A stretch of 64,000 nt of DNA from contig NZ_CP098514.1 in NCBI RefSeq assembly GCF_023703775.1, positions 1,054,001-1,118,000 of the forward strand, in the 5' to 3' direction. The notes under the pieces were generated by a model. It was not told the origin of the DNA and did no database searches. It was given only the letters and a program-made list of their open reading frames with translations. The translations under genes and the position numbers were made by a program. This document shows positions 1 through 64,000 of the stretch, piece by piece. This stretch comes from Haloplanus sp. GDY1. Lineage in GTDB: Archaea > Halobacteriota > Halobacteria > Halobacteriales > Haloferacaceae. Positions within the stretch are counted from its first letter, which is position 1. Every line of letters begins with the position of its first letter.

Positions 1-114
1 GACGCGATCAACGGCTACGTGGTCGACCGGGCGGCGGAGGAGGAGGAATCGGTCCCGGTCAACCGAACGCTCGCGACGCTGATCCGGGGGTGGGAGGCCG
101 GCGCGGAGGTCTAA
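1..114 (+). CDS. panE: Ketopantoate reductase, C-terminal fragment
   Basis: Only the last 37 codons lie in the window. They read in frame from base 1 to a TAA at 112. The segment DAINGYVV followed by VPVNRTLATLIRGWE matches the conserved C-terminal end of 2-dehydropantoate 2-reductases, which reduce ketopantoate to pantoate with NADPH in coenzyme A synthesis. The next gene is panB, which makes ketopantoate, so the pairing supports the call. The N-terminal Rossmann domain is outside the window. Confidence 0.8.
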   Translation, partial: DAINGYVVDRAAEEEESVPVNRTLATLIRGWEAGAEV

Positions 115-117
115 GGG

Positions 118-130
118 GTATCGTTAATTC
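118..130 (+). promoter_or_regulatory. Possible panB core promoter
   Basis: A short AT-rich patch (TATCGTTAATT) sits about 27-30 nt before the panB start. That is the normal TATA-to-start distance of a leaderless haloarchaeal transcript. It suggests panB can be transcribed separately from panE even though only about 40 nt separate them. Confidence 0.4.
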
Positions 131-153
131 CCCGGCGGCCGAGTCGGGTGACG

Positions 154-924
154 ATGCCAACGGTACAGGAGATCCGGCAGGCGTCGGCGGACGGGGAACC
201 GCTGACGATGCTGACGGCGTACGACGCGCCGACGGCTGGAATCGTCGACGCGGCCGGGATCGACGTGATTCTGGTCGGAGACAGCATGGGCAACGCCGTC
301 CTCGGCTACGACTCGACGCTCCCGGTGACGATGGAGGAGGTGGCGAGTCACACGGGCGCGGTGGCCCGGGCGACCGAGGACGCGCTCGTCGTCGCCGACA
401 TGCCCTTTCTGAGCTACGGGACGACCGACGGCGAGGGGGTCGAGAACGCGGGGCGGCTGATCAAGGAGGCGGGAGCGAACGCGGTCAAGATCGAATCCGG
501 TCCCCACACGGTCGGGCTGACCGAGCGGCTGGTCGACCTCGGGATCCCGGTGATGGCCCACCTCGGGTTGACGCCGCAGCGACTCAACGAGGTGGGCGGC
601 TACACCCGACAGGGCACGACCGAGGACGAGGCCCGGGAGATCCGCGAACTCGCGCGGCGCCACGAGGAGGCAGGGGCGTTCTCGCTGGTGATCGAACACG
701 TCCCCGACGACCTGGCCGCCGAGGTGACCGCGGATCTCGACGTGCCGGTGATCGGCATCGGGGCCGGCCCCGAGACGGACGGGCAGGTGCTCGTGTTGAC
801 TGACGTGATCGGGCTCTCGGAGTCGACGCCGCCCTTCGCCGAGGAGTTCGGCGACGTGCGTGGGGAGATCGCCGACGCGGTGGCGGCGTACCGCGACGCT
901 GTCGAGGGCGGGGAGTTCCCCTAG
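154..924 (+). CDS. panB: 3-methyl-2-oxobutanoate hydroxymethyltransferase
   Basis: This enzyme transfers a hydroxymethyl group from methylenetetrahydrofolate to 2-oxoisovalerate, giving ketopantoate for coenzyme A. The protein is about 256 residues, the normal family length, with the TIM-barrel signatures TAYDAPTAG, VGDSMGNAVLGY near the N-terminus, IKEAGANAVKIE, MAHLGLTPQ and VIGIGAG. GTG 148 would add two residues. ATG 154 is preferred because it lies about 30 nt after a TATA-like patch. It follows panE closely, and its last four bases overlap the end of the convergent regulator gene. Confidence 0.95.
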   Translation: MPTVQEIRQASADGEPLTMLTAYDAPTAGIVDAAGIDVILVGDSMGNAVLGYDSTLPVTMEEVASHTGAVARATEDALVVADMPFLSYGTTDGEGVENAGRLIKEAGANAVKIESGPHTVGLTERLVDLGIPVMAHLGLTPQRLNEVGGYTRQGTTEDEAREIRELARRHEEAGAFSLVIEHVPDDLAAEVTADLDVPVIGIGAGPETDGQVLVLTDVIGLSESTPPFAEEFGDVRGEIADAVAAYRDAVEGGEFP

Positions 925-1733
925 TCCCCGCGGATCGCCGTCGCGAGCAGCGGGCGCATCAGCCCGACGACGGGCGCCTCGGCGCTGTCGGTCCAGACCG
1001 CGCGGTGCTTGCGGACGCCGGGCAGGTCCGTCGCGGCGTCCGCGCTGACGAGGAGGGCGTCCCCGTCGACCATGCAGACGCTCGTGACCGCGCCCGGTTC
1101 GATGGGGACCGACTCCCACCAGGTCCAGGTCTCGACCACGTCGGCGCCGTCGAGGGCGTCCCCGAGTCGGTCGCGGATCGACTCGTCCGGGGAGCCGACG
1201 GTCACCTCGACGCCGCCGTCGAGCGCGTCGACGAGGGCGCCGACCAGGTCCTCGCCGAGGAGCGCGTCGACCGCCAGGGCCAGCAACACCTCCTCGTCGG
1301 CATCGCCGACGAGCGTCGCCAGCCGCTCCGAGACGGCAGTTTCCCCCTCCATCGTCCACACCTCGCCGGCGCCGGTGGAGCGATCCGGCGACCCGAGACG
1401 GGGGAGGATGGCCCCGAGACGGTCGAGGCGGCTCCGGCACTCCTGTTCCAGCAGTTCGACGGCCTCGCGCGGCGAGACCGCCCGGAACCGGCGCGGCTTG
1501 GACTCCTGGACGCTCACGAGACCCCGGTCCTGGAGCGCGTCCATGCTGTCGTAGATGCGGGCGCGCGGCACGTCCGCCACCTCGCTCACCTCCTTCGCCG
1601 TCCCCTCGCGCAGGCGCGTGAGCGCCACGAAACATTTCGCCTCGTACTCGGTGAGTTCGAACGTCCGGAGCGTTCCCACCGCCTCCTCGACGAGCGAGTC
1701 GGTGCCGGCGTCCGAAGATGTGTGTTGGGTCAC
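921..1733 (-). CDS. TrmB-family transcriptional regulator
   Basis: A 270-residue DNA-binding regulator. An N-terminal winged helix-turn-helix (about residues 15-85; FELTEYEAKCFVAL, TAKEVSEVADVPRARIYDSMDAL) matches the TrmB family of archaeal sugar-responsive and metabolic regulators. A linker with a coiled region follows, then a C-terminal alpha/beta domain like the PLD-fold effector domain of TrmB-like proteins. GTG 1733 is chosen because the protein homology begins soon after it and a weak TATA-like patch lies near 1762. The ligand and targets are not visible. It converges with panB, so panB is not an operon partner. Confidence 0.85.
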   Translation of the reverse strand: MTQHTSSDAGTDSLVEEAVGTLRTFELTEYEAKCFVALTRLREGTAKEVSEVADVPRARIYDSMDALQDRGLVSVQESKPRRFRAVSPREAVELLEQECRSRLDRLGAILPRLGSPDRSTGAGEVWTMEGETAVSERLATLVGDADEEVLLALAVDALLGEDLVGALVDALDGGVEVTVGSPDESIRDRLGDALDGADVVETWTWWESVPIEPGAVTSVCMVDGDALLVSADAATDLPGVRKHRAVWTDSAEAPVVGLMRPLLATAIRGD

Positions 1734-1849
1734 GACGAGCGTCTCCCGTGTCGCTCCCCGGTTAGGATGACACCACCAAAAAGAGTCGGGTCCGCCGCGA
1801 GGTGCGTGTGGACGCCCCGCACAGTCTGTTTCGATCCGAATCAAAACAT

Positions 1850-1872
1850 AGTAGAAACTATTAAGATACTAC
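1850..1872. promoter_or_regulatory. AT-rich tfb promoter region with inverted repeat
   Basis: The AT-rich patch before tfb contains the arms TAGTA (1850-1854) and TACTA (1868-1872). They flank a TATA-like ACTATTAAGA. From this TATA the start of transcription would fall near 1889, leaving a leader of about 40 nt. Short arms can occur by chance in AT-rich DNA, so the operator role is a guess. Confidence 0.35.
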
Positions 1873-1929
1873 CAGACGTACGATGGGATCGAGAGGCGAC
1901 ACCGCGGCCTCGCGCCGCGACCGACAACC

Positions 1930-2913
1930 ATGAGCCAGCAGCCCCACTCCCTCCGAGAGGTCGGCGGGGAACAGCACGCGACGACCGACGCCAAGGAGAC
2001 GAACGAGCGCAGTTGCCCGGAGTGTGACGCGGCGCTCGTCGCCGACGAGGCACGCGGCGAGACGGTGTGTGAGTCGTGTGGCCTGGTCGTCGAGGCGGAC
2101 GAGATCGACCACGGACCCGAGTGGCGGGCCTTCGACTCTAGCGAGCGCGCGGAGAAGAGCCGGGTCGGTGCCCCGACGACCAAGCTCCTCCACGACGACG
2201 GCCTCTCCTCGGTCATCGACTGGCAGGACCGGGACGCCAAGGGCCGGGCCATCGACGGGAGCAAGCGGCGGAAACTGCAGCGCCTCCGGACCTGGGACGA
2301 GCGGTTCCGGTCGAAGAGCGCCCAGGAGCGCAACCTGAAGCAGGCGCTCGGCGAAATCGATCGGATGTCCTCGGCGCTCGGCCTGCCCGAGAACGTCCGC
2401 GAGACGGCGAGCGTGGTCTACCGGCGGGCGCTCGAGGACGACCTGCTCCGTGGCCGCTCCATCGAGGCGATGGCGACGGCGTCGCTCTACGCCGCCGCCC
2501 GGCAGGCCTCGGTCCCGCGGAGCCTCGACGAGTTCGAACCCGTCAGCCGGGTCGACCGCAAGGAGTTCTCGCGGGCCTATCGCTACATCGTCCGGGAACT
2601 CGGCCTCGCCATCGAACCCGCGAACCCGCTGGAGTACCTGCCGCGGTTCGCCTCCGACCTCGACATCGACGGCGAGACCAAGACCCGCGCTCGCTCGCTC
2701 CTCGAGGAGGGCATGGAGAACGGCGTCCACAGCGGCAAGAGCCCGGTCGGCCTCGCGGCCGCCGCGCTCTACGCCGCCTCCATCCTCGAGGGCGAGAAGG
2801 TGACCCAGAAGGAGGTGTGCTCGGTGAGCGACGTCTCCGAGGTGACGGTTCGCAACCGGTACACCGAGTTGCTGGAGGCCGGAACCGACCCGGACGCGGC
2901 CCGCGCCGCCTAG
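1930..2913 (+). CDS. tfb: Transcription initiation factor TFB (TFIIB homologue)
   Basis: TFB bridges TBP bound at the TATA box and RNA polymerase, and sets the transcription start. The 327-residue protein has the N-terminal zinc ribbon (C29, C32, C47, C50), the B-reader/linker region with WRAFDSSER (about 66-110), and two cyclin-fold repeats (about 125-220 and 225-320). The last repeat includes the helix-turn-helix VTQKEVCSVSDVSEVTVRNRY. Haloarchaea carry several TFB paralogues that direct different gene sets, and nothing here shows which one this is. It has a long, low-G+C promoter region. Confidence 0.95.
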   Translation: MSQQPHSLREVGGEQHATTDAKETNERSCPECDAALVADEARGETVCESCGLVVEADEIDHGPEWRAFDSSERAEKSRVGAPTTKLLHDDGLSSVIDWQDRDAKGRAIDGSKRRKLQRLRTWDERFRSKSAQERNLKQALGEIDRMSSALGLPENVRETASVVYRRALEDDLLRGRSIEAMATASLYAAARQASVPRSLDEFEPVSRVDRKEFSRAYRYIVRELGLAIEPANPLEYLPRFASDLDIDGETKTRARSLLEEGMENGVHSGKSPVGLAAAALYAASILEGEKVTQKEVCSVSDVSEVTVRNRYTELLEAGTDPDAARAA

Positions 2914-3806
2914 GGGCGGATCGCCGTCTCCAGATCCGCGGCCGCCAGTTCGGTTTCGAGCCGCTCGGCGGCGCCGTTCGTCTCCGCGACGTTCTCCATC
3001 AACACCGTCTCGCTCGGGAACAGGTCCTCGCCGACGACCAGCCCGTGGTCCCGCGCGGTCGACCCCGTCATCGTGAGATAGATCCCGAGGCCCGTCTCGG
3101 CGATGGCGGCCTCCTCCTCGACGGCCGAATCGGGATACGTGAAGCGCACGTCGTCGAGGGCGTCCGTCCCGAGGACCGCCCGCACGAGGCGTTCGTAGCG
3201 CGGCGAGATGCAGAGCGGTCCCGCGTAGTCGGCGACGAACTCCCGGTCGAGGTCGGCGCCGGCCGGCAGGACCTCCGGCGTCGCGAGCAGCGTGTGATAC
3301 ACCGTGTCACCGAGACCGCTCACGATCCGGACGTCGGTGTCCCGGGGGTCGATCCGGGCGTTCACGTCCGCGATGGACTCGACGCCCGTCTCGTCGAGGG
3401 TGACCACCTCCTCCAGGACGAGGTCGGCGCTGTCGAAGCCGAGGCCGAACTCGTGGGTGCGGAGCGCGCGGAACGGCTCCTCGCGGCCGATCAACTCGAC
3501 CGTCACGCCCGCCGCGTCGACGGTCACGCTGTCGAAGACGATGCGCCGGGGTTTGCCCTCCCGGTCGTCGCGCAGCAGGGTGTACTCCGGGGCCGTCGGG
3601 TCCGAGAGGTCGCTGTACGCCGCCAGCCGTTCGTACACGTCGCGGTCGGCGGCCGTCCGACCCTTGGTGACCGCCTTCTCGTACCGGAGCGTCGAGGAAA
3701 CGTCGTCAGCCAGGTCGTCGGCGCCGGCGACGGCGGCGAACCGTTCGAGAACCGCCTCCAGCGGGCGCCCCTTGCGTGGAACGGCGACCCGAACCGTCTC
3801 GGTCAT
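2910..3806 (-). CDS. HisG-like protein of unknown function
   Basis: A 298-residue acidic protein. It opens with VRVAVPRKGRPLEAVLE, like the start of ATP phosphoribosyltransferase (HisG). Late in the protein an ETGLGIYLTMTGSTARDHGLVVGEDLF stretch (about 235-260) resembles the HisG phosphate-binding segment. The middle does not look like canonical HisG, and no other his gene is nearby. I read it as a periplasmic-binding-protein fold related to HisG, possibly a nucleotide or phosphoribosyl binder, not the histidine enzyme. Its stop overlaps the tfb stop by four bases (convergent). Confidence 0.5.
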   Translation of the reverse strand: MTETVRVAVPRKGRPLEAVLERFAAVAGADDLADDVSSTLRYEKAVTKGRTAADRDVYERLAAYSDLSDPTAPEYTLLRDDREGKPRRIVFDSVTVDAAGVTVELIGREEPFRALRTHEFGLGFDSADLVLEEVVTLDETGVESIADVNARIDPRDTDVRIVSGLGDTVYHTLLATPEVLPAGADLDREFVADYAGPLCISPRYERLVRAVLGTDALDDVRFTYPDSAVEEEAAIAETGLGIYLTMTGSTARDHGLVVGEDLFPSETVLMENVAETNGAAERLETELAAADLETAIRP

Positions 3807-3845
3807 TGTCGGGACGAGGTGGGCGCGGGCTTTACCGATTGCGCT

Positions 3846-5126
3846 TTACTCCTCGCCGGGGCCGAAGGCGCTGCTGAGTCGGTCGCGGAACGACCGCAGG
3901 TCCTCCAGTTCCGAGCGGACCGCCTCGACGTCCTCCTCCAGCGCCTCGACGGCGGTCAGCCGCTCGTCGAGGCGCTCGAGTCGGGCGTCGATCCGGTCGA
4001 CGTCCGCCGCCACGTCGTCGACCCGGTCGGCCACCTCGCCGACCTCCGCGTGCAGACTCTCGCGGTCGTCGGCGGCGGCCGACAGCGACTCGTCGAGGGC
4101 GTCGACCCGGTCGTTCAGTTCGCTCACCTCCTCGCTCACGTCGCCCAGCACCTCCTCCGCGGTGCCGTTCTCGTCGAGGAAGTCCGCGAGCGCGTCGCGG
4201 TAGGCGAGGACGTCCTCGACCTGGGACTGGAGGCGGCCGACGCGCACGTCGACGCTCGTCGGCACCTCCCCCTCGAACGCCTCGTGCAGGACCGCGAGGT
4301 CGTCGTCGTCGACCGACCCATCGCGGATCTCGGCGGCGAGGGCGGCCGCGACGGATCCGGGCGCCGCCGCGGGGGCACCGGCGGCCGCGTCCCCGTCGTC
4401 ACCGGTCGCGTCGTCCGCGTCGGCCGGGGCGGCCGCGACGGACCGGGGATCGAGCGTCTCCGCGGCGTCGGCGGAGGGGACGGCCTCCCGCTCCTCCTCC
4501 TCCTTTTCCGCGTCCGGCCCGCGTTCGACGGCGGTCACGTCCTCGTCCCGGTCGCCGAGCACGGCGGTGGGGTCGGGGTCCCGGTCGCGGGGAGCGGGAG
4601 CCTCGGCCGCGTCGGCGTCGTCGAGGAGCGGTTCGGGCTCCGCGTCGGCGTCCGACGCCAGCTCCGAGAGGTCCCCGGACTCCTCGCCCGAGAGGGCGTC
4701 GCGGACGGCCTGTGTCGTCTCCCGGCCGAGGACGTCCTCGGTGCCGCCCGTCACGTCGTTCGGTTCGATCACCTCGACCGTCGGTTCGTCGAGGAACGGG
4801 TCGGCCTCCTCGGGGTCGTCGATCCGGATGCCGTACACCGTGAGGACGGACTCGCCCGGGTCGAGGGTCCGCTCGTAGGCGACCCGGTGGTCGCGGTAGG
4901 CGGTCCAGTTGTCGCTGTCGTAGTCCGGGTGGAAGCCGACGCCCTCCATCGCGAACGACTCGGGGATCTGGTCGACGAGTCGAATTCGGATCGGGTCGTC
5001 GGCGAGCGATTCGATCTCGAAGGCGATGGCCGGCACCGGAAACCGGTCGGCCTCGAAGGCCTTTCCGACGCGCACCTCCCCCGTGGACACGGACACCGGG
5101 GTCTCGGGGCCTGGGTCGTTCGCCAT
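3846..5126 (-). CDS. Acidic coiled-coil protein of unknown function
   Basis: A 426-residue protein of unknown function. Residues about 1-120 look like a beta-rich domain (FEIESLADDPIRIRLVDQIPESF, then VAYERTLDPGESVLTVYGIRI), similar in feel to an Ig-like or DUF11-like fold. A long Asp/Glu/Ala-rich disordered stretch follows (about 125-270). The C-terminal 150 residues show strong heptads (LNDRVDALDESLSAA, RIDARLERLDERL) typical of a coiled coil. There is no signal peptide or membrane segment. ATG 5126 is chosen because a TATA-like box lies about 27 nt upstream; a start further upstream would lie in that promoter. Confidence 0.75.
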   Translation of the reverse strand: MANDPGPETPVSVSTGEVRVGKAFEADRFPVPAIAFEIESLADDPIRIRLVDQIPESFAMEGVGFHPDYDSDNWTAYRDHRVAYERTLDPGESVLTVYGIRIDDPEEADPFLDEPTVEVIEPNDVTGGTEDVLGRETTQAVRDALSGEESGDLSELASDADAEPEPLLDDADAAEAPAPRDRDPDPTAVLGDRDEDVTAVERGPDAEKEEEEREAVPSADAAETLDPRSVAAAPADADDATGDDGDAAAGAPAAAPGSVAAALAAEIRDGSVDDDDLAVLHEAFEGEVPTSVDVRVGRLQSQVEDVLAYRDALADFLDENGTAEEVLGDVSEEVSELNDRVDALDESLSAAADDRESLHAEVGEVADRVDDVAADVDRIDARLERLDERLTAVEALEEDVEAVRSELEDLRSFRDRLSSAFGPGEE

Positions 5127-5147
5127 GCGCCATACCTTTCCCAGTAG

Positions 5148-5158
5148 TAGCATAAAAC
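5148..5158 (-). promoter_or_regulatory. TATA-like box for the coiled-coil gene
   Basis: On the minus strand GTTTTATGC lies about 27 nt before ATG 5126, the expected place for a leaderless transcript. The rest of the gap up to 5289 is G+C rich and shows no further signal that I can see. Confidence 0.45.
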
Positions 5159-5289
5159 AACCGGCGGCTCGCCCCCCGTCGTGCCGCCCGGACGGCCGCG
5201 AACGCGGGGACGCCGACGGCCGGCGGACGGTGGCGACGATCCGGGAGTCCGGCGCCGGTGCCGACGGTGCGCTGACGGGGGCGGCGCGC

Positions 5290-6132
5290 TCAGAGGTCGA
5301 CCCGGTCGCCGATTTCGGCGACCTCCAGTCGCTCCGGGTAGGGGAAGCTCCGCGCGTGGTGGTGGAGGGCGGTCGGATCGGCGTTCAGCCCCTTCCAGAC
5401 GTCCCAGTGGCTCGGGAGCAGGCGGTCGAGTTCGAGGTCGTTCGCCGCGCGGACGACGTCGTTCTCGGTCGCGTACCACTCGGTTCGCTTCGGTTCGCGG
5501 GTCTCCTTGTCGAGGAGGGTGCCCGCCGACCCGAACGCGAGGACGCCGAGGTCGATGTCGAAGCGGTCCGCGAGGTCGGGAAAGGTGTCGGCGGGCCGGG
5601 TGTCGCCGCCGTGGAAGACCGTCCCGGCGTCGTGTTCGATCACGTACCCGACGGGGTGGTCGGCGTCGGGGTCGTTCACCGGGACGACGTGGATCGTGAA
5701 CTCCCCGACGTCGAACTGTTCGTCCTCGGTGACGGTGACGAACTGCTCGGCGACGACGCTCCAGTCGTCGATCCACCCCGTCCGCTCGACGACGGCCATG
5801 CTGGCGTCGGGCGCGTAGTAGTTCGCCCCCGTCGCGGCGAGGATGGGCGCCTGCGTCGGCCCGTGGACGTGATCCGAGTGTTCGTGCGTCGCGAGGACGG
5901 CGTCCGCGTCGACCACGTCGGTCGGGTCGAAGGGAACCGGGATCATTCGCACCGTCCGCGGCGGGTCGCCGAGGCCACAGTAGGGGTCGATGAAGAGCGT
6001 CGTTCCCCCCGATCCCTTGAGCACGAAGCCGTTACAACCGAGATACCAGACCGCGACGGTGTCGGGGTCGGCCTCGGCCACGGCCGTCGGCAGCCAGTCC
6101 CCCCAGTCGCTCTCGCCGAGTTCGTGTGCCAT
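5290..6132 (-). CDS. UlaG-like metallo-beta-lactamase fold hydrolase
   Basis: A 280-residue cytosolic metal-dependent hydrolase. The zinc motif THEHSDHVHGPT (about residue 82), a later HGGDTRP aspartate motif and a final PSHWDVWKGLNADP histidine mark the metallo-beta-lactamase fold. The opening WYLGCNGFVLK and the general layout match UlaG (L-ascorbate-6-phosphate lactonase) relatives. No ascorbate catabolic genes are nearby, so the true substrate is unknown; a lactone or phosphodiester is plausible. It is divergent from the PUA gene, with a TATA-like patch near 6155-6162. Confidence 0.8.
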   Translation of the reverse strand: MAHELGESDWGDWLPTAVAEADPDTVAVWYLGCNGFVLKGSGGTTLFIDPYCGLGDPPRTVRMIPVPFDPTDVVDADAVLATHEHSDHVHGPTQAPILAATGANYYAPDASMAVVERTGWIDDWSVVAEQFVTVTEDEQFDVGEFTIHVVPVNDPDADHPVGYVIEHDAGTVFHGGDTRPADTFPDLADRFDIDLGVLAFGSAGTLLDKETREPKRTEWYATENDVVRAANDLELDRLLPSHWDVWKGLNADPTALHHHARSFPYPERLEVAEIGDRVDL

Positions 6133-6154
6133 AGCGGCCGTGGGGTCGGTCGAG

Positions 6155-6190
6155 GGCTAAGCGTTGCGGTGAGCGCCGGGAGCCTTTTAC
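6155..6190. promoter_or_regulatory. Divergent promoters of UlaG-like and PUA genes
   Basis: CGCTTAGCC read on the minus strand is centred about 27 nt before ATG 6132. GCCTTTTACC on the plus strand is centred about 27 nt before ATG 6213. Both spacings fit leaderless transcripts. Confidence 0.4.
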
Positions 6191-6212
6191 CCCCGGCCAC
6201 CCCACGGCCGCC

Positions 6213-6677
6213 ATGACCCGCGACGAACTCCCGCGTCTGCGGACGGTCGCCGACTACCAGTTCGGCGCCGGCGCGGGCCGGGCACTCTTTCCCCCGGCCG
6301 AGGACCTGACGGTGGCCCACTCGACGAGCGGTCGGCCGCGACAGGTCCGGGCCGACGCCGGCCGCCTCGTCTCCTACGGCACCGACGGCCGCTTCACGCT
6401 CGGCCTCGAAGGGGGCCGGCGGCTGATCGACGCCCTCGATGCCCCCCGCGGCCGCGTCGTCGTCGGCTCCGAGAGCGAACCGTTCGTCCGCGACGGCAAG
6501 AACGTCTTCGCGAAGTTCGTGCAGGACGTCGACGACGACGTGCGCCCCCGTGACGAGGTGGCCGTGGTGCACGCGGAGGGCCACCTGCTGGCGGTCGGGC
6601 GGGCGGAACTCGCCGCCGACGGCATGCGCGACTTCGAGACGGGGATGGCGGTGAAGGTCCGCGAGGGCGCGGACTAG
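6213..6677 (+). CDS. PUA-domain RNA-binding protein
   Basis: A 154-residue protein. The C-terminal half (about 75-150: RGRVVVGSESEPFVRDGKNVFAKFV, then RPRDEVAVVHAEGHLLAVGRAEL) matches the PUA fold found in tRNA-guanine transglycosylase and pseudouridine synthase complexes. The N-terminal part, DYQFGAGAGRALFP, is shared by stand-alone archaeal PUA proteins. It probably binds tRNA or rRNA in a modification pathway. The nearby Gar1 gene (H/ACA guide RNP) fits an RNA-modification neighbourhood, though the enzyme it serves is unknown. It converges with the presenilin gene with a 4-nt overlap. Confidence 0.8.
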   Translation: MTRDELPRLRTVADYQFGAGAGRALFPPAEDLTVAHSTSGRPRQVRADAGRLVSYGTDGRFTLGLEGGRRLIDALDAPRGRVVVGSESEPFVRDGKNVFAKFVQDVDDDVRPRDEVAVVHAEGHLLAVGRAELAADGMRDFETGMAVKVREGAD

Positions 6678-7708
6678 AGGTACGGCGCCAGGCCGAGCGC
6701 CCGGACCACCGGAACGCCCGAGAGGACCGATCCGAGGAGGTAGCCGCCGATGGCGCCGCCGTTCAGGAGGGGGAGGCCGGCGTGGGCGCGGCCCTTCATC
6801 ACCGCCCGGAGCAGGACGCCCAGTCCGAGGAACGTGCCGACCATCGCGAGGAGCGCGGGGAGGTTGAGGGCGGGGAGCGCGGCGACGCCGAGCGACGGCG
6901 CCGGCGAGAAGAAGGCGCCGCTGGCGACCATCACCGTCGGCATCACGGCGTCACCGAGGCCGATGAAGAAGGCGTCGCGCTCCGATCCCTCGTCGGGGGC
7001 GTCCCCGTCGTCACCGGTCGCGTCGTCCGCCGCGTCGCCCTCGCCGCCGTCCACCGCCGCGTCGCCCCCGTCGGCGTCCTCGTGGACCTCGTTCGCGCCT
7101 CCGAAGTCGTCCTCCAGCAGGGAGTAGGAGAGCGAGAGCGGGACGACGAGGATGACGGGGATGCGGAGGTCCATCACGCCCTCGGCGAGGCTGAGCATGT
7201 GGCGCGTGCCGTAGACGCTGACGGCGTCGTACACCGCCAGCACGGAGAGGAGGACGATCGCGGGCAGGAGCCCGAAGCTGATGCCGAACAGCGCGCCGGC
7301 GCCGATGCCCATCAGGACCCCGGCGCCGTCGACGACGTACCACTCGGGATAGACCAGCAGGGCGACGGCGACGCCGGCAGAGAGGGCGACGGCGAGGAGG
7401 TTGACGGGGCCGACGACGACCAGCGGCGGGGTGACGACGCTGAAGACGTACCACGAGACGAGGGCGCCCGAGAGGACGACCACGGCGCGGACGGCCCGCT
7501 CGAAGGCGTACTTGAACGCCGCGAGCATCAGGGCCGTGGCGACGAGGATGGCGGCGAAGTAGACGAGGCTGTTGGTCGGATCGGAGGGGTCCTCGACGGC
7601 CCGGTAGCCGGCCGTCTCGAAGGGACCGACCATCGCGAGCGCGCCGACCTGGACGAGCAAGAACAGCACCGCGGCGACGGCGACGCCGCGGGCCTCGCGT
7701 GCGTTCAT
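6674..7708 (-). CDS. Presenilin/signal-peptide-peptidase family membrane protease
   Basis: A 344-residue polytopic membrane protein of the presenilin-like aspartyl protease family (PSH). It has about nine hydrophobic segments, the first catalytic motif in LAVYDAVSVY and the second in GLGDAVMPT. The late AGLPLLNGGAIGG corresponds to the PAL-type region. Between the two aspartates lies a long acidic cytosolic loop (DGGDAAVDGGEGDAADD). The family cuts membrane-embedded helices. ATG 7708 is chosen because the first hydrophobic segment begins ten residues later. It follows gar1 on the same strand after 49 nt. Confidence 0.88.
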   Translation of the reverse strand: MNAREARGVAVAAVLFLLVQVGALAMVGPFETAGYRAVEDPSDPTNSLVYFAAILVATALMLAAFKYAFERAVRAVVVLSGALVSWYVFSVVTPPLVVVGPVNLLAVALSAGVAVALLVYPEWYVVDGAGVLMGIGAGALFGISFGLLPAIVLLSVLAVYDAVSVYGTRHMLSLAEGVMDLRIPVILVVPLSLSYSLLEDDFGGANEVHEDADGGDAAVDGGEGDAADDATGDDGDAPDEGSERDAFFIGLGDAVMPTVMVASGAFFSPAPSLGVAALPALNLPALLAMVGTFLGLGVLLRAVMKGRAHAGLPLLNGGAIGGYLLGSVLSGVPVVRALGLAPYL

Positions 7709-7710
7709 GG

Positions 7711-7732
7711 CCGCCCCTTGGTCGGGGGGCGG
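7711..7732 (-). repeat. G+C-rich hairpin before the protease start
   Basis: CCGCCCC (7711-7717) and GGGGCGG (7726-7732) form a perfect 7-bp inverted repeat with an 8-nt loop, immediately upstream of ATG 7708. In an mRNA running on from gar1 it could fold over the start region. It may also be chance in G+C-rich DNA. Confidence 0.35.
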
Positions 7733-7757
7733 TTTGGCCGTTGTGACTTCGGGCGAC

Positions 7758-7985
7758 TCATCGGGCGTAGAGTTTCGTCCCGAGGAGGTCGGGCAGGCCG
7801 ACGCGGTCGTCGGGTGAGACGGCGAGGTAGGGGCGGTCGACGGGGCCGAACACGTCGACGACCCGGCCGACCGTCGAGAGCGACTCGTCGACGGCCGCCG
7901 TGCCGACGTCGGGGACGTCCGCGTCGTCACAGCGGACGATGGCGAGACCCTGCGCGGTGCGGGTGACGGTGCCGAGGCGGCGCAT
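7758..7985 (-). CDS. gar1: H/ACA RNP protein Gar1
   Basis: A 75-residue beta-barrel protein matching archaeal Gar1, part of the H/ACA guide RNP that makes pseudouridine in rRNA and tRNA with Cbf5, Nop10 and L7Ae. Visible family features are the opening RRLGTV, the central VGRVVDVFGPVDRPYLAV strand motif and the end LLGTKLYAR. Its ATG shares a base with the stop of srp19 (TGATG type), so the two are translationally coupled. Confidence 0.9.
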   Translation of the reverse strand: MRRLGTVTRTAQGLAIVRCDDADVPDVGTAAVDESLSTVGRVVDVFGPVDRPYLAVSPDDRVGLPDLLGTKLYAR

Positions 7986-8263
7986 CAGTCCCGGAGGATC
8001 GCCACGTAGGCCGCGATGGCCTGTACGAGGTCGTTCTTCGAGGCGTCGTCCGCCCCCTTGACGAGCACCCGACCGCGGGGTTCGAACTCCCGGGGGTAGG
8101 TCGCGTCGCGTTCGATGACCGCGTCGTAGCCGACCTGCTGGACGGACTCGGCGATCTCGTCGACGGTCGGGTCGTCGACCGCCTCGTCGAGGGGGACGCG
8201 CCGCCCCTCGGCGCGACTCTTGGTCGCGTCCAGATAGGCCGGCCAGATGACGTTCTCCACCAT
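7985..8263 (-). CDS. srp19: Signal recognition particle 19 kDa protein
   Basis: SRP19 binds 7S RNA helices 6 and 8 and prepares the RNA for SRP54, for co-translational membrane targeting. The 92-residue protein shows the family start [24 protein letters not shown] and the later GRVLVKG segment. GTG 8269 would add two residues. ATG 8263 is chosen because a CGTATTAGG box is centred about 27 nt upstream. It heads an srp19-gar1-presenilin operon. Confidence 0.93.
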
Positions 8264-8340
8264 ACCCACACGCCGCGGGCCGGCCCTAATACGGTTTTGG
8301 AAGGGCGGGCGACGGCACGGCGGTCGACGGTGCGGCGGTA

Positions 8341-8365
8341 TGCAACAAGTATTTACCTACTGCAA
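8341..8365 (+). promoter_or_regulatory. btuC promoter with TGCAA direct repeats
   Basis: TGCAA occurs at 8341-8345 and again at 8361-8365, exactly 20 bp apart, flanking the TATA-like GTATTTAC (about 8349-8356). The TATA centre lies about 27 nt before ATG 8382. A pair of repeats two helical turns apart around a TATA box looks like an operator that blocks TBP/TFB. No cobalamin riboswitch-like leader is possible because the transcript should be leaderless. Confidence 0.45.
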
Positions 8366-8381
8366 GCAGGTTTTCGGAGAC

Positions 8382-9389
8382 ATGGGAGGCGTCCGGACGG
8401 GCGCGTGGATCGGCGGGTTGCTGGTCGCGCTCGTGGCCGTGATGCTCGTCAGCGCCGCCATCGGGCCGGTGTCCATCGGGGTCGGCAACGTCGCGGACAT
8501 CGCGCTCGCGGCGCTGCTCGGCGGGGCGAGCGACGCCCCGGAGAGCTACCGGACCATCGTCCTCTCGATCCGGATGCCGCGGATCGCGCTTGGCGCCGTC
8601 GTCGGCTTCGCGCTCGCGTCCGCGGGGACGGTCATGCAGGGCTTCTTCCGCAACCCCATGGCCGACCCCTCGATCGTCGGCGTCTCGGCGGGCGCGGCGA
8701 CCGGCGCGGTCGCGGCCATCGTGGCGCCCGTGTCGGTGCCGTTCGCGCTCCCCGTCGCCGCCTTCGTGGGCGCCCTGATCGCCGCCTTCGGCGTCTACCT
8801 GCTCGCGAGCGAGGGCGGACGGACGCCCGTCGAGACGCTGCTGCTCGCCGGCATCGCGGTGCAGACGTTTCTCGGCGCCGCCGTCTCCTTCATGCTCGTC
8901 CAGGCGGGTCGCGACCTCCGGGAGGCGATCTACTGGCTGATGGGCCACCTGCAACACAGCACCTGGACCGAGGCGACGATCGCCGCGGCGGTCGTGGTGC
9001 CGGGATTCCTCGGCCTGCTCGCGTACGCCCGTGATCTGAACGTCCTGTTGCTTGGCGAGGAGGACGCCCACTCGCTCGGCATCGAGGTGGAGCGCACGAA
9101 GCGTCTCCTGCTCGCGGTGTCGAGCCTCCTCACCGCGGCCGCCGTCGCCGTCGCGGGCGTCATCGGCTTCGTCGGCCTCGTCGTCCCGCACGTCATGCGT
9201 CTGCTGGTCGGCCCGGATCACCGCATCCTCCTGCCGACGAGCGCGCTGGCGGGGGCCTCCTTCCTCGTCGCCACCGACACCCTCGCCCGCTCCGGCACCG
9301 CCGAACTCCCCGTGGGCATCGTCACCGCCGCGGTCGGCGCGCCCTTCTTCCTCTACCTGCTCCGGAATCGGGAGGTGCACACGCCGTGA
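8382..9389 (+). CDS. btuC: Cobalamin ABC transporter permease
   Basis: The membrane subunit of a vitamin B12 (or iron-chelate) importer, about 335 residues with around ten hydrophobic helices. Family signatures include [41 protein letters not shown] and [20 protein letters not shown], the coupling-helix region that meets the ATPase. ATG 8382 is chosen over the in-frame ATG 8340 because the latter falls within the promoter and would add a non-conserved tail. Its stop overlaps the GTG of btuD. No BtuF binding protein is in the window. Confidence 0.9.
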
Positions 9390-10675
9390 CGCGCGCGATC
9401 AGTATCGACGACGTCTCCGTCTCGTTCGGCGACGTGCCCGTCCTCGAATCGGTGTCGACGAGCGTCGCGGAGGGAGCCCTCGTCGGCCTCGTCGGCCCCA
9501 ACGGCGCGGGGAAGACGACCCTGCTCCGGGCGATCACCGGGACGCTGTCCCCCGACGCGGGGAGCGTCCGCGTGACCGGGGAACGACTCGCCGACCTCTC
9601 CTCCCGCGCGGCGAGTCGGCTGGTGGCGACCGTCCCGCAGTCCACCGCCTCGACGTTCGAGTTCGACGTCCGCCGGATCGTCGCGATGGGCCGGACGCCA
9701 CACGTCGACCGCCTCGGCTCCCGGACGCCGGCCGACCGCCGGGCGGTCGAGGAGGCGATGGAGCGCACCGCGGTCGACCACCTCGCCGACCGTCCGGTGA
9801 CCGAGGTGAGCGGCGGCGAGCGCCAGCGGGTGTTCCTCGCCCGCGCCCTCGCACAGGACACGCCCGTCCTCCTGCTGGACGAACCCACCTCCGACCTCGA
9901 CGTGAACCACCAGGTTCGGACGCTGGAACTCGTCGCCGATCTGGTCGAGGAGGGCCGCACCGTCGTGGCGGCCATCCACGACCTCGACCTGGCGGCGCGC
10001 TACTGCGACGAACTCCGCCTGCTCGCGGACGGCGGGATCCGTGCGGCCGGCCCGCCGGCGTCGGTGCTCACCGACGAGGCGGTCGAGGCGGCCTTCGACG
10101 CGCGGGCGACGGTCACCGACCACCCCGTCACGGGCACGGCGTCGGTGACCGCCTTCGCCGGCGCGGGCGACGCCGACGGCCGCGTCCACGTCGTCGGCGG
10201 CGGCGGCGCGGCCACGCCGCTGCTCCACCGCCTCGACGCCGCCGGGTTCGACCTCTCGGTCGGGGCCGTGAGCGCGGCCGCCCGCGACGCCGAGACGGCC
10301 CGAGCGCTCGACGCGGACCTCGTGACCGTCCCCCCGTTCGCGCCGGTGGACGCCGAGGCGCGAGCGGCTGTGGCCGAACGGGTGCGGCGGGCCGACGCCG
10401 TCGTCGTCGCGCCCGTGGCCGTCGCGGAGGGGAATCTGCCGGCCCTCCGCGCCGCGACCGGGGCGGCGACGCCCGTCGTCGTCGACGGCGACCCCTTCGC
10501 GGAGCGCAACCACGCCGGCGCGGCGGGACGAGAGGTGTACGCGACGCTCCGGGACCGGGGCGTCGTCGTCGACGCCGACGCGGTGGTCGCGGCCGTTCGA
10601 CGGGTGGTGGCCGCGGACGACGAGCCACGCGACGGGAGCGTCCTGCGGGGCAGCCCCGGCGGCCCCCACGGCTGA
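9386..10675 (+). CDS. btuD: Cobalamin ABC transporter ATP-binding protein with C-terminal extension
   Basis: The ATPase of the importer: Walker [10 protein letters not shown] (residues 37-45), ABC signature SGGERQ, Walker [13 protein letters not shown], and H-loop AAIHDLDLA. The ABC domain ends near residue 240. It is followed by about 170 residues not found in Escherichia coli BtuD: an alpha/beta-looking domain starting at [21 protein letters not shown], with [22 protein letters not shown]. The extension may sense a ligand or regulate the pump; its job is unknown. It starts at GTG with a 4-nt overlap with btuC, so the two are coupled. Confidence 0.9.
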
Positions 10676-10723
10676 TCCGGGGCGAAACGTCACGCTTACT
10701 CCCGCGGGGAGCGACCCGCCGGT

Positions 10724-11728
10724 ATGGAACGGCCCTGCGTTCGCGTCCCCCGCGAAGCCGGCGAGGAGACCAGACGGGCCCTCGCCGCGGCGGACCTCGT
10801 CGACGAGGACCACGAAATCGTCGTCGACGACGGGTCGCTCTACCTCCCCGTGACCGACCCCGAGGCGGTCGGCGACGACTACGAGGTGGTCTACCGGGAC
10901 GTGCCGGTCCACGACCGCCAGCGGACGCCCGCCGAGTTGCTGGGGTTCGACCCCTCCTACGAGCGCCTGGGCGACGTGGCCATCCTCGACGAGGACGACC
11001 CCACACGGGCGGCCCGGATCGCCGAGGCCATCCTCGACTCGGACCTCCCCGTCCGGGCGGTCATCGACCGCGCCTCGAAGGTGAAAGGCGACCTCAGGGT
11101 GCGGGACTGGACGGTACTCGCGACCGACGACGCCGACCGCGATCGACCGCCGACCGAGACGGTCCACCGCGAGTACGGCTTCGAGTACCTGCTCGACCTC
11201 GCGGAGGTGTACTTCTCGCCGCGTCTCGCCACCGACCGCCACCGCGTCACCGAGGGCGTCGAGGCCGGCGAGCGGGTCGTCGACATGTTCGCCGGCGTCG
11301 GCCCGTTCGCGATCCCGATGGCCGCTCGCGGAGCGGCCGTCCTCGCCGTCGACCTCAACCCCGCGGCGGTCGAGTACCTCCGCGAGAACGCCCGCCGCAA
11401 CGGCGTCGCCGATTCCGTCACCGCCGTCGAGGGCGACGTGCGCGACGTGGCGGCCGACCACGCCGGGTGGGCCGACCGCATCGTCATGAACCTCCCGCAC
11501 AGCGCCGACGACTTCCTCGACGCCGCCGTCACCCTCGCCGGCGACGACTGCCTCCTCCACTACTACGACATCCAGCACGAGGACGACCCCTTCGGCCCCG
11601 GCGAGCGAGCGATCCGGGCGGCGGCCGCCCCCGCCGGCTACGAGGTGGCGGTGCTGACCCGGCACGTCGTCCGGTCGTACGCCCCCCACGAACTCAACGT
11701 CCGTCTGGACGTGCGGCTGTCCCGGTGA
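10724..11728 (+). CDS. trm5: tRNA (guanine37-N1)-methyltransferase Trm5
   Basis: A 334-residue class I SAM methyltransferase that makes m1G37, or an early wyosine intermediate, next to the tRNA anticodon. The N-terminal D1-type domain (about 1-60) and the linker RTPAELLGFDPSYERLGDVAIL precede the Rossmann domain. That domain has VDMFAGVGPFAIPMA (SAM motif I, about 186-200) and the catalytic MNLPHSADDFL. The Trm5 family shares the NLPxxA and RASKVKGDLR elements. A TATA-like CGCTTACTC lies about 27 nt before the ATG. Confidence 0.9.
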   Translation: MERPCVRVPREAGEETRRALAAADLVDEDHEIVVDDGSLYLPVTDPEAVGDDYEVVYRDVPVHDRQRTPAELLGFDPSYERLGDVAILDEDDPTRAARIAEAILDSDLPVRAVIDRASKVKGDLRVRDWTVLATDDADRDRPPTETVHREYGFEYLLDLAEVYFSPRLATDRHRVTEGVEAGERVVDMFAGVGPFAIPMAARGAAVLAVDLNPAAVEYLRENARRNGVADSVTAVEGDVRDVAADHAGWADRIVMNLPHSADDFLDAAVTLAGDDCLLHYYDIQHEDDPFGPGERAIRAAAAPAGYEVAVLTRHVVRSYAPHELNVRLDVRLSR

Positions 11729-11747
11729 GGGCGGGACGTTTCGGAAC

Positions 11748-11757
11748 CCTTATTTGA
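11748..11757 (+). promoter_or_regulatory. tRNA-Thr promoter
   Basis: CTTATTTGAG is an AT-rich box about 30 nt upstream of the mature tRNA 5' end, in an otherwise G+C-rich stretch just after the trm5 stop. Confidence 0.5.
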
Positions 11758-11782
11758 GTCATGGCAGTACGGTGGAGTGCGC

Positions 11783-11855
11783 GCCGGAGTAGCTCAGCTG
11801 GCAGAGCGATTCCTTCGTAAGGAATAGGCCGAGGGTTCAAATCCCTCCTCCGGCT
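11783..11855 (+). tRNA. tRNA-Thr (CGT)
   Basis: A full cloverleaf can be drawn. The acceptor stem pairs GCCGGAG (11783-11789) with CTCCGGC (11848-11854), discriminator U at 11855. The anticodon stem ATTCC/GGAAT encloses the loop TTCGTAA, with anticodon CGT at 11816-11818. The T-arm is GAGGG, TTCAAAT, CCCTC (11831-11847). There is no intron and no encoded CCA. The anticodon CGT reads ACG codons, so it charges threonine. Confidence 0.97.
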
Positions 11856-11864
11856 TTCTGCTGC

Positions 11865-11918
11865 GAACTACCGTGAAGCGAAAGCCACGGAAGGTAGCGG
11901 ATGACACGGGAGTAGTTC
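11865..11918 (+). other. Foldable element just 3' of tRNA-Thr
   Basis: Ten bases after the tRNA, two mutually exclusive pairings are possible. CTACCGTG (11868-11875) can pair with CACGG-aa-GGTAG (11886-11897). Alternatively GAACTAC (11865-11871) pairs with GTAGTTC (11912-11918). If transcribed on from the tRNA promoter this would be a structured trailer or small RNA. It may equally be debris of an old integration next to a tRNA gene. The rest of 11919-11976 shows nothing recognisable. Confidence 0.3.
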
Positions 11919-11976
11919 ACACACCGGTTCCCCGGCCGAACGAAGTGAGTCCGAGGAGTCCCACGTGGCGGGTCGA

Positions 11977-12387
11977 TCACTGATTGATCAGGACGATGGC
12001 GACGATGGCCAGACCGATGCCGGCGACTTTCGTCAGCGAGATCGGTTCGCCGAGAGCGACGACGCCGATGGCGGCCGCCGTGACGAAGTACATCCCGCCG
12101 ACGGTCGCGACCACCGCGGTGGATCCGATGGACACGCCGACGAACGTCGAAACGACGCCCACGGCGGCCGCCACCCCCGCAACGACGGAAAAGAGCAGAC
12201 CCTTGTTCGTCACCGCGAGCGAGGCGTCGGAGACGACGGCGTAGGCGGCGGTGACGACCGCCGCGGCGACGTACGAGATGGCCGCGGCGGTCACCGGATC
12301 GATACTGTTCGACGCGACGTCGCCGAGCGTGATCCAGAACCCCCACGCGATCATCGTCCCCAGGCCGAAGAGGAGCGCCGAGTTCAC
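11977..12387 (-). CDS. Half-size EamA/DMT family membrane transporter
   Basis: A 136-residue membrane protein with five hydrophobic segments, i.e. a single EamA repeat. Full DMT transporters have two. The opening LLFGLGTMIAWGFWITLGDVAS and the closing ALGEPISLTKVAGIGLAIVAIVLINQ match the start and end of an EamA unit, including the typical GEP...K...G turn. It should act as a dimer in the membrane, exporting or importing a small metabolite not revealed here. The start is GTG 12387. It lies alone between a tRNA gene and a 300-nt gap. Confidence 0.75.
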   Translation of the reverse strand: MNSALLFGLGTMIAWGFWITLGDVASNSIDPVTAAAISYVAAAVVTAAYAVVSDASLAVTNKGLLFSVVAGVAAAVGVVSTFVGVSIGSTAVVATVGGMYFVTAAAIGVVALGEPISLTKVAGIGLAIVAIVLINQ

Positions 12388-12712
12388 ACCGCCTCACCCG
12401 ACCGACTACAGTTCGGGAGGGTGCGTGGAGTCGGCGTGTCCGCCGTCGAACGTCGAGACGCCGTGGCTGGCCTGGGGGGCGAGTACATCGATCACCCGCC
12501 ACTAGTCGCACGGGCCTCATAGAGGTGTCTCATTCGTCCCGACGGGATCCATCTGACCGCGGGGAGCGGAGCGACCTGGGCGCCGTGAGCGCCTGCAGAG
12601 CCGGTTCGAGGCGGAGTGGCGAGCCACCGCCGAGCGACGAACACGCCGAGGCGCGATACTGTTACTCAACACATAACTTAATTCAGTTGATGTCCTTTGT
12701 ACGGGCATCGTG
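12388..12712. other. Intergenic gap with one AT-rich promoter-like patch
   Basis: No gene is recognisable here. Short ORFs exist, but their composition (Arg/Ser-rich) and lack of any start context suggest they are chance. The only signal is the AT-rich stretch around 12671-12690 (ATAACTTAAT), which is the likely promoter for the secreted-protein/exporter operon downstream. Confidence 0.5.
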
Positions 12713-12775
12713 ATGGAGAGAGACGTGAGTTCGGCGGAACGGTCGGAGCGAACGGTCCGGGTGGTCCGGACGTGA
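12713..12775 (+). CDS. Possible 20-residue leader ORF before the COG1361 gene
   Basis: ATG 12713 opens a 20-codon ORF (starting MERDVSSAERSE) whose TGA overlaps the GTG start of the downstream gene in a GTGA tetramer. The TATA-like ATAACTTAAT at 12672-12681 would place the RNA start about 8 nt before this ATG. So the small ORF, not the large one, would be the first open frame on the mRNA. The product is charged and has no known family. It could be a coupling uORF or chance. Confidence 0.35.
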   Translation: MERDVSSAERSERTVRVVRT

Positions 12776-14376
12776 ACCGGGGGCTGGCGGCGGTCCTACT
12801 CGTGGCGCTGTTGCTCGTGCCCGCGACGCCGGTGGCGGCGACGAACGCCGTCGTCGTCGGGGGGGCGGACCTCTCGCTGTCGGTGCCGGACAACCGGGTG
12901 TCGCCCGGCGAGACGACCACGCTCGACGTCTACGTCGTCAACGACGCGCGACTGGTCCGCGGGGGGCCACAGGAGTTCGTCGACCGGGTCACGACGGCCC
13001 GCACGACGACCATCGACGTCGGCGAGGTTCGCGGCGTCGACGTGGCGACCGGGGAGGTTCCGGTGGGGAGGGTGCCGGAGGGCTCCCACGGGCCGGTCGG
13101 CGTCGAACTCACCGTGCCCGAGTCGGTACCGCCGGGGACGTACCGACTGCCGGTGACGCTCTCGTACACCTACACGTCGACGGTCCTGTACGACGTCGAC
13201 GATCCCTCGAACGATCCGGAGTACGACGACGTGGAACGAACGAGACGCGTGTCGATTCCGGTCGTCGTCGAGGAGCACCCCCGCTTCAGAATCGTCGGCG
13301 TGGGGACCGACGCCCAGGTCGGTGGCTCGGGAACGATGACCGTCTCGGTGCGGCACGTGGGCAGCGAAGCCGTCCGCGAGGCGAGCGTCGACCTGACCTC
13401 GGCGAACGACGACCTGACGTTCGGCGGGGCCGCGACGGCGGAGTCGTTCGTCGGCGAGTGGGTGCCCGGCGAGACGAAGACGGCGACGTTCCCGGTCAGC
13501 GTCGTCGAGGACGCCGAACTGCGGAACTACACCGTCACGGGGCGGGTCTCGTACACGGACGCGGACGGGATCGCGGGCGCGTCGAACGAACTCCGGTCGA
13601 GCGTCCGGCCGCTCGCCGAGCAGGCGTTCTCGCTGTCGGGGGTCGAGTCGTCGCTCCGGGTCGACCACGAGGGGGCGGTGAGCGGCACGGTGACCAACGA
13701 GGGGCCGCTGCCGATCACCGACGCGGTGGTGGTCTTCGAGCCCGCGAGCCCGAACTTCGACGCCGGCGAGACGGAGTTCGCCGTGCCGGATCTGGCCCCA
13801 GGCGAGTCCGCGCCCTTCGCGTTCGACGTCGAGGTGTCGAGCGCCGCCGATCCCGGTTCGCGGCAGTTGCGGTTCGTCGTCGACTACGAGACCGAGGACG
13901 GTGACGACCGGACGAGCGACGCGCTCACCGCGCGGATCGACGTGGCGTCGGAGCGTGACCCCTTCGCCGTCGAGGTCACGGAGTCGACGGTGCGGGCGGG
14001 CGGCAGCGGACGGCTCGCGCTGCGGGTCACGAACGCCGACGACGAGACGCTCTCGGACGTCTCCGCGAAGCTGTTCGTCGACGACCCCATCTCGACGGAC
14101 GACGACGAGGCGTTCGTGGACGAACTCGCCCCCGGTGAGTCCGCGGAGATCAGCTTCGAGGTGAGCGTCGGTGGCGGGACGTTCCCGAAGGCGTATCCGG
14201 TTTCGCTCGACTTCGAGTACGACCGCTCCGACGGCACCACGGAGATCTCCGACACCGTCCGGCTCCCGGTCACCGTCGAGGAACGGCGGGGCGGTGGGTT
14301 GCCGTTCGGGCTCGCGGTGGGGCTGGGCGCCGTCGCGCTCGTCGGGGCCGTGATCGTCGTCGTCCGACGGAGGTAG
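12772..14376 (+). CDS. Secreted COG1361/CARDB-type surface protein
   Basis: A 534-residue exported protein. A Sec-type signal sequence (LAAVLLVALLLVPATPVAA) begins four residues in. Several beta-sandwich repeats follow, with the signature GETKTATFPVSV, PGESAPFAFDVEV, PGESAEISFEVSV spaced about every 120-150 residues (CARDB/COG1361 type). It ends in a membrane anchor, LPFGLAVGLGAVALVGAVIVVV, plus RRR. Start GTG 12772 is chosen because it places the signal peptide at the N-terminus. It lies three bases before the RND exporter gene, so the two probably form an export or envelope complex. Confidence 0.82.
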   Translation: MNRGLAAVLLVALLLVPATPVAATNAVVVGGADLSLSVPDNRVSPGETTTLDVYVVNDARLVRGGPQEFVDRVTTARTTTIDVGEVRGVDVATGEVPVGRVPEGSHGPVGVELTVPESVPPGTYRLPVTLSYTYTSTVLYDVDDPSNDPEYDDVERTRRVSIPVVVEEHPRFRIVGVGTDAQVGGSGTMTVSVRHVGSEAVREASVDLTSANDDLTFGGAATAESFVGEWVPGETKTATFPVSVVEDAELRNYTVTGRVSYTDADGIAGASNELRSSVRPLAEQAFSLSGVESSLRVDHEGAVSGTVTNEGPLPITDAVVVFEPASPNFDAGETEFAVPDLAPGESAPFAFDVEVSSAADPGSRQLRFVVDYETEDGDDRTSDALTARIDVASERDPFAVEVTESTVRAGGSGRLALRVTNADDETLSDVSAKLFVDDPISTDDDEAFVDELAPGESAEISFEVSVGGGTFPKAYPVSLDFEYDRSDGTTEISDTVRLPVTVEERRGGGLPFGLAVGLGAVALVGAVIVVVRRR

Positions 14377-14379
14377 ACC

Positions 14380-16887
14380 GTGCCGGCCAAAGTCGACTAC
14401 CAGCGGTTCGTCGACGCGGCCGACGACTGGATCACCGGCCGGCCCGGGACCGTCGTGTTCGCCTTCCTCCTCGTGACCGCCGTGTTCGCCGCGGGGTTGC
14501 CCGCCGTCTCGACCGACTCCGGGACCGAATCGTTCGCCGAGGACGTGCCGGAGGAGGAGGCGCTACAGGACGTGAACGAGAAGTTCTCGGCGCCCTTCGA
14601 ACCCGACGAGGGGAGTACGCAACTGATCCAGCGCGGCGAGAACGTCCTCTCGAAGCGGGGGCTCCTGCGGATGCTCGCGGTTCAGGAACGGCTGGCCGAC
14701 GATCCGGACATGCGCGTGGTGGGAACCGAGAGCGCCGCTCGGCTCGTCGCCCGGCAACTCGACCCGTCGGTGGACGGCCTCGAGGCCGAACGGGACGCGG
14801 TCGAGCGCGCGACGTCCGGAGAGATACGGACCGCCGTGGGGACCCTCGCGCGGACGGACCCACGGTTCGTCGCGCTCCTGAGCGACGACTTCAATCCGAC
14901 GGCCGCCTCGGCGTCCGGTACCATCGGCATCGTCACCCACGAGGTTCCCGGGGGGCTGGCGGCGGGGACGGGACAGGGGAGCGCCAGCCCCCTCGAACCG
15001 ATCCAGATCGAGGCGCGGTTCGTCGCGGACGCCGCCGACGGCGACGTCGTCGTCTTCGGATCCGGCATCACCGCCGTCGAGTTCGGGACGGTCATCAGCG
15101 ACTCCCTGCTCATCGTCGTCCCCGCCGCGGTGTTCCTGATCGCGCTCTTTCTGGTGATCGCCTACCGTGATCTGGTGGACCTGCTTCTCGGGCTGGCCGG
15201 GTTGAGCATGACGATCGTCTGGACGTTCGGCTTCATGGGCTTCGCCGGCATCGCGTTCTCGCAGATCCTCATCGCGGTGCCGCCGCTGTTGCTCGCGGTT
15301 GGCATCGACTTCGGCATCCACGCCATCAACCGCTACCGCGAGGAGCGACTCACGGAGGCCGACCCGGAACGCGCGATGCGGACCACGACCGACCAGTTGC
15401 TCGTCGCCTTCTTCATCGTCACCGCGACGACGGTCATCGGCTTCCTGTCGAACCTCGTGAGCGACCTCCCACCAATCCGGGAGTTCGGCACCGTCGCCGC
15501 CGTCGGCATCGCCTTCACCTTCCTCGTGTTCGGGGTCTTCCTCCCGGCACTGAAGCTCTACACCGACGACCTTCGCGATCGGTACCCGCTCCCGACGTTC
15601 TCGCAGACGCCCATCGGGTCCGAGGGATCGACGCTGGGACGCGGCCTCTCGCTGGGCGTGATCGTCGCGCGGCGTGCGCCGGTCGCCTTCCTGCTGATCA
15701 CCGCCGTCGCCGCGGGGGGTGCCGGCTACTACGCCGTCGGTATCGACACGACGTTCTCCCAGGAGCAGTTCCTGCCGCCCGAGGAGACCCCCGAGTTCTA
15801 CGACGTCCTCCCCGAGCCCGTCAGGCCGAACGAGTACACGATCACGGCGACGATCAACTACCTCGAAGCCAACTTCGAGTCGAGCGAGGACGCCGAGGTG
15901 GTCGTGTACGTGGAGGCGCCGATGGAGCGCAACACGGCCCTGGAGTCGATGTGGCGCGCCGGCGAGAACCCGCCGGAGACGTTCGTCAGGGACGGCCGAC
16001 ACGCCCGGGAGACCTCCATCGTGACCATCGTCCTCGCCTACCAGGAGCGCGACTCCGAGTTCGACGCGCTCGTGGCGCGGAACGACCGGAACGCCAACGG
16101 GATCCCGGACCGGAACCTCGATGCGGTGTACGACTACCTGTTCGCCTCACCGGCCCGCGACCGCGCGCTCGACTACCTCACCGAGAACCGGCGCAGCGCC
16201 CGCGTGGTGTACGCGGTGAAAGGCGACGAGAGCGACGCGGCGATCACGGCCGACGCCCGGGAGGTGGCGGACCGCTACCGTGGGGACGCCACCGCGACCG
16301 GCAACATCGTCGTGTTCAAGGCGATTTCGGACATCATCTTCGCCTCGGCCATCGTCAGCCTCACCCTCGCGCTCGTCGGCACCGCCGTCTTCCTGTTGCT
16401 CGTCTACTGGGTGCTGGAGGGGCGGGCGTCGCTCGGCCTGGCGAACCTGGCGCCAATCGTCGTCACCGTCGCCTGCGTCGGCGGGTCGATGCGCTATCTC
16501 GGCTTCTCGCTGAACGCGTTCACCGCGACGGTACTCGCGATGACCATCGGCCTCGGCATCGACTACTCGGTCCACCTCACCCACCGCTACATCGACGAGC
16601 GACGCCTCCAGCCGACGGTCCTCGACGCGCTCTCGCGGAGCGTCTACGGCACCGGCGGCGCGCTCCTCGGGAGCGTCCTCACGACGGTGTTCGGCATCGG
16701 CGTCCTGGTCCTCTCGGTGTTCCCCGCCATCGGCGACTTCGGCCTGCTCACCGCCCTCTCGGTCGTCTACGCGTTCCTGTCGTCGCTGCTCGTGTTGCCC
16801 CCCGCGCTGGTCGTCTGGGAACGCGTCTTCGGCGAGGCGACCGAGCCGATTCCGGCCCCCGTCCGGGACGCCGACGACCCGCAGTGA
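14380..16887 (+). CDS. RND/MMPL family membrane exporter
   Basis: An 835-residue membrane protein with the RND layout: one N-terminal helix, a large external domain (about 45-235), five helices (about 240-400), a second helix/external domain pair (about 430-640), and five more helices. MMPL-type motifs are visible, such as AVGIDFGIHAINRYREER and the mirrored TIGLGIDYSVHLTHRYIDER, each with the Asp expected for proton coupling. It may export lipids or hydrophobic compounds. GTG start 14380 follows the COG1361 gene by three bases; archaeal RND pumps are often paired with such proteins. Confidence 0.88.
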   Translation: MPAKVDYQRFVDAADDWITGRPGTVVFAFLLVTAVFAAGLPAVSTDSGTESFAEDVPEEEALQDVNEKFSAPFEPDEGSTQLIQRGENVLSKRGLLRMLAVQERLADDPDMRVVGTESAARLVARQLDPSVDGLEAERDAVERATSGEIRTAVGTLARTDPRFVALLSDDFNPTAASASGTIGIVTHEVPGGLAAGTGQGSASPLEPIQIEARFVADAADGDVVVFGSGITAVEFGTVISDSLLIVVPAAVFLIALFLVIAYRDLVDLLLGLAGLSMTIVWTFGFMGFAGIAFSQILIAVPPLLLAVGIDFGIHAINRYREERLTEADPERAMRTTTDQLLVAFFIVTATTVIGFLSNLVSDLPPIREFGTVAAVGIAFTFLVFGVFLPALKLYTDDLRDRYPLPTFSQTPIGSEGSTLGRGLSLGVIVARRAPVAFLLITAVAAGGAGYYAVGIDTTFSQEQFLPPEETPEFYDVLPEPVRPNEYTITATINYLEANFESSEDAEVVVYVEAPMERNTALESMWRAGENPPETFVRDGRHARETSIVTIVLAYQERDSEFDALVARNDRNANGIPDRNLDAVYDYLFASPARDRALDYLTENRRSARVVYAVKGDESDAAITADAREVADRYRGDATATGNIVVFKAISDIIFASAIVSLTLALVGTAVFLLLVYWVLEGRASLGLANLAPIVVTVACVGGSMRYLGFSLNAFTATVLAMTIGLGIDYSVHLTHRYIDERRLQPTVLDALSRSVYGTGGALLGSVLTTVFGIGVLVLSVFPAIGDFGLLTALSVVYAFLSSLLVLPPALVVWERVFGEATEPIPAPVRDADDPQ

Positions 16888-16927
16888 GTCGGGGGCCACG
16901 CCGTCGAGCCGTCGCGACGACGGCCGG

Positions 16928-17854
16928 TCACCGACGGCCGACCCACCGCGCGGCCCGGGCGAGTTCGGCGGCGACGACGTGCCGTTCGAGGAGGGCGACG
17001 CCGGCGACGACGACACAGAAGCCGACGGCCGTCGCGAGCGTGACGGGTTCGCCGAGGAGGAGCCACCCCGTGAGGGCGGCGACGATGGGGACGACGTACG
17101 CCACCAGGTTCGTCCGCACGGGACCGATCCGACGGATGAGCGTGAAGTAGATGGGGTAGGCGGCCGCCGTCGAGGGGAGCGAGACGACGAGCACCGCGAG
17201 GACGAGCGCCGTCGTCGGAGCCGTCCCGGCCACCGATTCGCCGGCCGCGAGGCTCCAGCCGTGGAGGAGGAGGGCGCCGAGGCCCATCGCCCACGCGGTC
17301 AGCGGGATGCTCGACAGCGTCGCGTCGATCCGCCGCATGAGCACGCTCCCGAGGGCGATGATCGCCGCGGCGAGCAGGACGTACAGTTGGCCGACCGTCG
17401 ACCCCGAGGTGAGCGTCTCGGGCGACGGCTGGACGATGACGACGACGCCGACGAGGCCGAGGAGGATGCCGACGACGCCGCGGACGTCGAGTCGCTGGCC
17501 GAGGACGAGGAAGGCCACGGCGGGCGAGAGGATGGGGTTGAGGCCGTACATCACGGACGCGGCGGCGGGAGTGATGGTCCGCTGGCCGAGAAAGAGCAGG
17601 CCGTTGTTCGCGGCGACGATGGTGGCGGCGCCGACGGCGATGGCGGTCAGGTCGGCGCGACTCCGCGGCCGCCACGCGTCGTGGCGCCACGCCGAGTAGG
17701 CGAGGAGGATGGGCGCCGCGATGTCGAACCGGAGGGCGGCGAAGAAGAGCGCCGGGAGCGCGTCCAGTCCGGCCTTGATCGCGACGAACGAACTGCCGAA
17801 CAGTACGCCGAGGAGGACGAAGAGGGCGGCGTTTCGGTAGCGACCGGCGGGCAC
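16928..17854 (-). CDS. EamA/DMT family transporter
   Basis: A full-length (308 residues) drug/metabolite transporter with ten hydrophobic helices in two EamA repeats. The first repeat opens LLGVLFGSSFVAIKAGLDALPALFFAALRF. The second repeat ends LLLGEPVTLATAVGFCVVVAGVALLER. The substrate is unknown. The start is GTG 17854. It is divergent from the methyltransferase gene. Confidence 0.88.
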   Translation of the reverse strand: MPAGRYRNAALFVLLGVLFGSSFVAIKAGLDALPALFFAALRFDIAAPILLAYSAWRHDAWRPRSRADLTAIAVGAATIVAANNGLLFLGQRTITPAAASVMYGLNPILSPAVAFLVLGQRLDVRGVVGILLGLVGVVVIVQPSPETLTSGSTVGQLYVLLAAAIIALGSVLMRRIDATLSSIPLTAWAMGLGALLLHGWSLAAGESVAGTAPTTALVLAVLVVSLPSTAAAYPIYFTLIRRIGPVRTNLVAYVVPIVAALTGWLLLGEPVTLATAVGFCVVVAGVALLERHVVAAELARAARWVGRR

Positions 17855-17946
17855 GACCGATCCTTTTTCGGCGGCGGGGATGGGTGTATCGATCCACGGC
17901 CGTCGGCCCCGACGGGGACTTGTCCCTGGGGCGGCTTCGTGGACCC

Positions 17947-18561
17947 GTGACCGACGACCGAGAGCGCTGGAACGAGAAGTACAGCACGGACGAGGAGTTC
18001 GACCTGCCGGACGACCCGATTCCCGCGCTTGAACGGCGGGTCGACGAACTGCCGACGGGGCGTGCGCTCGACGTCGCGACGGGCACGGGACGGAACGCCC
18101 GGTTTCTCGCCGCCGAGGGGTACGCCGTCGACGCCGTCGACGTCTCCGACGAGGCGCTGGATCGGGCCGCCCGCGCCGCCGAGGCCGCGGGCGTCGAGGG
18201 CGTGACCTGGATCCGGAGCGACGTCGCCGACTTCGAGTTCGAGGCGGGCACCTACGACGTGATCACGGTGAGTTTCTTCGCCGCGCTGGACCTGCTTCCC
18301 GACATCAAGGAGGCGCTGGCGCCCGGGGGCGTCCTGATCTACGAACACCACCTGCGGTCGAGCGACGACGTCGACGTCGGGCCGTCGAGCGACCGCTACA
18401 AGTTCCGGTCGAACGACCTGCTTCGGGCCGCACTCGACCTGACGGTCCTCGAGTACCGGGAGCGGATCCGCCTCGACGCGGCGGGACGGACCCAGGCGGT
18501 GGCGACGCTCGTGGGGCGGAACTCCGCGGGCGGTCGGCAGTCGTATCCGCGAGCCGAGTGA
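17947..18561 (+). CDS. SAM-dependent methyltransferase (TehB-like)
   Basis: A 204-residue class I methyltransferase. The N-terminal RERWNEKYSTDEEF is typical of TehB/small-molecule methyltransferases. SAM motif I is ALDVATGTGRNARFLA (about 41-56), followed by AVDAVDVSDEAL, and motif post-II DVITVSFFAALDLLPDIKEALAPGGVLIYE. The substrate is unknown (thiol, tellurite or small metabolite). GTG 17947 is chosen because an upstream start would add a non-conserved stretch. Confidence 0.82.
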   Translation: MTDDRERWNEKYSTDEEFDLPDDPIPALERRVDELPTGRALDVATGTGRNARFLAAEGYAVDAVDVSDEALDRAARAAEAAGVEGVTWIRSDVADFEFEAGTYDVITVSFFAALDLLPDIKEALAPGGVLIYEHHLRSSDDVDVGPSSDRYKFRSNDLLRAALDLTVLEYRERIRLDAAGRTQAVATLVGRNSAGGRQSYPRAE

Positions 18562-18565
18562 GGGA

Positions 18566-18958
18566 TCACTCGCCGCGTCGGTCCCCGTCCCCGCCCTCGT
18601 ACTCGTGATCGAGGAGCGTGGAGAAGGGAACCGCCTCCAGGACCGCCTCGGCCGTGGCTTCGAGGACGACCGGCGGCGCGACGCCCGCCTCCTCGGCTTC
18701 CACCCACCGGCCGAGGCAGACACACCAGCGGTCGCCGGGTTCCAGCCCCGGGAAGTCGAGGTCCGGACGCGGCGTGGTCAGGTCGTTGCCCCGCGCCCGC
18801 GAGAACTCCAGGAACGCCTCGGTCATGACCGCACAGATCTCGTGGCGCCCGCGGTCGGCGTCGAGGTGGTGACAGCAGCCGTCCCGCAGGTAGCCGGTCT
18901 CGGGGTCGGTACTGCAGGGTTCGAGGTCGGTGCCGAGGGCGTTCGACTCCGTGGGCAT
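18566..18958 (-). CDS. DUF2237 family protein
   Basis: A 130-residue protein with the DUF2237 signature NALGTDLEPCSTDPETGYLRDGCC near the N-terminus, then GNDLTTPRPDLDFPGLEPGDRWCVCLGRWVEA. The conserved cysteines and histidines (CCHH) suggest metal binding. The family function is unknown. It lies 42 nt downstream of the HEAT-repeat gene on the same strand and may share its transcript. Confidence 0.88.
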   Translation of the reverse strand: MPTESNALGTDLEPCSTDPETGYLRDGCCHHLDADRGRHEICAVMTEAFLEFSRARGNDLTTPRPDLDFPGLEPGDRWCVCLGRWVEAEEAGVAPPVVLEATAEAVLEAVPFSTLLDHEYEGGDGDRRGE

Positions 18959-19000
18959 GGGCGGGGTTCGGGGGCCGGAGAGGAGAGCGTTGGGATCGGG

Positions 19001-20233
19001 TCAGGCCGTGCCCTCGACGGCCAGCGCGTCGGCGGCCTGCGAGGCCTCGTGCTGGACGAGGTACGCGCGGTCGTCGGCGTAGTCGGCGGCGGCCGAGAGC
19101 GCGCGTTCGGTGCCGATCTGACGGAGCGCCCACGCGGCCGCCGCGCGGACCTCGTCGTTCTCGTCGTCGGCGAGGGTGTCCGCGAGCGGGTCGACGGCGC
19201 GCGTGTCGCCGATGAGGCCGAGCGCGCGGGCGGCGTAGGGGCGGACCTGCTCGTTCTCGGCGGCGAGTTTGTTCGCGAGCGGGCCGGTGGCCGCCTCGCT
19301 CCCGATCTCGCCGAGCGCCTTGAACGTCACCTTCTGGAGGCCGGGATCGGAGTCGGCGTCGACGTACTCGAGCAGGGTGTCGACGGCGTCCTCGGCGCCC
19401 ATCTTGCCGAGCGCCTTGATGCCGGGCTTGTCGCGCTTGCCGGCGCGCCCGTGCATGGCGTCGAAGGCCGCCTCGTCGTTCATCCGGGTGATCGCCTCCA
19501 GGCAGTGACGCTCCATGAACTCCGACTGGAAGCTGTCGAGCGCGAGCAACACCATCTCGACGTTCCCCCGCTGTTCCCACTCCTTGAGCGCCGCCCACTC
19601 GGGCGGGAAGTCCTTGTAGTGGCCGAGGACGTCGTAGAAGCCCTGAGCACGAAGCTGTTCGTGGGTTTCGAGGTCGTCCCACTCCTCTGCGTCGTCGAGG
19701 CCGGCGGCGAGGTCGTCGGTCGCGGAGAGGAGGTCGTCGATGGTCTCGGCGTCCGCGTCGGCGTCAAGGTCGGCGTCCGCGACGGCCTCGGCGGCCGCGT
19801 CCAGGGCCTCGGCGTCGTCGCCCGAGAGGTCGGCGTCCAGGATCGTCGCCACCTCGTCGACGAAGGCGGCGACGGCCGCGGCGGCCTCGTCCTCGCCGTC
19901 CTCGGTCCACTCGGTGTCCGTGAGGGTATCCCTTGCGGCCTCGACGTCGTCGACGACGTCGCTCGCGTAGGGGCCGCGGGCGGCCGCCAGTTCGTCGCGC
20001 AGATCGTCGAGGCGGGCGTCGAGTTCCTCGCGGGGATCCTCGGCGTCCTCCTCGTCCTCGTCGGGGGTCGGGAGGTCGGCGGCGTCGAGGTCCTCAGCGA
20101 TGCCGTCGAGCGTCTCCTCCACGTCGTCGAGGTCGGCTTCCGTCTCGGCGGCGTCGAGGTCCTCGGCGGCCGCGTCGAGGCGGGAGTCGAGGGTCTCGGC
20201 CGGCAGGTCGGTCTCGTCGTCCCCGTCGGTCAT
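19001..20233 (-). CDS. HEAT-repeat protein with acidic N-terminal half
   Basis: A 410-residue cytosolic protein. The N-terminal half (about 1-190) is extremely acidic and helical (long Asp/Glu/Ala stretches). The C-terminal half holds HEAT/PBS-lyase repeats about 31-33 residues long, e.g. PGIKALGKMGAEDAVDTLLEY, LQKVTFKALGEIGSEAATGPL, VRPYAARALGLIGDTRAVDPL and VRAAAAWALRQIGTERAL. Such repeats usually serve as protein-binding scaffolds. ATG 20233 is chosen since a CTCTTTTGAG box is centred about 27 nt upstream. Confidence 0.8.
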   Translation of the reverse strand: MTDGDDETDLPAETLDSRLDAAAEDLDAAETEADLDDVEETLDGIAEDLDAADLPTPDEDEEDAEDPREELDARLDDLRDELAAARGPYASDVVDDVEAARDTLTDTEWTEDGEDEAAAAVAAFVDEVATILDADLSGDDAEALDAAAEAVADADLDADADAETIDDLLSATDDLAAGLDDAEEWDDLETHEQLRAQGFYDVLGHYKDFPPEWAALKEWEQRGNVEMVLLALDSFQSEFMERHCLEAITRMNDEAAFDAMHGRAGKRDKPGIKALGKMGAEDAVDTLLEYVDADSDPGLQKVTFKALGEIGSEAATGPLANKLAAENEQVRPYAARALGLIGDTRAVDPLADTLADDENDEVRAAAAWALRQIGTERALSAAADYADDRAYLVQHEASQAADALAVEGTA

Positions 20234-20317
20234 ACGGACACACTCCGTGTGACTCTCAAAAGAGCGTTTCCATTCCCGGCAGGCGGCACCCGGTCGGGCC
20301 ACCGGCGGGCCGTCGAC

Positions 20318-21733
20318 TCAGGACGAGGGCCTGACGTTCAGGTTGTTGCGGAGCAGGTTCTCCGGATCGTACCGCGCCTTGATCGACGCGAGTCGGTCGA
20401 GGTTGTCGCCGTACGCCATCCGGGACCGCTCGTCCCCGTCGACGAAGCCGGGGAAGCCGGGGTAGAACCCCTCCAGCGTCGCGTCCGAGCCCCGGAGGTC
20501 GCGCCAGGTCGACTCGGCCCACGCCAGGTGCGCCTCGTCCGCACCGGGGTCACGCCACCCGGCCTCGACGGAGACGAGAAACTCCGCGTCCCGCCACGCG
20601 TAGGCGGTCGCGTCCAAGGGGACGTCGCTCACCGCACCGCCGAGATGCCACACCGTCACGGACGACTCGGCTCCCGGTGCCGTTCCGCCGGCCGTCGCGA
20701 CGCGCTCGATCAGGTCGTCCGTCAGTTCGTCGGCGTACAGCGAGTGCCACGAGTAGCGGTTCCCGGTCGGGAACAGTTCGGTCGCGATGTCGTGAACAGC
20801 CACGAACGGCAGCCGACCGCTCAGGTCCATCGCCGGGTCCCCCGCCTCCCGGAGGGGACGGAGCGCCGCCTCGCCGTCGCCGGGGTCGCCGGCGTAGACG
20901 GCGTAGAACATCACGATCGGCGCGCCGTGAAACTCCGCCGGAACGAACGGGAGGGACGGGACGAACGTTCGGAGGGCCATCGACGTCACCGCGTCGGGCG
21001 CCTCGGCGACGAACGCGCGGTAGCGGCGGAACAGGCGGGCGGTGGTCTCGTCGTCGGGCGCGGGGTACGCGACCTGTGCGACCGCGACCTCCGGACCGAG
21101 TTCGAAACACTCGAACTCGAAACGCGTCACGACCCCGACGTTGGCACCGCCACCCCGGACGGCCCAGAACAGGTCCGGGTTCGCCGCGTCGCTGGCGGTC
21201 AGCACGTCCCCGTCGACGGTGACGAGTTCGACCGAACGGAGGGCGTCGACGCCGAGGCCGTGTGCCCGTCGGACCCAGCCGATGCCACCGCCGAGCGTCG
21301 ATCCGGCTACGCCGTTGTGCGAGGCGCTCCCGCAGGGGATCGCGAGACCGTGTTCCTGTGTCGCCGTGAGAACGTCGCCGACGCGACAGCCGGGGCCGAC
21401 ACGGACCGTCCGGGCCTCGACGTCGAGGTCGACGGCCGTCATGTCCGAGAGGTCGACCACGACCGCACCGTCGACCACGGCGCTACCGGTGACGTGGTGA
21501 CCGCCACCACGGACCGACAGCGGCAGGTCGCGTTCGCGAGCGAATCGGATCGCCGCCGCGACGTCGGCGCTGGAGGCCACGCGTGCGATCGCGACCGGAA
21601 AGCGGTCGATTCGACCGTTCCAGACGGTTCGGGCGGCGTGATACGCGTCGTCTCCGGGGCCGACGACGTCGCCGGCGACGTCGTCTCGGAGGTCGGTGGC
21701 GATCGACGGGTCGAGTGTATCGAAAGTTGACAT
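20318..21733 (-). CDS. FAD-linked oxidoreductase, berberine-bridge-enzyme type
   Basis: A 471-residue flavoprotein. The N-terminal PCMH-type FAD domain has VRGGGHHVTGSAVVDGAVVVDLS, whose histidine is the usual covalent FAD site. It also has GVAGSTLGGGIGWVRRAHGLGVDALRSVELVTVDG. The C-terminal BBE motif is YGDNLDRLASIKARYDPENLLRNN. The usual second (cysteinyl) FAD attachment motif is not evident. The family oxidises alcohols or sugars and passes electrons to oxygen; the substrate here is not known. The promoter and leader carry AT-rich DNA and a hairpin. Confidence 0.87.
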   Translation of the reverse strand: MSTFDTLDPSIATDLRDDVAGDVVGPGDDAYHAARTVWNGRIDRFPVAIARVASSADVAAAIRFARERDLPLSVRGGGHHVTGSAVVDGAVVVDLSDMTAVDLDVEARTVRVGPGCRVGDVLTATQEHGLAIPCGSASHNGVAGSTLGGGIGWVRRAHGLGVDALRSVELVTVDGDVLTASDAANPDLFWAVRGGGANVGVVTRFEFECFELGPEVAVAQVAYPAPDDETTARLFRRYRAFVAEAPDAVTSMALRTFVPSLPFVPAEFHGAPIVMFYAVYAGDPGDGEAALRPLREAGDPAMDLSGRLPFVAVHDIATELFPTGNRYSWHSLYADELTDDLIERVATAGGTAPGAESSVTVWHLGGAVSDVPLDATAYAWRDAEFLVSVEAGWRDPGADEAHLAWAESTWRDLRGSDATLEGFYPGFPGFVDGDERSRMAYGDNLDRLASIKARYDPENLLRNNLNVRPSS

Positions 21734-21738
21734 CGTGC

Positions 21739-21766
21739 GTTCCGTTCCGTTCCGGGATTCGGAACG
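21739..21766 (-). repeat. GTTCC triplet repeat and inverted repeat in oxidoreductase leader
   Basis: GTTCC is repeated three times in tandem (21739-21753). CGTTCCG (21748-21754) forms a perfect 7-bp inverted repeat with CGGAACG (21760-21766). The element lies between the TATA-like box and ATG 21733, so it would be in the 5' leader or around the transcription start. It could be a regulator site or an RNA hairpin. Confidence 0.4.
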
Positions 21767-21789
21767 GTCGGTCGTAAAATGTAGTCCAT

Positions 21790-21808
21790 CTATTTAATTA
21801 TATATGAC
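21790..21808. promoter_or_regulatory. AT-rich promoter of the FAD oxidoreductase gene
   Basis: A run of 17 A/T-only or nearly A/T-only bases (around 21791-21806) in a 70% G+C region. On the minus strand ATTAAATAGA is a good TATA box, giving a transcription start near 21768 and a leader of about 34 nt. The divergent surface-protein gene has its own weaker box (CATTATCG, about 21878-21885). Confidence 0.5.
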
Positions 21809-21905
21809 ATTCGGTGCTCGTCCGGCGCGCGCCGGCGCCCGATCCGGAACGTCGCGGGACGGTGGCGAGACAAGACCCATTATCGGGGACTGCGTAGGGA
21901 CGCGT

Positions 21906-22844
21906 ATGCGATCCGACCCACCCCGCGCGGTTCTCGCGACCCTCCTCGCCTGCCTCCTCGTCGTGGGGGCCGTCGCCGGCCTCGCCGCCGCCGCCGAGGA
22001 GCCCCGGGAGGAGCCGGCCGACACGAGCCCGCCCGTCCGGGTGTACGTCAGCGAGACGCTCGACGTCTCGGACGTGCAACTCACCGGCGGCGGGACGATC
22101 GGTACCGAGCAGACGACGTTCGTCTCGACGACCGGCGACAACGTGTTCACCGTCACCCCGGAGCGCGCAGACTTCGGCGGCGTCGATCCGGGGTCGTACG
22201 ACGCCGACACCGACGACGACGACGAGCCCGAACTGGTGGTCGTCCGCCCGCGGATCACCGACTTCGACGTGCGCAACGAGCGCGGCGTCGACATCGCGGG
22301 CGACACCCTCCCGGCCGACGACTTCGAGGAGGTCCGCATCACGGTCGAGTACAACTTCGCCGACGCCGACCGCCTCGACGTGACCGTCGAGAGCCCCGAC
22401 GGGATCGACCTGGCGGGCGACGCGGTCATCACGGAGAGCGGCGGCAGCGTCACCGTCGACACGAGCAGTGCCGACCCCGGAACGTACCGGATCACCGTCG
22501 AGGGGAGCGACATCGAGGCGGGGTCGGCGACGACCGAGGTGACCGTCGCCGGCGGCGCCACCGCGACGCCGGAACCCACCGCCACCGCCACCGCCACCGC
22601 CACGCCCACGCCGACTCCCGAACCAACGGCGACGCCGACCCCCGACCCGACGGCGACGCCGGAGCCCACCGCCACGCCGACCCCGGCTCCCGAACCCACC
22701 GTCACCGCCACGCCGGCGCCGACCGCCGAACCTACCGCCACCGCCACGCCCACGCCGACCGAATCCGCGGGTGACGGGTTCGGCGCCGTCGTCGCCGTCC
22801 TCGCCCTCCTGGCGGCCGCGGCGGTGCCGCGACGGCGCGACTGA
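21906..22844 (+). CDS. Secreted protein with Thr/Pro stalk and sorting-type C-terminus
   Basis: A 312-residue exported protein. A signal sequence (AVLATLLACLLVVGAVAGLAAAA) begins near residue 7. The body (about 35-215) is an acidic beta-rich domain. A 60-residue Thr/Pro/Ala stalk follows (TATPEPTATATATATPTPTP and onward), a likely O-glycosylated spacer. The end, DGFGAVVAVLALLAAAAVPRRR, resembles the PGF-CTERM signal handled by archaeosortase A, though with DGF rather than PGF. It is probably anchored in the S-layer. ATG 21906 is chosen because the signal peptide begins there. Confidence 0.78.
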   Translation: MRSDPPRAVLATLLACLLVVGAVAGLAAAAEEPREEPADTSPPVRVYVSETLDVSDVQLTGGGTIGTEQTTFVSTTGDNVFTVTPERADFGGVDPGSYDADTDDDDEPELVVVRPRITDFDVRNERGVDIAGDTLPADDFEEVRITVEYNFADADRLDVTVESPDGIDLAGDAVITESGGSVTVDTSSADPGTYRITVEGSDIEAGSATTEVTVAGGATATPEPTATATATATPTPTPEPTATPTPDPTATPEPTATPTPAPEPTVTATPAPTAEPTATATPTPTESAGDGFGAVVAVLALLAAAAVPRRRD

Positions 22845-22873
22845 TATAAGCGCCTCCGGACCGACGTTCGGCC

Positions 22874-23482
22874 ATGAGCCGCGACGAGGACGAAGAACTG
22901 GTGGACCTGCTGTCGGAGCTAGAGCGGACGCTCGCCGACCTCCGGGCGGCCGTCGGCGAGGACGTGCGCGAGCGCGGACGTCGGCGGGGAGACGGCGCCG
23001 TCCCGCGGCGCCGGCCGCCGACACCGGGCGAACTCCTCCGATTCACCGAGGAGTACACGATTCCGACGCTGATCGCCCTGCTCGAAGCGACGGTCCAGTC
23101 GCTGGAACTGCTGCGCGCGGTCCTCCGTCTCGCGGGGCCGCGGCCGACGGAGGGCCGCCTCCGGGAGCGACTGTCGTCGTCGGACGGCCCCGAGGTGACG
23201 ACGCTCCGGGAGGCCCTCGCCGACCTGCGGGGAGCCCTCACCGACGCCGACCTCCCGGAGGAGTCGGCGGCGGGGTCGATCCTCGCCGATGCCCGGTCGC
23301 TGACGGCCGAAATCGACGAGCGACTGGCGGCGGTCGACGACGGGGCGGAGAGCGGGCGGAGCGGGGGACGGACGGCGGACGACCGGGGCGTCGACATCGA
23401 CGTCCGGGAGGAACCCGTCGACGTGGAATCGGAGCTGACGTCGATCAAGGAGTCGATGGAGGAAGACGGAGAGGAGGAGTGA
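22874..23482 (+). CDS. Haloarchaeal conserved protein of unknown function
   Basis: A 202-residue, helical, acidic cytosolic protein. The N-terminal ELVDLLSELERTLADLRAAVGED suggests a coiled helix. The middle GELLRFTEEYTIPTLIALLEATVQSLELLRAVLRLAGP (about 52-90) is a conserved-looking helical block with one hydrophobic stretch. The C-terminus is Glu/Asp rich. I recognise no functional domain. A GATATAAG box overlaps the previous stop codon and sits about 27 nt before ATG 22874, so it has its own leaderless promoter. Confidence 0.7.
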   Translation: MSRDEDEELVDLLSELERTLADLRAAVGEDVRERGRRRGDGAVPRRRPPTPGELLRFTEEYTIPTLIALLEATVQSLELLRAVLRLAGPRPTEGRLRERLSSSDGPEVTTLREALADLRGALTDADLPEESAAGSILADARSLTAEIDERLAAVDDGAESGRSGGRTADDRGVDIDVREEPVDVESELTSIKESMEEDGEEE

Positions 23483-23515
23483 GCGTCGCCCGGGGGCGAC
23501 GGGTGGAGATGTCGT

Positions 23516-23764
23516 CTACGACGCGGCGACGTACTCGTCGTCGATGCGGTCGATCAGGCCCCGATCCGACAGGGTGTCGAGGACGGGGAAGAGGCTGATC
23601 TTCCGGATGTCGAGCGACGACTGGAGTTCGTCGACCGTGACGCCGTCGGAGACGGTGACGAAGAGGTACACGAGCTTCGAGTCGGCGGCGGTGAGTTCGT
23701 CCGGAACGTCCAGGCTGTCGGTGGTCGGGGCGATCGTCGCGTTCGCGCTCAGGTTCGTACTCAT
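23516..23764 (-). CDS. Small HTH (TrmB/MarR-like) protein beside the PHA genes
   Basis: An 82-residue protein that is essentially one winged helix-turn-helix: DELTAADSKLVYLFVTVSDGVTVDELQSSLDIRKISLFPVLDTLSDRGLIDRIDDEYV. It has no effector domain. It lies just downstream of phaC on the same strand, but with its own AT-rich promoter (TTATTACTTA, about 27-30 nt before ATG 23764). A role in PHA regulation is an inference from position only. Confidence 0.75.
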   Translation of the reverse strand: MSTNLSANATIAPTTDSLDVPDELTAADSKLVYLFVTVSDGVTVDELQSSLDIRKISLFPVLDTLSDRGLIDRIDDEYVAAS

Positions 23765-23880
23765 GATCTACCCGAAATGTCCACCTTCTAAGTAATAAAC
23801 CCTTCCAATATATGCACCATACTCTCGATATCCCTTATATGTAATTATATGTCCTCCGATAGTTCACGTTCGTTAATGTT
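23765..23880. promoter_or_regulatory. AT-rich spacer with TTATATGT direct repeats
   Basis: This spacer between phaC and the small HTH gene is much richer in A+T than its surroundings. It contains the HTH gene promoter and an exact direct repeat, TTATATGT at 23835-23842 and 23845-23852, with a 10-bp period (one helical turn). Helical phasing suits a small dimeric regulator, and the adjacent HTH protein is the obvious candidate. No clear terminator hairpin for phaC is seen. Confidence 0.4.
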
Positions 23881-23936
23881 CGATGCAGAATCATGACCCG
23901 GAGAGGGATGGGTCCGGGAGCGGATCGCGCCGGCCG

Positions 23937-25310
23937 CTACGCGGTGCGTTCGGTCGCCGCGTCGATCCACCGGCGGATGCGTCCCTCGTCGATGCCGCTG
24001 TCGGCCGACAGCGTCGCGGCGTCGGCGTCGGCGAGGGCCTCGACGGAGTCGACGCCGGCGTCGTGCAGGCGCTCGGCGTACGCCGGGCCGATGCCGTCGA
24101 GTTCCTGCAGATCGGTGCCGGCGACGTCCGCCTCGGTCGTCTCGACGTCCTCGGCGACGGCGGCGTCGGGGGTGTCGGACTCGGGCGCCTCGTCCGCCGT
24201 CCCGGAGTCCGCGTCCGCCTCGTCCACGGAGCGCTCGGCGAACCACTCGGCCACCTCGGGCCAGAGGTGTTCGTGGGTGGAACTCGACACCGAGAGGCCG
24301 ATGTGGCCCGTCGAGAACTCCATGATCTCGGTGTCGTCGCTGGCGACCGCCTCGTTGAAGGGCTTGCTCGCCTCCGGGGGGATGAGGTGGTCGTACTCGC
24401 CGATCACCTGCAACACGGGCATCGTGACGTCGTCGAGGTCGACCCGCTCGCCGTCCAGTTCGAGTTCGTTGCGGTAGAGCTTGTTGTCCTGATAGACGTC
24501 TTCGAGGAACTGCCGGTAGGCGGCCCCGGGGACGTCGATGGGGTCGTTGAGCCACCTCTCCATCCGGGCGAAGTTCTCCACGAAGTCGTCGTCGTCGATG
24601 TTGTCGTAGAGGTTGCCGTACTTCGTGACGTAGTTGTGAACCGGGTCCATCAGCGCGAACCCGACGTCGAGGAACTCGGCGGGCACGTTGCCGAACGTCT
24701 CGGTGATGGTGCCGGGGCTGAAGAAGTCCTCGTCGCCCCACATCTCGAGGATGCCGCCGGTACCGTCGAAACAGAGGCCGGCAGCCATGAGCCCGAGGTT
24801 TCGGACCTTCTCGGGGTGGAGCGCGGCGTACATGACGCTCATCGTGCCGCCCATGCAGTAGCCGAGGACGTTGATCGACTCCTGTCCCGAGCGCTCGCGC
24901 ACCTCGTCGACGCAGTTGTCGATGTAGCGGTTGACGTAGTCGTGCAGCGACAGGGACGTATCGAGTTCGGAGGGCTCGCCCCAGTCGATCAGGTAGACGT
25001 CGAAGCCGGCTTCGAGCATCCGCCGAACGACGCTCCGATCCGGCTGGAGGTCGAGGATGTACGGCCGGTTGATGAGCGCGTAGACGAAGAGGAGGGGGAC
25101 GTCGTGGCGCTCCTCCTCGGGCACCAGCGGCTCGTAGTGGTGGAGTTCGAGCTTGTTCTCGCGGTAGACGACCTCGCTGGGCGTCCCCCCGACCTCCACC
25201 TCGGCCATCGTCTCCAGGCCGTCCGGGATGGCGCCGACGGACTCGGTGTCGGCGGCGGCGCGCTCCCAGAGGTCGCGCTGGACGTCCAGGGGGAAGGTGA
25301 AGGGGTTCAT
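23937..25310 (-). CDS. phaC: PHA synthase catalytic subunit (class III, haloarchaeal)
   Basis: Polymerises (R)-3-hydroxyacyl-CoA into polyhydroxyalkanoate at the granule surface, together with PhaE. The 457-residue alpha/beta hydrolase has the lipase-like box GYCMGG with the nucleophile Cys152, Asp307 in GEYDHLIPP and His336 in TGHIGL. After an acidic linker (about 350-405), the C-terminus has a helix-hairpin-helix/DUF4332-like domain, [20 protein letters not shown], absent from bacterial class III PhaC. ATG 25310 lies in an ATGA overlap with phaE. Longer upstream extensions run into phaE and were rejected. Confidence 0.95.
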
Positions 25311-25849
25311 TGCTGGTCGAGCAACCGATCGAGCTTCTGCTCGATGGAGTGCTGGCGGCGTTCGAGTTCGACGAGCCGTTCGCCCACCTCGCGAACGTCG
25401 CCGACCGTCGCGAAGTTGAGGGCGTGGAGCGTCTCCTCGGACGCCTCGTCGATGGTCTGGCGCATGTCCATCGCCTCCTCGACGGTCTGGCCCGTCGCCG
25501 CCGCGAAGGCGGTGGTCGTCATCATCTCCTTGAACGCCTCGTTGGCCGAGGAGAGCCAGATGTCGCGGAACTCCTCCGGTTCGACGTCCTCGCCCTGCAT
25601 GGCGCTTCCCATGCGTTCGAAGGACGTCTCGGCGGCGTCCATCCACGCCTCGTAAGCGCGCATCGATCCCTCGTAGCCCTCCTGAATCCGCTCCTCGGAG
25701 AGGTTGTCCTCCATCGAATCCATCCAGGATTCGAGAAACGCCGACTGGGCGTCGAGGTTGCGGTCGAGGGCGTTCATATACGTCTCGGTCATGCGTTCGA
25801 GGAACGCGTCCATCTGTCCGTCGAACGTACCGCTGGCATCGTTGGTCAT
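25307..25849 (-). CDS. phaE: PHA synthase subunit PhaE
   Basis: The 180-residue helical partner needed for PhaC activity in haloarchaea. The helical, Met/Glu/Trp-rich sequence ([53 protein letters not shown]) and the closing leucine-zipper-like [22 protein letters not shown] match haloarchaeal PhaE. That family is shorter than bacterial PhaE. It is translationally coupled to phaC (4-nt overlap) and follows phaP by 38 nt. Confidence 0.92.
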
Positions 25850-25887
25850 CGTATGTAAATAGGGGGTCGGGGTGGAATAGGCTCCGG

Positions 25888-26358
25888 TTAGGCCGACTCG
25901 GCCAGTTCCTCGGCGGAGGCGACGGCCTCTTCGGTCGTCTCCTCGGCCTCGGACTGGAACTGTTCGACGGCGTCGAAGCTGTCCGCGAGCAGTTCGAGCT
26001 GCATCTCGGTCAGCTCGTCGTAGGTCGCCTCCGCCTCGTCGAGGCCCTGCAGGAAGGACTGCCAGGCGTCCTCGTGGATCTCGTCGACGGCCTCGAACTG
26101 CTCGTCGACGGCCGCCTCGAGTTCCGCGACGGACTCCTCGGGGTAGACCGACTTCAGGCCGTCGAGGTAGGCCTCGATGGCCGTCTTCGAGAGCGTGACG
26201 CCGCTCTTCTGGACGGACTTGACGGACTGGAAGGAGTCGAACCAGGTCTCCACGGCGGAGCGCTGGACGTCGATGCTCGTCTCGGCGGCGCGGCGGGTCT
26301 GGTCGATCATCGTGCGCTGCAGGTCGAAGGCCGAACTCATGGGATTGTTAGCACTCAT
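25888..26358 (-). CDS. phaP: PHA granule phasin
   Basis: A 156-residue amphipathic, all-helical protein. Phasins coat PHA granules and control their size and number. The sequence [38 protein letters not shown] is phasin-like, with no cysteine and heptad-like hydrophobics throughout. Its start is six bases after the phaR stop, so phaR-phaP are transcribed together, then phaE-phaC. The alternative start at Met7 would not change the call. Confidence 0.9.
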
Positions 26359-26364
26359 AGGGTC

Positions 26365-26679
26365 TCACTCGGAGTTTCGTTTGACTGGGATGACGATCGT
26401 CTGGACGATGTCGCCGTCCTCGATGTCGAGCGTCTCCCGCTCGGCATCGGGGATGCTGATGCGACCCCCGCTCTGCACGCGGGTCTTGAACATCGCGGTC
26501 CCCATGCTCATCGCGCCCAGTTGCGAGAACCCGTCGAACCCGCTCCCGGCACCGCCCGACACGAACTGCTTGAACAGCTTCATCTGTTGTTCGACCGCGT
26601 CTTCGCTGGCGTTCTGGAACTGCTGGGCAAAGGGCATCGGAGGCCACGTCGGCGATCCATCGTCCTCGTCTCGCGTCAT
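26365..26679 (-). CDS. phaR: PHA regulator with AbrB/SpoVT-type DNA-binding domain
   Basis: A 104-residue regulator. The C-terminal 45 residues (FKTRVQSGGRISIPDAERETLDIEDGDIVQTIVIPVK) form a swapped-hairpin AbrB domain. The N-terminal half (PPMPFAQQFQNASEDAVEQQMKLFKQFV) is an amphipathic helix that could bind PHA or phasins. This matches PhaR of Haloferax mediterranei, a regulator of phaRP transcription and granule formation. It heads the phaR-P-E-C cluster, and GTAACAA repeats flank its promoter, as expected for autoregulation. Confidence 0.9.
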   Translation of the reverse strand: MTRDEDDGSPTWPPMPFAQQFQNASEDAVEQQMKLFKQFVSGGAGSGFDGFSQLGAMSMGTAMFKTRVQSGGRISIPDAERETLDIEDGDIVQTIVIPVKRNSE

Positions 26680-26681
26680 CC

Positions 26682-26728
26682 TTGTTACACCTGTGGCGAC
26701 CCAGAGGCATAAGCTTTACTTTTGTTAC
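26682..26728 (-). promoter_or_regulatory. phaR promoter with twin TTGTTAC elements
   Basis: TTGTTAC occurs at 26682-26688 and 26722-26728, 40 bp apart (about four helical turns). Between them lies the TATA-like GCATAAGCTT (about 26707-26716), roughly 27-30 nt upstream of the phaR ATG. One copy covers the transcription start and the other sits just upstream of the TATA box. This suits binding of an AbrB-type multimer and autorepression. Confidence 0.5.
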
Positions 26729-26832
26729 CGTCCTATACCACTCAAAGACATTGAATGGTCGCACCCGGTCGTGCCGGGCGACGAAAGCGACCAGTCTTTA
26801 ACGGACCACCACGAACAACGGACAGATCACCA

Positions 26833-27468
26833 ATGCAGGAACAATCCTCGACCCCGATGGGTAGCCTCACGGACGCGTGGGTACAGTCGGGCAAACACTT
26901 CTCGAACAGCGTCGAACACTTCTACAACAGCATGCTGGCGGCCAACCGGGCGATGTTCCCGACGCTCGCCAACGGCGAGGAGGACCGCCAGCCACCGGTG
27001 TCGCCGGAAGTGACGTACTCCAAGTCGGACTGGACGTTCGAACACTCCGACGAGAGCGCCGAGGGCGTCGTCAGCGTCGGCGACCGGATCCGGTTCTCGA
27101 AACAGCTCACCGAACGGGAGATCCGCGAGTTCGCGGACGCCAGCGGCGACACGAACCGCCTCCACCTCGATCCCGACTTCGCCGAGAAGACCCGCTTCGG
27201 CCGACAGATCGTCCACGGGACGCTCGTGTCCGGGCTCATCAGCGCCGCGCTCGCGCGCCTGCCCGGACTGACGATCTACCTCTCACAGGACCTCCAGTTC
27301 CTCGGCCCCGTCGACATCGGCGAGACGGTCACCGCCATCTGTGAGGTCGTCGAGGACCTCGGCGACGGTCGGTACCGGCTCACGACGGTCGTCGAGGACG
27401 AGGACGGCGAAACCGTCATCGACGGGGAGGCCATCGTCCTCATCGACGAAGCGCCCGACGACGACTAG
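26833..27468 (+). CDS. phaJ: (R)-specific enoyl-CoA hydratase, MaoC type, with phasin-like leader
   Basis: Hydrates trans-2-enoyl-CoA to (R)-3-hydroxyacyl-CoA, feeding beta-oxidation products to PHA synthase. The hot-dog domain (about 75-205) has the hydratase motif GDTNRLHLDPDFAEKTRFGRQIVHGTL with the catalytic Asp and His. Unusually, the first about 45 residues (SLTDAWVQSGKHFSNSVEHFYNSMLAANRAMF) form an amphipathic helix like those of PhaP and PhaE. This hints that the enzyme is held on the granule. ATG 26833 is chosen for this conserved start and the CTTTAAC box near 26795. It is divergent from phaR. Confidence 0.88.
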   Translation: MQEQSSTPMGSLTDAWVQSGKHFSNSVEHFYNSMLAANRAMFPTLANGEEDRQPPVSPEVTYSKSDWTFEHSDESAEGVVSVGDRIRFSKQLTEREIREFADASGDTNRLHLDPDFAEKTRFGRQIVHGTLVSGLISAALARLPGLTIYLSQDLQFLGPVDIGETVTAICEVVEDLGDGRYRLTTVVEDEDGETVIDGEAIVLIDEAPDDD

Positions 27469-27953
27469 TCCTCGCGGACCGGAATCCCGGCGTCGGCAAA
27501 GAGGGTCGTCGCCCGCCGGAACTCGTCCTCGCCGTAGGACAGCCACAGCGACGGCATCATCACGTACCGCTTTCGCGTCTCACCGTCGACGGCGTAGGTG
27601 ACGACGAACCGCGGCCGGGTCAGTCCCTTCCGTCCCCGCACCGCGGTCACCCGTTCGACGGCGTCGAGCGGAATCTCGTCCGGCGTCCCGAAGCCCCGCA
27701 GGCGGTTGCTCAGGCGCGCGACCCCGACCACGGCCGCGGCGGCGCCGCCGGCGAGCAGGAGGGTTCGCACGTCGCCCGCGAGCAGGTTCGCGAGGACGAA
27801 CCCGGCGGCGACGGCGAGGAGGCCGAGATAGGAGAGAAAGAGGAGGCGGCTCCCCTCGCGGTAGCGACGCAGCTGGCCGCGGAGGCTGGAGTCGATTCGC
27901 AGGGCTTCGCCGTCGAGGTGACACCGACCGCGTTTCGTTCGGAAGGAGGGCAC
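27465..27953 (-). CDS. Membrane protein with PH-like domain, unknown function
   Basis: A 162-residue protein from GTG 27953. A short hydrophilic start is followed by two adjacent transmembrane helices (LLFLSYLGLLAVAAGFVLANLL and TLLLAGGAAAAVVGVARL, about 37-77). The C-terminal cytosolic part (IPLDAVERVTAVRGRKGLTRPRFVVTYAVDGETRKRYVMMP) resembles a bacterial PH-like strand set. The stop overlaps the phaJ stop by four bases. No link to PHA metabolism is visible beyond position. Confidence 0.7.
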   Translation of the reverse strand: MPSFRTKRGRCHLDGEALRIDSSLRGQLRRYREGSRLLFLSYLGLLAVAAGFVLANLLAGDVRTLLLAGGAAAAVVGVARLSNRLRGFGTPDEIPLDAVERVTAVRGRKGLTRPRFVVTYAVDGETRKRYVMMPSLWLSYGEDEFRRATTLFADAGIPVRED

Positions 27954-27972
27954 GGTGGCGGGGACCGCGGAC

Positions 27973-28329
27973 TCAGATCGGTTCGAACCGGTAGCCGTCC
28001 CACTCCTGGCTCTCGGGCTCCCGGATGCCGGCCCCGGGCTCCCGGAGTTGCTCGACGTACACCGGCCGCACCTCGTCGCCGATCGCCACGTCGTCGGTCG
28101 TGACCCCGCCGAGCGCGCGCACCGGCTCGCCGTCGACGTCGAACTCGACGATGGCGAGCGTGTTCGGTTCGCGGACGCCCGGGGGTGCCGCCGTGCTCGT
28201 CGTCCACGTGATGACCTCGGCGGTGTACTCGCTGAGGTCGACCGTATCAACCGGTTCCTCGCCCCCGGGGCCGATCGGATGCCCGGGGTACGTGATGCTG
28301 CCGTCGGGATACTGGTACGCTTCCATCAT
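27973..28329 (-). CDS. OB-fold (DUF35-type) beta subunit of ketothiolase
   Basis: A 118-residue partner of the thiolase encoded directly upstream (0-nt gap). The C-terminal OB fold is visible in AEVITWTTSTAAPPGV, NTLAIVEFDVDGEPVRALGGV and DVAIGDEVRPVYVE. The rubredoxin-like zinc ribbon normally preceding it has lost all its cysteines (the protein has none), leaving only the YPDGSITYPGHPIGPGGEE loop. Haloarchaeal beta-ketothiolases such as BktB and PhaA of Haloferax mediterranei need such a small beta subunit. The start may be Met1 (28329) or Met2 (28326). Confidence 0.85.
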   Translation of the reverse strand: MMEAYQYPDGSITYPGHPIGPGGEEPVDTVDLSEYTAEVITWTTSTAAPPGVREPNTLAIVEFDVDGEPVRALGGVTTDDVAIGDEVRPVYVEQLREPGAGIREPESQEWDGYRFEPI

Positions 28330-29484
28330 TCAGACCGCCTCCATGAGGGTGGTGATGACGCAGTTGCCGAAGCCGCCGACGTTGCACGCGAGACCGGTCT
28401 GGGCGCCGTCGACCTGGCGCTTGCCGGCCTCGCCCATCAACTGTTCGTATATCTCGTAGGCCTGTGCGACGCCGCTCGCGCCGAGCGGGTGTCCCTTCGA
28501 CTTCAGGCCGCCCGAGGGGTTGATCGGCAGGTCGCCGCCCATCTCGGTGCGACCCTCCTCCACCGCCTTCCAGCCGTCGCCCTTCTCGAAGAACCCGAGG
28601 TCCTCGCTCTGGAGGAACTCCAGGATGGTGAACATGTCGTGGAGTTCGGCCACGTCGACGTCCTCGGGGCCCAAGTCGGCCATGTCGTAGGCGATGCGAC
28701 TCGACTCGACGACGCCCCGCATGGTCGTCGGGTCCGCGCGCTCGTGGACGACGTGGGTGTCCGTGGCGCCGCCGACGCCGGAGACGAGGACGTAGTCGTC
28801 GGTGTACTCCCGGGCGACGGACTCGGGGCAGAGCAGGAGCGCCGCGCTCCCGTCCGTGATCGGACAGAAGTCGTAGAGGCGGAGGGGGTCGGCGACGATG
28901 GGCGACTCCAGCACCGTCTCCAGTTCCACCTCCTTCTGGAACTGGGCGTGGGGGTTGTGGACGCCGTGGCGGTGGTTCTTCACCGCCACCTTCCCCAGGC
29001 TCTCGCGGGGCGCGTCGTAGGTGTCGAGGTAGAGCCGCGCGGTCAGCCCCGCGAAACTCGGGAGCGTCACGCCGTGCTTGTACTCCACCGGGTGGGTGAT
29101 GGAGGCGATGATGTCGGTGGCCTCGGGGGTGGTCCGGTGGGTCATCTTCTCGCCACCGACGAGCAGGGTCATGTCGCTGGCGCCGCTGGCGACCGACTGC
29201 CAGGCGTGTTTGACGCCCGCGCCCCCGCTCGAACTCGTCTGATCGATGCGGGCGGTGTACGCCGGCATCGCCGCGAGGTCGTGCGCGAGGGCGTTCATGA
29301 TCCCCGTCTGTCCCTCGAACTCGCCGCTCGCCATGTTCGACACGTAGAGGTGATCGACCGCGTCCGGTTGGACGCCAGCGTCGTCGAGACACGCCGCCCC
29401 CGCCTCGGAGAGCAGGTCGAGGACCCACCCCTCCCGCTGTCCGAACTGGGTCATCGACGCGCCGATGATCGCTACGTTCTCCAT
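28330..29484 (-). CDS. Haloarchaeal-type beta-ketothiolase/acetyl-CoA acetyltransferase alpha subunit
   Basis: A 384-residue thiolase-fold enzyme that condenses or cleaves acyl-CoAs; next to pha genes it most likely supplies 3-ketoacyl-CoA. The nucleophile region reads IDQTSSSGGAGVKHAW, with Ser where most thiolases have Cys (about residue 85). The histidines are in AELHDMF and GHPLGASG. A Ser-His-His triad is known for the haloarchaeal BktB/PhaA type. The active-site cysteine near the C-terminus is in GLACNVGGFGNC. It is translated with the OB-fold gene. Which of BktB, PhaA or a catabolic paralogue it is cannot be told. Confidence 0.88.
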   Translation of the reverse strand: MENVAIIGASMTQFGQREGWVLDLLSEAGAACLDDAGVQPDAVDHLYVSNMASGEFEGQTGIMNALAHDLAAMPAYTARIDQTSSSGGAGVKHAWQSVASGASDMTLLVGGEKMTHRTTPEATDIIASITHPVEYKHGVTLPSFAGLTARLYLDTYDAPRESLGKVAVKNHRHGVHNPHAQFQKEVELETVLESPIVADPLRLYDFCPITDGSAALLLCPESVAREYTDDYVLVSGVGGATDTHVVHERADPTTMRGVVESSRIAYDMADLGPEDVDVAELHDMFTILEFLQSEDLGFFEKGDGWKAVEEGRTEMGGDLPINPSGGLKSKGHPLGASGVAQAYEIYEQLMGEAGKRQVDGAQTGLACNVGGFGNCVITTLMEAV

Positions 29485-29531
29485 ACGTTCGTTCGCGGCG
29501 GCCACCGGCTTACCGTTTACCCTTGTGACAC

Positions 29532-30938
29532 TCAGAGGGCGAGCGCGTCGACGACCACCGCGAGGAGGAGGGCACCGAGGTAGGCGTTCGAGGCGTGGAA
29601 GGCCCGGAAGGCGGCGGATTCGGTGCGGTCGACGTGCAGGCGGACGACCGCCCACAGGAACGCGGCGCCGAGACTCACCGTCGTGAGGACGTAGAGCCAC
29701 CCGAGCGACTGCCAGGTGGCCAGCACGCCGGCGCCGACGAGCGTCGCCCCCAGCCACCAGAGGATGTGTTTGCGGGTCTCCGTCTCGCCGCGGACGACGG
29801 GCATCATCGGGAAGCCGCCGCGGGCGTAGTCGTCCTTGTACGCCAGCGCGAGGTTGTAGAAGTGGGCGGGCGTCCACAGGAAGATGACCGTCGCCAGCAC
29901 GAGGCCGCCGAGGCCGACCCGCCCCGTCACGGCGGCCCACCCGATCAGCGCCGGGAGGGCGCCCGCCGCGCCGCCGATGACCGTGTTCTGGACGGTGTTG
30001 GGCTTCAACACGAGCGTGTAGATCACGCTGTAGAAGACGATGGCGGCGAGGCCGAGGACGGCCACCAGAGGGTTGACCGCGGCGAAGGCGACGAGCGAGC
30101 CGACGGTCAGCAGGCCGCCGAAGGCCAAGGCGTTTCGCACCGACACCACGTCGGTCGCGAGGGGACGGTCGCTGGTCCGGTTCATCCGCCGATCCACGTC
30201 GCGCTCCAGCACGTGATTGAAGGTGCCGCTCGCGCCGATGGAGAGGACGCCGCCGAGCAGCGTCAGGACCACCGTCCGGGGGTCGAGCGCCGGCCCCGCA
30301 GCCAGCGCCATCCCCGCGGAGGCGACGAGACAGAGCAGCCACATCAGCCGGGGTTTCGTGAGGCGGAGGTAGGCGCCGGCGACGGTTCGGGCCCGGGCCA
30401 CGGGAGCCTCGGGGAGCGTGGGAGAGCCGGCGTCGTCGGGCGCCGGGGGCGGCGAGAGCGCGTCGGGGTCGGTGACGGGACCGTCCGACGGGTCGCCGGT
30501 GTCGGCTTCGAGCGTCCACGCGAGTGCGGCCACCAGCCCACCGAAGATGACCATGCCCACGAACAGGTGGACGGCCGAGAGGGCGGCCGTCGCGCCGGCC
30601 GTCGCGACGACGGCACCGAGTGCGGCCTGCGCGGGGTAACAGACCATCGAGACGCCGAGGGCGGCACGGACGCGACGACGCCGACCCCCCCGCCACGCCG
30701 CGACGCCGGCGGCGAGGACGAGCAGGCCGACGACGACCGCGGCGAGCCGGTGGCCGATCACCAGGGCGCCGGCGACGGACGTCGGGGGCGCCAGCCCGTC
30801 ACCACACGCCGGCCACGCGGCACAGGTCCGGGCCGCGTCGGTGACGGCGACGGTGGTCCCGACGAGCAAGAGCAGGTACACGCCCATCGCGCTCGCCGCG
30901 AGCAGGCCCGGGAACCGGTCGGTCACGTCACGGGACAC
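29532..30938 (-). CDS. ctaB: Fused CtaA-like/CtaB protein: heme O synthase with Cox15-type domain
   Basis: A 468-residue membrane protein for heme A/O assembly into terminal oxidases. Residues about 1-145 form a four-helix half-CtaA (Cox15) domain with its histidines (IGHRLAAV, SAVHLFVG). After a Pro/Asp-rich linker, residues about 185-468 are a full UbiA-type protoheme IX farnesyltransferase with the Asp-rich motif NHVLERDVDRRMNRTSDRPLA and the second motif YKDDYARGGFPMMP. GTG start 30938 has a CCTAAATAGG box about 33 nt upstream. It is divergent from coxB, its functional partner. Confidence 0.92.
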   Translation of the reverse strand: MSRDVTDRFPGLLAASAMGVYLLLLVGTTVAVTDAARTCAAWPACGDGLAPPTSVAGALVIGHRLAAVVVGLLVLAAGVAAWRGGRRRRVRAALGVSMVCYPAQAALGAVVATAGATAALSAVHLFVGMVIFGGLVAALAWTLEADTGDPSDGPVTDPDALSPPPAPDDAGSPTLPEAPVARARTVAGAYLRLTKPRLMWLLCLVASAGMALAAGPALDPRTVVLTLLGGVLSIGASGTFNHVLERDVDRRMNRTSDRPLATDVVSVRNALAFGGLLTVGSLVAFAAVNPLVAVLGLAAIVFYSVIYTLVLKPNTVQNTVIGGAAGALPALIGWAAVTGRVGLGGLVLATVIFLWTPAHFYNLALAYKDDYARGGFPMMPVVRGETETRKHILWWLGATLVGAGVLATWQSLGWLYVLTTVSLGAAFLWAVVRLHVDRTESAAFRAFHASNAYLGALLLAVVVDALAL

Positions 30939-30970
30939 GGGTCGATCACTGGGCGGACCTTGGAAAGCCG

Positions 30971-31051
30971 CCTATTTAGGCCCCCCGCTTTTTCCCACGC
31001 CGCGACGGCAGCGTGACGGCCGGTGATCGGCCCTATCAGTAGCTATTTAGG
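30971..31051. promoter_or_regulatory. Divergent ctaB/coxB promoters sharing CTATTTAGG
   Basis: The nonamer CTATTTAGG occurs at 30972-30980 and again at 31043-31051. The first, read on the minus strand (CCTAAATAG), is the TATA region of ctaB. The second is the TATA region of coxB, about 30 nt before ATG 31078. Two identical core promoters facing opposite ways suggest joint control of heme synthesis and oxidase. Confidence 0.5.
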
Positions 31052-31077
31052 GAGGAGATTCTAACGCCCCATAGAGT

Positions 31078-31875
31078 ATGAAACGGTCGCGCCTCGTGCT
31101 GGCGTCGCTGCTGTCGGCGGTGGCTCTCTCCCTCGCCGCCGATCCAGTCGCGGCCCAGAGTTCAGTGTCCGCAGAACTAATCAACCAGCTGAACAATAAA
31201 CTGATGTTGATCGCCGTCCCCATCACGCTTCTCGTCGAGGGGATCCTCATCTACACGGTCTACCGGTTCAAGGACGCCGACGAGGCGAAGTCGACCCAGG
31301 AGAACCGCCGCCTGGAGATCACGTGGACCGTCGCCACGGCCATCATCCTGCTGTTCGTCGGCGTCGCCTCCTACGGCGTGCTCGCGAACGAGAACGTCTC
31401 CTTCCAGCAGGGCGAGCAGGCCGTCGCGCCGGACAGCAACGACGTGCTGGTCCACATGGACGCCTTCCAGTGGGGCTGGCAGGCGAGCTACCCCAAGGAG
31501 AACGTCTCCGTCTCCAGCACCGCCCCGACGGTGGTCGTCCCCGTAGGCCAGGACGTCTACTTCAACATCACGTCGAGTGACGTGTTACACGCGTTCCACG
31601 TCCCCCAGATGGGTCTGAAACAGGACGCCATGCCCGGGCAGTCGAACGTGATCAAGACCGTGCCGCTGGAGGAGGGCACCTACCAGGGGTACTGCGCCGA
31701 GTTCTGTGGCGTCGCCCACTCGCAGATGTACTTCGAGATCGAGGTCGTCTCGCAGTCGGAGTACCAGCAGTACATCGAGGAGCAAAAGAGCGGGTCGTCG
31801 AGCGACCTCGAACCGGACGAGGAGGTCGTCCGGGCGCACGACGACTCGCTCGAACGGGCGCCGGTTCTCGCGTAG
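31078..31875 (+). CDS. coxB: Cytochrome c oxidase subunit II
   Basis: The 265-residue CuA-bearing subunit of an aa3/ba3-type terminal oxidase, passing electrons from the donor (probably halocyanin) to heme. It has a signal peptide (LVLASLLSAVALSLAADPVAA) and two membrane helices (about 40-60 and 80-103). The external cupredoxin domain has the full CuA set: His171, and C206, E208, C210, H214, M217 in YCAEFCGVAHSQM. Subunits I and III are not in the window. The divergent ctaB gene makes the needed heme. Confidence 0.95.
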   Translation: MKRSRLVLASLLSAVALSLAADPVAAQSSVSAELINQLNNKLMLIAVPITLLVEGILIYTVYRFKDADEAKSTQENRRLEITWTVATAIILLFVGVASYGVLANENVSFQQGEQAVAPDSNDVLVHMDAFQWGWQASYPKENVSVSSTAPTVVVPVGQDVYFNITSSDVLHAFHVPQMGLKQDAMPGQSNVIKTVPLEEGTYQGYCAEFCGVAHSQMYFEIEVVSQSEYQQYIEEQKSGSSSDLEPDEEVVRAHDDSLERAPVLA

Positions 31876-31900
31876 CGCGACCCTCGAGTTCTCTCCCCGG

Positions 31901-32326
31901 CTAACACCGCCGGTCGACGATCCGGTCGACGATCCGTCCCGTCGAGCAGAGTTCGTCGTCCGGAGCGTCCCGCGCCGACGCGCGCTCGATCCGACAGTCG
32001 ATGCCGCGCGACCCGAGGGCCGCCCGGAGGCGCTCCTCGTCGTGGTGTTGGTCGTACCCCAGGACGATGACGTCCGGGTCGATCCGTTCGATGGGGACGA
32101 AGATGTCCTCGGGGTGTCCGAGGTGGGCCTCGTCGACGACGTCGAGGGCGTCGACCATCCGCCGGCGCTGCCCGTCCGACAGGATCGGTTTCGGCTTGTG
32201 CGTGACGTTCCGACCCCGGGCGACGATGACGTGGAGACGGTCGCCCATCGCGGCGGCGTCCGAGAGGTAATGCACGTGGCCGGGATGGAGGATGTCGAAG
32301 GTTCCCTGCGCGACGACGGTGGTCAT
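31901..32326 (-). CDS. ribL: Archaeal FAD synthetase (cytidylyltransferase family)
   Basis: A 141-residue nucleotidyltransferase that adenylates FMN to FAD in archaea (RibL, as characterised for MJ1179). The HIGH-type motif lies in [21 protein letters not shown] near the N-terminus, with the later partner motif [17 protein letters not shown] 32326 is chosen because the homology starts four residues later. A longer GTG start at 32398 would add a low-complexity Arg/Pro tail that overlaps a possible small leader gene. The ATG overlaps that small ORF's stop as ATGA. Confidence 0.88.
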
Positions 32327-32400
32327 GGATGGACGTCGGCGTCCGCCCGGCGGGCGTCGAGGTCGCTGCCGTCGACGGGTCCCCACCGGGGGCGCCACAT
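32323..32400 (-). CDS. Possible 25-residue leader gene coupled to ribL
   Basis: ATG 32400 opens a 25-codon ORF beginning [12 protein letters not shown] and ending HP, whose TGA overlaps the ribL ATG (ATGA). A TATA-like CCCTTAGA (about 32425-32433) is centred about 27-29 nt before this ATG. It is the best promoter upstream of ribL. A leaderless message would therefore begin with this small ORF. The peptide has an aromatic Trp/Arg-rich head and an acidic tail, and I know no family for it. Confidence 0.45.
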
Positions 32401-32531
32401 GGATACGGGTCGGTGGCGTCGCCTTCTAAGGGTTCCGGATGCGCCACGGTCCGGATCGACCAGCTCGACGCGCCCGCGCACGACGGACGTATTCTGCAAG
32501 GCTTAACTTCGGGCACCGATCACACAGTTGT

Positions 32532-34439
32532 ATGACCGCAGGGAATGCCGGGGATTCCGGCACCGACACGCGGGGCGATTCGCGCCCCGTCGTCTACGAC
32601 CTCGCACCCGACTGCACGGCCGAGGACGTGGAGGTGGGCGAGTACTACCACGCCGTCGTCAACGGCGTCGTCGCGTACGGCGTCTTCGTCGACGTCTCCG
32701 ACGAGGTGTCCGGCCTCGTCCACGAGTCGAACCTCGACGGCGACTACGACGTTGGCGACCGCCTGCTCGTCCGCCTCGATGCGATCCGCGAGAACGGCGA
32801 CGTCGCCTTCGAGGAGGCCGACCTCGACGACTACCGGACGGTCGCGGTCGACCACCAGCCCACGATCACGCCGGTCGAGGACCTGTCCGTCGGCGAGTCG
32901 GTCACCGTCGAGGGCACCATCATCCAGGTCAAACAGACCGCCGGGCCGACGGTGTTTCGCTGCTGTGACGAGACCGGCATCGTCGCCTGCACGGCCTTCG
33001 AGGAGGCTGGCGTCCGCGCCCACCCCGACGTCGAACTCGACGACGCCGTCCGCATCTCGGGGACCGTCGAGGAACACGAGGGGAGCCCACAGATCGAAGT
33101 CGAGTCGCTCACCCGACTGAGCGGCGAGACGGCCGCCCAGGTTCGCGACCGCGTCGACGCCGGACTCGACGAACGGGCCGAGCCCCACGACGTCGACCCG
33201 CTGGTGGAGTGGGAGGCCTTCGAGAAACTCCGCCCGGACCTCGAATCGGTCGCCCGTCGCCTCCGGCGGACCGTCCTCGAAGGGCGACCGATCCGCGTCC
33301 GCCACCACGCCGACGGCGACGGCATGTGCGCCTCGCTCCCGGTGCAGGTGGCGCTCGAACGCTTCATCACGGCCGTTCACGACGACGAGGACGCCCCCCG
33401 CCATCTCATCAAGCGCCTCCCGAGCAAGGCGCCGTTCTACGAGATGGAGGACGTGACCCGCGACCTGAACTTCGCGCTCGAAGGCCGCGAGCGCCACGGC
33501 CAGAAGCTCCCCCTCCTGCTCATGCTCGACAACGGCAGCACCGAGGAGGACGTGCCCGCCTACGAGAACCTGGCCCACTACGACGTCCCCATCGTCGTCG
33601 TCGACCACCACCACCCCGACCCCGAGGCGGTGGACGACCTGCTCGACGCCCACGTCAACCCCTACCTCCACGGCGAGGACTACCGCATCACCACGGGGAT
33701 GATGTGCGTCGAACTCGCGCGGATGATCGATCCCGGGATGACCGACGAACTCCGGCACGTGCCCGCCGTCGCCGGCCTCGCCGACCGCTCGAAGGCGGAG
33801 CCGATGGAGTCGTTCGTCGACCTCGCGGCGGAGGCCGGCTACGGTCGCGAGGACCTGGTCCGGATCGGCGAGGCCCTCGACTACGCCGCCCACTGGCTCC
33901 GCTACAGCGAGGGCAAGACCCTCGTCAGCGACGTGCTGAACGTGGACTGTGACGACGAACGCCGCCACGAGGAACTCGTCGACTTCCTCGCGGACCGCGC
34001 CGAGCGGGACATCGACCGCCAGTTGGCCGCGCTCGACCCCCACGTCGAACACGAGCGTCTCGACAACGACGCCCACCTGTACCGGGTCGACCTGGACGAC
34101 TTCGCGTACCGCTTCACCTACCCGGCGCCGGGCAAGACCACCGGCAACCTCCACGACCGCAAGGTCGAGGAGACGGGCGACCCCGTCATCACCATCGGTT
34201 ACGGGCCCGACTTCGCGGTCCTCCGCTCCGACGGCGTCCGCCTCGACATCCCGGAGATGGTGGCCGAACTCGACGAGGAGGTGGTCGGGGGCGGCGTCTC
34301 CGGCGGCGGCCACCTCGTCGTCGGCTCCATCAAGTTCGTCAAGGGGATGCGAAGCGAGGTGATCGACGCGCTCGTCGAGAAGATGGCCGACGCGGAACTC
34401 GACGAGGAGCTATCGAGCGCGGCGGCGCTCGACACCTAG
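32532..34439 (+). CDS. DHH-family (RecJ-like) nuclease with S1 and OB domains
   Basis: A 635-residue protein. It has an N-terminal S1-like RNA-binding domain (YYHAVVNGVVAYGVFVDVSDEVSGLVHES, about 40-90), an OB-fold domain (VGESVTVEGTIIQVKQT, about 115-195), a DHH phosphoesterase core (RVRHHADGDGMCASLP, MLDNGSTEED, VVVDHHHPDPE), and a DHHA1-like end with GGGVSGGGHLVVGSIKF. This layout is the archaeal RecJ-like type found with replication and repair (GAN/RecJ3-4). Its substrate, DNA or RNA, is unsettled. A GGCTTAACTT box is about 27 nt before ATG 32532. Confidence 0.88.
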   Translation: MTAGNAGDSGTDTRGDSRPVVYDLAPDCTAEDVEVGEYYHAVVNGVVAYGVFVDVSDEVSGLVHESNLDGDYDVGDRLLVRLDAIRENGDVAFEEADLDDYRTVAVDHQPTITPVEDLSVGESVTVEGTIIQVKQTAGPTVFRCCDETGIVACTAFEEAGVRAHPDVELDDAVRISGTVEEHEGSPQIEVESLTRLSGETAAQVRDRVDAGLDERAEPHDVDPLVEWEAFEKLRPDLESVARRLRRTVLEGRPIRVRHHADGDGMCASLPVQVALERFITAVHDDEDAPRHLIKRLPSKAPFYEMEDVTRDLNFALEGRERHGQKLPLLLMLDNGSTEEDVPAYENLAHYDVPIVVVDHHHPDPEAVDDLLDAHVNPYLHGEDYRITTGMMCVELARMIDPGMTDELRHVPAVAGLADRSKAEPMESFVDLAAEAGYGREDLVRIGEALDYAAHWLRYSEGKTLVSDVLNVDCDDERRHEELVDFLADRAERDIDRQLAALDPHVEHERLDNDAHLYRVDLDDFAYRFTYPAPGKTTGNLHDRKVEETGDPVITIGYGPDFAVLRSDGVRLDIPEMVAELDEEVVGGGVSGGGHLVVGSIKFVKGMRSEVIDALVEKMADAELDEELSSAAALDT

Positions 34440-36028
34440 GCGAACCGGATCGTGCGCCGCGCGACCAGCAGCGCGAGCACCAGCGCCGCGGCCGCGCCGG
34501 CGACGAGGAGCCACGTCGTCCGCCCAGCACCGCGCTTCCAGTCGGCGGCGAAGGACTCACGGAAGTACGCCGCCAGTCCCTCGCTCCGCACGGCCACCGC
34601 CACCTCGCGGTTCTCCGAGACGGCGTTCTCGTTCCAGTTGAGACTCCCGACGACCACCACGTCGTCGGCGATCACCCCCTTGGTGTGGACCTTCTCGAAC
34701 CGACCGCGTGGCTCGGCGACCCGCGCCGAGAGCGACAGGTCGCGGCGCTCGGCCACGCCGTTCAGCCACTCGACGAGGGCCGCGTTCTCCTCCGCGACGT
34801 ACCACGCTCCCGAGAGGAGGACGCGCACCTCGACGCCGCGGCCGGCCGCCCGGACCGTCGCCCGGAGGAGCGGGCCGTCCCGCCGGCCGATGCTCGGCTG
34901 GATCACGTCCACGCGCCGGTCGGCGTCGTCGATGACCCCCACAACCGCCGACTCGGCGTTGCCCGGCGCGGTCAGGACGCTGACGGTCCCGGTGGCCGTC
35001 GTCGGGTCGATCCGCGACGGATAGGAGCCCTCGGCCGGGGTGCCGGGGTCGAAGGTCCGGCCGCGTCGATGGCGCCGCCACGGGATCGAGTCCCGCCACC
35101 CCGCGTCGGCGCGGAACAGGCCCGCGAGGTCGGCGGCGACGGACGGCGAGTCGACGACGACCCCCCAGCCTCGGCTGCTCGCCCCGCCGACGCCCGCCGG
35201 CTTCCAGTTCTCGGAGGTGACGAGCGCCCGGTCGTCGACGACGGCGTACTTCGGGTGGTGGTACTCGAAGCGGGCCCGCGGCCCGCCGAGGACGGCCACC
35301 TCGACGCCGGCGTCGGCGAGGCGGTCGAGCGCCGCGGCTCCCCGTGCGGAGCGCCCGCCGACCGGATCGGCGTCGACGAGGACGCGCACCCTGACGCCGC
35401 GGCGCTTCGCGGCGACGAGGGCGTCGGCGACACGCTCGCTGGTGAAGGTGTAGCCCGCGAGGAGGATGCGGCGGTCGGCGCCGCGGAGCGTCTCGACGGG
35501 GACGCCCGGCGAGTCGGGGAGGAGAAAGCCCCGGACCGTCGCCCGGCCGTGGCGTCGAACCTCGCGGGGCTGGAGGCCGACGGGGCGCCACCGACGGCCG
35601 TCCGCCCCGCGAACGAGCCGTTCACCGGAGGGCGCGTCGCGGTAGCGGAGGGCGTCGACGACGACGCCGTCGCGCCGGAGTCTGAGCCGTTCGCCGCCGT
35701 TCGACAGCGCCAGGTCCGGAACCCCGACGACCGGGAGGTCGACCAGCCGTCGGGTGGCGTTCGGGTCGTCGCTGACGGCGAACCGCTCGCCGGGGCGGTC
35801 GGCGGGGAGCCGAACGACCGTCTCGCCGTCGCCGAGCGTCCAGTTGCCGGTGGCGGCCGGCGGGACGCGGACGGCGACGTACTCCCCGTCGTCGCCGTCG
35901 GCGACGGGGTTGGGGACGGCGCCGACGACGGCGGGATCGGCGACGGCCGTCACCGGGAGGCTCGCGGCGGCGACGACGGCGACGACGGCGAGGAGCGGCG
36001 GAACGACGGCGGATCTGGAGGGGAACAC
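34436..36028 (-). CDS. Secreted, membrane-anchored phospholipase D-like protein
   Basis: A 530-residue exported protein. The signal peptide (VVPPLLAVVAVVAAASLPVTAVA) leads to a lamin-tail-like beta domain (about 30-145: VGAVPNPVADGDDGEYVAVRVP...LALSNGGERLRLRRDGVVVDALRY). Two PLD domains follow with HKD motifs: HHPKYAVVDDRALVTSENW and VHTKGVIADDVVVVGSLNWNENA. A C-terminal helix (TWLLVAGAAAALVLALLVA) plus RRTIRF anchors it. It probably hydrolyses an external phosphodiester (lipid or DNA). Its stop overlaps the DHH gene stop by four bases. Confidence 0.87.
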   Translation of the reverse strand: MFPSRSAVVPPLLAVVAVVAAASLPVTAVADPAVVGAVPNPVADGDDGEYVAVRVPPAATGNWTLGDGETVVRLPADRPGERFAVSDDPNATRRLVDLPVVGVPDLALSNGGERLRLRRDGVVVDALRYRDAPSGERLVRGADGRRWRPVGLQPREVRRHGRATVRGFLLPDSPGVPVETLRGADRRILLAGYTFTSERVADALVAAKRRGVRVRVLVDADPVGGRSARGAAALDRLADAGVEVAVLGGPRARFEYHHPKYAVVDDRALVTSENWKPAGVGGASSRGWGVVVDSPSVAADLAGLFRADAGWRDSIPWRRHRRGRTFDPGTPAEGSYPSRIDPTTATGTVSVLTAPGNAESAVVGVIDDADRRVDVIQPSIGRRDGPLLRATVRAAGRGVEVRVLLSGAWYVAEENAALVEWLNGVAERRDLSLSARVAEPRGRFEKVHTKGVIADDVVVVGSLNWNENAVSENREVAVAVRSEGLAAYFRESFAADWKRGAGRTTWLLVAGAAAALVLALLVARRTIRFA

Positions 36029-36100
36029 GGTCGGGCCTGGCCGCGTCCCCCGGTATGAACCTTCGGAGGATTTTTGTCGCCGTCAGTCGGCCGTCGGAGC

Positions 36101-36343
36101 ATGGTCGTGGTCGCGAACGCGCTCAGACTGCTCGGATCGGCACTCGGAACGATCGGCGGCGCGCTGGTGTTCGTCGAGTTCTTCCAGATGCCGAGCTACG
36201 TCGAGTACAACGAGGAGTTTCAGGACTACCGGATCGACAGCAGTCGGACCGACGTGCGGGAACACACCTGGATCGGGCGGATCGGCGGGTTCTGCCTCTC
36301 GCTGGGGTTCGCCCTGCTCTTTCTGGCGACGTTCCTCGGGTAG
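36101..36343 (+). CDS. Small membrane protein of unknown function
   Basis: An 80-residue protein with two transmembrane helices (VVVANALRLLGSALGTIGGALVFVEFF and GGFCLSLGFALLFLATFL) joined by an acidic loop, MPSYVEYNEEFQDYRIDSSRTD. No family is recognised. ATG 36101 is chosen since an ATTTTTGT box is centred about 27 nt upstream. It is divergent from the PLD-like gene. Confidence 0.7.
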   Translation: MVVVANALRLLGSALGTIGGALVFVEFFQMPSYVEYNEEFQDYRIDSSRTDVREHTWIGRIGGFCLSLGFALLFLATFLG

Positions 36344-36375
36344 CCAGCGGGCCAGCGGCCGGCGCAACCGGTCGA

Positions 36376-37218
36376 TTACGCCGACAGCCGCGCCATCTCG
36401 TCGTCCGTGAGGTCGAGGTCCGCGGCGGCGACGTTGGCTTCGAGGTGGTCGACGCTCGACGTGCCGGGGATGGGGAGGACGACCGGCGAGCGTTCGAGCA
36501 GCCACGCGAGCGCGACCTGCCGGCGCGTCGCGTCGTGGGCCGCGGCCACGTCGTCGAGTGCCGCCGCCGTCCCCAGGTCGCCGCCGCCGAGCGGGAAGTA
36601 GGGGACGAACCCGATGTCCGCGTCCTCGCAGGCCGACAGCACGTCGTCGTGGGTGCGGTCGGCGACGCTGTACTCGTTCTGTACCGTCGCGACGTCGACG
36701 ACGTCGCGGGCGCGGTCGAGTTGCTCGACGGAGACGTTGCTCACGCCGACGTGTTCCACGAGGCCGCGGTCCACGAGGTCGGCGAGGGCGTGCATCGACT
36801 CCTCGATGGGGACCTCCGGATCGGGCGCGTGGTACTGGTACAGGTCGATGGTCTCGACGCCCAGACGGTCCAGACTGCAGAGCGCGGCGTTCCGGAGGTA
36901 GTCGGGGTCGCCGCGGCGGAGCCAGTCGCCGTCGGGCGAGCGCAGGAGGCCGCCCTTGGTGGCGACGACGGCATCCTCGGGCGTGCCGGCCTCGCGGAGC
37001 AGGCGCTCGCTCGTTCCCGGGCCGTACGAGTCCGCGGTGTCGACGAAGTCGACGCCGAGTTCGACCGCCCGGTGGAGGAGACGCCGGGCCGCGCCGGGGT
37101 CGTCCGGCGGCCCGATGATCCCGGGGCCGGTGAGCCGCATCGCGCCGAAGCCGAGACGGTGGACGGTGAGGTCGCCGCCGATGTCGAACGTGTCACAGGT
37201 GTCGTCGAGCGGTCGCAT
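36376..37218 (-). CDS. Aldo/keto reductase
   Basis: A 280-residue NADPH-dependent oxidoreductase with a TIM barrel. The catalytic tetrad is visible: Asp60 and Tyr65 in FVDTADSYGPG, Lys88 in ATKGG, His130 in DLYQYH. The cofactor region is VLPIPGTSSVDHLEANVAAADLDLTDDE near the end. The substrate is unknown. A GACTATACCC box, overlapping the stop codon of the kinase gene upstream, is about 27 nt before ATG 37218. Confidence 0.9.
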   Translation of the reverse strand: MRPLDDTCDTFDIGGDLTVHRLGFGAMRLTGPGIIGPPDDPGAARRLLHRAVELGVDFVDTADSYGPGTSERLLREAGTPEDAVVATKGGLLRSPDGDWLRRGDPDYLRNAALCSLDRLGVETIDLYQYHAPDPEVPIEESMHALADLVDRGLVEHVGVSNVSVEQLDRARDVVDVATVQNEYSVADRTHDDVLSACEDADIGFVPYFPLGGGDLGTAAALDDVAAAHDATRRQVALAWLLERSPVVLPIPGTSSVDHLEANVAAADLDLTDDEMARLSA

Positions 37219-37249
37219 GGCGAGGGGTTGGCCCCCCAGCGGGGTATAG

Positions 37250-38326
37250 TCACCGCGGCGGTCGCCGAAACTCGACGATCACTTCGGTCCCGCGGGGATC
37301 GTTGTCACGCACCGCCACGTCGCCGCCGTAGTGGTTCATCAGCGTCTTCACGAGGGCGATGCCGCGCCCCTCGCCGGACCCGATGGACGACTCGAACAGG
37401 TCGGCCTTCACCTCGTCGCGGATGCCGGGGCCGTCGTCGGCGACGATCACGGAGACGGTTCGGCCGTCGTGCTCGGCGGTGATCCGCACCGTCGGCTCCG
37501 CCCGGTCGTGGTGCTGGACCGCGTTTCGCAGGAGGTTGGCGAAGACGGCCGAGACGGCGTCGGTGGCCATCACGTCCAGTTCCGGCCCGACGTCCACCTC
37601 GAAGGTCGCCTCCGGATGGGCCTCCCGAGCCTCGTCGACGGCCCGCAGGAGGACGGGCGAGACGTTCATCGACGTCGGTTCGTGCTCGCCGGAGAACACG
37701 TCGGAGAGGCGTTTGACGTCCTCGATCAGCGACGCGATGGCGTCGCTCCGTCGCCGGATCGGGACGAGATGCTCGTCGGCGCCGTCGGTTCGCTCGGCGA
37801 GCAGCGACGCGTACCCCTGAATGACCTGCGTGGCGTTCAACACGTTGTGCCGGAGGTGGCTGTTCAGGAAGACGAGGGCGTCCCGTCGGTGGTCGGCCTC
37901 GCGGGCCGCGCGGTTCGCCCGGGCGTAGTAGATCCCGGCCACGCCGCCGCCGATGCCGCCGCCGGCGCCGACGACGATGACCCCCAGCGCGGCCCCCCCG
38001 ACGGCGCGGCCTTCGAGGAGGCGGATGGCGACGGTCAGCGCCGAGAGCGCGCCGAAACCGCCCATCCCGCCGAGACACCAGCGAACCACGGACCAGGTGT
38101 CCTCGACGGGGAGGTCACACGTCGACAGCCAGCGGGCGAGTCCGAGCAGCCCGGCCGCCAGGGAGAGACAGAGCAGAAGCGAGAGCACGGGGAAGACGCC
38201 CAGCCCGAGCGTCCCGACGGTGTCGAGGAAGCTGGCGAGGGAGACGACGGCGACGGCGAGCGCGAGGACGACGATCAGCGACGGAGCGTGGGGGGCGAGC
38301 GACCGCTGCCACGCAGAACCATCCAT
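37250..38326 (-). CDS. Membrane histidine kinase (haloarchaeal)
   Basis: A 358-residue sensor. The N-terminal half has about four transmembrane helices (about 14-34, 42-66, 87-103, 110-133) and no PAS domain. The H-box is FLNSHLRHNVLNATQVIQGY with His160 as the likely phosphate acceptor. The ATPase domain has the N-box FANLLRNAVQHH, G1 VADDGPGI and G2 GEGRGIALVKTL. The partner response regulator is not adjacent. ATG 38326 is supported by a CCGTTTTGTAGG box about 27 nt upstream; the longer open frame is shadow sequence. Confidence 0.88.
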   Translation of the reverse strand: MDGSAWQRSLAPHAPSLIVVLALAVAVVSLASFLDTVGTLGLGVFPVLSLLLCLSLAAGLLGLARWLSTCDLPVEDTWSVVRWCLGGMGGFGALSALTVAIRLLEGRAVGGAALGVIVVGAGGGIGGGVAGIYYARANRAAREADHRRDALVFLNSHLRHNVLNATQVIQGYASLLAERTDGADEHLVPIRRRSDAIASLIEDVKRLSDVFSGEHEPTSMNVSPVLLRAVDEAREAHPEATFEVDVGPELDVMATDAVSAVFANLLRNAVQHHDRAEPTVRITAEHDGRTVSVIVADDGPGIRDEVKADLFESSIGSGEGRGIALVKTLMNHYGGDVAVRDNDPRGTEVIVEFRRPPR

Positions 38327-38443
38327 ACCCACGCATCGGAAACCACCTACAAAACGGTTGCCCGATTCCGCCAGCCCGCGGTCGGTCGACGCTGCCGAGC
38401 GGGTTCTGTTGGGTTTACCTGTCTGGGCACCGAACCGGGGGGC

Positions 38444-40606
38444 ATGACGACGCCGACGCGTCGGAACCGTCTCGACGAGGAGGCCAGCCCGTATCTCGAA
38501 CAGCACGCCGACAACCCGGTCAACTGGCAGCCCTGGGACGAGGCGGCCCTCGACGCGGCCCGGGAACACGACGTGCCCATCTTCCTCTCGGTGGGCTACG
38601 CCGCCTGTCACTGGTGTCACGTGATGGAGGACGAGAGCTTCCAGGACGAGGCGGTCGCCGAGGTGCTCAACGAGGAGTTCGTCCCGATCAAGGTGGACCG
38701 AGAGGAGCGCCCGGACGTGGACAGCGTCTACCAGACCATCTGCCAATTGGTGTCGGGGGGCGGCGGGTGGCCGCTCTCGGTCTTTCTCACGCCCGAGGGC
38801 AAGCCCTTCTACGTCGGGACGTACTTCCCGCGGGAGCCACAGCGCGGCCGGCCGGGGTTCCTCCAGCTGCTGAAGGACGTCTCGCGGTCGTGGGAGGAGG
38901 AACGCGAGGAGATCGAGAACCGGGCCGAGCAGTGGACGGCGGCCATCACGGACGAACTGGAGTCGACGCCGGAGAGCCCGGGCGACCCCCCGGAGTCGGA
39001 GCTGCTGGGCTCGGCGACGGCGGCGGTGATCCGGAGCGCGGACCGCGAACACGGCGGCTTCGGCTCCGGCGGCCCGAAGTTCCCCCAGCCCCGCCGGCTG
39101 GACCTCCTGCTCCGGGCGGCGACGCTCGACGGCGACGAGGGGTGTCGCGAAGTGGCGACCGAGGCGCTGGACGCCATGGCGGCCGGCGGCCTCTACGACC
39201 ACGTCGGCGGCGGTTTCCACCGCTACGCCACCGACCGGGAGTGGACGATCCCCCACTTCGAGAAGATGCTCTACGACAACGCGGAGCTACCCCGGGTGTA
39301 CCTGCTGGCCGCGCAGGCGACGGGGGCCGACCGCTACGCACGCGTCGCCGCGGAGACGATCGCCTTCCTCGAGCGGGAACTCCAGCATCCGTCGGGCGGC
39401 TTCTACAGCACGCTCGACGCCCAGAGCCGACCGCCCGCCTCCCGGACGGACGAGGCGGACGCCGAGGACGAGGAGGGTGCGTTCTACGTCTGGACGCCCG
39501 AGGAGGTCGAGGCGGCGGTCGCGGGCGACGACATCGACGGCGTCGACGCCGGGACGGCCGCCGACCTGTTCCGCGATCGGTACGGCGTCGAGTCCGGCGG
39601 CAACTTCGAACGCGGGACGACGGTCCTCACGGTGTCGGCGAGTTACGCGGACCTCGCCCAGGCGTACGACCTCGACGAGGGGACGGTGAAGCGGGTCCTG
39701 ATGGGCGCCCGGGACCGCGCGTTCGCGGCCCGGTCCGAGCGCCCCCGGCCGGCCCGCGACGAGAAGGTGCTCGCGGGGTGGAACGGCCTCGCCATCTCGG
39801 CGGTCGCCGCCGGGGCGCGGGTCCTCGATCCGGCGCTCGCGGGCACGGCCACCGACGCGCTCGGGTTCGTCCGCGAGCACCTCTGGGACGCGGACGAGCG
39901 ACGCCTCTCCCGGCGATTCAAGGACGGCGACGTCCGGGTCGACGGCTACCTCGACGACTACGCCTTCCTCGCGAGGGGAGCCTTCGACTGCTATCAGGTG
40001 ACCGGGGAGGTCGACCACCTCGCGTTCGCGCTCGACCTCGCTCGCGTGATCCGCGAGGAGTTCTGGGACGCGGAGGCGGGGACGTGCTACTACACGCCCG
40101 CGAGCGGCGAGGGGCTGGTGACCCGCCCGCAGGAACTGACCGACCAGTCCACGCCGTCGAGTCTCGGCGTCGCCGCCACCCTGTTCGAGGACCTCGACCT
40201 CTTCGCCCCGCAGGAGGACTTCGCGGGGATGACCGAGCGCCTGCTGTCGACCCACGCCGACCGGATTCGTGGGAGCCCGCTCGAACACGCGTCGCTCGTG
40301 CTGGCGGCCGACGCCCACGCGCGCGGCCCGGTCGAACTGACGCTCGCGGCCGACGAGGTGCCGGCGTCGTGGCGGGAGACGCTGGCCGAGACGCCGCTCC
40401 CGACGGGCGTGATCGCGCCGCGGCCGGCCGACGACGCCGACCTCGACGCGTGGCTCGACGCTCTCGGCGTCGACGAGGTGCCGCCCATCTGGGCGAACCG
40501 CGACGCCGAGGGCGGCGAGCCGACGGCGTACGCCTGCCGGGACTTCTCCTGTTCGCCGCCGCGGACGGACCTCGACGCGGCGCTGGACTGGCTGTCGGAG
40601 CCGTAG
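38444..40606 (+). CDS. YyaL/DUF255 family thioredoxin-domain protein
   Basis: A 720-residue protein. The N-terminal DUF255 thioredoxin-like domain (about 8-165) starts RNRLDEEASPYLEQHADNPVNWQPW and has the active site CHWCH (Cys55, Cys58). The remainder is an (alpha/alpha)6 barrel like cellobiose epimerases/N-acylglucosamine epimerases (YDHVGGGFHRYATDREWTIPHFEKMLYDNAEL, VLAGWNGLAISA, DDYAFLARG). The family function is still debated. A GGGTTTACC box sits about 27 nt before ATG 38444, so longer upstream extensions are rejected. Confidence 0.9.
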   Translation: MTTPTRRNRLDEEASPYLEQHADNPVNWQPWDEAALDAAREHDVPIFLSVGYAACHWCHVMEDESFQDEAVAEVLNEEFVPIKVDREERPDVDSVYQTICQLVSGGGGWPLSVFLTPEGKPFYVGTYFPREPQRGRPGFLQLLKDVSRSWEEEREEIENRAEQWTAAITDELESTPESPGDPPESELLGSATAAVIRSADREHGGFGSGGPKFPQPRRLDLLLRAATLDGDEGCREVATEALDAMAAGGLYDHVGGGFHRYATDREWTIPHFEKMLYDNAELPRVYLLAAQATGADRYARVAAETIAFLERELQHPSGGFYSTLDAQSRPPASRTDEADAEDEEGAFYVWTPEEVEAAVAGDDIDGVDAGTAADLFRDRYGVESGGNFERGTTVLTVSASYADLAQAYDLDEGTVKRVLMGARDRAFAARSERPRPARDEKVLAGWNGLAISAVAAGARVLDPALAGTATDALGFVREHLWDADERRLSRRFKDGDVRVDGYLDDYAFLARGAFDCYQVTGEVDHLAFALDLARVIREEFWDAEAGTCYYTPASGEGLVTRPQELTDQSTPSSLGVAATLFEDLDLFAPQEDFAGMTERLLSTHADRIRGSPLEHASLVLAADAHARGPVELTLAADEVPASWRETLAETPLPTGVIAPRPADDADLDAWLDALGVDEVPPIWANRDAEGGEPTAYACRDFSCSPPRTDLDAALDWLSEP

Positions 40607-40978
40607 CTACGCCTGCGCCCGCTCGTCGCGTTCCGCGAGCCGGTCGGCGAGGTACTCGGCGATCGACACCGGTTCCTCCTCGACGAACCGGGCGATTTCC
40701 GCCCCGTCGCGCTCGACGACGACGGTGGGGATGAACTCGACGCCGTACTCGTCGACGCCCTCGCCGCGCTTGTCGTCGTCGACGGGGTACTGTTCGATCC
40801 GGTCGGCCGGGACGCCCGCGGCGTCGAGGGCGGCGGCGAAGGCGGGCAACTGCTCCCGACAGTCGCCACACCAGTCCGCACCCCAGACCTTGTACGTCAG
40901 GCCGTCGCGGCCGAGGGCCTCGCGTACGTCGGCGTCGCCGTCCCACTCCGCGGTCGGCTGCATCGTCTCCATGGACAT
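40607..40978 (-). CDS. Thioredoxin-family protein
   Basis: A 123-residue thioredoxin fold with WGADWCGDCRE (Cys37, Cys40), the cis-proline in GVEFIPTVVVERDGAEIARF, and a C-terminal helix. The WCGDC active site resembles glutaredoxin-like archaeal thioredoxins rather than WCGPC. ATG 40978 is supported by a CAGTTAAATC box about 27 nt upstream; ATG 40972 is possible. Its stop abuts the stop of the YyaL gene, another thioredoxin-fold protein, convergently. Confidence 0.87.
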   Translation of the reverse strand: MSMETMQPTAEWDGDADVREALGRDGLTYKVWGADWCGDCREQLPAFAAALDAAGVPADRIEQYPVDDDKRGEGVDEYGVEFIPTVVVERDGAEIARFVEEEPVSIAEYLADRLAERDERAQA

Positions 40979-41069
40979 GGGTGTCGGTACCCCGTCCACG
41001 GATTTAACTGTTGCAGGCGGTCGAGCCGCTGGCTATTCGTACCCGGGGCTCCCGTGTGCGGACAGCGAG

Positions 41070-43112
41070 ATGGTCGAGGAACCCGACGACAACCCGTACG
41101 TTCGCGACCCGAACACGTCGTTCAGCCCCGTCGAGGACCTGAGCGAGGCGGCGGCCCGCGAGCAGGTCCGCGACCTGCGCGAGGCGCTCGAATACCACGA
41201 CTACCGCTACTACGTGGCGAACGACCCCGTCGTCGCCGACCGCACTTACGACGCGCTGTTCGACCGGCTGGCGGCGCTGGAGGAGGCGTTCGACCTCGAC
41301 GACGAGAACTCGCCGACCCGGCGGGTGGGCGGCGAACCGCTCGACGAACTGGAGACGGTCGAACACGTCGCGCCCCTGTTGAGCCTGCAGTCCTCGGGCG
41401 ACGCGGCGGAGATCCGCGAGTTCGACCGCCGCATCCGCGACGCCGTCGGCGACGTCGCCTACTCGGCGGAGCCGAAGTTCGACGGCTTCTCCGTCGAGGT
41501 GGTGTACGAGGACGGCGCCTTCGAGCGGGCGGTCACCCGCGGCGACGGGCAGGAGGGCGAGGACGTCTCCGCGAACGTCCGCACCATCGGGAGCGTCCCG
41601 CTGCACCTGTCCGACGCCCCCGACTTCCTGGCCGTCCGCGGCGAGGTGTACATGCCCCGGTCGGGGTTCCAGGCGCTGAACGAGCGGCGGATCGAGCGCG
41701 GCGAGGAGCCCTTCGCCAACCCCCGGAACGCGGCGGCGGGCACGGTCCGCCTCCTCGATCCCGGGACGGTCGCCGACCGCCCGCTGGACGTCTTCTTCTA
41801 CGACGTGATCGACACCTCCGCGACGCTCACCGCACAGACCGAGGCGTTCGACCTGCTCCGTGACCTCGGCTTCCGCGTCAACGACCGGACGACCGTCGTC
41901 GACGACGTGGAGGCGGTGATCGACTACCGCGACCGCCTCGTGGCCGCACGCGACGACCTGGAGTACGAAGTCGACGGCGTCGTCGCCAAGGTGGTCGACT
42001 TCGAGAAGCGGGAGGAACTGGGCTCGACCGCCCGCCACCCGCGGTGGGCCTTCGCCTACAAGTTCCCCGCCAGAACGGGCGAGACGACCGTCGAGCGCAT
42101 CGTCGTGCAGGTGGGGCGGACGGGGAAGCTCACGCCGGTCGCCCTGCTCGACCCCGTCGACCTGCAGGGCGTCACGATCAGCCGCGCGACGCTCCACAAC
42201 GCCGCACAGATCCGCGAACTGGGGGTTCGCGAGGGGTCGACGGTGCGAATCGAGCGGGCGGGGGACGTGATCCCCGAGGTGGTCGAGGTGGTGGAGGGGG
42301 GCGGGGCGGACGACGACTTCACCATGCCCGAGACCTGTCCCGTCTGCGACGGGACGGTCGTGCAGGAGGGAGAACACCACTACTGTACGAACGCGTCGTG
42401 TCCCGCCCAGTTGCGCCGCAGCCTCCGGCACTTCTGCTCGCGGGACGCGATGGACGTCGAGGGCGTGGGCACGGAGGCCGCCGACCAGTTGGTCGAGTCG
42501 GGGCTGGTCGAGTCGCTGGCGGACCTCTATCGCCTGGACGCCGACGACCTGGCGGCGCTCGACGGCTGGGGCGAGCGATCCGCGGAGAACTTGCTGGCCG
42601 GACTCGAGGCGAGCAAGGACGTGGACCTCGGGACCTTCGTCTACGCGCTCGGCATCCGTCACGTCGGGAGCGAGCGGGCGCGGGCGCTCGCGGCCGCCTT
42701 CTCGCTCGACGACCTGATGGACGCGAGCGTCGACGACCTGCTGACCGTCGAGGACGTCGGGCCGGAGGTGGCCGAGGCCGTCGTCTCCCACTTCGACGCC
42801 GAGGCGAACGTCGAGACGGTCGAGCGACTGCTGGACGCGGGCGTCACCCCGGAGCGGCGGGACCGGGGGACGGAACTCGACGGGCTGACGGTCGTGTTCA
42901 CGGGGTCGGTGCCGGGGTACACCCGGTCGGAGCTGACGGAGCTGCTGGAGACCCACGGTGCGAGCGTCACCTCGTCGGTCAGCGGCGAGACGGACTACCT
43001 CGTGGTCGGCGAGAACCCCGGGCAGCGAAAGCGAGAGCGGGCCGAGGAGGAGGGGGTCGAGACGCTGGACCCCGAGGCGTTCGAGGAGCGGATCCTGTCG
43101 CGACTCGACTGA
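41070..43112 (+). CDS. ligA: NAD-dependent DNA ligase
   Basis: A 680-residue bacterial-type ligase that seals nicks with NAD+. It has the Ia domain (YHDYRYYVANDPVVADRTYD), the adenylation site EPKFDGFSVEVVYE with Lys136, and the OB domain. The zinc finger cysteines are in TCPVCDGTVVQEGEHHYCTNASCPAQL. The HhH repeats (VGTEAADQLVESGL, RHVGSERARALA) precede a C-terminal BRCT domain (GLTVVFTGSVPGYTRSELTELLETHGA). The archaeal norm is ATP-dependent ligase; a NAD ligase is known in some haloarchaea (LigN of Haloferax volcanii) and was acquired from bacteria. Codon use here is like its neighbours, so the transfer is old. Confidence 0.96.
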   Translation: MVEEPDDNPYVRDPNTSFSPVEDLSEAAAREQVRDLREALEYHDYRYYVANDPVVADRTYDALFDRLAALEEAFDLDDENSPTRRVGGEPLDELETVEHVAPLLSLQSSGDAAEIREFDRRIRDAVGDVAYSAEPKFDGFSVEVVYEDGAFERAVTRGDGQEGEDVSANVRTIGSVPLHLSDAPDFLAVRGEVYMPRSGFQALNERRIERGEEPFANPRNAAAGTVRLLDPGTVADRPLDVFFYDVIDTSATLTAQTEAFDLLRDLGFRVNDRTTVVDDVEAVIDYRDRLVAARDDLEYEVDGVVAKVVDFEKREELGSTARHPRWAFAYKFPARTGETTVERIVVQVGRTGKLTPVALLDPVDLQGVTISRATLHNAAQIRELGVREGSTVRIERAGDVIPEVVEVVEGGGADDDFTMPETCPVCDGTVVQEGEHHYCTNASCPAQLRRSLRHFCSRDAMDVEGVGTEAADQLVESGLVESLADLYRLDADDLAALDGWGERSAENLLAGLEASKDVDLGTFVYALGIRHVGSERARALAAAFSLDDLMDASVDDLLTVEDVGPEVAEAVVSHFDAEANVETVERLLDAGVTPERRDRGTELDGLTVVFTGSVPGYTRSELTELLETHGASVTSSVSGETDYLVVGENPGQRKRERAEEEGVETLDPEAFEERILSRLD

Positions 43113-43163
43113 CCCGTTCGCCTTCCATCACCGATATAGGCGGCGGACGCGAACCGAGCCCCC

Positions 43164-44054
43164 ATGCACGACAGCATCCTCGACGCCATCGGGTCGCCCC
43201 TGGTGCGGATCGACTCACCGCCGGGGACGACGGTGGCGGCGAAAATCGAGTCGAAGAACCCGGGCGGGTCCGCGAAGGACCGCCCGGCGAAGGCGATGGT
43301 GGAGGCCGCCGAGGAGGCGGGCGAACTCGAACCCGGCGACACCATCGTCGAGCCGACGAGCGGGAACACGGGCATCGGCCTCGCCGTCGTCGGCGCCGCC
43401 AAGGGGTACGACGTGCGGGTCGTGATGCCGTCCTCGAAGTCGCCTGAGCGCCGGTCGATCATGGCGGCCTACGGCGCCGAGGTGGAACTCGTCGACGGAG
43501 AGATGGACGAGGCGAAGGCGCGGGCCGACGAACTGGCGGCCGAGGGGATGGTCCAGATGCGGCAGTTCGAGAACCCCGCGAACCCCGAGGCCCACTACCG
43601 GACGACCGGGCCGGAGATCGTCGAACAGGTGGGCGACCGAACCGTCGACGCGCTGGTCTGTGGCGTCGGCACCGGCGGCACCATCTCGGGGACGGGCCGG
43701 CGACTGAGGGAGACGTACCCCGAGATGACGGTGGTGGGGGTCCAGCCGGACACCAACCGGTTCCTGAGCGGCGACCCCGGCGAGGACGACTTCCAGGGGA
43801 TGGGGCCGGGCTTCGTCGCCGAGAACGTCGACGTCGACCTCCTCGACGGCGTGGAGGACGTGTCGCTGTCGGCCGCGGAGGAGGAGTGCCGACGCCTGGC
43901 CCGGGAGGAGGGAGTTTTGGTCGGTCAGTCGAGCGGCGCGTCGAGTCTGGGGGCGAAGCGGGTCGCCGAGCGACTGGACGCCGACGATCCGCTCGTCGTC
44001 ACGGTGTTCTGGGACAGCGGCGAGCGCTACATGTCGACCGGGCTGTTCGACTAG
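43164..44054 (+). CDS. Cysteine synthase / PLP-dependent beta-replacement enzyme
   Basis: A 296-residue fold-type II PLP enzyme. PLP Lys38 lies in KNPGGSAKDRPA. The substrate loop is EPTSGNTGIGLAVVGAAKGY, the phosphate-binding loop GVGTGGTISGTGR, and the ring-nitrogen serine lies in GVLVGQSSGASSLGA. This fits O-acetylserine (or O-phosphoserine) sulfhydrylase, making cysteine; cystathionine beta-synthase is a less likely alternative. A GATATAGG box is about 27 nt before the ATG. ThiI, which uses sulfur from cysteine, is close by on the other strand. Confidence 0.88.
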   Translation: MHDSILDAIGSPLVRIDSPPGTTVAAKIESKNPGGSAKDRPAKAMVEAAEEAGELEPGDTIVEPTSGNTGIGLAVVGAAKGYDVRVVMPSSKSPERRSIMAAYGAEVELVDGEMDEAKARADELAAEGMVQMRQFENPANPEAHYRTTGPEIVEQVGDRTVDALVCGVGTGGTISGTGRRLRETYPEMTVVGVQPDTNRFLSGDPGEDDFQGMGPGFVAENVDVDLLDGVEDVSLSAAEEECRRLAREEGVLVGQSSGASSLGAKRVAERLDADDPLVVTVFWDSGERYMSTGLFD

Positions 44055-44503
44055 CCGCCGAACTCCGCCTCGGTGACGCGGACGACGACGGTGTCGTCGA
44101 CGGATCGGAGGTCGTACTCGGGGACGGTACCGTCGACGCGCGTGGCGTACATCGGTTCGACGAGTTCGTCGTCGAGCAGGCCGTACACTCGGAGGAACTC
44201 CGCGGTGTCGTCGGCGTCGAGGGCGCCGTCGCGAACCGCCTCGGCGAGGTCGCGGGAGAGCCACTCCTCCGTCGAGATGCTGGGTTCCCGAACCAGCGCG
44301 CAGTCGGCGAAGCGGACGAGATACCAGTTCAGGTCGTTCAGCAGGGAGACGGCGGCGCCGAGGCTGACGGTGTCGACGGCGACCGAGTTGGCGAACGGTT
44401 CGCGGAGGTCGTAGGTCGCGAGCGCCGCCCGCGCCGTCTCCCGCGAGAGCAGTTCGTATCGGAGATCGACGTCCGCGTCCCCGACGAGACAGACCTGCGT
44501 CAC
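44051..44503 (-). CDS. Haloarchaeal conserved protein (possibly DUF5804)
   Basis: A 150-residue acidic protein from GTG 44503. Features include VCLVGDADVDLRYELLSRETARAALATYDLREPFANSVAVDTVSL, an LNDLNWYLVRFADCALV segment and a closing beta hairpin, EYDLRSVDDTVVVRVTEAEF. I recognise no catalytic motif. It resembles the haloarchaeal family that often sits next to thiI, but I am unsure of the family name. Its stop overlaps the cysteine synthase stop by four bases; it follows thiI by 43 nt on the same strand. Confidence 0.65.
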   Translation of the reverse strand: MTQVCLVGDADVDLRYELLSRETARAALATYDLREPFANSVAVDTVSLGAAVSLLNDLNWYLVRFADCALVREPSISTEEWLSRDLAEAVRDGALDADDTAEFLRVYGLLDDELVEPMYATRVDGTVPEYDLRSVDDTVVVRVTEAEFGG

Positions 44504-44546
44504 GGTCGTGTGGTCGGCGGGCGGGCCTAAAGCGATTGCGCCGACG

Positions 44547-45737
44547 TCAGTCCTCGACGACTCGCAGGTCGTCGACGGCGGCCGCGGCGCGGGCGAGCAG
44601 GTCGTCGGGTTCGGCCGCCTCGACCGCCGCCAGCGTCGCCCCCGTCGCGGGCGTGTCCGGATCGAGACGCTCGCAGCCGACCGGGATGGCGGAGTCCTCG
44701 TGGGTGCCGATGGTCCGGGCCTGCTCGACGACGTCGGTCTTGTCGCGGGTGAGGAGCGGCCGGTGGACGGGGCAGTCGACCGCCGCGTCGGTGACCGCGA
44801 GGTTGGCGGCGGTCTGGCTCGACTTCTGGCCGACGACCTCGCCGGTGACGACGCCCGCGGCCCCCTCCCGGTCCGCGACGGCCTCGCCGACCGCCAGGAG
44901 GGCCCGCCGCCACGAGAGCATCCGGGTGTCGTCCACCTCGGCCACCAGGCGCTCGGCGAGGTCGCCGCCGGGGACGACCCGGAGGCGGCAGTCGAAGTTG
45001 GGTGCGTACGCCGCGAGTCGGGAGACGGTGGCCGCCGCGCGTGCCTCGTGGTCGGGGCCGCCGTAGACGCCGAGGCGGACGTACACCGGAACGATCGGCG
45101 ACCCGCGGCGCATCGCCTCATAGGCCGCCACGGGGGAGTCGTGGCCGCCGCTGACGAGGGCGACCAGCGGGGCCTGTGACCCGAGGGGGAGGCCGCCCGG
45201 GCCCGGGACGCTCTCGGCGGCGACGTGGGCGCGGTCGTCGCGGACCTCGACGTGGTAGGTACGGTCGGGGTCGTCGAGGTCGACCGACGCGTCGGTGACG
45301 GCGCCGACGACCCGGCCGCCGTCGCGTTCGAGGTCGCGGCTGGAGAAGGCGTGTGCGTCGTCGTCGCCGACCCGGCGGGCGCGGACGGCGTAGGTGTCGA
45401 CCGGCGGGGCCGACCGGGCCAGGGCGGCGAGGGCGTCGCCGACGGCGTCGGGGTCGGCGTCGACGGAGACCGAGGGCCGGGCCCAGACGACGCCCATCGC
45501 GTCGGCGGCGACCCGGGCGGCCCGCTCGGGGTCGGGCGTGTCGACGACGAGGCGGGCCCAGGTCCGCTCGACGGTCGCGTCGACGCCCCGGGAATCGAGG
45601 AGGGCGGCGACGTTGTCCCGGAGGCGACGGGTCATCTTCCCCCGAACCTCGCTGCTCTTCGTGGAGAGTTCGCCGAAGCTCACGAGGACGGCGTCGGTGT
45701 CGAGCGTCGAGTCGGCGGTGCCGTTCTCCACGGTCAC
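44547..45737 (-). CDS. thiI: tRNA 4-thiouridine synthetase ThiI
   Basis: A 396-residue enzyme that adenylates and thiolates U8 of tRNA. The N-terminal ferredoxin-like and THUMP domains (about 10-165: VLVSFGELSTKSSEVRGKMTRRLRDN) precede the PP-loop ATPase domain with SGGHDSPVAAYEAMRRG (about 192). The later GEVVGQKSSQTAANLAV motif is ThiI-typical. There is no C-terminal rhodanese domain, as usual in archaea, so another protein must deliver sulfur. Start GTG 45737; GTG 45731 is an alternative. Confidence 0.92.
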   Translation of the reverse strand: MTVENGTADSTLDTDAVLVSFGELSTKSSEVRGKMTRRLRDNVAALLDSRGVDATVERTWARLVVDTPDPERAARVAADAMGVVWARPSVSVDADPDAVGDALAALARSAPPVDTYAVRARRVGDDDAHAFSSRDLERDGGRVVGAVTDASVDLDDPDRTYHVEVRDDRAHVAAESVPGPGGLPLGSQAPLVALVSGGHDSPVAAYEAMRRGSPIVPVYVRLGVYGGPDHEARAAATVSRLAAYAPNFDCRLRVVPGGDLAERLVAEVDDTRMLSWRRALLAVGEAVADREGAAGVVTGEVVGQKSSQTAANLAVTDAAVDCPVHRPLLTRDKTDVVEQARTIGTHEDSAIPVGCERLDPDTPATGATLAAVEAAEPDDLLARAAAAVDDLRVVED

Positions 45738-45782
45738 GGCGAGCGTAGGGGGTGGGGGTACTAGGGTGGTTCGGTCCCGCCG

Positions 45783-47003
45783 TCAGAAGGTGCGGAGGTC
45801 GCCCTCGATGGCCGAGCGCGTCACGTCGGTCACGTCGGCGAGTTCGCGGTCGACGATGGCCTCGATGTCGGCCTCGATGTCCCCGAGGTCGACGCCGTCC
45901 TCGGTGACGACGAAGGCGTCGGCGACGTGCGGTCGGTCGATGGGACGGCCGATCTGGCTGAGCAGGCGCACCCGGAGGTCACGGATGCCGGCGACCTCCT
46001 CGACGACGGACTCAGCGATGCGCGTGCTGAGGAGGTTGTAGATCTTTCCGATGTGGTTGACGGGGTTCTTGCCGCTCGTGGCCTCCATGCTCATCGGCCG
46101 GTTGGGCGTGATGAGGCCGTTCGCGCGGTTGCCGCGGCCGACGGAGCCGTCGTCGCCCTGTTCGGCGCTGGTGCCCGTGGTAGTGAGGTAGATGGCGCCC
46201 TCGTCGTAGTCGTCGGCGGTGTTGACCTCGACCGCGACCGAGCGGTCGGTGTACGACTCCGCGAGGTCGGTGACGGCCTCGCGAACCTTCGCCACGGCGT
46301 CGCGGTAGGCCGCCATGTCGGGGACGTGGCGGTCGATCATGGCCGCGGCGACCGTGAGGTCGATGTGATCGCCCTCGCGCTTGCCCATGATCTTCACGTC
46401 GGGACCGAGTTCGGGGTTCTCCGCTGCGTAGGGGCCGGTGAGGTACTCCTCGGCGTCGAGGACGATCCGCTCGGTCTCGGTCAGCGGCGCGTGGCCGACG
46501 CCGAAACTCGTGTCGTTGGCCATCGGGACGGCCGCGCCGTCCTCGCCGAAGACGGTCTGGAGGTCGCCGCTCCCCTCGCCGAGGCGCACGTCGACGACGA
46601 CGTCGGTGCCGAACTCCAGTTCGGGGACCGTCTCGGCGAGGTAGTCGCGGGCCGCCGAGAGGGCGACCGAGTCGACGGGGAGGGTGTGTTCGGTGCCGTC
46701 GTCGGTCACGTACTGTCGGGTCGCGCGCCCCACGAGGAGGACGTAGATCGGTTCGACGATTTCGCCGCCGCCGAAGGCGGGCGCGGCGTTGCCCGCGGCC
46801 AGTTGCGTCTCGTCGGTGTTGTAGTGCAGCACTTCGCCCACGCGGTCGAGATAGAGGTTCGAGAGCGCCCGCGAGACGCTCTCCGCGATGCCGTCACAGA
46901 GGGAGTCGGGGTGGCCGATCCCCTTCCGCTCGACGATTTCGACCTCCTGGTCCTCGACCGCGCGCCGGTCGATGGACTCGATTCGGATGTTCCGGTCGCT
47001 CAT
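45783..47003 (-). CDS. mat: S-adenosylmethionine synthetase, archaeal type
   Basis: A 406-residue methionine adenosyltransferase of the archaeal family, unrelated in close sequence to bacterial MetK. Motifs are [25 protein letters not shown] near the N-terminus, [22 protein letters not shown], and [41 protein letters not shown]. It makes SAM for the several methyltransferases in this window and the cell. ATG 47003; a TAATACTA box (about 47056-47065) lies roughly 55 nt upstream, so the leader would be about 25 nt. Confidence 0.95.
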
Positions 47004-47068
47004 CGGCGGGGGTTCTCGCCGCCGGGTGCTATAACTTGCGGAAACCTTTCGAGCGCGTAGTATTACCA

Positions 47069-47605
47069 CTAGGAATCCAGCAGGAGGCCGAGGTAGGAGG
47101 TCCGGATCCCGTCGTCGGGGTCGAGGCCGAGGTCACGGAGGCGGGAGACCGCGCCCTCGCGGGCCGTCTCCAGGTCGGTCTCGGCCGCCTCGCGCTCGAT
47201 CTCGACGAACTCGCCGAGGCCGTCGACCGAATCCAGCGTGACCGTGTAGCCGTCGAGGGCGTACCGCTCCCGGGATTTCGCCACCTCGGCGGCCGGGGAG
47301 AAGCCGAGGCTATCGAGGATGTCGGCCATCCGGTCGGCGTCGTCGACGCCCGTCTCCACCTCGCGGCGGGTCTTCGAGGCCTCCTCGACGAGCGGTCCCT
47401 TGTAGGTGACGCGGGTCGTCGATCCCTCGGCGTCCGCCTCGCGACGGATGCGGAGCGCCTCGTCGGTCTCGGCGAAGTCGCGGTGGGGGGCGTCGTAGTA
47501 GGTGTCGACCTGTCGGACGCTCCCGACGCGCTCGGCGCCCAGCGCCGACAGTCGCTCGCGAACCGCCTCGTGGGACGCCCGGACCTTCAGTTCGACCTCG
47601 TACAT
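47069..47605 (-). CDS. CYTH-domain protein (class IV adenylate cyclase family)
   Basis: A 178-residue CYTH/TTM fold protein. The defining YEVELKVRA (EXEXK type) is at the very N-terminus. It is followed by VRQVDTYYDAPHRDFAETDEALRIRRE, RVTYKGP, KTRREVET and the late FVEIERE. Archaeal members may act as thiamine/inorganic triphosphatases rather than cyclases. Met at 47605 is the only start that places EVELK at residue 3. It lies 65 nt upstream of mat on the same strand. Confidence 0.9.
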   Translation of the reverse strand: MYEVELKVRASHEAVRERLSALGAERVGSVRQVDTYYDAPHRDFAETDEALRIRREADAEGSTTRVTYKGPLVEEASKTRREVETGVDDADRMADILDSLGFSPAAEVAKSRERYALDGYTVTLDSVDGLGEFVEIEREAAETDLETAREGAVSRLRDLGLDPDDGIRTSYLGLLLDS

Positions 47606-47720
47606 GTCCCACCCCTCTCGCGCGCCCCCGAAAAATCCCGTCATCGAGGGTCGTCGCCGGCGGTTCCGCCGCTGGCCGGGAAACGTGATTCTTAAGGGTC
47701 GCACGGGAGTTGTGGGTGGT

Positions 47721-48719
47721 ATGAGTGACGAACAGGCCGAATCGACCGACGAACCGGTCGACGCCGACGCGGCCGATGACCCCGACGCGGAGACTGCAAC
47801 CGAGCCCGAGACCGAGGAGGCGACCGGCCTGCAGGAGGGTGACTTCCTCCGACTCGAGTACACCGTCCGGACGACCGACGACGAACAGGTCGTCGACACG
47901 ACAAGCCAGGAGGTCGCCGAGGAGGCCGGCATCGACGAGGAGGGCCACGAGTTCGAGCCCCGAACCATCGTCATCGGCGCCGGCCACGTCTTTCAGGCCG
48001 TCGACGACGATCTGATCGGCAAGGAGGTCGGCGACGAAAACACGGTCCACATCGACGCCGTCGAGGCCTTCGGCGAGTTCGATCCCGACGACGTGCGCAC
48101 CGTCAGCGCCGAGAAGATCGACGAGGACGACCGCTACCCCGGCGCCCACGTGAACGTCGACGGACAGCAGGGCCACGTCGAGACGATCATCGGCGGCCGC
48201 GCGCGCGTCGACTTCAACCACCCGCTCGCCGGCGAGGACCTCGAATACGAGTACGAAATCGTCGACGTCGTCGACGACCCCGAGGAGCAGGCCCAGGGTC
48301 TGCTCGGCATGTACCTCGATCACGCGCCCGAGGTCTGGATCCAGACCGACGAGGTCGAGGAGGAGGTCCGGGTCGAAGTCGAATCCGAGGGCGACGAGCC
48401 CGAGTACGAGACCGAGACCCAGACGACCGAGAAGCGCACGCTCTACATCGAGGCCACGCCCCAGATGACGATGAACCAGCAGTGGCTCTTCCAGAAACAG
48501 CAGATCGCCCAGCAGGTCATGGACCGACTCGACCTCGACCGCGTCATCGTCCAGGAGACCATCGACGGCACGGGCGGCATGATGGGCGGCATGGGCGGCA
48601 TGATGGGCGGCATGGGCGGTGCCGGCGGTGCCGACGTCGAGGAGGCCCTCGAGGACGTCGACGTCGACGCCGACGAGATCGTCGAGGAACTCGACGAGGA
48701 CGTCGACATCGAGGAGTAA
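47721..48719 (+). CDS. FKBP-type peptidyl-prolyl isomerase (SlyD-like, long archaeal form)
   Basis: A 332-residue folding helper. After an acidic tail (about 1-38) the FKBP domain begins GDFLRLEYTVRTTDDEQVVDTT, with IVIGAGHVFQAVDDDLIGKEVGDENTV. The inserted-in-flap domain is seen in the middle (GAHVNVDGQQGHVETIIGGRARVDFNHPLAGEDLEYEYEI). A C-terminal archaeal extension follows (about 185-300), then Met/Gly repeats GGMMGGMGGMMGGMGG and an acidic end. A TTCTTAAGGG box lies about 27 nt before ATG 47721. Confidence 0.9.
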   Translation: MSDEQAESTDEPVDADAADDPDAETATEPETEEATGLQEGDFLRLEYTVRTTDDEQVVDTTSQEVAEEAGIDEEGHEFEPRTIVIGAGHVFQAVDDDLIGKEVGDENTVHIDAVEAFGEFDPDDVRTVSAEKIDEDDRYPGAHVNVDGQQGHVETIIGGRARVDFNHPLAGEDLEYEYEIVDVVDDPEEQAQGLLGMYLDHAPEVWIQTDEVEEEVRVEVESEGDEPEYETETQTTEKRTLYIEATPQMTMNQQWLFQKQQIAQQVMDRLDLDRVIVQETIDGTGGMMGGMGGMMGGMGGAGGADVEEALEDVDVDADEIVEELDEDVDIEE

Positions 48720-48735
48720 GGCGGTCGCTTCCCCC

Positions 48736-48984
48736 ATGGACGTTCCCGAGCCGGTCGCCGCGGATCTGCAAGTCGCGGCCGTCGCGGCGGCCTGCACCGT
48801 CGCCCTGCCCGTCGTGCTCCGGTTCGGACTCGGGGTCGCAGTCAGTCCGACGCCGCTGTTGTCCCCGATCGCCGTCTACTTCGGCTACGTCTTTCTCGGC
48901 AGGGGCAGCGGCGTCGACGATCCGCGGCTCTGGAGCCTCGCGACGGTCGTCGTGGCCCTCGCCACCGCCGTCCTCGTCGTTTAG
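48736..48984 (+). CDS. Small membrane protein of unknown function
   Basis: An 82-residue protein with about three hydrophobic segments (LQVAAVAAACTVALPVVLRFGLGVAV, LSPIAVYFGYVFL, LATVVVALATAVLVV). It starts 16 nt after the FKBP gene, so it is probably co-transcribed. No family recognised. Its stop overlaps that of the RAD55-like gene by four bases. Confidence 0.65.
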   Translation: MDVPEPVAADLQVAAVAAACTVALPVVLRFGLGVAVSPTPLLSPIAVYFGYVFLGRGSGVDDPRLWSLATVVVALATAVLVV

Positions 48985-49604
48985 GCGATGTCGCGGCTGG
49001 TGTCGATGGTGACGCCGTCGGTGAGTTTCAGCTTGATCGTCTCCTCGAGGGCGCTCCCGCCGCGGAACTTGGGGATGGCGAGGCGGTTGACGATCTGCGA
49101 GCCGCTGGTGTCGGTGCGGAGGTCGAACACCACGTCGGCCATGTGTTTCGTGAGCGACCGGTTCGGGGTCTCCTCGCCGTGCATCGCGTGCAACACGGCG
49201 ATCGATCCGGTGTTGACCATGTGGGTCTGGAGTTCGTTGAGGAAGCGCCGATAGCGGGTCGGATCGGCGTCCTCCAGCGGGTCGACCACGTCGATGAGGA
49301 GGTTCGCGTTCTCGGGGAGGTCCTTCACGAGGCGCGTGGCGTTGTCGATGGGCGGGTAATCGCCCGCGTCCCGAACCGAGAGCCGGTCGACGCCGCCGCG
49401 GTAGCGCTCGATGGCGTCGCGGACCGCCTGTTCGGAGCGCACCGTCGTCACGTACAGCGTCCCCCGCGCGGCCGCGATCTCGTACAGCAAGGACTCCGAC
49501 TGGCTGGCCGGATCGGCGCTCAACAGGAGAATGCTCCCGGGGGGGATTCCCCCGTCGAGTTGCCTGTCGAGGACGGAGATACCCGTCGGGAGACGCCGGG
49601 CCAT
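48981..49604 (-). CDS. RAD55/KaiC-like protein lacking a P-loop
   Basis: A 207-residue RecA-superfamily protein. The opening LPTGISVLDRQLDGGIPPGSILLLSA is the usual KaiC/RAD55 start. However, the Walker A position reads SADPASQSES in place of GxxGxGKT, so ATP binding is doubtful. The Walker B-like strand NLLIDVVDPLED and the late strands SIAVLHAMHGEE and HMADVVFDLRTD keep the fold. Haloarchaea have many such HTR-like proteins, thought to regulate. It begins nine bases after the minD-like gene on the same strand. Confidence 0.78.
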   Translation of the reverse strand: MARRLPTGISVLDRQLDGGIPPGSILLLSADPASQSESLLYEIAAARGTLYVTTVRSEQAVRDAIERYRGGVDRLSVRDAGDYPPIDNATRLVKDLPENANLLIDVVDPLEDADPTRYRRFLNELQTHMVNTGSIAVLHAMHGEETPNRSLTKHMADVVFDLRTDTSGSQIVNRLAIPKFRGGSALEETIKLKLTDGVTIDTSRDIA

Positions 49605-49613
49605 CGTCCCCAG

Positions 49614-50258
49614 TCACGTGTGGGACGCTAATAGGTCTTCTCCCAGGGCGGTTGCGAGACGCCGGTAGGCGCTCCGAACGGCCTCGTCGTCGAGGACCGG
49701 CGGGTCGGCACGGGGGACCGACGCCGCCACCGGACAGTCGAGAAGGTCCGTCACCGCGTCGGGTGCCGACCGGGTGCGGGTCAACACGACGCCACACACG
49801 GGCGTTCCGAGGGTGCGGGCCATCGCAGCGGTCTTGGCCGCGTCGCGGAGCGCCGGCGCACACAGCGTCGTGACGAGGAGCGCCGCGTCGGCCGCGCGAA
49901 GCGGAGCGGCGGCGTCCGGGCCGGCACCGCCCGGGCAGTCCACGACCGCCGGGCGGTCGGCGGCGGCCAGCCTGTCGAGCGTGCGGGCGATCGCGTCCGG
50001 TTCGGCACCGGCCTCGCCGACGTGGGGCGCGGGGAGGACGCCCACGCCGGACGCCTCGGGGGCGGACTGGGCGACGCCGACGCCGCGGTCGTCGAGGGCG
50101 GCGAGGGTCGGGTCGCGGTCGACGCCCGCGAGGGCGTGCAGGTTCGGCATGTCCGGGTCGGCGTCGGCCGCGACGACCGGCGGATCGAGCGCCGCGGCCA
50201 GTCCGAGCGCCGTCGTCGTCTTCCCGACCCCACCCTTGCCTCCGGCGATGGCGAGCAT
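49614..50258 (-). CDS. MinD/ParA-family ATPase
   Basis: A 214-residue deviant-Walker ATPase: MLAIAGGKGGVGKTTTALGLAAAL (P-loop about 6-15), switch AADADPDMPNLHALAG and VVDCPGGAGPDAAAPLRAADAALLVTT. It is shorter than typical MinD (about 260) and shows no clear amphipathic membrane-targeting helix at the C-terminus. Haloarchaea carry several MinD/ParA paralogues, some for positioning motility or chemotaxis machinery. A CGTTCTTATC box is about 27 nt before the ATG. It forms a two-gene operon with the RAD55-like gene. Confidence 0.87.
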   Translation of the reverse strand: MLAIAGGKGGVGKTTTALGLAAALDPPVVAADADPDMPNLHALAGVDRDPTLAALDDRGVGVAQSAPEASGVGVLPAPHVGEAGAEPDAIARTLDRLAAADRPAVVDCPGGAGPDAAAPLRAADAALLVTTLCAPALRDAAKTAAMARTLGTPVCGVVLTRTRSAPDAVTDLLDCPVAASVPRADPPVLDDEAVRSAYRRLATALGEDLLASHT

Positions 50259-50297
50259 GGGGGCGGGTGGCCGCGCCCCCGGATAAGAACGTCCGGA

Positions 50298-50672
50298 CTA
50301 GTCGTGACAGCAGCCGCCGGCCTCGCCGCCGAAGTCGACGGCAAGCGGCTCCGAGATGGCGCGGTTGACGTCCTCCAGTTGGCTCTGGAGCGCCTCCTGG
50401 GCGTTCAGGTACTCCTCCATCACCGGCATGGAGTGGAGGTCGTTCTGTGCCCGCTGGAGTTTCTGGACGTGTTCCTGCGTCGCCTGCCCGGACTCGCGGG
50501 CCGCGACGAACTCGTCTCGGAGGCGTTCGACCTCGGCGATCCGCTCCTGGGCGTCGGGGTCGTTCTCGACGGCTTCCTTCGCCTCCTCGAACCGCTCGTA
50601 GGCCGGCGTCTCCGCGATGGCCTCGCCGAGTTCCGTCCCCAGTTCCTCCAGGTGGGTCGTCGTCGTACTCAT
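50298..50672 (-). CDS. YlbF/YmcA family protein
   Basis: A 124-residue helical protein: LEELGTELGEAIAETPAYERFEEAKEAVENDPDAQERIAEVERLRDEF then HSMPVMEEYLNAQEALQSQLEDVNRAISEPL, the YlbF/YmcA pattern. In Bacillus such proteins act with RNase Y. The C-terminal tail has GGEAGGCCHD, a Cys-Cys-His end that could bind metal or an Fe-S cluster; the bacterial Y-complex also carries clusters. A CAAATTGAAG box lies about 27 nt before ATG 50672. Confidence 0.87.
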   Translation of the reverse strand: MSTTTTHLEELGTELGEAIAETPAYERFEEAKEAVENDPDAQERIAEVERLRDEFVAARESGQATQEHVQKLQRAQNDLHSMPVMEEYLNAQEALQSQLEDVNRAISEPLAVDFGGEAGGCCHD

Positions 50673-50767
50673 ACCCTCCCTTGTGGACCCGCTCGCTTCA
50701 ATTTGCCGCCCTCGTCCGGAGGAGTCGGCCGCGGCCGGACCGGGACGCCACGTCACCGGACCGCCGC

Positions 50768-51688
50768 CTACCAGCTTCGCATCCCGGCCTCGAAGAGGAG
50801 GACGACCGTCTCCTCGGACAGGAGCAGGGACAGGTACGCGACCGCGGGGACGACCAGCGAGTCGGTCCGCGCGTAGCCCGCGGCGGCCAGCGCGAGGACG
50901 GCGACGTGGGTGGCGCCGAACAGCAGTTCGGCGACCGAGCCGGTCGCCGCGACCCACGAGACGATCACGAGCGCGACGACGGCCGAGACGGGGAGGTAGG
51001 CGAGATACTGCACCCACTCGCGGTCCACCTCGTCGACGGCGTACAGCGCCAGCGCCAGCGCGAGGACGAACCCGACCGCGACCGCGAGTTTCCCCCGGTC
51101 GGGGAAGGCCGTCAGCCCGCCGGTCGAACTCGTGAGCACGACGGCCGCCAGCACGGTCGTCAGGAGGGCCGCACGCCCCCGTTCGACGACCCGCGCGAAC
51201 GTCCCCTGGACGAGCACCTGACAGACGACGGTCAGCGAGAGCGCGCCGACCAGCAGCCCCGGGCCGAGAAACGAGAGCACCGCCGCCACGGGCGCGTCGG
51301 CGCCGTACGCCGACATCGTGAGCGCGTTGTACGGGACGCCGGTGAGGACGCCGACCAGTTTCGTGACCGCGACCAGCGCGGGCGGGACGGCGAGGGCGAG
51401 ACCGAGGGTCCGGCGGTCGGCCGACGGGCGGACCCCCACCTCGATCCCCCGGAGGGTCGCGTAGACGGCGGCGAAGGCGACGACGCCGGCGAGGAGGACG
51501 CCCCCGATCAGCAGGCTGCCGACCGGCGCGGCGGTGCCCTCGGGGACCGCCGCCACGAGGGTCGGCTGGAGCGCCGTCACGGCGCGGCGCCACAGGTGGA
51601 GTCCGAGGAGCAAGCAGACGACAACGACGAGTTCGGCGACGACCGGGACCGAGCCGACCGCGGCGGGCATCGAACGGCGGAGGGACAT
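50768..51688 (-). CDS. Polytopic membrane protein of unknown function
   Basis: A 306-residue integral membrane protein with eight to ten hydrophobic helices and short loops. No recognisable catalytic motif; the EE...R motif of CPBP proteases is not clear. Local features are SVPVVAELVVVVCLLLGLHLWRRAV near the start and SLLLSEETVVLLFEAGMRSW at the end. ATG 51688 is chosen since it leaves a short basic N-terminus; an upstream ATG would add five residues. Confidence 0.68.
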   Translation of the reverse strand: MSLRRSMPAAVGSVPVVAELVVVVCLLLGLHLWRRAVTALQPTLVAAVPEGTAAPVGSLLIGGVLLAGVVAFAAVYATLRGIEVGVRPSADRRTLGLALAVPPALVAVTKLVGVLTGVPYNALTMSAYGADAPVAAVLSFLGPGLLVGALSLTVVCQVLVQGTFARVVERGRAALLTTVLAAVVLTSSTGGLTAFPDRGKLAVAVGFVLALALALYAVDEVDREWVQYLAYLPVSAVVALVIVSWVAATGSVAELLFGATHVAVLALAAAGYARTDSLVVPAVAYLSLLLSEETVVLLFEAGMRSW

Positions 51689-51780
51689 GGCGTGTCGATG
51701 CACCGCGCGGCGTTTCAGTGTGTCGGGCGAGGCCGTCGCCAGGGGGTATCGGGACGGCGAGAGCCCGCCGAGGGGCGCGG

Positions 51781-52842
51781 TCAGTCCCGGCGCTCGCGGA
51801 CGCAGTCGGCAAGCGGATCCAGAATCCGGTCGACGACCGTGTAGGGGTCGGTCTCGCGGGCGCGCACCGCGTCGACGAGGGCGTCCATCCCGCCGTGACG
51901 TTCGAGTTCCTCCTCCAGCAGGTCGGCGGCGTCGGCCCGGAGCAACTGTCGGATCTCCTCGGCGTACCGGGTCCGCGTCCGCCGGTCGAGTTCGCCCGTC
52001 GAGCGGAGGTGGTCGTAGTGGGCGTCGAGGACGTCGATCAGCTCCGCGACGCCCTCGCCCTCCGTGGCGACGGTTTCGACGATCCGGGGGTCCCAGTCGT
52101 CGCCGTCCGCGTCGTCCGCTCCGCCCGTGTCGTCGGCCGTCCCGACCCCCGCCCCGTGGTGGCCGGCGCCGGCCGTCGTCGCCCCCTCGCGCATGTGGAG
52201 CATCTCCTGGAGGTCCGAGACGGTGGTCGCGGCGCCGTCCTTGTCGGCCTTGTTGACGACGAACACGTCGCCGATCTCCAGGATCCCGGCCTTGAGCATC
52301 TGCACGTCGTCGCCGCTGCCCGGTTGGACGAGGACGACCACGGTGTCGGCGGTGCGGACCACGTCCACCTCGTTCTGTCCGGCGCCGACCGTCTCGACGA
52401 CGATCCGATCCTTGCCGAAGGCGTCGAGGGCCTTGATCGCGTCGGCGGTGGCGGTCGAGAGGCCGCCCAGTTGTCCGCGGGCGCTCATCGACCGGAAGAA
52501 CACGTCCATGTCGCCCACGTTCGAGGCCATGCGGATGCGGTCCCCGAGGACCGCGCCGCCGGTGTACGGCGAGGAGGGATCGACGGCGATGACGCCGACG
52601 GTGAGCCCCCGGTCGCGGTAGGCCTTGGCGAGCTTGTCGACCAGCGTGGACTTGCCGGCGCCGGGGCTGCCGGTCACGCCGATCACCTCCGCGTCGCCGG
52701 TGTGGGCGTGGAGTTCGGAGACGACCTCGCGGTAGCCGGGGGTGCGGTCCTCGATTTTGGAGATGGTGCGGGCGAGCGCACGGTGGTCGCCGTCCAGGAG
52801 GTCCCTGACCAACTCCTTCTCGGCGGCGTTCGCCTCGCTCAT
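51781..52842 (-). CDS. meaB: MeaB/ArgK-type GTPase, methylmalonyl-CoA mutase chaperone
   Basis: A 353-residue G3E-family GTPase that loads and protects B12-dependent methylmalonyl-CoA mutase. The P-loop is VTGSPGAGKSTLVDKLA (about 56-72). Also visible are AVDPSSPYTGGAVLGDRIRM (base of the switch), FFRSMSARGQLGGLS, VVETVGAGQNEVDVV, VVNKADKDGA, and the C-terminal dimerisation region. A His/Asp/Gly-rich insert (about 235-258) interrupts the usual spacing after NKAD. The ATG overlaps the mcmA2 stop (ATGA). Confidence 0.93.
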   Translation of the reverse strand: MSEANAAEKELVRDLLDGDHRALARTISKIEDRTPGYREVVSELHAHTGDAEVIGVTGSPGAGKSTLVDKLAKAYRDRGLTVGVIAVDPSSPYTGGAVLGDRIRMASNVGDMDVFFRSMSARGQLGGLSTATADAIKALDAFGKDRIVVETVGAGQNEVDVVRTADTVVVLVQPGSGDDVQMLKAGILEIGDVFVVNKADKDGAATTVSDLQEMLHMREGATTAGAGHHGAGVGTADDTGGADDADGDDWDPRIVETVATEGEGVAELIDVLDAHYDHLRSTGELDRRTRTRYAEEIRQLLRADAADLLEEELERHGGMDALVDAVRARETDPYTVVDRILDPLADCVRERRD

Positions 52843-53255
52843 CGTTGCGGCGCGTTGTCGCGGACGAAGTCGATGGTCTCCTGCATGGGCGTTCCGGGGC
52901 CGAACACCTCGGCCACGCCGGCGGCCACGAGCTCCTCGCGGTCCTCGTCGGGGACGATCCCGCCGACGATGACGAGGGTGTCCTCGAACGCGCCGTACTC
53001 CTTCAGCCCCTCGATCACCTTCGGCACGAGCGTGTTGTGCGCCCCGGAGAGGATGGAGATGCCGAGGACGTCCACGTCCTCCTGCACCGCGGCCTGGACG
53101 ATCTCCTCGGGCGCGCGATGGAGGCCGGAGTAGATCACTTCGAACCCGGCGTCCCGGAACGCGCGGGCGATGACGTGTGCGCCACGGTCGTGCCCGTCGA
53201 GGCCGACCTTGGCGACGAGACACCGGATGGTCCGCTGTTCCTGCCCTGCGCTCAT
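52839..53255 (-). CDS. mcmA2: Methylmalonyl-CoA mutase B12-binding subunit
   Basis: A 138-residue Rossmann-like cobalamin-binding domain with RCLVAKVGLDGHDRGAHV (DxHxxG: Asp20, His22, Gly25; His22 is the cobalt ligand), VIYSGLHRAPEEIV, ISILSGAHNTLVPKVIEGL and VIVGGIVPDED. In archaea the mutase is split into a large catalytic and a small B12 subunit; the large one is not in the window. It is coupled to meaB by a 4-nt overlap. The cofactor links it to the BtuCD importer at 8.4-10.7 kb. Confidence 0.94.
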   Translation of the reverse strand: MSAGQEQRTIRCLVAKVGLDGHDRGAHVIARAFRDAGFEVIYSGLHRAPEEIVQAAVQEDVDVLGISILSGAHNTLVPKVIEGLKEYGAFEDTLVIVGGIVPDEDREELVAAGVAEVFGPGTPMQETIDFVRDNAPQR

Positions 53256-53257
53256 GC

Positions 53258-53269
53258 GTGAACGTTCAC
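53258..53269. promoter_or_regulatory. Palindrome GTGAACGTTCAC at the mcmA2-meaB promoter
   Basis: A perfect 12-bp palindrome, flanked by a further imperfectly centred pair GCGTG/CACGC, ends two bases before ATG 53255. The likely TATA (AGTCAAAC, about 53279-53287, minus strand) is about 27 nt upstream, so the palindrome covers the region just before the transcription start, a classic repressor position. Confidence 0.45.
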
Positions 53270-53316
53270 CACGCGACCGTTTGACTCTAACGGAGCCGTC
53301 GGCAGAGGCGCCTACC

Positions 53317-53325
53317 TTTATAATA
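53317..53325 (+). promoter_or_regulatory. Strong TATA box of the two-gene repeat operon
   Basis: TTTATAATA, the best match to a TATA box in this part of the window, is centred about 27 nt before ATG 53348. This supports a leaderless transcript and argues that the small ORF beginning there is a real gene. Confidence 0.6.
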
Positions 53326-53347
53326 GAGCGGATTGTTAACGAAAGAC

Positions 53348-53545
53348 ATGCATCGAACCGGATCGACGGTCGGCAAACTCGCCGCCGCCGTCACGAGCAT
53401 CGTCCTGACCATCGTCACCGTCGCGACCGGCGAAGCGCCCGTTTCGGACGGTGAACGCGGACTGGCGGCGCACGCGGCCGCGTCGCGTCCCGTCGGCTGT
53501 CCCGTCCGCTCGACCGACACCGCGTGGGGAGGTGCGTCGGCATGA
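53348..53545 (+). CDS. Small membrane protein, first gene of the repeat operon
   Basis: A 65-residue protein. One hydrophobic helix (LAAAVTSIVLTIVTVATG, about 10-28) follows a basic N-terminus, so it is a membrane anchor or signal peptide. The remainder is short and polar, with one cysteine (PVGCPVRS). No family is known to me. A strong TATA box at the leaderless distance and an ATGA overlap with the next gene both indicate that it is real and coupled to the repeat protein. Confidence 0.6.
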   Translation: MHRTGSTVGKLAAAVTSIVLTIVTVATGEAPVSDGERGLAAHAAASRPVGCPVRSTDTAWGGASA

Positions 53546-54111
53546 GCCTGCTCGACAGGATCCTCTCGATCTTCGGCGGCGGATCGAGCGCCGGCGATCC
53601 GGCGACGCCGTCGGAGACGGAGGAGGAGGTCGAAGAGGAACCCGAGGAGGAGGTCGAAGAGGAACCCGAGGAGGAGGTCGAAGAGGAACCCGAGGAGGAG
53701 GTCGAAGAGGAACCCGAGGAGGAGGTCGAAGAGGAACCCGAGGAGGAGGTCGAAGAGGAACCCGAGGAAGACGAGGGGCCCGAGGACGTCCCGACGAAGG
53801 ACGTCGCCGCCGCGGCCGACCCGCGCCGGCGTGACGGCGAGGAGAACACCGTCGGGAACCGCGCCGCCAACCCCGCGGATCACGGCGAGGCGGCGGAGGA
53901 CGCGGAGGAGGAGGACGCGGAGGAGGAGGACGCGGAGGAGGAGGACGCCGAGGCGGAGGACGCCGAGGCCGAGGAGGACGAGGGAGAGGATGGACCGGAG
54001 AACGTCCCGACCAAGGACGTCGCCGCCGCCGCCGACCCGCGGCGCCGCGAGGGCGAGGAGAACACCGTCGAGAACCGCGCCGCCAACCCAGACGACCAGC
54101 GGGCCACGTAG
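53542..54111 (+). CDS. Acidic repeat protein with amphipathic N-terminus and duplicated module
   Basis: A 189-residue protein of unknown function. The first 12 residues (MSLLDRILSIFG) form an amphipathic helix suited to membrane attachment. Residues 27-74 are six exact copies of EEEVEEEP. A 35-residue module (79-113, VPTKDVAAAADPRRRDGEEN core) is repeated at 151-185 with only four or five changes. Between them is an acidic spacer of DAEEE repeats (about 118-148). The modules have a basic DPRRR patch in an otherwise strongly acidic chain. The ATG overlaps the stop of the small membrane protein gene. Confidence 0.7.
   Translation: MSLLDRILSIFGGGSSAGDPATPSETEEEVEEEPEEEVEEEPEEEVEEEPEEEVEEEPEEEVEEEPEEEVEEEPEEDEGPEDVPTKDVAAAADPRRRDGEENTVGNRAANPADHGEAAEDAEEEDAEEEDAEEEDAEAEDAEAEEDEGEDGPENVPTKDVAAAADPRRREGEENTVENRAANPDDQRAT
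53620..53763 (+). repeat. Six tandem 24-bp repeats
   Basis: A 24-bp unit (GAGGAGGAGGTCGAAGAGGA plus ACCC) is repeated six times without a change that I can see, encoding EEEVEEEP each time. Exact identity at third codon positions points to recent expansion by slippage or unequal crossing-over. Copy number probably varies between strains. Confidence 0.9.
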
Positions 54112-54120
54112 GTCGGGGGC

Positions 54121-55971
54121 CTACGCCGACTCCGCGCCCGACCCGAGGTGCGTATCGAGGAAGTCGGCGACGGCCGAGTAGGCCTCGATCCGGTTCTCCA
54201 GTTTCGTGAAGCCGTGACCCTCGTCCTCGAAGACGAGTTCGCGGACGGGGACGCCCGCCTCGCGGGCGCCCTCGACGATGCGGTGGGCCTCGCTCACGGG
54301 CACCCGCGGGTCGTTCTCGCCGTGGAGGACGAAGAGGGGCGCGGCGATGTCATCGACGTGGTTGATGGGGCTGATCGACTCCAGTAGCTCCCGGTCCTCG
54401 TCGAGCGACCCGTACTCGGCCTCGCGGAGTTCGCGCCGCCAGTCCCCCGTGTTCTCGAGGAAGGTGACGAAGTTGGCGATGCCGACGACGTCGACGCCGG
54501 CCGCCCAGAGGTCGGGATAGGTGGTGAGCGCGGCGAGGGTCATGAACCCGCCGTAGGAGGCGCCCATCACCGCGATGCGGTCGGGGTCGACCGCTGGGTG
54601 GTCGTGCAACCACTCGACGCCCGCCTTCAGGTCGGCGACCGAGTCCATCCGCTTGTCCACGTCGTCGAGGTGGGTGTAGGCCCTGCCGTAGCCGGTCGAC
54701 CCGCGGACGTTGGGTTCGAACACCGCGTACCCCCGCGAGAGGAGGTACTGTTTCACCCGACCGAAGGAGGGGCGGCGCTGGGACTCGGGACCGCCGTGGA
54801 CGTCGACGACGACGGGCGTCTCGCCGTGGCCGGTGTCGGTCGCGGGCAGGGAGAAGAACGCGGGAATCTCCAGGCCGTCGAAGGAGGGGTAACGCACGAG
54901 TTCCGGCGCGACGAAGGTGTCGCGGGGGATGCCCGCGGTGGAGGCGCGGGTCCAGCGCTCGGCCACCCCGGTCGTCGCGTCGACGACGTAGACGTTGGCC
55001 GTGTCGTCGCTCCGGGTGACGGTCAGCGCGAAGCGGTCGCCGTCGGGGCCGAAACTCACGCCGCCGGCGACCGAGGGCGGGAGGTCGGGGGTCGGGAAGT
55101 GATCAAGTCGCCCGGGGGCGACGAGTTCGCCGACGCCGAGTTCGGTGTAGCCGTCGACGTTTCGCGAGTAGACCAGCCGGCGGGACTCCTGGTCGACGGC
55201 CACGCCGTCGACGTTCCACTCGTCGTCGTCGAGGGGCGTCGTCCCGTCGTCCGCCGCCTCGACGGCGGCGACGTCGTCGGTCGCGAGGTCGACGTGGGCG
55301 AGCGAGAGGACGTCGCCGTCGCGGTCGGTGGCGAGGTAGACGCCCTCGCCGTCGGGGCCCCACTCGGCGCTCAGGTGACGCACCTCGCCGTCGTGCGGCG
55401 TCAGGTGACGCCGGGTGCCCGTCGCCACGTCGAGGACGTACACGTCCTGATCGAAACTGGAGTGGGATTCGGTGAGGAGGAGGCGGTCGCCGTCGGGGCT
55501 CCAGCCGTCGACCGAGAGCCAGCCGTCGCCCTCGAAGACCAGTTCGGCGTCGGCGCCCGTCGCCGTCCGGTCCTGGACGTACACGTCGAAGACGGCGCTC
55601 TCCCGGCGGTTCGATGCGAAGGCGAAGCGCTCGCCGTCCGGGCTCCACCCGCCGAACCAGTGTTTCGCGTCGGGGTGCTCCGTCAGGTCGGTTATCCCGC
55701 CGGTCGGCACGTCGAGGCGGTAGAGCGTCTCGCGCTCGTCGCCGCCGCGGTCACGGCCGACGATCAGTTCCGGCCGCTCGGGCGACCACGAGGCGAAGGT
55801 GACGCGGTCGTCGAAGAAGGTGCGCTGCTCGGGCCACGCCCCCGGTTCCGAGAGCGTCCAGACCTGGGGAACGCCCGTGGTGTCCATGAGAAAGGAGAGG
55901 TGGTCGCCGTCCGGGCCGACGGAGGCGCCGTGTGCGCTCCGCACGTTGAGGTAGCGCTCGATGTCGAACAT
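54121..55971 (-). CDS. S9 family serine peptidase (acylaminoacyl/dipeptidyl peptidase type)
   Basis: A 616-residue prolyl-oligopeptidase-family enzyme without a signal peptide. The N-terminal beta-propeller (about 1-350) has repeated SWSPERPE, GWSPDGERFAFAS, GWSPDGDRLLLTES blades. The alpha/beta hydrolase domain has Ser472 in MGASYGGFM, Asp554 in LHGENDPRVP and His586 in DEGHGF; the spacing is normal. VDVHGGPESQRRPSF forms the oxyanion region. It probably degrades peptides in the cytosol. A perfect inverted repeat sits just upstream of ATG 55971. Confidence 0.93.
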   Translation of the reverse strand: MFDIERYLNVRSAHGASVGPDGDHLSFLMDTTGVPQVWTLSEPGAWPEQRTFFDDRVTFASWSPERPELIVGRDRGGDERETLYRLDVPTGGITDLTEHPDAKHWFGGWSPDGERFAFASNRRESAVFDVYVQDRTATGADAELVFEGDGWLSVDGWSPDGDRLLLTESHSSFDQDVYVLDVATGTRRHLTPHDGEVRHLSAEWGPDGEGVYLATDRDGDVLSLAHVDLATDDVAAVEAADDGTTPLDDDEWNVDGVAVDQESRRLVYSRNVDGYTELGVGELVAPGRLDHFPTPDLPPSVAGGVSFGPDGDRFALTVTRSDDTANVYVVDATTGVAERWTRASTAGIPRDTFVAPELVRYPSFDGLEIPAFFSLPATDTGHGETPVVVDVHGGPESQRRPSFGRVKQYLLSRGYAVFEPNVRGSTGYGRAYTHLDDVDKRMDSVADLKAGVEWLHDHPAVDPDRIAVMGASYGGFMTLAALTTYPDLWAAGVDVVGIANFVTFLENTGDWRRELREAEYGSLDEDRELLESISPINHVDDIAAPLFVLHGENDPRVPVSEAHRIVEGAREAGVPVRELVFEDEGHGFTKLENRIEAYSAVADFLDTHLGSGAESA

Positions 55972-55977
55972 ACCGAT

Positions 55978-56001
55978 CGTTTGGTCGGGGGCGACCAAAC
56001 G
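55978..56001 (-). repeat. Perfect 10-bp inverted repeat before the S9 peptidase gene
   Basis: CGTTTGGTCG (55978-55987) and CGACCAAACG (55992-56001) are exact reverse complements with a GGGG spacer. The element lies 6-30 nt upstream of ATG 55971, over the place where the core promoter should be, and after the stop of the MTH865 gene. It may be an operator for the peptidase gene or a hairpin terminator/processing site for the upstream transcript; there is no following T-run. Confidence 0.55.
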
Positions 56002-56028
56002 TGTTCCCCTGAGGGCCGGGGGCGGGGG

Positions 56029-56289
56029 TTACAGCAGACCCTCGGCCTTCAGCGCCGCCATCACGTCGTCGACGAGTTCGTCGACCGACTCGTAGGGGAA
56101 CTCCTGGTGGCCGTCGAGGTTGGCGGCGAGTTCCATCGCGGAGACGGAGAAGTCGCCGGCCTCGAACCGGGTGCCCGGCCCGTTCGGCAGCGCCGGAACG
56201 AGATCCATCTGGTCGGTCACGGGGAAGTCGGCGCCCTGGAACGCCGACCGGAACTGCTCGCGGAGTTCGGCCTCGACGTCGTCGCTCAT
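56029..56289 (-). CDS. MTH865-like family protein
   Basis: An 86-residue protein matching the MTH865-like EF-hand-related family: VEAELREQFRSAFQGADFPVTDQMDLVPALPNGPGTRFEAGDFSVSAMEL. Function unknown. A CGCTTTTCC box lies about 27 nt before the ATG. Confidence 0.85.
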   Translation of the reverse strand: MSDDVEAELREQFRSAFQGADFPVTDQMDLVPALPNGPGTRFEAGDFSVSAMELAANLDGHQEFPYESVDELVDDVMAALKAEGLL

Positions 56290-56331
56290 GGGGAGTCGTG
56301 GGCGTATCTGGCGGAAAAGCGTTCCGAAACG

Positions 56332-57396
56332 TCAGAAGAACCCGTAGTTCGCGACGAGGCGCTCGTAGCAGTCCTCGTACCGGGAGCGAACGGCGTCGTG
56401 GTCGTAGGGGGCGTAGTCCTCGTTGACCGTCCAGCGCTCCAAGTCGGTCGCCGCGACGATCTCGTCGGCGAGTTCCTGCGGGCTGGTCACCAGCGACCCG
56501 CGGGGGTCCGCCTCGACGAGTTCGTGGGCGGCGGAGTCGGCCTGGTACTCGACGACGCCCACACAGCCACAGGCCAGCGCCCGCAGGAGGCCGGTCGCGA
56601 ACGGCGCCCACGTGGCCGTCTGGGCGAAGACGTGGGCGCCTTTGAGGATCGGCACCTGTTCGGCGGGCGAGAGGTCGCCGAGGAACTCGACCCGGTCGTC
56701 GATCCGGAGGTCGCGGGCCATCCGTTCGGCCTCGGATCGCGCCGGCCCGTCGCCGATGACCGCCGCCCGCCACTCCCGGTCTCGGAGTTCGGCGAGGGCG
56801 AGCAGGAACTCCTCGACGTTCGCGCGCTCGTCGAGCGGGCGAGCGTACACGAGGTCGGCCCGCGGGTCGACGGGCGCGTCCCGGATCCCCGCCATGTCGA
56901 CGCTGTCGGGAATCACCTCGACGGCGTCGGGGTCGGCCCCGCGCTCCCGAACCGTCGTCTCGACGGTCTCCGAGGGGACGACGACGGCGTCGGGCGACCG
57001 GGCGGCCCAGTGGTGGCGCCAGGTGCCCTCCGTCTCGCGGTCCGGGCGGTCACGCCACTCCGCGACGATGGGCGTGCGGCGGAGGCGACCCGCGGCCTTC
57101 GCCGCCGGGACCGCGAGGGGCGGGACCGAGGCGACGTGGATCACGTCCGGTCGGACGCCGTTGAGCACGAAGGGGAGTTTCGCCACGAACGCCCGCGGGG
57201 AGCGCTCGCTCGTCACCCGGCGGTAGGTGACGCCGTCGAAGTCGAAGGAGGCGTGGTCGCCGCCCCACCACTGCGCACAGACGACGGTCACGTCGTGGCC
57301 GCTGGCCGCCAGGCGCTCCGCCACCGCCCGCGCCCGGCGGGCGTACCAGCTATCCTCGTGGTGGGCCGTCGTCATCGTCACGAACGCGACGCGCAC
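56332..57396 (-). CDS. Glycosyltransferase, GT4-like
   Basis: A 354-residue GT-B glycosyltransferase. The N-terminal domain starts VRVAFVTMTTAHHEDSWYARRARAVAERLAASGHDVTVVCAQWW, and the linker has VVPSETVETTVRERGADPDAVEVIPDSVD. The C-terminal donor-binding domain has WRAAVIGDGPARSEAERMARDLRIDDRVEFLGDL and EVP-type region PFATGLLRALACGCVGVVEYQADSAAHEL. The acceptor is unknown. GTG 57396 is preferred over GTG 57408 because a GATTTTTGG box is about 27 nt upstream. Confidence 0.88.
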   Translation of the reverse strand: MRVAFVTMTTAHHEDSWYARRARAVAERLAASGHDVTVVCAQWWGGDHASFDFDGVTYRRVTSERSPRAFVAKLPFVLNGVRPDVIHVASVPPLAVPAAKAAGRLRRTPIVAEWRDRPDRETEGTWRHHWAARSPDAVVVPSETVETTVRERGADPDAVEVIPDSVDMAGIRDAPVDPRADLVYARPLDERANVEEFLLALAELRDREWRAAVIGDGPARSEAERMARDLRIDDRVEFLGDLSPAEQVPILKGAHVFAQTATWAPFATGLLRALACGCVGVVEYQADSAAHELVEADPRGSLVTSPQELADEIVAATDLERWTVNEDYAPYDHDAVRSRYEDCYERLVANYGFF

Positions 57397-57524
57397 ACCT
57401 CGGGCCACGAGACGGGTGACCAAAAATCCCTCCGTCGGCGGCCGGTCCCGCGACCGCCGTCGGGGTTCCCGTCGGCCGGGAACCGACGCGTGGATTGACG
57501 GGGCGGGGCGTCGAACGGGCGGGT

Positions 57525-57983
57525 ATGTACGACGCCATCCTGCTTCCCACCGACGGGAGCGAGCCCGCGGCGGCGGCCGTCGAACACGCCCTCGGCGTGG
57601 CCGAGCGCTTCGGCGCGACGCTGCATCTCCTCTACGTCGTCGAAACGGACGACCTGTCCCACGCGGCACCGGAACTCGCCATCGAGGAGCTCCGCGAGAC
57701 GCTGCGGAGCGAGGGCGAGTCCGTCCTCGACGACGCGGCGGCGCGCGCGACCGACCGGGGAGTCGAGGCGACGACGGCGGTCGTCGAGGGCACCGCCGAG
57801 GACGCGATCCTGAAGTACGCCGCGGAGAACGGGATCGATCTGCTGGTGATGGGCACGCACGGCCGGGGTGGACTGGAGCGGTATCTGGTCGGCAGCGTCA
57901 CCGAACGGGTCGTCCGGCGGGCCGAGGTGCCGGTCCTCGTCGTCGGCGGGAGCGAGGGCCGGATCGGGGGAGGGGCGGGTTAG
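57525..57983 (+). CDS. Universal stress protein, UspA family
   Basis: A 152-residue nucleotide-binding protein: YDAILLPTDGSEPAAAAVEHAL at the start and the ATP-binding G-x2-G-x9-G-(S/T) pattern in MGTHGRGGLERYLVGSVTERVVRRAEVPVLVV. It should bind ATP as a dimer. The start is ATG 57525. Its end overlaps the DUF420 gene by four bases (convergent). Confidence 0.92.
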   Translation: MYDAILLPTDGSEPAAAAVEHALGVAERFGATLHLLYVVETDDLSHAAPELAIEELRETLRSEGESVLDDAAARATDRGVEATTAVVEGTAEDAILKYAAENGIDLLVMGTHGRGGLERYLVGSVTERVVRRAEVPVLVVGGSEGRIGGGAG

Positions 57984-58603
57984 CCGACCGCGGCCGGGGC
58001 GAAGGCAACGGTCGCCTCGACGAAGGTCCAACTGTAGACGTGGTTGAGCAGGAGGTAGGCGAGGACGCCCAGCGAGAGCGAGAGGATCCACGCGCCGGCG
58101 GCGATCCGGCCGACGCGGGCGTGGTTCGTGCCCCGGAGTTCGCTCGGCGTGTGGGTCACCCCGAGGACGAGGGCGTAGAGGACGACGGGCACGGCGACGA
58201 TCGAGAGGACGATGTGGACCGCGAGCATCGCGAGGTACGCGACGTAGGGGAGTTCCGGGCCGACGAACTCCTTGGTGCCGCCGCCACCGATCTTCGTCAG
58301 ATAGAGGACGAGAAAGAGGAGGATGAGGCCGAACGCCGTCGACATGGCGGTCGCGTGTTTCGTCACCTCGTCGCGGCGGATCCACCGCCACCCGGCCAGC
58401 AGGGAGAGCGTCGCCGCGGTGTTGACGACGGCGATGGCGTCCGAGAGCAGGTTCACCTGCCCGAGCGAGAGGTCGGGAAAGATCGACTCGGGGACGACGC
58501 CGACGAACGTGCCCACGACGAGGGTGTATCCCACGACCGAGAGGACGGCGGTGACGGCGACCGGATGCTCCTTCACCGGGCCGCTTGCGCTGGCCGTTGC
58601 CAT
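57980..58603 (-). CDS. DUF420/CtaM-like membrane protein
   Basis: A 207-residue membrane protein with five to six helices. The histidine-bearing segments WRWIRRDEVTKHATAMSTAFGLILLFLVLYL and YLAMLAVHIVLSIVAVPVVLYALVLG, plus GTNHARVGRIAAGAWILSLSLGVLAYLLL, match DUF420. This family includes CtaM, needed for maturation of heme-copper oxidases. It is 27 kb from coxB here. It follows egsA by 56 nt on the same strand. Confidence 0.85.
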   Translation of the reverse strand: MATASASGPVKEHPVAVTAVLSVVGYTLVVGTFVGVVPESIFPDLSLGQVNLLSDAIAVVNTAATLSLLAGWRWIRRDEVTKHATAMSTAFGLILLFLVLYLTKIGGGGTKEFVGPELPYVAYLAMLAVHIVLSIVAVPVVLYALVLGVTHTPSELRGTNHARVGRIAAGAWILSLSLGVLAYLLLNHVYSWTFVEATVAFAPAAVG

Positions 58604-58659
58604 GTCCGGGGGTTGGACCGAACGGGCTTCCCTCTTCCGCTCTCGGTGCAGGTGCCCGG

Positions 58660-59712
58660 CTATCCGATCACGCCGGTCTTCGTGGCGGCCTCGCGGGCGG
58701 CCGCCTCGCTGATGCCGTTGCCGAGGATGGTGTACCGGTCGCGGATGCGGTGGGCGGTCGTGAGCGCCTCGATCACCGTCTCGTCGTCGAACCCGAGTTC
58801 GGCGGCGGTTGTCGGCGCCCCGATGACCGAGAGGGCGTCGCGGATGTCTCGCCACATCCCCTGCTCGCCCTCGTGGAGGTAGGCGACGAGGATCGATCCG
58901 ACGCCGACCTGGTGGCCGTGGAGCGCGCGCCCGGGAGCGATGCGGTCCAGCCGGTGCGAGAAGAGGTGTTCGGCGCCGCTCGCGGGGCGCGAAGAGCCGG
59001 CGATGGACATGGCGACGCCGGAGGAGACCAGCGCCTTCACCACGACCCACGCGGACTCCTCGAGCCCCTGTTTGACCGACGCGGCGTTCTCGACGAGCAT
59101 CTCGGCGGTCATGCGGGAGAGCGCGCCCGCGTACTCGGAGTACTCGACGTTCTGCAGGCGGTGGGCGAGTTGCCAGTCCTCGACGGCGGTGTAGTTGGAG
59201 ACGATGTCGGCACAGCCGGCGGTGGTGAGTTCCCAGGGCGCGGCCGCGATGACCTCGGTGTCGGCGACGACGGCGAGCGGCGGGTCCGCGGCGACGCTGT
59301 GGCGGGTGTCGCCCTCGGGGATCGACGACCGGCCGCTGACGATGCCGTCGTGGCTGGCCGCGGTGGGGACCGAGACGAGGCCGGAGCCGAGGCGGTCGGC
59401 GGCCATCTTCGCGGTGTCGATGGGTTTGCCGCCGCCGAGGCCGACGAAGTAGGTCGCGTCCTCGGCCTCGGCCCTGTCGACGACGCGCTCGACCGCGTCG
59501 AAGCCCGCCGACTCGACGGTGACCGTCGCCGGGTCGTCGCCGAGTTGGGCGCGCACCCGGTCGCCGACGAGGCGGTTCGGCGTCGGGCTCGTGACGACCA
59601 GCGGCCGGCCCACGACGGACAGGTCGTCGATCACGGCCCCGAGGTCGTCGAGGACGCTGTGACCCACGACGACGTTCCGTGGGAGCTTGATCCACGTCGA
59701 CTTCTGGAACAT
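58660..59712 (-). CDS. egsA: sn-glycerol-1-phosphate dehydrogenase
   Basis: A 350-residue NAD(P)H enzyme that reduces dihydroxyacetone phosphate to sn-glycerol-1-phosphate, the backbone of archaeal ether lipids. Family motifs are YFVGLGGGKPIDTAKMAADRLG (NAD-binding), VPTAASHDGIVSGRSSI and AGCADIVSNYTAVEDWQLAH. The metal ligands lie in this region and in GAEHLFSHRLD and ALHGHQVGVGSI. A TACTAAAC box (about 59735-59743, minus strand) lies about 27 nt before the ATG. Confidence 0.96.
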   Translation of the reverse strand: MFQKSTWIKLPRNVVVGHSVLDDLGAVIDDLSVVGRPLVVTSPTPNRLVGDRVRAQLGDDPATVTVESAGFDAVERVVDRAEAEDATYFVGLGGGKPIDTAKMAADRLGSGLVSVPTAASHDGIVSGRSSIPEGDTRHSVAADPPLAVVADTEVIAAAPWELTTAGCADIVSNYTAVEDWQLAHRLQNVEYSEYAGALSRMTAEMLVENAASVKQGLEESAWVVVKALVSSGVAMSIAGSSRPASGAEHLFSHRLDRIAPGRALHGHQVGVGSILVAYLHEGEQGMWRDIRDALSVIGAPTTAAELGFDDETVIEALTTAHRIRDRYTILGNGISEAAAREAATKTGVIG

Positions 59713-59831
59713 GGGACCCAGTTCTTATCTGAGGGTTTAGTACCTACGGGTGAGCGGGAGCCGACCGTCCAGTTCCACGTTCACCCCGGATGTGGCCGTC
59801 GTATAAGCGACGTGTCGAGCAACGGGATCCC

Positions 59832-59992
59832 ATGGGATCGCAGTTACCGACGCTCGACGCCGGCCTGAGCTACCTCGACGCGCAGGACGCGCCGGCGCGG
59901 GCGTCGTCGGGCCGCTGGGGTGGGACGAGGGACGGATCGGGCGCGTTCTCTCCGGCGCGCGGGACGCGACGCTGTCGTGGTTCGGGGGGTGA
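59832..59992 (+). pseudogene. Possible frameshifted remnant before aroA
   Basis: ATG 59832 opens a frame reading LPTLDAGLSYLDAQDAPARASS. Around 59910-59920 this frame turns into Arg/Gly-rich nonsense. At the same place another frame gains natural-looking sequence, WDEGRIGRVLSGARDATLSWFGG, and ends in TGA at 59990. The start resembles haloarchaeal RAD55/HTR-like proteins. I read the two pieces as the head and tail of a gene that has lost its middle. A chance match cannot be excluded in such short pieces. Nothing else is seen in 59713-60046 apart from the promoters of egsA and aroA. Confidence 0.3.
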
Positions 59993-60046
59993 CGCGTCGG
60001 GGACGCGGTCGGTACGCTGATACGGGATCCGCCCGACCGGACGCCC

Positions 60047-61339
60047 ATGGACGTGGAACTCACGCGGTCACGAGTCGCCGGGCGGGCGCGGGCGCCGCCG
60101 TCGAAGAGCTACACCCACCGGGCGATCCTCGCGGCGGGGTACAGCGACGGCGCCGTCGTCGCCGACCCGCTGGTGAGCGCCGACACGCGAGCGACGATGC
60201 GGGCGGTCGAGGCGTTCGGCGGGCGGGTCGACCGGGCGGACGGCCGCCTGGACGTCGCGGGCTTCGGCGGCCGGCCGGGGGTGCCGGACGACGTGATCGA
60301 CTGTGCCAACAGCGGGACGACGATGCGCATCGTCACGGCGTGTGCGGCGCTCGCGGACGGGCTGACGGTGCTGACCGGCGACGACTCGCTCCGGTCGCGG
60401 CCACAGGGGCCGCTGCTGGACGCGGTCGAGCAACTCGACGGGCGCGCCGAGAGCACGCGCGACAACGGACGGGCGCCGCTCGTCGTCGGCGGCGGCGTCG
60501 ACGGCGGGACGGCGTCCATCCCCGGGGACGTCTCCTCGCAGTACGTCACCGCCCTGCTGATGGCGGGGGCGGTGACCGAGTCGGGGGTCGAGATCGACCT
60601 GGAGACGGCGCTCAAGTCGGCGCCGTACGTCGACATCACGCTGGAGGTGCTGGCCGACTTCGGCGTCGAGGCCACGGAGACGGCGTCGGGGTACCGCGTG
60701 CCGGGTGGGCAGTCCTACGGCCGCGCGGACGCCTACCCGGTTCCGGGGGACTTCTCGTCGATGTCCTACCTGCTGGCCGCGGGCGCGGTGGCGGGCGGCG
60801 ACGGCGGCGTCGTCGTCGAGGGGGCCCGACCCAGCGCGCAGGGCGACAGCGCCATCGTCGACGTGCTGGAGCGGATGGGTGCGGACGTGACCTGGGACCG
60901 CGAAGCGGGCGAAATTACGGTCCGCCGGAGCGACCTGTCGGGGATCGAGGTCGACGTGGGCGACACGCCGGACCTGCTTCCGACCGTCGCCGTCCTCGGG
61001 GCCGCCGCGAACGGCGAGACCCGGATCGTCAACTGCGAGCACGTGCGGTACAAGGAGACCGACCGCGTGAGCGCGATGGCGACGGAACTGGAGCGCCTGG
61101 GCGCCGCGGTGACCGAGGAGCGGGACACGCTGACGATCCACGGCGACCGGTCCCGCCTCCGGGGTGCGACCGTCGCCGGCCACGACGACCACCGGATCGT
61201 GATGGCCCTGTCGGTCGCCGGACTCGTCGCCGAGGGGACGACCACCGTCGAGGGCGCCGATCACGTCGACGTCTCCTTCCCGGGGTTCTTCGACGTGCTT
61301 TATGACCTCGGGGCCGAAGCCATCGAGCATGAACGGTAA
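60047..61339 (+). CDS. aroA: 3-phosphoshikimate 1-carboxyvinyltransferase (EPSP synthase)
   Basis: A 430-residue enzyme of the shikimate pathway, joining PEP and shikimate 3-phosphate. Motifs: [19 protein letters not shown] (substrate Lys), [40 protein letters not shown] and the catalytic [47 protein letters not shown] box lies about 27 nt before ATG 60047. Its end overlaps aroC by 11 nt, so the two are translated together. Confidence 0.96.
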
Positions 61340-62486
61340 TCGATTCGGTCGTCTGTTCCAGGTGACGACCTACGGGGAGAGCCACGGGGACGCGATGGGC
61401 GTCGTCGTCTCGGGCTGTCCCGCGGGGCTCGAACTGGAGGAGGCGGACGTCCAGCGCGACCTGGACCGGCGCAAACCCGGTCAGTCGATGATCACGACCA
61501 GCCGAGGCGAACCCGACGAGGTGCGCATCCACAGCGGGTTACAGGACGGCTACACCACGGGGACGCCCCTGGGGATGGTCATCCAGAACAAGGACGCCCG
61601 CTCGGGCAAGTACGAGCCGTTCGTGACGGCACCACGCCCCTCGCACGGCGACTTCACGTACTCGGCGAAGTTCGGGACGCGCAACTGGGGGGGCGGCGGC
61701 CGCTCCTCGGCCCGCGAGACGGTGAACTGGGTCGCCGCGGGCGCGGTGGCGAAGAAGATCCTCGAGGAGCGGGGGATCGAACTCAAGGCTCACGTCAACC
61801 AGATCGGGTCGATCGAGGCGCCCGAGGTGAGCTTCGAGGAGATGGTGGAACACAGCGAGGACAACGAGGTGCGGTGTGGGGACCCCGAGACGGCCGAGCG
61901 GATGCGCGAGGCCATCGACGAGTACCAGGAGGCCGGCGACTCCATCGGCGGGTCCATCGAGTTCGAGGCGCGGGGCGTCCCGCGGGGACTGGGCGCGCCC
62001 CGGTTCGACTCCGTCTCCGCCCGCCTCGGGCAGGCGATGATGTCGGTGCCCGCGGCGACGGCCTTCGAGTTCGGCCTCGGACGCGAGGCCCGCCGGTACA
62101 CGGGGTCGGAGCGCAACGAGGACTGGGAGTTCGACGAGTCGGGCGATCCGGTCCCCGTGGGCAACGACCACGGCGGCATCCAGGGCGGCATCACGACCGG
62201 CCAGCCCATCACGGGCGAGGTGACGTTGCACGCCCCGACCTCCATCCCCAAGACCCAGACGACGGTCGACTGGGAGACGGGCGAGGAGAAGGAGATTCAG
62301 GTCGTCGGCCGGCACGACCCGGTGTTGCCGCCGCGGGGCGTCCCGGTCGTCGAGGCGATGCTCGCGCTGACGCTCGTCGACTTCATGCTGCTCGCGGGGC
62401 GGATCACCCCCGACCGACTGGACGACAACCCGGGCGAATACGACACCGACTACCACCCCCGGAGCCCGGAGAACGTGGACCGGTAG
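61329..62486 (+). CDS. aroC: Chorismate synthase
   Basis: The 385-residue FMN-dependent enzyme that converts EPSP to chorismate. Signatures are [31 protein letters not shown]-type [56 protein letters not shown] and [18 protein letters not shown]. It starts inside the end of aroA. Together with aroA it gives the last two steps to chorismate. Confidence 0.97.
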
Positions 62487-62518
62487 CCGCCGCCTTTCAC
62501 GGCTGATAACGCGGGCGG

Positions 62519-62528
62519 AGTCTATATG
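62519..62528 (+). promoter_or_regulatory. TATA box of the DICT gene
   Basis: GTCTATATG is centred about 30 nt before ATG 62556. Since the earlier in-frame ATG 62526 lies inside this box, 62556 is the better start. Confidence 0.5.
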
Positions 62529-62555
62529 TCGTACGTGTCCGTTCCCGTCACAGAG

Positions 62556-63335
62556 ATGGCCGCCGACGCGCCTCCGTCCAGCCTCCGTGACTTCTTCGCC
62601 GACGTCGACGACCGTGAGGTGTCGCTCGTCACGGTCAACCGGACCCACCCGCAGCCGGTGCAGGACCTCATCGCCGACGCCTTCGCGACGCAGTCGGTCG
62701 AACTGTCCGAGCGGTCGCTCCCGACCGACGCCGACGACCTGCTGGCGCTGCGTGAGGACGGGGACGTCACCGCCGTCTCGTCGCTGGATCGGGTGATGCG
62801 GTCCTTCCTGCTCGTGAACGCCGACCAGTTCCGGACGAGCACCCGGGGGTTCGACGGCGACGTCCCCGCGGTGCTGACGAACATGGACGGGACGCTGTTC
62901 GACCTCCGGGGGTATCCGGCGTCGAACAAGGAGAAACTCCTCCTGATCCTCGTCTCCCGCCACGTCGAGCGACTGGCCTACGAGGCGGGCGAGGGGACCC
63001 TCCGCTCGACGTTCCAGCGGCTCTCGCGACTCGAAGACGAGTACGGCACCCGGACGGTGTACGAGCGCCTTACCGGGCGGGCGCTCGACGTCCACGTCTA
63101 CGGCGTGCCGGACGAGCGGCCGACGTGGCTCGACGCGACGGTCCACGGCGGCACCAGCGACGAGTACCGCAACTCGTGGTGCGTGGCGTACCGGCCGCCG
63201 TCGGACTCGGGGGCGGAGTCGACGCCGGCGGCGCTGGTCGCCCACCAGAAGGAACCGAACCGCTGGAAGGGGTTCTGGACGTACGACGCCGAAAGGGTGG
63301 CCCGCATCGACGCCTACCTCGAACGGGCGTTCTGA
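62556..63335 (+). CDS. DICT sensory-domain protein
   Basis: A 259-residue haloarchaeal protein whose N-terminal two thirds match the DICT domain, a sensory domain often attached to signalling proteins. The sequence runs SLRDFFADVDDREVSLVTVNRTHPQPVQDLIADAFA, then FLLVNADQFRTSTRGFDGDVPAVLTNMDGTLFDLRGYPASNKEKLLLILVSRHVERLAYEAG. The C-terminal part (about 165-259) looks like an extra haloarchaeal segment with a WRNS-type core, DEYRNSWCVAYRPP, and ends EPNRWKGFWTYDAERVARIDAYLERAF. The ligand is unknown. No kinase or regulator domain is attached. Confidence 0.8.
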   Translation: MAADAPPSSLRDFFADVDDREVSLVTVNRTHPQPVQDLIADAFATQSVELSERSLPTDADDLLALREDGDVTAVSSLDRVMRSFLLVNADQFRTSTRGFDGDVPAVLTNMDGTLFDLRGYPASNKEKLLLILVSRHVERLAYEAGEGTLRSTFQRLSRLEDEYGTRTVYERLTGRALDVHVYGVPDERPTWLDATVHGGTSDEYRNSWCVAYRPPSDSGAESTPAALVAHQKEPNRWKGFWTYDAERVARIDAYLERAF

Positions 63336-63640
63336 GCGCCGGACGCGGGGCCGTCCGGCCTGGCCCCCGTCGCGCCGCCGGCAGGGTGCGACGGGCGGAC
63401 GCCACCGACGGCGCATCAAATATAATATATTTGATATAATATCCGCTGGAGACGCCGGCGGAGCCACCCTCGGCGGCGGTGAAACGCCGTCGAGCGGTTT
63501 CCACCCCCGAACGTCGTCGGCCACGGTCCTCGAAACCGGCGATCTTACATCATTTTTGCTTGGTAACGTATAGCAAAGGCTTTAGTCGAACCGTGGTCAA
63601 CTTTCCCGGTAGTGGCCCCCCTGCGGGCCGTGATGTGAAT
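63336..63640. other. Gap with AT-rich palindrome and distant oxidoreductase promoter
   Basis: No gene is seen. The gap holds an AT-rich island at 63415-63442 in very G+C-rich DNA. Its core is a perfect inverted repeat: ATCAAATAT (63415-63423), AAT spacer, ATATTTGAT (63427-63435). Further on, GGCTTTAGTC (about 63576-63586) is the likely TATA of the ferredoxin oxidoreductase gene, giving a leader of some 30 nt. Confidence 0.55.
63415..63435. repeat. Perfect 9-bp AT-rich inverted repeat
   Basis: ATCAAATAT and ATATTTGAT are exact reverse complements with a 3-nt spacer. It lies between the DICT gene and the oxidoreductase genes, 200 nt before the latter. A repressor site, a chromatin or replication-related element, or a terminator-like element for the DICT gene are all possible. 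Confidence 0.55.
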
Positions 63641-64000
63641 ATGACTGACCACGAACTCATGTGGCGGATCGCTGGCGGGTCGGGCGACGGCATCGCGTCG
63701 ACCAGCCAGAACTTCGCCAAGGCCCTGATGCGAGCGGGGCTCCACGTCTTTACGCATCGACACTATCCGTCGCGGATTCGCGGCGGCCACACGTACACCG
63801 AGGTGCGTGCCAAGTCGGAACCGGTACAGTCCCGCGGCGACGGCTTCAACTGCCTCCTCGCGCTCGGGGACTCCTTCGCCCGCAACCCCCAGGAGGACGC
63901 CTACTACGGGGACGAGGAGATCAAGCCGCTGTCGGAGAACCTCGACGAACTCAACGAGGGGGGCGTCATCGTCTACGACACCGGCCTGCTCGACAGCGAG
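63641..64000 (+). CDS. 2-oxoacid:ferredoxin oxidoreductase alpha subunit, N-terminal part
   Basis: The first 120 codons are present and the frame is open to the window edge. MTDHELMWRIAGGSGDGIASTSQNFAKALMRAGLHVFTHRHYPSRIRGGHTYTEVRAKSE matches the gamma-like N-terminal domain of the fused alpha subunit of haloarchaeal pyruvate or 2-oxoglutarate ferredoxin oxidoreductases. These oxidatively decarboxylate 2-oxoacids to acyl-CoA with ferredoxin. Which substrate (KorA or PorA type) cannot be told from this part; the beta subunit gene should follow outside the window. Confidence 0.92.
   Translation, partial: MTDHELMWRIAGGSGDGIASTSQNFAKALMRAGLHVFTHRHYPSRIRGGHTYTEVRAKSEPVQSRGDGFNCLLALGDSFARNPQEDAYYGDEEIKPLSENLDELNEGGVIVYDTGLLDSE

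Follow-up and report, generated by a model that had tools for sequence, protein, structure and literature searches.

We describe a two-gene operon of Haloplanus sp. GDY1 that encodes a putative one-helix membrane protein and, overlapping it, an acidic repeat protein. The best reading of the locus, judged from sequence comparison, is an operon restricted to the genus Haloplanus. The pair is a genuine, undescribed and genus-restricted gene family, and it is no new kind of system. The window, i.e., the whole stretch of DNA analyzed, spans 64,000 nucleotides (positions 1,054,001 to 1,118,000 of contig NZ_CP098514.1, forward strand), and the features of the locus are listed by their position in it in Table 1. 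An initial annotation had proposed that a TATA box drives a 65-residue open reading frame (ORF) which overlaps, at ATGA, a 189-residue ORF. Direct reading of the sequence bears this out: the TATA box starts 31 nt before the ATG, the small ORF runs from the ATG at 53348 to the TGA at 53545 (an automated ORF listing extends its start to a TTG at 53333), and the ATGA at 53542-53545 belongs to both ORFs. The accompanying proposal is likewise supported: an operon that pairs a one-helix protein with an acidic repeat protein whose N-terminus is amphipathic.

Table 1. Features of the operon, with positions in the window.
Feature	Position	Strand	Basis
TATA box of the operon, TTTATAATA	53317..53325	+	Direct sequence reading; 30-31 nt to ATG in 11 Haloplanus genomes
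Promoter-proximal block TGTTAACGAAAGAC, directly 5' of the start codon	53334..53347	+	Pairwise identity across relatives
Small one-helix membrane protein ORF, 65 aa, predicted TM segment LAAAVTSIVLTIVTVAT	53348..53545	+	11/12 Haloplanus genomes
Shine-Dalgarno-like GGAGGTG 5' of the acidic gene	53528..53534	+	Present in most relatives
Acidic repeat protein ORF, 189 aa	53542..54111	+	10/12 Haloplanus genomes
Predicted amphipathic helix at the N-terminus, with Gly linker, MSLLDRILSIFGGGS, in form like the SepF membrane-targeting peptide	53542..53586	+	pN/pS 0.52; AlphaFold2
Perfect tandem array of a 24-bp unit, encoding six EEEVEEEP units	53620..53768	+	Tandem Repeats Finder; private to this genome
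Module copy 1, VPTKDVAAAADPRRRDGEENTVGNRAANPAD	53788..53886	+	Profile E 2.8e-19
Second acidic spacer, 15-bp period, EEDAE-type	53895..53983	+	Tandem Repeats Finder
Module copy 2, C-terminal, ending NPDDQRAT	54004..54105	+	Profile E 9.3e-20

We searched for the two genes with two profiles: (i) one of the module that recurs in the acidic protein, and (ii) one of the small protein. Of the 12 Haloplanus genomes, 10 have the acidic gene, with E values from 5e-16 to 2e-20, and 11 have the small ORF, at a shared genomic position. Conservation of the 65-residue ORF had been named beforehand as a test of the claim of novelty, and the claim survives. Beyond the genus, 159 genomes of the family were searched, and neither the module profile nor the small-protein profile had a match in them. 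In samples from the order (392 genomes) and the phylum (393), the module profile gave only weak partial matches outside the genus (best 2.2e-4). We took such weak matches, with E from 2e-4 to 0.009, as chance; one lies inside a kinase-like ORF and the others in short or antisense-looking frames. A profile search of genome contigs with alignment A2 matched only Haloplanus sp. LUM.53 (NZ_JAQCNJ010000011.1), and a search of the same kind that used the full alignment, A1, gave no confirmation. A viral or plasmid origin was rejected, as there was no match in viral contigs or plasmids. Comparison of the pair with Pfam, NCBIfam and PHROGs gave no family match above cut-off, and the module had 0 matches to PDB chains at E up to 10. 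Weak Pfam matches to ACC_epsilon, PTE, PARP and DUF4090 concerned single members only and were taken as chance. With no match to a characterized family in these collections, the earlier statement that no described family is known to have this architecture is supported.

The operon lies between the gene for a methylmalonyl-CoA mutase B12-binding subunit upstream (52839-53255, minus strand; TIGR00640, E 2.6e-54) and that for a prolyl-oligopeptidase-family peptidase downstream (54121-55971, minus strand; PF00326, E 2e-48). Because a genome from another genus of the family (G033) has the mutase gene and then the same peptidase gene within ~130 bp, with no operon between, the site looks empty outside Haloplanus. 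Two genomes, G006 and G010, depart from the full arrangement, and both nest within Haloplanus on a tree built from the mutase subunit and the GTPase region beside it. In G006 (L082), the promoter and small ORF are intact, but the acidic gene breaks off after its first five codons, where the sequence enters the antisense of the peptidase end. G006 is thereby a natural single-gene knockout of the acidic gene. G010 has neither gene at the site, and neither profile matches elsewhere in its genome. Since one relative lost the acidic gene only and another lost both, the gene pair is dispensable.

In a further relative, G007, the operon adjoins the peptidase gene, and ~7.4 kb of other genes lie between the operon and the mutase subunit. 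This interval (L083:1139-8114) contains two TrmB-like regulators and a stomatin/SPFH-like protein, all assigned by eye. We rejected a functional link to the mutase B12 subunit as unlikely, since its gene is divergent, lies 7.4 kb away in G007, and stays where the operon was lost. We note that a separate element, GTTTGACTCTAACGGA (TCCGTTAGAGTCAAAC on the minus strand; window 53279-53304), is strongly conserved ~20-40 nt upstream of the mutase B12 subunit gene. It is kept in Haloplanus and in most sampled genera of the family (L092-L107), and it looks like a promoter or operator of the mutase subunit gene on the minus strand.

Of 11 Haloplanus genomes, 10 have the TATA box 31 nt from the ATG of the small ORF, and one has it at 30 nt. 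A TATA box usually lies ~27 nt from the transcript start. A leaderless transcript would fit the locus, the spacing of 30-31 nt being as expected for a start close to the ATG. Leaderless transcripts, a class defined by a start 0-5 nt before the ATG, make up 72% of the protein-coding ones in H. volcanii (PMC4983044). Mean pairwise identity just 5' of the ATG is 0.79 at positions -17 to -1, compared with 0.39 at -60 to -38. The TGTTAACGAAAGAC block, which sits here between the TATA box and the ATG, is conserved more strongly than the TATA region and may act as an operator or in initiation. It occurs a single time in this genome with up to two mismatches allowed. A regulon sharing the GTTAACGAAAGAC block was rejected, as the genome holds one site only.

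Both ORFs are under protein-level constraint in the right frame, moderate in degree. Pooled pN/pS in the proposed frame was 0.44 for the last copy of the module and 0.52 for the N-terminus of the acidic protein. In the TM core of the small ORF, it was 0.44 in frame versus 0.91 and 1.54 in the shifted frames. Alternative same-strand frames gave values of 0.91-2.2 and antisense frames 0.60-2.3. Hence, because the low pN/pS is specific to the frame, we consider the N-terminus, the module and the helix to be real protein features. The tail of the small protein, at a pN/pS of 0.88, is therefore nearly free. We also considered coding on the opposite strand, where a 198-aa ORF spans 53883-53287, and rejected it because antisense pN/pS is higher. 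The lowest antisense values, 0.60 and 0.82, come from the frame that mirrors the coding frame in its wobble positions, and the 0.60 is the mirror expected of that frame.

AlphaFold2 gives the small protein a single helix at residues 7-29. The hydrophobic helix is short (~17 residues), and the protein is predicted to cross the membrane once. Its length varies from 33 to 70 residues among relatives (33 aa in total in G008); only the N-terminus and helix are constrained, and the tail is unconserved. The shared operon suggests that the two proteins may be physically linked, although G006 has the small ORF without the acidic gene.

The acidic protein has a net charge of -73 and consists of 45% D+E over its 189 aa. 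Across all members the net charge ranges from -26 to -75, and the poly-E/D spacers differ in sequence yet stay acidic. In all ten members the N-terminus is of the type M-[SG]-L-[LIF]-x-x-[ILV]-[LR]-[SA]-[LIM]-[LF], with a Gly-rich linker in most. Its amphipathic moment is mildly above that of shuffled sequences, 3% of which reach the observed value. The six exact EEEVEEEP octapeptides first read from the sequence were recovered by Tandem Repeats Finder as a 24-bp unit in 6.2 copies, 100% identical, and were found in this genome only. From species to species, different acidic repeats are substituted as spacers. Elsewhere in the window are two other coding-looking tandem arrays, one of a Thr/Pro-rich type (22559-22760; 24/36/72-bp repeat) and one of a GGMGG type (48566-48619; 21-bp repeat).

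The module is ~34 residues long and is present once per protein in two genomes, twice in four and three times in four. Over 19 aligned module rows the invariant positions are A7, A10-D-P-R-R14, T21-V22, R25-A26, P29 and D31, and ADPRR is kept in all 22 module copies found by profile. The initial annotation had reported two 35-residue modules with a DPRRR patch; the two copies are there, whereas the true invariant is ADPRR and the residue after it varies. Module copies are 90% identical within a genome and 69% between genomes, and so evolve in concert. The further suggestion that two binding modules are held at a set distance did not hold up, and we rejected a two-module ruler of fixed spacing: copy number is 1, 2 or 3, the spacers vary in length and sequence, the octapeptide array is private, and the copies evolve in concert. 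For the acidic protein, AlphaFold2 (mean pLDDT 55) places one helix at residues 3-11 and a pair of short helices in each module, and leaves the spacers disordered; the disorder and helices are weakly supported because this confidence is low.

We tentatively favor, with a probability of roughly 0.4, a flexible, disordered, acidic and membrane-peripheral protein that acts in multivalent docking or clustering together with a one-helix partner, the pair being dispensable and lineage-specific. The strong TATA promoter would yield, as its spacing suggests, a leaderless or near-leaderless mRNA beginning at the small ORF, and the acidic gene would be translated off the same mRNA via the Shine-Dalgarno site and ATGA coupling. 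The small protein is predicted to span the membrane a single time. The SepF targeting peptide serves as the analogy for the acidic protein, which is predicted to lie on the cytoplasmic membrane face, attached by the amphipathic helix and Gly linker of its N-terminus, and to project from there a long, disordered and highly charged chain. This chain would display the 1-3 near-identical ~34-residue motifs, with ADPRR, TV, RA and P-x-D invariant in their sequence, and these may serve as short linear docking sites for a partner. The partners put forward in the initial annotation (a cation, a DNA-binding protein or an envelope component) are speculative. Module copy number would set valency, and spacer length and composition would be nearly free.

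Other accounts of the pair need to be weighed against multivalent docking. If charge is what matters, the acidic protein could be a soluble polyanion (a nucleic-acid mimic, chaperone or cation buffer) in which the module plays a minor part in solubility or packing. The net charge of -26 to -75 in all members, together with freely varying poly-E/D spacers that remain acidic, points this way. However, constraint is greatest in the module and N-terminus and not in the acidic tract, all 22 profile-found module copies keep ADPRR with its basic residues, and a soluble mimic would need no amphipathic N-terminus, so we think this account unlikely. Doubtful, too, is the idea that the small ORF serves only as a leader for coupled translation of the acidic protein and is functionless as a protein. 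Its helix core is constrained in frame (0.44 versus 0.91 and 1.54) and the ORF remains intact in G006 after deletion of the acidic gene, even though the near-neutral tail (0.88), the length range of 33 to 70 residues, the ATGA or near overlap, and the Shine-Dalgarno site within the 3' end of the small ORF are all consistent with a leader.

The two genes might also be a young orphan pair kept by drift or weak selection, without a settled function. Presence in one genus only, moderate constraint (0.44-0.66) and two independent losses agree with this, but frame-specific constraint throughout the genus, homogenization of the motif across copies and the fixed promoter spacing make it rather improbable. 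A toxin-antitoxin-like module, with a small hydrophobic toxin and an acidic neutralizer, is suggested by the overlapping genes, the short single-helix first product and the patchy loss. We find it very hard to credit: G006 retains the helix ORF and promoter without the acidic gene, which should be lethal were the helix a toxin; the pair occupies a single fixed chromosomal site; and it has no family match in Pfam, NCBIfam or PHROGs. The gene pair is a clean genus-restricted case, under protein-level selection, in which an internal motif multiplies and homogenizes while the sequence between copies is replaced. On the docking reading, the pair would illustrate how a protein of this multivalent kind emerges inside one lineage.

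We compared the acidic protein with three known systems. The procyclic acidic repetitive protein of trypanosomes (PF05887) likewise has a low-complexity acidic tract of Glu/Pro type and is lineage-restricted. However, the acidic protein shows no apparent signal peptide or GPI anchor and its repeat differs; homology was rejected, as the match (E 0.0015) occurs in 1 of 10 members and to low-complexity sequence only. TonB-type proteins with Glu/Pro-Lys/Pro spacers resemble its predicted form, a membrane-anchored, extended and charged spacer with a terminal binding region. In contrast to these, the acidic protein has no TM anchor in the same chain, carries several motifs and not one folded domain, and is predicted to be cytoplasmic; its E value of 9.9 to the TonB model falls far short of cut-off.

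The third system, and the nearest parallel in function for the N-terminus, is SepF. In H. volcanii, the SepF peptide MGIMSKILGGGG alone suffices to place GFP at midcell (PMC8187382), and Haloplanus SepF carries the same peptide, in the form MGIMSKILGGG[GE]. The acidic-protein N-termini MGLIDKILSLFGGGG (G009) and MSLLGKILSIFGGGSS (G007) are close to it in form: a short N-terminal peptide, putatively amphipathic, that reads M-G/S-[LI]-x-x-K-[IL]-L and has a Gly linker after it. The likeness is one of form and is not demonstrated homology. The acidic protein has one extra helical turn (SLF/SIF), and its body is acidic and predicted to be disordered where that of SepF is a folded domain; the SepF domain (PF04472) has no Pfam match in any of the 10 acidic proteins. 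Genuine SepF is encoded at a separate locus in 9 of 9 genomes tested, including G006 and G010, both without the acidic gene. One speculative and improbable extension is an accessory factor, specific to Haloplanus, that acts in dividing or shaping the cell, in which the SepF-like peptide would bring the scaffold to the division ring or membrane, the ADPRR...NTVxNRA modules would recruit a partner, and the one-helix protein would be a membrane co-factor. If the SepF-like peptide is functional, the acidic protein would represent a lineage-specific layer added to archaeal membrane organization.
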